Assembly: GCF_001280005.1 (NCBI RefSeq)
Contig: NZ_LGDW01000077.1
Span: 1-14,999, forward strand
Reading direction: 5' to 3'
DNA length: 14,999 nucleotides
From: Streptomyces sp. NRRL WC-3618
GTDB lineage: Bacteria > Actinomycetota > Actinomycetes > Streptomycetales > Streptomycetaceae
The notes under the pieces were generated by a model, which worked only from the letters and a program-made list of their open reading frames with translations, ran no database searches and was not told the DNA's origin. Below, in pieces: positions 1 through 14,999 of this stretch. Position 1 is the first letter of the stretch; the number at the start of each line of letters is the position of its first letter. The translations under genes and the position numbers were made by a program.

Positions 1-201
1 CGCGGTCATAAGGACAAGGGCCCAGGGCCCAATGCCTGGTACAGCAGCCCTGGAATGGGGCGGGCCCTGCCGGTACGGCGCCTCATCGTGGGCCCTGATG
101 GGGGTGTCCCGGCCCGTGTGCCCCTCGGCCCGCAGTGTGAGGGCGGTCGTGGTGTCGGCCCCCTTGGTGCCAACGACGCCGGAGCCGGAGCGGTCAGGCA
201 T
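1..201 (-). CDS. 5' end of an unidentified gene, cut by the window edge
   Basis: An open frame of 67 codons starts at an ATG whose first base is 201 and runs leftwards off the window without a stop. Almost every codon ends in G or C, as expected for real coding sequence in this genome, and no other frame here looks as protein-like. The N-terminus begins MPDRSGSGVVGTKGADTTT and is rich in Gly, Ser and Thr, so probably disordered. The last visible residues (IGPWALVLMTA) are hydrophobic and could begin a membrane helix. A purine-rich GGCGGAAG about 6 bases upstream of the ATG can serve as ribosome binding site. The product cannot be named from this fragment. It is divergent from the nuclease gene at 686. 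Confidence 0.55.
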   Translation of the reverse strand, partial: MPDRSGSGVVGTKGADTTTALTLRAEGHTGRDTPIRAHDEAPYRQGPPHSRAAVPGIGPWALVLMTA

Positions 202-685
202 GCGTGGCTTCCGCCCTTTGGCACTGCGTAGTGAGGTTATGCGGGACGCGTGGGCGGCGAGCTGACCCGACCGTACCGGGCACAGGATGTCGGGTCCGGC
301 CAGGCGCGGCGGACGGGTGCCGCGCTGCACTCCAGCCCCGGTCTTGGGTCCTTCCGTGGGTACCACATGGCACAGGTCGTAGAAACCGCTCCACGGGCGT
401 TCAGTTGATCCAGGATGAGTGCGTAAGTCCAGGTCAGAGCCTTGTGACGTGAGTGCGTCCGTGGGGTTGGTGATCTCCTGTGACTGTTGTTACTGACATT
501 GATCCTCGTCGACTCGTTCTGGCGGGGGTCTTGTCTGAGGGGGTGGGGTGCGCTGCGGCGGGCGGCTGTGGCTTGGCATCGATGCCTTGCAGCAGTGGCG
601 GCTGGCTTCTCCCACAGGGGCTCTCGCTCCTTCGGTGCACAATGGGGTTTCTGCTTGTAGCCGCTGTGCTCTGGGGAGGGGCGTC
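202..685. other. Intergenic stretch with no recognisable gene
   Basis: This 484-base divergent interval separates the leftward edge gene from the rightward nuclease gene. Open frames cross it on both strands, but their translations are rich in Cys, Ser, Arg and Trp in low-complexity runs and match nothing I know. I see no tRNA, no transposase remnant and no strong terminator. It must hold the promoters of both flanking genes, but no convincing -35/-10 pair stands out. Confidence 0.4.
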
Positions 686-1675
686 GTGGAGTTCAGGAAG
701 CGAACGCTGGAGAGACTCGGCGACCTCATCTGTGGAAACCTCGGTGCCGACGTCCCTCAGGGTGATGCCGAGCCCCCGTACTTTCCTTATCGATCGAGCA
801 AGTACATCACCGAGTTCTTCGGTGAGCTCGACATGGATTGGGAGCACGACGGTTCGACGCGACATCGCTGGGTCGCCAGCGTGCTCGAGCAGTTGCTGGC
901 GGAGTCGCACGAGGGTCCTGCGCACCCGCCGGAGTCGTTCTGCCGAGTCATCGACCACCTGATGGATCCGGCGGATGCACTCAATGAGGGACGCGACCGG
1001 CCCAAAGCCTTACGTCAGCTGAACGACGCGCTCTCGCGAGAGGGCTTCGAAGCCTTCTACGCGGAAGATAAGCATTGCTACCTGCGGCACATCGGGACGA
1101 ATACCGTCTCGAAGCCGGCCCAGAACCCGCACCGTCCCTTGAGTGTCGCCGAGATGCAGCGGCGTTCGGGTCTTGCTGCCTTCCTGGACTCCTGCAGCGA
1201 GGATGAGCTCATCGAAGAAGTCCTGTTGCCGCTGTTCAGGCAGCTGGGGTTCCACCGGATCACCGCGGCCGGGCATCGGGACAAGGCGCTGGAGTACGGC
1301 AAGGACATCTGGATGCGCTACACCTTGCCGACGCAGCACTTCCTGTACTTCGGGATCCAGGTGAAGCGCGGCAAGCTGGATGCGACGGGGCGGTCCAGGG
1401 CGGGCAATGCCAACATCGCCGAGATCCATAATCAGGCGCTGATGATGCTGGCGCACGAAATCTTCGACCCGGAGACCAACCGACGCGTCCTCGTGGACCA
1501 CGCATTCATCGTGGCCGGCGGGGAAATCACCAAGGCTGCGCGTAACTGGCTGGGGAACGCCTTGGACGCCGCGAAGCGGAGCCAGATCATGTTCATGGAT
1601 CGCGACGACATTCTGAACCAGTACGTCGTGAGTAGCTTGCCGCTTCCCGCTGGCTTGCCGTCGGGGCCCATTTGA
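686..1675 (+). CDS. Solitary PD-(D/E)xK nuclease with helical N-terminal domain (Abi/restriction-like)
   Basis: The product is 329 residues. I chose the GTG at 686 because GGAGG lies 6 bases upstream and the recognisable protein (VEFRKRTLERLGDLICG) begins there; the open frame continues upstream to 548 with non-protein-like sequence. Residues 1-140 form a helical domain with the signature YFPYRSSKYITEFF and HDGSTRHRWV, which I associate with N-terminal domains of abortive-infection (AbiJ-like) effectors; that assignment is from memory. Residues 165-300 look like a Mrr-type restriction nuclease fold: E177/E178 in a helix (EDELIEEVLLPLF), D207 in YGKDIWM, and Q225-x-K227 in FGIQVKRGKLD. The likely activity is DNA or RNA cleavage. 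Leu109 is encoded by a TTA codon (1010-1012), suggesting bldA-dependent translation. No methyltransferase or specificity subunit is nearby, so a classical restriction-modification role is unlikely. The fold call is firmer than the biological role. Confidence 0.75.
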   Translation: MEFRKRTLERLGDLICGNLGADVPQGDAEPPYFPYRSSKYITEFFGELDMDWEHDGSTRHRWVASVLEQLLAESHEGPAHPPESFCRVIDHLMDPADALNEGRDRPKALRQLNDALSREGFEAFYAEDKHCYLRHIGTNTVSKPAQNPHRPLSVAEMQRRSGLAAFLDSCSEDELIEEVLLPLFRQLGFHRITAAGHRDKALEYGKDIWMRYTLPTQHFLYFGIQVKRGKLDATGRSRAGNANIAEIHNQALMMLAHEIFDPETNRRVLVDHAFIVAGGEITKAARNWLGNALDAAKRSQIMFMDRDDILNQYVVSSLPLPAGLPSGPI

Positions 1676-1844
1676 AGTCGACCTCCGGGACGGGTTGTCA
1701 GCGAGGTGTGGTGGGAACCGTCGGCTCAATCGCGCGGACACCGGCAGGCGAACGCCGCTCTCTATCGCATGGTGTTGTCCCGTCTTAGCTTAGATGCGAA
1801 TCCAACCAGGTCGCCTGAGATAACGAAAACGTGACGTGAGATGG

Positions 1845-1867
1845 AAAAACAGCCACTCGAAGAAGTG
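1845..1867 (-). terminator. Possible intrinsic terminator after the SHOCT gene
   Basis: Read on the minus strand, CACTT-CTTC-GAGTG forms a 5 bp stem (one G-U pair) with a four-base loop. It is followed within 3 bases by a TTTTT run. It lies about 25 bases past the SHOCT gene stop. The stem is short and no folding energy was computed. Confidence 0.35.
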
Positions 1868-1891
1868 CGGACTTGGGTTATCCCTGGGCCG

Positions 1892-2512
1892 TTATGTCCC
1901 GAGCAGCCGGGACTTCTGCTGGTCGAACTCGTCCTGTGTCAGCACTCCCTGCTCCAAAAGTGCCTTGAGTTTGCTGATTTCGTCGGCCACTGACAGAGGG
2001 GGAGAGGCTTGAACCTCCTTGATCGACGAGGAGGGGCCTTCCTCATTGTCTAGCTGCGCAGCGAGCGCGTTGAACGCATTGACGTACTGGTTTGCCGCCC
2101 GCAGGGCCGTCGAGTCCGGTGTCACGTTGTAGGTCTGGGCAGCCCCGTTACCGAAGGTCAGATTGACGACCGCCGAGCCTTTGTTCTTGCGCCCTGCCAC
2201 GGCGGAGAGACCGCCTGTTGCGACTCCGCCAGCGAGCCTTGTTGCCGTCCATGCCTTATGGGCGCCAGCATCCACGAACTCGGCCTGGCCACCGAGTACC
2301 GGTCCTTGCCCAGTCATACCGAATTTGGATGACGGCCACAAACGCATCATTGCTGCGGTGTTCATCGTCTTTTCAGTGGGATGCAATTTGCGCCAGTCTT
2401 TTAGCGCGTCTTTGTCTGCCTTTCGCTTGTCTACGGCTTCCCTGAGAGCCTGTTGCTTTTTCTCGCGTTCGGCGGTCTTCTGCGCAGATTTCTCCGGGTC
2501 ACGCTTGAACAT
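1892..2512 (-). CDS. SHOCT-domain protein
   Basis: This gene encodes 206 residues from the ATG at 2512. Residues 1-45 are a highly charged, Lys/Glu/Arg-rich helix likely to form a coiled coil. Residues 78-150 hold a small Gly/Ala-rich domain (HKAWTATRLAGGVATGGLS) of the type often found ahead of SHOCT in actinobacteria. Residues 177-204 are a clear SHOCT motif (ISKLKALLEQGVLTQDEFD, then KSRLLG), a short helical hairpin thought to mediate oligomerisation or protein contacts. No catalytic residues are visible. The frame is open up to 2578, but the extension (MPRTSATQRGMARPSCEG) is not protein-like. GAGG lies close to the 2512 ATG and AAGGGG about 11 bases before it, so an in-frame ATG nine bases further upstream (2521) is also possible. 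It lies downstream of lsr2 on the same strand and could share its transcript across the 246-base gap. Confidence 0.8.
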   Translation of the reverse strand: MFKRDPEKSAQKTAEREKKQQALREAVDKRKADKDALKDWRKLHPTEKTMNTAAMMRLWPSSKFGMTGQGPVLGGQAEFVDAGAHKAWTATRLAGGVATGGLSAVAGRKNKGSAVVNLTFGNGAAQTYNVTPDSTALRAANQYVNAFNALAAQLDNEEGPSSSIKEVQASPPLSVADEISKLKALLEQGVLTQDEFDQQKSRLLGT

Positions 2513-2758
2513 GATCCTCATCACCCCTTCGCAGGACGGGCGGGCCATGCCTCGCTGTGTAGCTGAGGTCCGTGGCATGTTGCAACTCGTATGGCTCCTT
2601 GGCCTAGTATCTCGCGGTGGGTAGGGCCGCGCAGGGCGACGACGACTCTCTCGGGACGGGCCGGGGCTCGGCCGTTGATGGCTACGAGGCGGGACGTGGT
2701 CACCGCAGCGGGTGCAGGAGGGAGCTTCGTGGTTCCTCGTCGAATCAGAAGCCGATGA

Positions 2759-3091
2759 TCAGTGGGCGGCCTCGTATTTTTCGATGACTTCGCGCGGCAC
2801 TCGGCCACGGGCGTTGACGTCAATTCCCTGGATCTTGGCCCACTCGCGCACTTTGATGGGATCCGGGCCATCAGTCGGCGGCTTGCTGCTACCGCGGCGG
2901 CGTGGTGCGCTGCCCGACTTGCGGCCGACTTTGAGGAAGGGCGCCAGGGCGTCCAGCAGTAGCTGGTGACTGTCAGGATTGAGGTCGATTTCGTAGCTGA
3001 CGCCATCGAGACTGAAAGTGTGCGTAGCGATGTCCTCACCCTCGGTATCCGTCAGATCGTCGGTGAAGACGGTCACGGTGCGCTGAACCAT
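2759..3091 (-). CDS. lsr2: Lsr2-family nucleoid-associated protein (xenogeneic silencer)
   Basis: The product is 110 residues and matches the usual Lsr2 length and plan. Residues 1-55 are the N-terminal beta/alpha dimerisation and oligomerisation domain (VTVFTDDLTDTEGED, TFSLDGVSYEIDL). A basic Pro/Ser-rich linker covers 56-77. Residues 78-110 are the DNA-binding domain (IKVREWAKIQGIDVNARGRV, then EKYEAAH), with the AT-hook-like R95-G96-R97 that enters the minor groove of AT-rich DNA. The family coats and silences AT-rich, often foreign, genes in actinobacteria. Its sequence differs enough from the main Streptomyces Lsr2 that it is probably an accessory paralogue, inferred from memory rather than a search. 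The ATG at 3091 is supported by GAGGAA about 8 bases upstream. Its position in a nuclease-rich island fits a silencer carried with foreign DNA. Confidence 0.93.
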   Translation of the reverse strand: MVQRTVTVFTDDLTDTEGEDIATHTFSLDGVSYEIDLNPDSHQLLLDALAPFLKVGRKSGSAPRRRGSSKPPTDGPDPIKVREWAKIQGIDVNARGRVPREVIEKYEAAH

Positions 3092-3123
3092 AGAAATTTC
3101 CTCTTTCCAAGTGGGCTGTAAGG

Positions 3124-3129
3124 AGTCTA
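3124..3129 (-). promoter_or_regulatory. Possible -10 element of lsr2
   Basis: On the minus strand TAGACT matches the actinobacterial TANNNT -10 pattern. It sits 32 bases upstream of the lsr2 ATG, which leaves room for a short leader carrying the GAGGAA site. No good -35 hexamer is visible at the expected distance. Confidence 0.3.
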
Positions 3130-3165
3130 ATAGCATGGAGGGGCGGACTTCGCCACCGGCAGGGC

Positions 3166-3420
3166 ATGCCTTGCCTCAACGCTGACATGTTGCGCAAGCT
3201 GTTCGTGCTGGAAGAGCCCTATTGGTTACGGACTGACCTGGTGGGCGGGCGCCAGTTTGCTTTAAATGGATACCTCTCGACTGCAGTGCACGAGAGTGGA
3301 GGTTGTTGCAGACCTCGTGGGGAGCAGATTGAAAGCGGAAGAACTGTTCACGTGGAGGTCGAGTTGCCCGCTGAATTGCAAGCTTGGCTTGACGCACTGC
3401 GGTCGTCTGAAGCCGGGTAG
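3166..3420 (+). CDS. Doubtful small ORF (84 residues) with two TTA codons
   Basis: This open frame starts at an ATG after GGCAGGGC and ends at a TAG. The C-terminal part (VHVEVELPAELQAWLDALRS) reads like a real amphipathic protein segment, but the Cys/Gly-rich middle does not. Base composition is lower in GC than the neighbours and there are two TTA leucine codons, which is unusual in Streptomyces and fits recently acquired DNA or a non-coding stretch. It is divergent from lsr2 and overlaps the antisense ORF 3348-3596, so at most one of the two is likely real. No function is suggested. Confidence 0.3.
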   Translation: MPCLNADMLRKLFVLEEPYWLRTDLVGGRQFALNGYLSTAVHESGGCCRPRGEQIESGRTVHVEVELPAELQAWLDALRSSEAG

Positions 3421-3596
3421 GTGCTACTCCATGCGGTCTTCCTGATGGCCTGCTCCAGCTCGCAGTGGTCGCGAAGCGAGCACAACTCCAGATCCGAGGG
3501 CAAGTTCCCCTCAGTGGCTCGTTGGAGCATTCGCTCGCGAGTCCTGACCTTCGTCTCGACTGCCAAGTGCCGGAATCGACCTTGTGATGCTGGCAC
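3348..3596 (-). CDS. Doubtful small ORF (82 residues), antisense to the previous one
   Basis: A GTG-started frame on the minus strand whose first 55 residues (including RTRERMLQRATEGNLPSDLE and ELEQAIRKTAWSS) look helical and protein-like, with mostly G or C at third positions. The last 25 residues are Ser-rich and lie over the 3' end of the plus-strand ORF ending at 3420. It may be a small gene or the remnant of one that lost its natural C-terminus. I do not recognise a family. Confidence 0.25.
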   Translation of the reverse strand: MPASQGRFRHLAVETKVRTRERMLQRATEGNLPSDLELCSLRDHCELEQAIRKTAWSSTYPASDDRSASSQACNSAGNSTST

Positions 3597-3614
3597 AAAG
3601 GGTACGGTCGGCCC

Positions 3615-4439
3615 GTGCCAGAGAATACCCTCGGTGAGATCTTCCAGTCAGCGTCAGACCGGCTACGTGCCGACTTCCTCAGCTCCGGCGGGTTCGTGCA
3701 CCGCGGCGAAAAGGGCGGCGCACGTGAGCGGCTGTTGGTCGACTTCATCTCGAAGTACCTACCAGGACATGTCCAAGCGTTCCACAGTGGTGAGGTCATC
3801 ACAGTGGACGGCCGGGTGTCCTCTCAGTGCGACATCCTCATCTGCGACCGGAGCACTCCGCCCCTGCTGGACATGGAGAGCTATCGCATCGTGCCGAGCG
3901 AGTGCGTCTACGGGGTCATCGAGGTGAAGTCGAAGCTGGACTCCAAGGAGCTAATCGACGCCTGCGAGAAGCTGCGACGGGTCAAGCAGCTTCCGAAGAG
4001 CGCCTTCTACCCGCAGATGTTCCAGACGCAGTACCGGATGTACGGCCGGGAGTACACCTACTTGCCGACGGCCGGCATCATCTTCGCCTTCGACGGCATC
4101 GACATGGCGAAACTCGGCGACCAGCTGGCCGAGTGGTGCCGAGACAAGCCGCTCGATGAACGCCCCGACAGCGTATGGGTGATGGGCAAGGGCTACTTCA
4201 CCTGGGTGGACGAGTCCCCGCACCCCCAGGTCGCCGTGCAGGAGAGTAGTAACTTCGCTCTCATGGAACTGCCCGAGGTAGGTGAGGTGCTGTTCCCGTT
4301 CACCCTCTACCTCAGCATGCACTTTGCGGCTGCCCGGATGGACCCGCTAAAGCTGATCGACTATGCGAGCCAGACGTCGATCGGCTCGATGCGGACGACT
4401 TGGTCTGTGGGTTCCACGCCTGATGAGAACGCGCCCTGA
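3615..4439 (+). CDS. DUF6602-like protein with PD-(D/E)xK nuclease-fold core
   Basis: The 274-residue product starts at a GTG (first residues MPENTLGEIF); the ribosome binding site is weak, so the start is less certain than the frame. The N-terminal half has the DUF6602 pattern: a helix, then GGARERLLVDFISKYLPG, VSSQCDILICD and VYGVIEVKSKL. D73, E103 and K105 give the D...ExK arrangement of restriction-endonuclease-like folds, and E38 could complete the site. The C-terminal half (residues 130-260) is less conserved and may recognise a substrate or partner. Such proteins occur singly in defence islands and on mobile elements; their biochemical activity is not established to my knowledge. There is no methyltransferase or helicase beside it. 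It is followed at once by an oxidoreductase remnant, suggesting insertion into an older locus. Confidence 0.8.
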   Translation: MPENTLGEIFQSASDRLRADFLSSGGFVHRGEKGGARERLLVDFISKYLPGHVQAFHSGEVITVDGRVSSQCDILICDRSTPPLLDMESYRIVPSECVYGVIEVKSKLDSKELIDACEKLRRVKQLPKSAFYPQMFQTQYRMYGREYTYLPTAGIIFAFDGIDMAKLGDQLAEWCRDKPLDERPDSVWVMGKGYFTWVDESPHPQVAVQESSNFALMELPEVGEVLFPFTLYLSMHFAAARMDPLKLIDYASQTSIGSMRTTWSVGSTPDENAP

Positions 4440-4441
4440 CC

Positions 4442-4725
4442 CGTCTACCGGCCGTTGCAAGGCCAACGGGGACGGATGTCGTCGTGGTGGGCGCCGGACA
4501 GTCTGCACAGGACAGCGCGGCGCTGCTGTGCGAAGCTAGCGTCGAGGTCCGACTGCACACCTCTGCAAGGGAGTTGGTGTTGAGAGGCGGTCCCGCCCCG
4601 CCGTACTGGCAGCCGGACGCACCGCTGGGCCGCTCCTGGGCGCTGTACGGGGTCGTGTACCAGGCCGCGCTCTTCCGGTACCTACCAGAGCAGTCGCGGT
4701 TGCACCTGGCCCTTCGGGCGAGGCC
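4442..4725 (+). pseudogene. Remnant of a flavin/NAD(P)-binding oxidoreductase
   Basis: This frame reads ARPTGTDVVVVGAGQSAQDS, followed by a segment with ELVLRGG, a Trp/Tyr stretch and LFRYLPEQSRLHLALRA. The beta-strand plus GAGQSAQDSAALL is a Rossmann nucleotide-binding motif (GxGxSA) typical of the second dinucleotide-binding fold in FAD-dependent monooxygenase-like enzymes. The frame has no start with a ribosome binding site; it emerges directly after the DUF6602 stop. Past about 4725 it turns into unrelated Arg-rich sequence before a stop at 4777. Only roughly 95 codons of a protein normally several hundred residues long remain, so it is non-functional. It marks a deletion or insertion scar. 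Confidence 0.7.
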
Positions 4726-4912
4726 GCTTGTATGCCACCCGTCCCGCGATGGTGGCCGCAGGCGGAACCTGCGGTGAGTGTCCCGCGTCGCATGTCCGGC
4801 TCGCGCGTGTCCTGGAGGTTCCCCGCGCGATAACCTCGGGCGGGTCGCGCGGCCTTACGCCACCACTGGTGAGGGCGTCGTGTGCAACATTCGTGTGGGC
4901 TTCGGGGGTGTG

Positions 4913-5821
4913 ATGGCGTCGGGCAATGGTCGACGATCTGCGGTCAGAGAGGGTGCTGTTTCGGATGGCCACGGCGGCACCGTTATCCGTTTCACCTATG
5001 GGAAGGACGTCAATGACGTCCCTGGGACCTCTACGGCAGTCGCACAGTGCCTAGCGGAAATTCGCCTGCACCTCGCGGCTGGTGCGGACGCCCAGACCGT
5101 TAAGGCTGTGGCGCTCGTATACCGCGCGTTCGACGAGATCGCCGATGCGGAACGAACGGTTGGAACGGTCGCACACCAGCTGGATGACGCTTTGGCAGCC
5201 ACCAGCGTCCCAGAGGCGCTGATAACGCGCCTTCGAGAGTTGATGGATCTCGCTGCGAGAGCCCGCAGGCTTCAGGGGACCGTTCCCCGTCCTGCGCTGG
5301 AGCTGTTGGCCCAGGCAGAGGCCGGCCTGCAAGAGGCATCTGCGATGGGGTCTGCGAATGATCGTTTCGCCACGGCTCATCTGGCAGCACTACGCACCGC
5401 CGCCGCCGTGCTTGCTGCCCGAGGCCGGCCGCCGGAAGGCGCGAGCGATGGGCGCCGCAGGCGGATCCGCAGCGCATGGGAGGTCCTTCCTGAAGTAGCT
5501 CCGGAGCTGACCGAGTGGAGCGCTCTCTTCGCGGCCAGGGCTCAAACGCGCGCTCGCGCCGAGGCCGATCTCCCGGGCGCGGCGAGCATGCGCGAAGCGG
5601 AGGACTTGCTCCGCGATGCTCGGATGTTTCTCCGGATCAGCCAGCGGATACTCCTGTCTGACTCTCGGCAGCTTGAAAATCTGCGACTGCCGGACCCGGA
5701 GCCCGCGTTCCGAGACGCCGACGAGCGCGCAGCGCTCGACAGCCCACCGCTCGACATACCCCTTGGTCACACCCCGCCGGGCCCTCCACTGGGCGATGAC
5801 GACGATGAATGGGACGAGTAG
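4913..5821 (+). CDS. SAV_6107-like HEPN-domain protein
   Basis: This gene encodes 302 residues from the ATG at 4913, preceded by a GGGGG tract; the frame stays open upstream to 4778 with non-protein-like sequence. Residues 40-125 are mostly helical. Residues 128-250 match the actinobacterial SAV_6107 HEPN family as I remember it: LLAQAEAGLQEAS, AAHLAALRTAAAVLAAR-like text at 154-170, then RIRSAWEVLPEVAPELTEWS and MREAEDLLRDARMFL. HEPN domains are helical bundles found in RNases, toxins and nucleotide-binding regulators. I do not see the canonical catalytic Rx4-6H motif, so RNase activity is not assured. The C-terminus (260-302) is Pro-rich and ends in a strongly acidic DDDDEWDE tail. The next gene starts directly at its stop codon, so the two are surely co-translated. 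Compared with the family's usual short single-domain form it has an extra N-terminal helical region and the acidic tail. Confidence 0.72.
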   Translation: MASGNGRRSAVREGAVSDGHGGTVIRFTYGKDVNDVPGTSTAVAQCLAEIRLHLAAGADAQTVKAVALVYRAFDEIADAERTVGTVAHQLDDALAATSVPEALITRLRELMDLAARARRLQGTVPRPALELLAQAEAGLQEASAMGSANDRFATAHLAALRTAAAVLAARGRPPEGASDGRRRRIRSAWEVLPEVAPELTEWSALFAARAQTRARAEADLPGAASMREAEDLLRDARMFLRISQRILLSDSRQLENLRLPDPEPAFRDADERAALDSPPLDIPLGHTPPGPPLGDDDDEWDE

Positions 5822-6856
5822 TTGGGGGATATCGCCAAGGGTGTTCTCGGTGGCGGGTGGAGCCTGTTGGTCGGCTGGATCCTGCCGACAGCCATTAACT
5901 TGGGCATTCTGGCCATCACCATGGGGCCCAGCCTGCGCCAGGTCCCGGTGGCGAACCAGATATTCACTGCCTCGCCGGGCGCCAAGGCGCTGCTGTTACT
6001 GATTGCTTCCGTATTGACGGGCCTCATCCTAAATGCCTTGCAAGTCCCCCTCTATCGAGTTTTGGAGGGTTACCTGCTCTGGCCGGCGCGACTGTATGCG
6101 CGGCGCAGTCGCCACCACCGCAAGCGCCGTAGCGAACTGGCCGATGAACTCACACGGACGCGCCGCGCGCGTCGGGCTGCAGCTGGGCGGGTGCAGTCGG
6201 CAGGCACTGCACAGAGACCACTTACCCCTGACGGAGAAGCCCCAGCCGTGCCGGATCCACGCGACGAAGTACTAACAGCGACGCAGCAGGCGCTGCTTGG
6301 TGAGCGGCTGGCCAGATATCCGGTGCAGGACGACCAGGTCACTCCTACTAGGCTTGGCAACGCCATTCGGCGCTTGGAGGAGTATGGATATGACCGGTAT
6401 CGCCTAGATTCTCAGGTGCTTTGGAACGAGCTCACCGCGATGGCACCCGAGCAAGCTCGCCGGCAGGTCGACACCGCGCGCACCAGCGTCGACTTCTTCA
6501 TAGCCCTGCTGTACGGGCACACAGTCCTCGTCGCCATGGCCCTGTGTGCCACATCGGTTGATAGTGCCGATCCTCCAGTTCTCCTCGGCACGGCCGGCGT
6601 CCTCTGCGCTCTGTGCCCGCTTTGGTATCGGGCCGCGGTTGCAGCGACTGATGAATGGGCGGCAGCCGTCCGCGCACTGGTCAACCTGGGGCGCCACCCA
6701 TTGGCTCAGGCCATGGGCCTTGACCTGCCACAGGACATCGCAGAAGAGAGAGAAATGTGGCGGATGGTCTCTCGGATGTCCCGTTCCCGGTTCCACGACC
6801 GAGCTGTCGCTTTGAACCGCTTCCGCACCCCGCCTGGCATGGGTGAGCCTCGGTGA
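5822..6856 (+). CDS. Four-helix membrane protein with 'PTRLGN' motif
   Basis: The 344-residue product begins at a TTG that immediately follows the upstream TAG (zero spacing), which implies translational coupling with the HEPN gene. Hydrophobic segments at about 12-34, 54-75, 224-243 and 252-274 predict four membrane helices. Between helices 2 and 3 lies a large, probably cytoplasmic loop: a very basic stretch (85-125), a disordered Pro-rich part, then TPTRLGNAIRRLEEYGYDRY at 174-193. That motif with a downstream LW, helix pair and RAAVAATDEWAAAVRALVNL is shared by an uncharacterised actinobacterial membrane family I recognise but cannot name. The C-terminal tail is charged. Leu59 is a TTA codon (5996-5998), hinting at bldA control. 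With the HEPN partner it could form a membrane-linked stress or defence module; this is inference from gene order. Confidence 0.75.
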   Translation: MGDIAKGVLGGGWSLLVGWILPTAINLGILAITMGPSLRQVPVANQIFTASPGAKALLLLIASVLTGLILNALQVPLYRVLEGYLLWPARLYARRSRHHRKRRSELADELTRTRRARRAAAGRVQSAGTAQRPLTPDGEAPAVPDPRDEVLTATQQALLGERLARYPVQDDQVTPTRLGNAIRRLEEYGYDRYRLDSQVLWNELTAMAPEQARRQVDTARTSVDFFIALLYGHTVLVAMALCATSVDSADPPVLLGTAGVLCALCPLWYRAAVAATDEWAAAVRALVNLGRHPLAQAMGLDLPQDIAEEREMWRMVSRMSRSRFHDRAVALNRFRTPPGMGEPR

Positions 6857-6983
6857 ACGACCGCCCGGTGACGACGGGAGCCAGCGCTGGCATCTGTGGG
6901 CGAGGTCCTCGTCCGACGCCGGGAAGATCAACGGGCCGTCGGGTAGGTCGCCTCGGGGCGCGGCCGTTGTCAGAGGGGGGGGC

Positions 6984-6989
6984 TACTGT
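6984..6989 (+). promoter_or_regulatory. Possible -10 element for a leaderless transcript
   Basis: TACTGT fits TANNNT and ends 7 bases before the ATG at 6997, exactly where transcription would start at or next to the ATG. No ribosome binding site lies at a usable distance from that ATG; a G-run at 6974-6982 is about 14 bases away. The -35 is unclear, since TTGTCA at 6967-6972 is only 11 bases away. Confidence 0.35.
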
Positions 6990-6996
6990 CCGGCGC

Positions 6997-9126
6997 ATGC
7001 CGAAGAAGAGGAAGAAGAAGCCGTCGTCGCGGGCCCGGCGCACCGGCGAGGTTGCCCCGCACGAGCAACTGCCCTCCGTGATCAAGCTCGGTGGCCCGCC
7101 GGTGCCGTCGCGCGGGTGGACCTTTCAGGCGTTGATCGACGCGGGGCGGGAGTCTGGCCAGCCACTCTTGGAGTTCACGGCGCAGCCTCCCGACGGATAC
7201 TCATCCGATTTCGTCCCGCAGGTCGATTTCCCTCGGGCGCCGCTCCAAGCGGGGTGGTACCTGCGGTCCGACCTGGCCGTTCCGGTCTACCTGTGGGTGT
7301 TTTCCGAGAGCCAACTCGCCGATGATCCAGGCGCGTTGGATCTGCGGCGACGGGGGTTCGCCTTCTATGTGGCGCACTCGGTGTGTACGCACGGAGGAAG
7401 TGACGGCGCTTATGCCAGCGCGGAGGACTTGGAGGCGTGGATTCCGATTGTGGCGCCGGACCCGAGTGTCGTGGACGCCGACCGGTATGGCCACGCGCCC
7501 GTTTATCGCACGCCTGCGGCACGGCGGCTGCCCTCAGGATCTCCCCGCACGGTGGGAGTGCTGGATGCGGACTATGCGCGGGTAGCGGGCCGAAGCCTGC
7601 CCGAGCGCTGGGATATCGACGTAGTCGGCTTCTTGGTGATGGAACGACAGGACGCCGCCGACATGCCGGGACAGGAATTCTGGAGGCAAGTAGCCTTTCA
7701 CACGTTCCGAGATCAGAATCTGTCGGATCTCCGTGCCGTGGCCGGACACGTCGACCTGATCATCGGCCACAATCTCTTCGACGGCGACTACCGATGCCTG
7801 CGGACCTACGGCGACGTGGTGGACGTTGGCGTGCTGGCCGCGAAGACGGTGGACACGCTGTATGCCTCCCGTCATGTTGTCGGCGGCGGCGCATCTCGTG
7901 CGGCGCGTCTGGACCTCACCACGTTGGCGGGCGCCCAGGGACTGCGGGAGCGGGCGAAGACAGCGTCCCGGACCAAGGCCCACCGCGGCATCCGCGCCAT
8001 CCATGACGCGGAGGAGCGCTGGTTCTTCCAGCCCATTTCTGATGACTGCGAGCTGATGCTGGAGCTGTGGCTCGAACTGGTCACCAGCCGGCGCCTGCGC
8101 AGCGTCCTCCCGTCGGGTGAAGCGGTGGAGTACCCGGTGGGCGAGGACGGTCTGCGGCTGCTGCTGGAGCCGCAACTCGCCCCGGACACCTTCACGAACC
8201 TGCTGACGACGAAAGGCACTGTCTACCCGCTGCAGGGCGCGGCGCGCAATGAGAGCGTGGCCCGGATCCACCGCGAGATCGAACAGCAGCGGGCCGACGG
8301 CACGCTGGTCAATCGCCACCCCGCCGCCGCGCACCGCCAGCGCTGTATGGCACCCAGTGACACGGGGGGACGGCAGTGCGACCAGCTCATCGAGGCGACG
8401 CAGACGTATTGCCGTGCGCATCGCACCAAGCGGCGCTGCCGAGGGAATCCGGCCCTCGCCGACGCCTGCACCGCCATCGTCCACGGCGATCTGGCGCATT
8501 GTCGCTGGCACCGTATGACCGCGCTCTATGTGCCACAAGGGCAGCGAATCGTTGAGGACTTCACCCTGGCTCTGCCGCTTCGGGGCTGGGAGCGGGGCAG
8601 CGACTGGGGATACGACACGGGGACGCGTTCGTTCTTCGCGAGGCTGTACCGCAACGAGGCCGACTCGTCAGGCTCACCGACCGTATGGCTTTCGGGCACT
8701 GATCCCGACCTCGGTAACGTGGTCGCGCTCACGGACGCTGTGCAGAAAGCGACCGGGGCGTCCCGGCAGGACGTCGTGGCAGCCCTGACAGCGGATCGGA
8801 AGTCACCCCGAGAACGTGCCGTGATCACCCAGGACTGGGAACCGGCCGGGTGCGACCGTCCCTGCCCGTGCGGCACCGCGGACTGTGGCCACGGCGCACC
8901 GTGCCCGAACGACGAGTGCAGCGGTCACGACGTCCATACGATGCGCAACCCTCGCACCGAAGCGGACGTGACAGCGTGGCAGGACCATTTCGACTGCTGC
9001 GAGGGCTGCTCCGGCAGCTTCCTGGACATCTCACTCCCGGAACGCCCCTGGGGCGAGAAGCACGACGACGGCACCGTGACCGTGTACGCCGGGGTGTCCC
9101 ACTACGAGCTCGGTGTCTACCCGTAG
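6997..9126 (+). CDS. Predicted RNase H-fold (DEDD-type) exonuclease with multiple zinc-binding clusters
   Basis: The 709-residue product starts with a very basic MPKKRKKKPSSRARR segment. Residues 25-165 are a domain I do not recognise. Residues 184-365 resemble YprB/DnaQ-like 3'-5' exonucleases: VGVLDADY (D190/D192) could be ExoI, DLIIGHNLFDGDYRCL (N259, D262) is a clear ExoII motif, KTVDTLY and RLDLTTLAG follow, and ISDDCELMLELW (D349/D350) fits ExoIII. Next come two tandem CCCH knuckles: C450-x10-C461-x10-C472-x2-H475 and C481-x9-C491-x10-C502-x2-H505. Residues 525-605 hold a domain (DTGTRSFFARLYRN, VWLSG) seen in uncharacterised actinobacterial proteins. A last Cys/His-rich region includes C619, C623, C625, C630, C636, C641, C667, C668 and C671. 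The likely role is nucleic-acid recognition and trimming. The frame also extends to a GTG at 6853 that overlaps the membrane gene's stop as GTGA; I prefer 6997 because the extra 48 residues are low complexity. Confidence 0.75.
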   Translation: MPKKRKKKPSSRARRTGEVAPHEQLPSVIKLGGPPVPSRGWTFQALIDAGRESGQPLLEFTAQPPDGYSSDFVPQVDFPRAPLQAGWYLRSDLAVPVYLWVFSESQLADDPGALDLRRRGFAFYVAHSVCTHGGSDGAYASAEDLEAWIPIVAPDPSVVDADRYGHAPVYRTPAARRLPSGSPRTVGVLDADYARVAGRSLPERWDIDVVGFLVMERQDAADMPGQEFWRQVAFHTFRDQNLSDLRAVAGHVDLIIGHNLFDGDYRCLRTYGDVVDVGVLAAKTVDTLYASRHVVGGGASRAARLDLTTLAGAQGLRERAKTASRTKAHRGIRAIHDAEERWFFQPISDDCELMLELWLELVTSRRLRSVLPSGEAVEYPVGEDGLRLLLEPQLAPDTFTNLLTTKGTVYPLQGAARNESVARIHREIEQQRADGTLVNRHPAAAHRQRCMAPSDTGGRQCDQLIEATQTYCRAHRTKRRCRGNPALADACTAIVHGDLAHCRWHRMTALYVPQGQRIVEDFTLALPLRGWERGSDWGYDTGTRSFFARLYRNEADSSGSPTVWLSGTDPDLGNVVALTDAVQKATGASRQDVVAALTADRKSPRERAVITQDWEPAGCDRPCPCGTADCGHGAPCPNDECSGHDVHTMRNPRTEADVTAWQDHFDCCEGCSGSFLDISLPERPWGEKHDDGTVTVYAGVSHYELGVYP

Positions 9127-9237
9127 CCGTGTGCAGTCGTGGCGGACCGTTGCAGTGAGCCGGGGCCGGCGGGTGTCCGCGACCGAGCTGAACGGCGGGC
9201 CGGCTGTGCCCGGACGCCGTTCGCTGAGTGCGGCAGG

Positions 9238-12200
9238 TCAGCTGTGGCGCCAGGTTTGGCGCAGGCGCAGGACTTCGGTGGCCCAGTGGGCGGGAAGGTC
9301 TGGTTCGGGTATGCGTTCGCGGCCGAGGCTGAAGCGGACGTGGCGGTAGAGCCAGTGCAGCGAGGCGTCCGAGCTCGCGACGAGTGTGGACAGCAGCGGT
9401 TCACCGACCGGTGTCTCCCGGTCGACGGCGACCAGGAGTTCACCTTGGTCGTCCGGGTGCAGGTGCGGCAGCCCGCCCGCCATCCGCAGCCGCAGGTCAC
9501 CCCACGTCAGAAGTGAGCCGCCGCTGCGCGCCGCGTCCTTGAGGACGTCCCGGGCGATGGCGGCCAGCTTGTCGATGGTCTCGATCGGCAGACGGTCCGG
9601 GGGAGACGGTGCGGTGGCCTTGGGACCGGGGACGGCCTTGACCGGGTCCGCCGCGCGCGGTGCGGCACGACGCGGCGCGCTCGAGGTGCGGGCCTTGAAC
9701 TGGCGCTTCCACCGCTTGACGTGAACCTCTTCGAGCACCGGCAGGCGCCGGTCCAACTGACGGCTCAGCGAGCTGATCTCGTCGAGGAACGCGGCGAGTT
9801 GCTCGGTGGCCAGACCGTTGCCGGCACGGCCGAGTTCCGCGAGGACTTGACGGATACGGCGCAGGATCGGGTCCGTGTTCGGATCCTGTTCCTGGCACCA
9901 CGCCTTCACCTCGCGCATCAACGGCGTGTAGGTGGAACGGTCTTCGGGCGACAGACGCCGGCCGTAGATGGGTCCGGCCAAGTGGCGCGCGGTCTGGACC
10001 GCAGCCAGGTCGCCGGCCTCCTGCGCGGCGCGGATCTCCTGCACGAGCCAGGCGAACTCCGCTCGGGCTTCTGCGAAAGCGGCAGACTCGGAAGGTGGCG
10101 CGCCACTGGGTGACGGGTGGGACGCCGACGGGGCTCCGTCGTCTGGAGTCACCGATTCGCCGTTGACCTGGGCTTCCACGCGGGTGAGCGCCGTGTGGAG
10201 GTCCGGCGGCAGGGGGCCGGGGCAGCGTCGTTTGAGAATCTTCGAGTGGGCCAGGGCACTGCGCAGGGCGAGAGGCGTGGGGGCGGGGCCGGCCGTCGCG
10301 AGGTCGGCGAACAAGGTGCGCAGCGCCGCGTGGGCGGCTGCTGCTTCACGGCTGTTGATCCAGGTCTGCAGGTCGGTGCGGAGCAGTAGGAGGTTCTGCC
10401 GTGGCTCACTGGACAGGCGTTCCGTGGCGATCCGTGAGACTTCCTTGCGGATCTGTCTGGCCTCGTTCAGGTCGTCGGCATCACGGGCCTGCTTGAACAG
10501 CTGCGTCAGACGGGCGATGTCTGCTGTCGCCTGCGCCTGGAACGTGCGCTGGTCCTTCCCCGGCGGGACGGGGCTCTTCGCGGCGGCGGGCGGGCCGGCG
10601 GGCGTGCTCTTCTTCGGGGGAGCAGACGCCGGCAGAGGGTGGCCAATGAGGCGGTCGAGGTCGTCCAGGAGCCGCTCGCTCTCTCGTTGCCACGCGCGCA
10701 GCTCCTGCCTGCGTTGCCGGACAGTCTCGTAGAGCCGTTGGTGCTGTTCGCCGTCCTTGACCGTGGTGGTCAGGCGGGCGGCGCGACGGCCGGTGGCGTG
10801 GGGCAACGTGGCACGGCCCACGGCCAACTGGGCCTTGAGGAGGGTCAGTTGTTCCTGGGCGGCCCGCGCTTCCGCGGGGCGGGGCGCCTCCGCAATGGCA
10901 GCCGATGCCGGTAGGGGAGGAGCAGGGTGGCCGTACGCCGTATGCGCAGCGCGGATCTGCTCGTCGCTCCACCGGTACAGCGCGGACTCCGAGGCCGGGG
11001 CGGGGACTTGGAGCAGGCGCAGCACGGTGGCGAGATAGGACAGGGGACGGCCGGAGGGCGCGCGGACCAGGACGCACAACAGCGGCCGGTTCCGGTCTCG
11101 CGGCTTGTCGACCTCCACGAGGAGGTCCCGGCGCTTGGGATCGGGCAGGTGCGCGAGATCCAGGCCGATCCGCTCGCCTAGCAGTTTCCACGTGGTGGTG
11201 GCCCCCTCCCGCGCCACGTCTTCGAGAGCCCGCCGCAGCAGTATGGCGGTGCGGCTGCCCTGGGACTGCACCGGAACGGTGGAGGCCGGGGCGGGCCGCG
11301 TGGCGGGCTTCGGCGCGGGCAGGGGCTCGTCCAGGGCGACGGAGGGACGCCACAGGCCGGTACGTTCCGCGTCCAGGCCCTTGAGCTGGATGAGGCTGTC
11401 CGCGCGCACCGCCCAACCGGTGTTCTCACCCGGTCGGTCGGCTTCGGTGACCAGCAGGCGCACCGCGCCCGCCAGCCGGTACACGTACTGCTCGGTGGGG
11501 CGGGGTGTGTCGTGGGGCAAGGAGAGCTGGGCCTTGAGGATCCGGTGTCCGGCCGGTTTGATGAAGCCGGATATCAGGTACCGGCCGCTCTCCACTAGGG
11601 GCGAGTCGGTGTCCGGCCGGGCCTCGCCGTCGATCGCGAAGACGATCTCGGCGCCGCGCAGCGGCAGGCTGCCGGCCACGGCGTCGTGGCGCGCGGCGCC
11701 CTCGCGGATCAGCCCGCGGCTACGCAGTTCGTCGAGGTCGGGGGTGATGAGGCCGTTGCCGGTCATCCGGCACTGCTCGAGCGGGGACCAGGCGACGGGG
11801 CGGTTGTCGGTGACCGTGCCGATCAGAACCCGGCGGCTGTTGCCGTCGGTTTCGCACCGCACCCGCAGGGCATAGCCGTATCGGGCAGTCATATCCCGGG
11901 TGATGGCGCTCTCCAGCCCGAAGACCCACTCGACATGCCCTTCCTTGGCGGCCAGGCTGTCCGCCGTTCCACGCCAGCTACGGTAGTCGTTGGGCCGCAG
12001 CTCGAAGCGCAGGCGTTGATTCGTGGCACGCAGCACGAAGTCCACGGCATCCCCGGGGCCGTGCCCGAGGCTGCACAACTCGGCCTGCGCCGCGTGCCCC
12101 TGGCCCGCCAGCCACTGCGTCACGTGCGCTTTGACGAACAGGTGATCGGCGCTGTCGACGCCGTTGGCCGTGCGATGACAGGCCGCCCGGCTTCCGTCGC

Positions 12201-12423
12201 GGTCCGGGAAATGGGAGAAGTGACAGACCTTCGTTTCGTAGCGCTTGGTCATCAGCCGCTCGCCGCAGCCACCGAGCAGCGTGCCGCACCAGAAGTCGTC
12301 CTTGCCGAACTGGCGGCGGAACTCATCCAGATTGTGCGGCTCCTCGGGCAGGATGACCGGCTGGTCCGAATCCTGGCCTCCCATGACCGCCGTCTGGACG
12401 AGACGGAAGTCGATCTGCGCCAC
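9238..12423 (-). CDS. Large CoiA-like zinc/nuclease protein with duplicated C-terminal domain
   Basis: The product has 1061 residues, starting at a GTG with GGAGG about 8 bases upstream. Residues 40-150 resemble the competence protein CoiA family: a zinc cluster (C46, C53, C67, H71, C82/H83; FWCGTLLGGCGERL, VCHFSHFP) followed by a nuclease-like core with SADHLFVKAHVTQWL, E115, D125/D128 in GDAVDFVL and E141 in RFELRP. Residues 155-350 are an unassigned beta-rich region. A ~110-residue domain at 391-500 (TTTWKLLGERIG, RRDLLVEVDKPRDRNRPLL) recurs at 949-1061 (LLTWGDLRLRMAG, GELLVAVDRETPVGEPLL). Between the copies lie long helical, probably coiled-coil segments (515-610, 630-760, 800-925) split by Pro/Ala-rich linkers. 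CoiA itself supports DNA uptake and recombination in competent bacteria; here a DNA-processing or defence role is only inferred. It converges on the exonuclease gene with 111 bases between stops. Confidence 0.78.
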   Translation of the reverse strand: MAQIDFRLVQTAVMGGQDSDQPVILPEEPHNLDEFRRQFGKDDFWCGTLLGGCGERLMTKRYETKVCHFSHFPDRDGSRAACHRTANGVDSADHLFVKAHVTQWLAGQGHAAQAELCSLGHGPGDAVDFVLRATNQRLRFELRPNDYRSWRGTADSLAAKEGHVEWVFGLESAITRDMTARYGYALRVRCETDGNSRRVLIGTVTDNRPVAWSPLEQCRMTGNGLITPDLDELRSRGLIREGAARHDAVAGSLPLRGAEIVFAIDGEARPDTDSPLVESGRYLISGFIKPAGHRILKAQLSLPHDTPRPTEQYVYRLAGAVRLLVTEADRPGENTGWAVRADSLIQLKGLDAERTGLWRPSVALDEPLPAPKPATRPAPASTVPVQSQGSRTAILLRRALEDVAREGATTTWKLLGERIGLDLAHLPDPKRRDLLVEVDKPRDRNRPLLCVLVRAPSGRPLSYLATVLRLLQVPAPASESALYRWSDEQIRAAHTAYGHPAPPLPASAAIAEAPRPAEARAAQEQLTLLKAQLAVGRATLPHATGRRAARLTTTVKDGEQHQRLYETVRQRRQELRAWQRESERLLDDLDRLIGHPLPASAPPKKSTPAGPPAAAKSPVPPGKDQRTFQAQATADIARLTQLFKQARDADDLNEARQIRKEVSRIATERLSSEPRQNLLLLRTDLQTWINSREAAAAHAALRTLFADLATAGPAPTPLALRSALAHSKILKRRCPGPLPPDLHTALTRVEAQVNGESVTPDDGAPSASHPSPSGAPPSESAAFAEARAEFAWLVQEIRAAQEAGDLAAVQTARHLAGPIYGRRLSPEDRSTYTPLMREVKAWCQEQDPNTDPILRRIRQVLAELGRAGNGLATEQLAAFLDEISSLSRQLDRRLPVLEEVHVKRWKRQFKARTSSAPRRAAPRAADPVKAVPGPKATAPSPPDRLPIETIDKLAAIARDVLKDAARSGGSLLTWGDLRLRMAGGLPHLHPDDQGELLVAVDRETPVGEPLLSTLVASSDASLHWLYRHVRFSLGRERIPEPDLPAHWATEVLRLRQTWRHS
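9241..9579 (-). repeat. Second copy of the internal protein domain repeat
   Basis: These bases encode residues 949-1061 of the large CoiA-like protein. The copy shares with the first an order of L..AAR.G, TW..L..R, L.HL.P, LLV.VD, PLL..LV and a final W....R. It is a diverged duplication, not a DNA-level repeat. Confidence 0.6.
10924..11253 (-). repeat. First copy of the internal protein domain repeat
   Basis: These bases encode residues 391-500 of the same protein. The domain resembles a small helical module found at the ends of several large actinobacterial proteins. Its function is unknown to me. Confidence 0.6.
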
Positions 12424-12549
12424 CAGCAGTTCCTCCGAAAACAGTCAGCACCCATCCACCCAAGGAGGCACACGCCCCGGAGCACCCCTGGAGCCTGCGA
12501 AGTCACACACGTCCCGACGGTGCAGCGACGTCTTGGGCCACCCGATGAG

Positions 12550-12578
12550 ATTATCTGTTGCGTCGGACAATGCGTCAG
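12550..12578 (-). promoter_or_regulatory. Promoter of the large CoiA-like gene
   Basis: On the minus strand CTGACG (12578-12573) and GATAAT (12555-12550) are separated by exactly 17 bases. They match the housekeeping consensus at 4 of 6 and 5 of 6 positions. Transcription would start near 12543, giving a leader of about 120 bases before the GTG at 12423. The site lies just beyond the IS3 remnant. Confidence 0.5.
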
Positions 12579-12624
12579 GTGTGGTGTGCAGCGCCGCCCG
12601 GAAAATCCTTGGCGGGCTCCGGTC

Positions 12625-13037
12625 CGGCGGGAGAACGTGTCGACGACGAAGGCAACGGAGACGACACCGGCCCAGGTCTTCACGTGGGTGAAGTCGGCGA
12701 CCCAGCACCGGTTCGGGGCAGCGGCGACGAAGTCGCGGTCCGGCAGGTCCTGCGCCCGTTCGACCTGTCCGCCGGGCAGCGTGGTGATCACGCGTCTGCC
12801 GCAGACCGCTCCGGTGATGCCGAGTTGGCGCATCAGGCGTTCGACGGTGCAGCGGGCCACGAGATGGCCCTGCTGGTTCAGCTCACGCCAGATCTTCCTG
12901 GCCCCGTGGACGCGGTAGTTGGCCTCGAAGACCTCGCTGATCTGTTCCTACAGCTCGGCGTCCCGCACGGTCCTGGCCGACGGCGTGCTCCGTCGTTTGT
13001 GGTGGGCGTAGTAGGTGGAGGGGGTGATCTTGCACCC
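12625..13037 (-). pseudogene. IS3-family transposase (OrfB) remnant, truncated at both ends with an in-frame stop
   Basis: Translation on the minus strand gives GCKITPSTYYAHHKRR, a TAG stop at 12950-12948, then EVFEANYRVHGARKIWRELN, CTVERLMRQLGITGAVCGRR, FVAAAPNRCWVADFTHVKTW and VAFVVDTFSRR. This is the helix-turn-helix and start of the integrase core of IS3-family OrfB, including the first catalytic Asp (WVADFT). Similarity stops just after FSRR, so the rest of the DDE domain is gone, and the 5' part before GCKI is also missing. About 138 codons remain of a protein normally near 300. It cannot encode an active enzyme. It lies between two CoiA-like genes. Confidence 0.85.
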
Positions 13038-13056
13038 TCTTTGAAGGCGATCTCTT

Positions 13057-14418
13057 TCAGGGCAGCTGCGAGGAGTTAGTGGGTTTCACGGCCTGAGCTG
13101 TGCGCGCGGCGGCAAAGACTGCCCTGCGGGCGCTGAACGGATCGTGGGCCGAGCGTAGCCATGGGTGGGTCGCCAGAGCGGCGGCCAGCCGCCTGCACTC
13201 TTCCTGGGCTGTGAGCCACCGCTCTCGTTCTGCGCGGGTGATGTCGGCTCGTCCTGCCGCGATGTCGGCTGCCGCCGGGAGGGCGTCGGCGAATGCTCCA
13301 AGGTGCTGAAGGGCGGAATCCAACGTCAGCCTCGCCGCCACTACATCGCCGGGAATCTCCCAGCCGTCCACGTTCCACGTGGACCTGTACTCGGGCGGCG
13401 GCTCCTTCGACAGCCAGTCGGAGGCATCGATGGGATCGCCGCTGTCGCGGGGGCGCGCGAGTTCCGTGCGTATCCCGGTGTCCTGGCCGTAGTGGCAGTG
13501 CGGGTCGGGCGGGAGCGGCTCGGCGGGGAGGAGCGTGGCGGTTGAGCCTGCAGTCGATGCCGGCAGATAGGGATCTGGTTCCGGACGGCCTTGGAGGAAC
13601 TCCGCTTTGTCCGACGGCTTCACCCACATGTGCCAGCCGCGCCGCCGCCCTGCTCGTGCTCGCATGAACAGTGTCACGAGCTCGCCCGTGGCTGTCATGC
13701 GCACCATGTCGTCGTAGTGCGCCTGGGTTGATTCCCACGTGGCGTGCCAACCGCCGCAGCGCGTTCCCGTCTTGGGGCATTCGCGCTGAGTGCTCCAGTC
13801 GCAGCGGACCATGCGCAACGCCTTGACGCCTCCTCGTACGCGCAAGGCGTCCCGGCTGCCCACGTCCTGCCATCGTTGGACGTTCAGTCTGGCCCAAGGT
13901 GCCCGGTCGATGGCGAGTGAGTTCTCGTTCGTCACGAGCCATAGCGGTGTCAGGCCGTCGTCCACCGCGGTGCGCGTCCTGTTGTCCACAGAACCACTCG
14001 CGATCGGTGAGATCTGGATCTCGTAGCCGATCTTCTTTCCGCTGGCCCCGGCGACCGTTACATCAGTACGACGGCGACCATGTACGGCTCGGTCTTCGAC
14101 GCAGACGTTGAAGCCCTCCCGGCTGGCTGCTTCGGCGGTGTGGTTCTTGAGCGCCTTGTGTAGCTCGCTCTCACCTGCTGTCTCGGAGACCTCGCCCCTG
14201 GTTACGTGCCGGGCGTGGTAGCGGCCGTTCTTCTCGACGATGGTCATGAACCCGGGGCAGACGGTCCCGTATTCGTGCGCCCCGAGGCAGTAGAGAAGGT
14301 CGGGCTTGTAATTGCGGTGAATCTCCTGCAGGAGCCCCGGGTGGTCGGGGTTACCCAGGTCTGACGCACTCAAGTCGATAGTGATCCCGTAACCGCGATG
14401 CAGCACGTTGTGGGTCAT
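13057..14418 (-). CDS. CoiA-like nuclease-fold protein
   Basis: This gene encodes 453 residues from the ATG at 14418. The frame stays open upstream to 14982, but that part lies antisense to a transposase remnant and is not protein-like. Residues 40-75 have C44, C54 and H68/H71, a possible zinc site. Residues 82-165 carry the CoiA-like nuclease core: GESELHKALKN (H87, K88), RRRTDVTV (D119) and GYEIQIS (E133, Q135), followed by LTPLWLVTN. A second zinc site is likely at C206-x7-C214-x6-C221-x3-H225. Residues 245-270 are basic and aromatic, and the C-terminal third is helical. D...ExQ fits a PD-(D/E)xK-type nuclease. No ribosome binding site is seen; it may be leaderless. The stop lies about 20 bases before IS3 homology begins, so the natural C-terminus may have been altered by that insertion. 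Confidence 0.78.
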   Translation of the reverse strand: MTHNVLHRGYGITIDLSASDLGNPDHPGLLQEIHRNYKPDLLYCLGAHEYGTVCPGFMTIVEKNGRYHARHVTRGEVSETAGESELHKALKNHTAEAASREGFNVCVEDRAVHGRRRTDVTVAGASGKKIGYEIQISPIASGSVDNRTRTAVDDGLTPLWLVTNENSLAIDRAPWARLNVQRWQDVGSRDALRVRGGVKALRMVRCDWSTQRECPKTGTRCGGWHATWESTQAHYDDMVRMTATGELVTLFMRARAGRRRGWHMWVKPSDKAEFLQGRPEPDPYLPASTAGSTATLLPAEPLPPDPHCHYGQDTGIRTELARPRDSGDPIDASDWLSKEPPPEYRSTWNVDGWEIPGDVVAARLTLDSALQHLGAFADALPAAADIAAGRADITRAERERWLTAQEECRRLAAALATHPWLRSAHDPFSARRAVFAAARTAQAVKPTNSSQLP

Positions 14419-14424
14419 GCTTCG

Positions 14425-14430
14425 AGGGTA
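14425..14430 (-). promoter_or_regulatory. Possible -10 element for a leaderless transcript
   Basis: On the minus strand TACCCT fits TANNNT and ends 6 bases before the ATG at 14418, the spacing expected for a leaderless mRNA. There is no purine-rich ribosome binding site before the ATG. No clear -35 is visible. Confidence 0.3.
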
Positions 14431-14512
14431 AGTCCTGCCTCTGACATTGATATTGGTAGGCAGGTTCTGGTGGTCGTGGCTCGGCCTCTGACTGACAACG
14501 GAGCTGGTTGCC

Positions 14513-14563
14513 GGGGCGGGGCTGATCGGTGGCGGTGCCTCTACTGGCGAGCAACCCCGCCCC
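14513..14563. repeat. 9 bp perfect inverted repeat with 33-base loop
   Basis: GGGGCGGGG at 14513-14521 is exactly complementary to CCCCGCCCC at 14555-14563. It lies between the CoiA-like gene and the transposase remnant. There is no T-run beside it, so an intrinsic terminator is doubtful, and GC-rich pairing like this arises easily by chance here. Confidence 0.35.
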
Positions 14564-14640
14564 CTGAATGCACTGCTTGCCTTCGTGCGCTGTTGTGGTC
14601 GGCTGGGAGCGAGTTCTGGGTGTTGTGTGAGGGGACTCCG

Positions 14641-14999
14641 CGGGTGCTGGGCGTGGACGACTTCTCCCTCTACGGCGATACCTACGGGACGCTTTTGGTC
14701 GACACCACCACCCGTCTTCCTCTCACGCTTTGGGAGGGACGGGACGCGGAACAGCTCAGCCGCTGGCTCCGTGAGCACCCAGGCGTTGAAATCGTCTGCT
14801 GTGACGGCTCGCTGACATACCGGCAAGGCATTACCGCCGACGCCCCCGATCGGGGCTGCCTGCCCGCGGCCCTTCCGCCGGCCGAAGAGGCCGACCCGGT
14901 GCCGGACGACGAGACCGCCGAGGACACCGCGGCGGACATCCGGGCCGGGCGGTACGCCAGGAGGCTGTTCCAGGCCGTGCACTCCCTGACCGCATCCGG
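14641..14999 (+). pseudogene. ISL3-like DDE transposase remnant, running off the window
   Basis: From 14641 the plus strand reads RVLGVDDFSLYGDTYGTLLV, then LWEGRDAEQLSRWLREHPGV, CCDGSLTYRQGI and TADAP. This is the start of an ISL3-type DDE domain with the first Asp pair (GVDDF) and the second acidic region (CCDGS). It then jumps to RGCLPAALPPAEE and ARRLFQAVHSLTASG. From memory of the family, the segment containing VQVSDRFHLWQGLSRR normally lies between these, so about 20-30 residues seem deleted in frame. Upstream of 14641 the frame gives no zinc-finger N-terminus or credible start. The frame is open at the window end. It is almost certainly inactive. Confidence 0.72.

What the first reader, a model, noticed from the sequence alone, without database searches (positions are those of the whole stretch)
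4913..9126. Candidate three-gene system: HEPN protein, four-helix membrane protein, zinc-finger exonuclease
Three same-strand genes sit together in an island of nucleases and mobile-element scars. The first two abut with zero spacing, and the third begins at or shortly after the second's stop. The set combines a HEPN domain (common in RNA-targeting conflict systems), a membrane protein of an uncharacterised actinobacterial family and a predicted DEDD exonuclease with many zinc sites. I know of no described system with this composition. The domains are seen in the sequence; the joint function is inference.
Basis: partly seen in the sequence, partly recalled or inferred. Interest (0 to 1): 0.75.

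Follow-up and report, generated by a model that had tools for sequence, protein, structure and literature searches.

The report
Swappable heads on membrane docking module
The first two genes are one example of an apparently undescribed two-gene module of soil bacteria in which many unrelated proteins carry the same short end-peptide and sit directly before the same membrane protein; the third gene looks like an unrelated neighbour.

Summary
G1 (HEPN, 4913-5821) and G2 (membrane protein, 5822-6856) are real, abut exactly, and are linked in other Streptomyces. G3 does not belong: tblastn found it in none of 69 named G2 loci, and full-length G3 occurs in three sampled genomes without a G2 match. 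HEPN is not the core either. G2 homologues follow many unrelated genes (kinase, AraC/DJ-1 regulator, M4 peptidase, TerD, EACC1, Trypco2, HEPN) that share only a C-terminal tail, T[PS]PGPx(3-4)DDD(E)W: present by a strict pattern in 44 of 66 loci, in 0 of 575 other called genes. Synonymous changes exceed amino-acid changes in the tail, also between different heads, so it is kept as peptide. In one clade, DNA homology between differently headed loci starts at the tail and stops near the end of G2; one locus keeps a displaced head with tail and decayed G2 start. At one chromosomal site, eight strains with 79.5-97% identical flanks carry different heads in 21 of 28 pairs. Best reading: tail plus G2 is a constant cassette that docks exchangeable cytosolic heads to a membrane protein, probably in conflict or stress signalling. 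Docking and function are inferred; AlphaFold did not place the tail. My searches found no description.

The parts
4913..5821 (+). G1: head protein, 302 aa; unknown N-terminal part, SAV_6107-type HEPN, constant C-terminal tail
   Evidence: Pfam PF18726 1.1e-30. Of the 120 listed relatives, 10 (P0001-P0009, P0011) end in the tail; the other 109 HEPN-bearing ones lack it, and P0010 is a fragment without HEPN.
5336..5635 (+). SAV_6107-type HEPN domain of G1; G1 is 64% identical over 144 aa to the separate core SAV_6107 protein of the same genome
5768..5818 (+). constant C-terminal tail HTPPGPPLGDDDDEWDE (residues 286-302), the proposed docking peptide
   Evidence: strict tail in 44 of 66 genes upstream of G2 homologues, 0 of 575 other called genes; dN below dS in 15 of 15 pairs of position-picked tails of six loci
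5822..6856 (+). G2: constant membrane partner, 344 aa, TTG start, four hydrophobic regions, large middle part taken as cytosolic (orientation inferred)
   Evidence: homologues; alignment A1; all-helical models; hydropathy
5765..6856 (+). constant cassette: tail plus G2, the unit of DNA homology between differently headed loci
   Evidence: by analogy with L037/L043/L047/L051/L055/L070: in 11 of 12 differently headed pairs homology starts at 5928-5939 (G2 start 6001) and ends near the end of G2
6997..9126 (+). G3: separate gene, judged not part of the module
   Evidence: not found in the other G2 loci; full-length in 4 of 200 genomes, 3 of them without a G2 match

Best explanation
G1-G2 is one version of a modular two-gene system. 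SHOWN: the downstream gene (G2) is a conserved membrane protein; the upstream gene has an exchangeable head and a conserved C-terminal tail T[PS]PGPx(3-4)DDD(E)W; tail and G2 travel together as one cassette, while heads, and in one clade both flanks, differ. INFERRED: the tail is a docking peptide that binds the cytosolic part of G2, so that G2 works as a membrane platform to which different cytosolic sensors, enzymes or adaptors (HEPN, kinase, regulator, peptidase, TerD, EACC1, Trypco2) are plugged in. INFERRED, weaker: the complex works in a membrane-proximal conflict or stress response in which the head senses or executes and G2 transmits, releases or permeabilises; the window's HEPN head then probably acts as a binding or sensing domain and not as an RNase.
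For: Strict tail in 44 of 66 loci with at least 200 nt upstream of G2, against 0 of 575 other called genes of the same loci. Over both strands of 103 loci (950 kb), 60 strict tails: 59 directly upstream of G2 (three of them second copies of one place), one displaced. 25 head clusters among 51 heads. Pfam heads above cut-off: AraC/DJ-1, Pkinase, EACC1, TerD, Trypco2, M4 peptidase, HEPN. A W follows in 43 of the 44, which the pattern does not demand. Position-picked tails of six loci: dN 0-0.126, dS 0.097-0.699, dN below dS in 15 of 15 pairs; the 18 codons before the tail are unrelated (6 synonymous, 239 other differences). Tail kept where the genes overlap out of frame, 15 of 44, so it acts in trans. 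DNA homology begins at the tail between differently headed loci. Displaced Trypco2 head with tail and decayed G2 start in L047. Same chromosomal site, different heads: 21 of 28 pairs of 8 loci without head similarity beyond the tail, flank gene 79.5-97.1% identical. Conflict link: EACC1 and Trypco2 heads; plasmid L120 carries an EACC1-caspase pair nearby; a distant G2 relative in Nostoc lies next to a gene annotated as caspase family, with WD40 repeats.
Against: AlphaFold2 of tail+linker+G2 (L064) left the tail at pLDDT about 39-47, with no docking. No binding, localisation or phenotype data exist. Of the 66 loci, 11 show no recognisable tail and 7 distant ones only a partial or different end (sorted by eye). 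Head labels are mostly clade-coherent on the G2 tree: 24 labels need 23 changes, the minimum; repeated exchange is clear in one clade only. One displaced cassette in 69 loci. Tail proteins far from G2 were not searched genome-wide. 19 of 30 scanned heads have no Pfam match above cut-off. TerD, M4 peptidase or AraC heads are not specific to conflict systems.
Confidence: 0.6

Rival explanations
1. G2 is itself the effector (for example a channel that depolarises the membrane), and the heads are interchangeable triggers or inhibitors that act through the tail.
For: Constant G2 with small-residue-rich helices; heads of sensor or adaptor type (EACC1, Trypco2, HEPN, kinase); distant relatives near caspase-family genes.
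Against: No pore or toxin fold recognised (no Foldseek match with E<=0.001), which is weak evidence. Peptidase, kinase and regulator heads have outputs of their own.
Confidence: 0.22
2. The tail is a sorting or processing signal cut or anchored by G2, as in C-terminal sorting systems or the FxSxx-COOH peptide system.
For: Unrelated proteins share one C-terminal tag next to one membrane protein; variable precursors with a conserved C-terminal peptide are described for FxSxx-COOH (passage of PMC7159879).
Against: Tail is short and acidic, without hydrophobic segment; several heads are of types usually cytosolic (kinase, AraC, HEPN); the window's G2 matches no peptidase or sortase model in Pfam or NCBIfam.
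Confidence: 0.08
3. Tail and G2 form one polypeptide after stop-codon readthrough; the two genes are a recent fission.
For: 26 of 29 non-overlapping junctions are in frame, 17 with exactly 3 nt between stop and start; one in-frame junction without stop in G716 (L133).
Against: 15 of 44 junctions overlap out of frame and still keep the tail. Junctions seem inherited with the cassette, so the 26 are not independent. The L133 copy has a stop upstream and an open frame of only 219 aa, so it looks degenerate.
Confidence: 0.04
4. The tail is conserved as DNA or RNA, as ribosome-binding or coupling element for G2.
For: It lies just upstream of G2's start; genes overlap or nearly abut.
Against: Synonymous changes outnumber amino-acid changes in tails picked by position (46 against 25 in six loci; dN below dS in 15 of 15 pairs); third codon positions differ at about 0.40; tail-to-start distance varies, with gaps of -8 to 42 nt.
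Confidence: 0.02
5. The reader's three-gene HEPN, membrane protein and exonuclease defence system.
For: Same strand and close spacing.
Against: G3 not found in the other G2 loci but in genomes without a G2 match; HEPN replaced by other heads elsewhere.
Confidence: 0.02

Closest known systems
System 4, EACC1 two-gene conflict system (Kaur et al. 2020, PMC7159879; section 33 and passages seen)
   Same: Two adjacent genes, membrane-associated, one constant and one highly variable; EACC1 also occurs here as a head.
   Different: There EACC1 is the constant 5' part and the 3' gene carries caspase plus variable domain. Here the 5' gene is variable except for a short tail and the 3' gene is a constant membrane protein with four hydrophobic regions.
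EAD coupling (PMC7159879, PMC8195603; passages seen)
   Same: A small constant element recruits many domains to one core.
   Different: EADs act by homotypic domain contacts; here a short tail is paired with one dedicated membrane protein (pairing inferred).
Rhs polymorphic toxins with orphan modules (PMC3967940; abstract and passages seen); CDI recalled
   Same: Constant part, variable part, displaced module with a repeat of the constant part.
   Different: Order is inverted (constant end is C-terminal plus the next gene); secretion and immunity genes were not looked for systematically, and none was noticed.
C-terminal sorting tags with dedicated membrane enzymes (recalled; no call)
   Same: One short tag on unrelated proteins, paired with one membrane protein.
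   Different: No hydrophobic segment after the motif, and several heads look cytosolic.

Membership tests
EACC1 two-gene conflict system | 5' gene with an EACC1 domain | tested here: not met
   Window G1 is HEPN_SAV_6107, no EACC1 match. EACC1 is the head in some relatives (L039, L058, L064, L071 above cut-off).
EACC1 two-gene conflict system | 3' gene with caspase or cyclase domain | tested here: not met
   G2 has no Pfam match above cut-off and its profile has no PDB sequence relative.
HEPN ribonuclease toxins | conserved catalytic RxxxxH motif | tested here: inconclusive
   Literal RFATAH at residues 151-156, but the table passage of PMC3710099 gives 'No' for SAV_6107.
Rhs/CDI polymorphic toxins | displaced orphan module with a repeat of the constant part | tested here: met
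   In one related locus, not in the window: L047, repeat of -73 to +96 around the G2 start, 85% identical, 900 nt upstream. No such repeat in the window.
Rhs/CDI polymorphic toxins | immunity gene and secretion apparatus | not tested
   Not searched systematically.
C-terminal sorting systems (exosortase type; features recalled) | motif, hydrophobic segment and basic cluster at the C-terminus | tested here: not met
   Window protein ends DDDDEWDE; no hydrophobic segment there. A basic cluster occurs in a distant clade (L080, L086, L089).
Known defence systems in PADLOC-DB 2.0.0 | match of G1, G2 or G3 to a system model | tested here: inconclusive
   G1: PDC-M05B 6.8e-6 through the HEPN region; G2 and G3 none.
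8xMP (PF24838) | match above Pfam's cut-off | tested here: not met
   13.1 bits against 30.

The most novel reading that the evidence does not exclude
A new kind of bacterial modular system: a roughly 1 kb 'socket' cassette (docking tail plus dedicated membrane protein) that recombines into loci and converts whatever domain lies upstream (kinase, regulator, peptidase, HEPN, conflict adaptor) into a membrane-docked signalling component. A wider superfamily uses a C-terminal zinc ribbon in place of the tail.
Probability: 0.35. Interest if true: 0.9.

Novelty: new variant of a known kind. Interest (0 to 1): 0.74.

Why it matters
If right, a single binding test (tail with G2) would give a function-neutral way to find and group dozens of uncharacterised actinobacterial proteins, because the tail marks the partners of G2 whatever their head. 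It would also show a membrane-anchored counterpart of the constant/variable logic of polymorphic toxins and EAD systems, with heads exchanged at a defined point, and would give a natural short tag for plugging proteins into a membrane hub.

Tried and rejected

Literature searches for an existing description; TPPGP with Streptomyces and HTPPGP, HTSPGP, DPDDDW, PGPPLGDDDD gave 0 papers. The library lacks most subscription journals.
Full report
WHAT IS THERE. The window lies in a Streptomyces-like genome (G000:C77; nearest named relatives are Streptomyces). G1 (4913-5821) and G2 (5822-6856) abut with zero spacing and in the same frame; G2 starts with TTG. G1 carries a SAV_6107-type HEPN (PF18726, 1.1e-30, residues 142-241). 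The genome has a separate SAV_6107 protein of core type on another contig (C280), 64% identical to G1 over 144 residues, so G1 holds a second copy of this domain in a new setting. G2 is a 344-residue protein with four hydrophobic regions, without a match above cut-off in Pfam or NCBIfam and without a PADLOC match.

THE THIRD GENE DOES NOT BELONG. Tblastn of the window's proteins against the 103 loci then held (69 named with up to 6 kb on each side, 34 shorter ones) found G3 only in the window's own copies (L001, L101), although L031-L033 carry G1 at 92-96% and G2 at 97-98% identity. In 200 family genomes, full-length G3 is found in 4 (G000, G096, G155, G073); the last three are not among the 36 genomes with any G2 match. 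Close G3 homologues of 708-709 aa fit a start at 6997, not 6853.

HEPN IS ONE OF MANY HEADS. Homologues of G2 at about 50-60% identity mostly have another gene in front. Of 30 representative heads scanned, 11 have a Pfam match above cut-off: AraC/DJ-1 (L044), Pkinase (L050), TerD (L051), EACC1 (L039, L058, L064, L071), Trypco2 (L070 and the displaced copy in L047), M4 peptidase (L008) and, not counted as a head type, polyketide-synthase domains in L056; EACC1 falls just below cut-off in L061 and L077; the rest have none. Three Streptomyces plasmids carry M4, TerD and H37-type heads (the last is 67% identical to L037's head without the tail). Clustering gives 25 groups among 51 heads; this is rough, as it splits diverged EACC1 heads and may join some wrongly.

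THE CONSTANT PART IS A TAIL. These heads end in, or close to, T[PS]PGPx(3-4)DDD(E)W; the window's reads HTPPGPPLGDDDDEWDE. Of 69 named loci, 66 have at least 200 nt upstream; the strict pattern is met in 44, a looser core in 7 more, and 15 fail both. By eye, L042, L049, L054 and L060 are near misses; seven distant ones (L080, L083, L084, L086, L089, L096, L098) have a partial or different end; 11 have none, several of them decayed or partial copies. Among 575 other called genes of the same loci none has the strict tail and 2 have the loose core. Over both strands of 103 loci (950 kb) there are 60 strict tails, 59 directly before G2 (three of them second copies of one place) and one displaced (the displaced one was not among the called genes of the control). 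A W follows in 43 of the 44 strict tails, though the pattern does not demand it.

IT IS KEPT AS PEPTIDE. In one search third codon positions of the tail differ at about 0.40 and first and second at 0.02-0.07 (43 loci, and 18 with one per head cluster), but its columns were picked by the pattern, which lowers the last two by construction. In a fairer test, the last 18 codons of six loci, picked by position, give dN of 0-0.126 and dS of 0.097-0.699, dN below dS in 15 of 15 pairs, with 46 synonymous against 25 other differences; the 18 codons just before have 6 against 239, as expected of mostly unrelated heads. Of 44 junctions, 15 overlap out of frame and 29 do not overlap; 26 of the 29 are in frame, which I take as inheritance of the junction with the cassette. 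Because the tail is kept when out of frame with G2, it should work as the end of the head protein.

TAIL AND G2 MOVE TOGETHER. In one clade of the G2 tree (99% support) H37, TerD, Trypco2 and a further head alternate. DNA comparison of its six loci gives 12 differently headed pairs: in 11 of them homology starts at 5928-5939 (5913-5916 in L043/L047), G2 starting at 6001, and it ends near the end of G2, with heads and flanks not alike. Of the three pairs that share the H37 head, two (L037/L055, L043/L055) extend about 450 nt further upstream and one (L037/L043) does not. In L047 a Trypco2 head with tail is followed by a decayed 96-nt start of G2, then by a new head, tail and full G2; the repeat is 85% identical and 900 nt apart. 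This is the scar expected when a new head displaces an old one, and it is the only one seen: a self-comparison found no other in the 69 named loci or the window (L053 shows an inverted repeat at a contig end), and no two of the 29 places lie close together. On the whole tree the 24 head labels need 23 changes, the minimum, so most heads are old within their clades.

ONE SITE, DIFFERENT HEADS. About a dozen loci share one chromosomal site between a biotin-carboxylase gene and a DeoR regulator followed by a pyridine-nucleotide-disulphide oxidoreductase gene. For 8 of them (L099 left out), 28 pairs were compared: the biotin-carboxylase neighbour is 79.5-97.1% identical, while heads are similar in 7 pairs (EACC1 or EACC1-like), align only over 14-23 residues (about the tail) in 8, and not at all in 13. 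The site is variably occupied: of 30 loci taken from 61 genomes, 1 has G2 in the stretch, 22 have DeoR (in three of them only 76-119 nt from the carboxylase, so empty), and 7 have neither within about 1.5 kb.

WIDER FAMILY. Distant relatives of G2 (25-35% identity, L016-L030) also follow a partner gene. In 12 of the 14 that I read, that partner ends in a zinc-ribbon-like C-terminus instead of the tail (not L016 and L030; L019 not read; by eye). A Nostoc plasmid has the same order, followed by a gene annotated as caspase family with NA-iREase1 and WD40 domains. This suggests a general plan, variable head plus C-terminal docking element plus membrane protein, but it rests on few loci.

HOW COMMON. 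In 200 family genomes 14 have a strong G2 match (over 200 bits; 36 have any). The tail-G2 profile matches in 25 of 392 genus genomes, and A1 in 4 of 396 phylum genomes, the window's own included each time.

HOW IT MAY WORK. I commit to docking: the acidic, proline-rich tail binds the conserved cytosolic part of G2 and holds the head at the membrane. This is inference. AlphaFold2 gave a confident helical G2 in a tail-linker-G2 construct, but a tail of low confidence. A conflict or stress role is suggested by EACC1 and Trypco2 heads, which PMC7159879 describes in conflict systems (passages and section 33), by the EACC1-caspase pair near the plasmid copy L120, and by nuclease-like genes around the window's copy. 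It is not shown.

KNOWN OR NOT. I found no description in the held library; absence there is weak evidence. The constant/variable logic is known from EACC1, EAD and Rhs/CDI systems; the parts and their order differ. I therefore rate it a new variant of a known kind, with a fair chance that it is a kind of its own.

Noticed in passing
window 3615-4439 (+): DUF6602 protein (9.3e-29) that also matches PADLOC PD_DExK (4.6e-32) and NucC models; a likely nuclease 473 nt before G1.
   Followed up: no
window 2759-3136 (-) and 1892-2578 (-): Lsr2-like protein with both Lsr2 domains, and a SHOCT-domain protein.
   Followed up: no
window 9238-12423 (-) and 12252-12860 (-): 1061-aa protein without Pfam match whose 5' end overlaps a transposase-like frame (rve and HTH_21, both below cut-off); parts of it have relatives in L041.
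   Followed up: no
window 13057-14982 (-): CoiA-type nuclease domain (9.4e-8).
   Followed up: no
L039:5266-5997: One EACC1 head protein ends in two tails in tandem.
   Followed up: partly
L133 (genome G716): Tail and G2 in one frame without a stop, but with a stop upstream and only 219 aa open; probably degenerate.
   Followed up: partly
L044 and L046: Identical G2 with AraC-type head near both ends of the Streptomyces cyaneochromogenes chromosome record.
   Followed up: no
L016-L030, L121: Distant G2 relatives whose upstream partner mostly ends in a zinc-ribbon-like C-terminus.
   Followed up: partly
L078 and L090: Very small heads that look like little more than one hydrophobic helix plus the tail (read by eye).
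   Followed up: no
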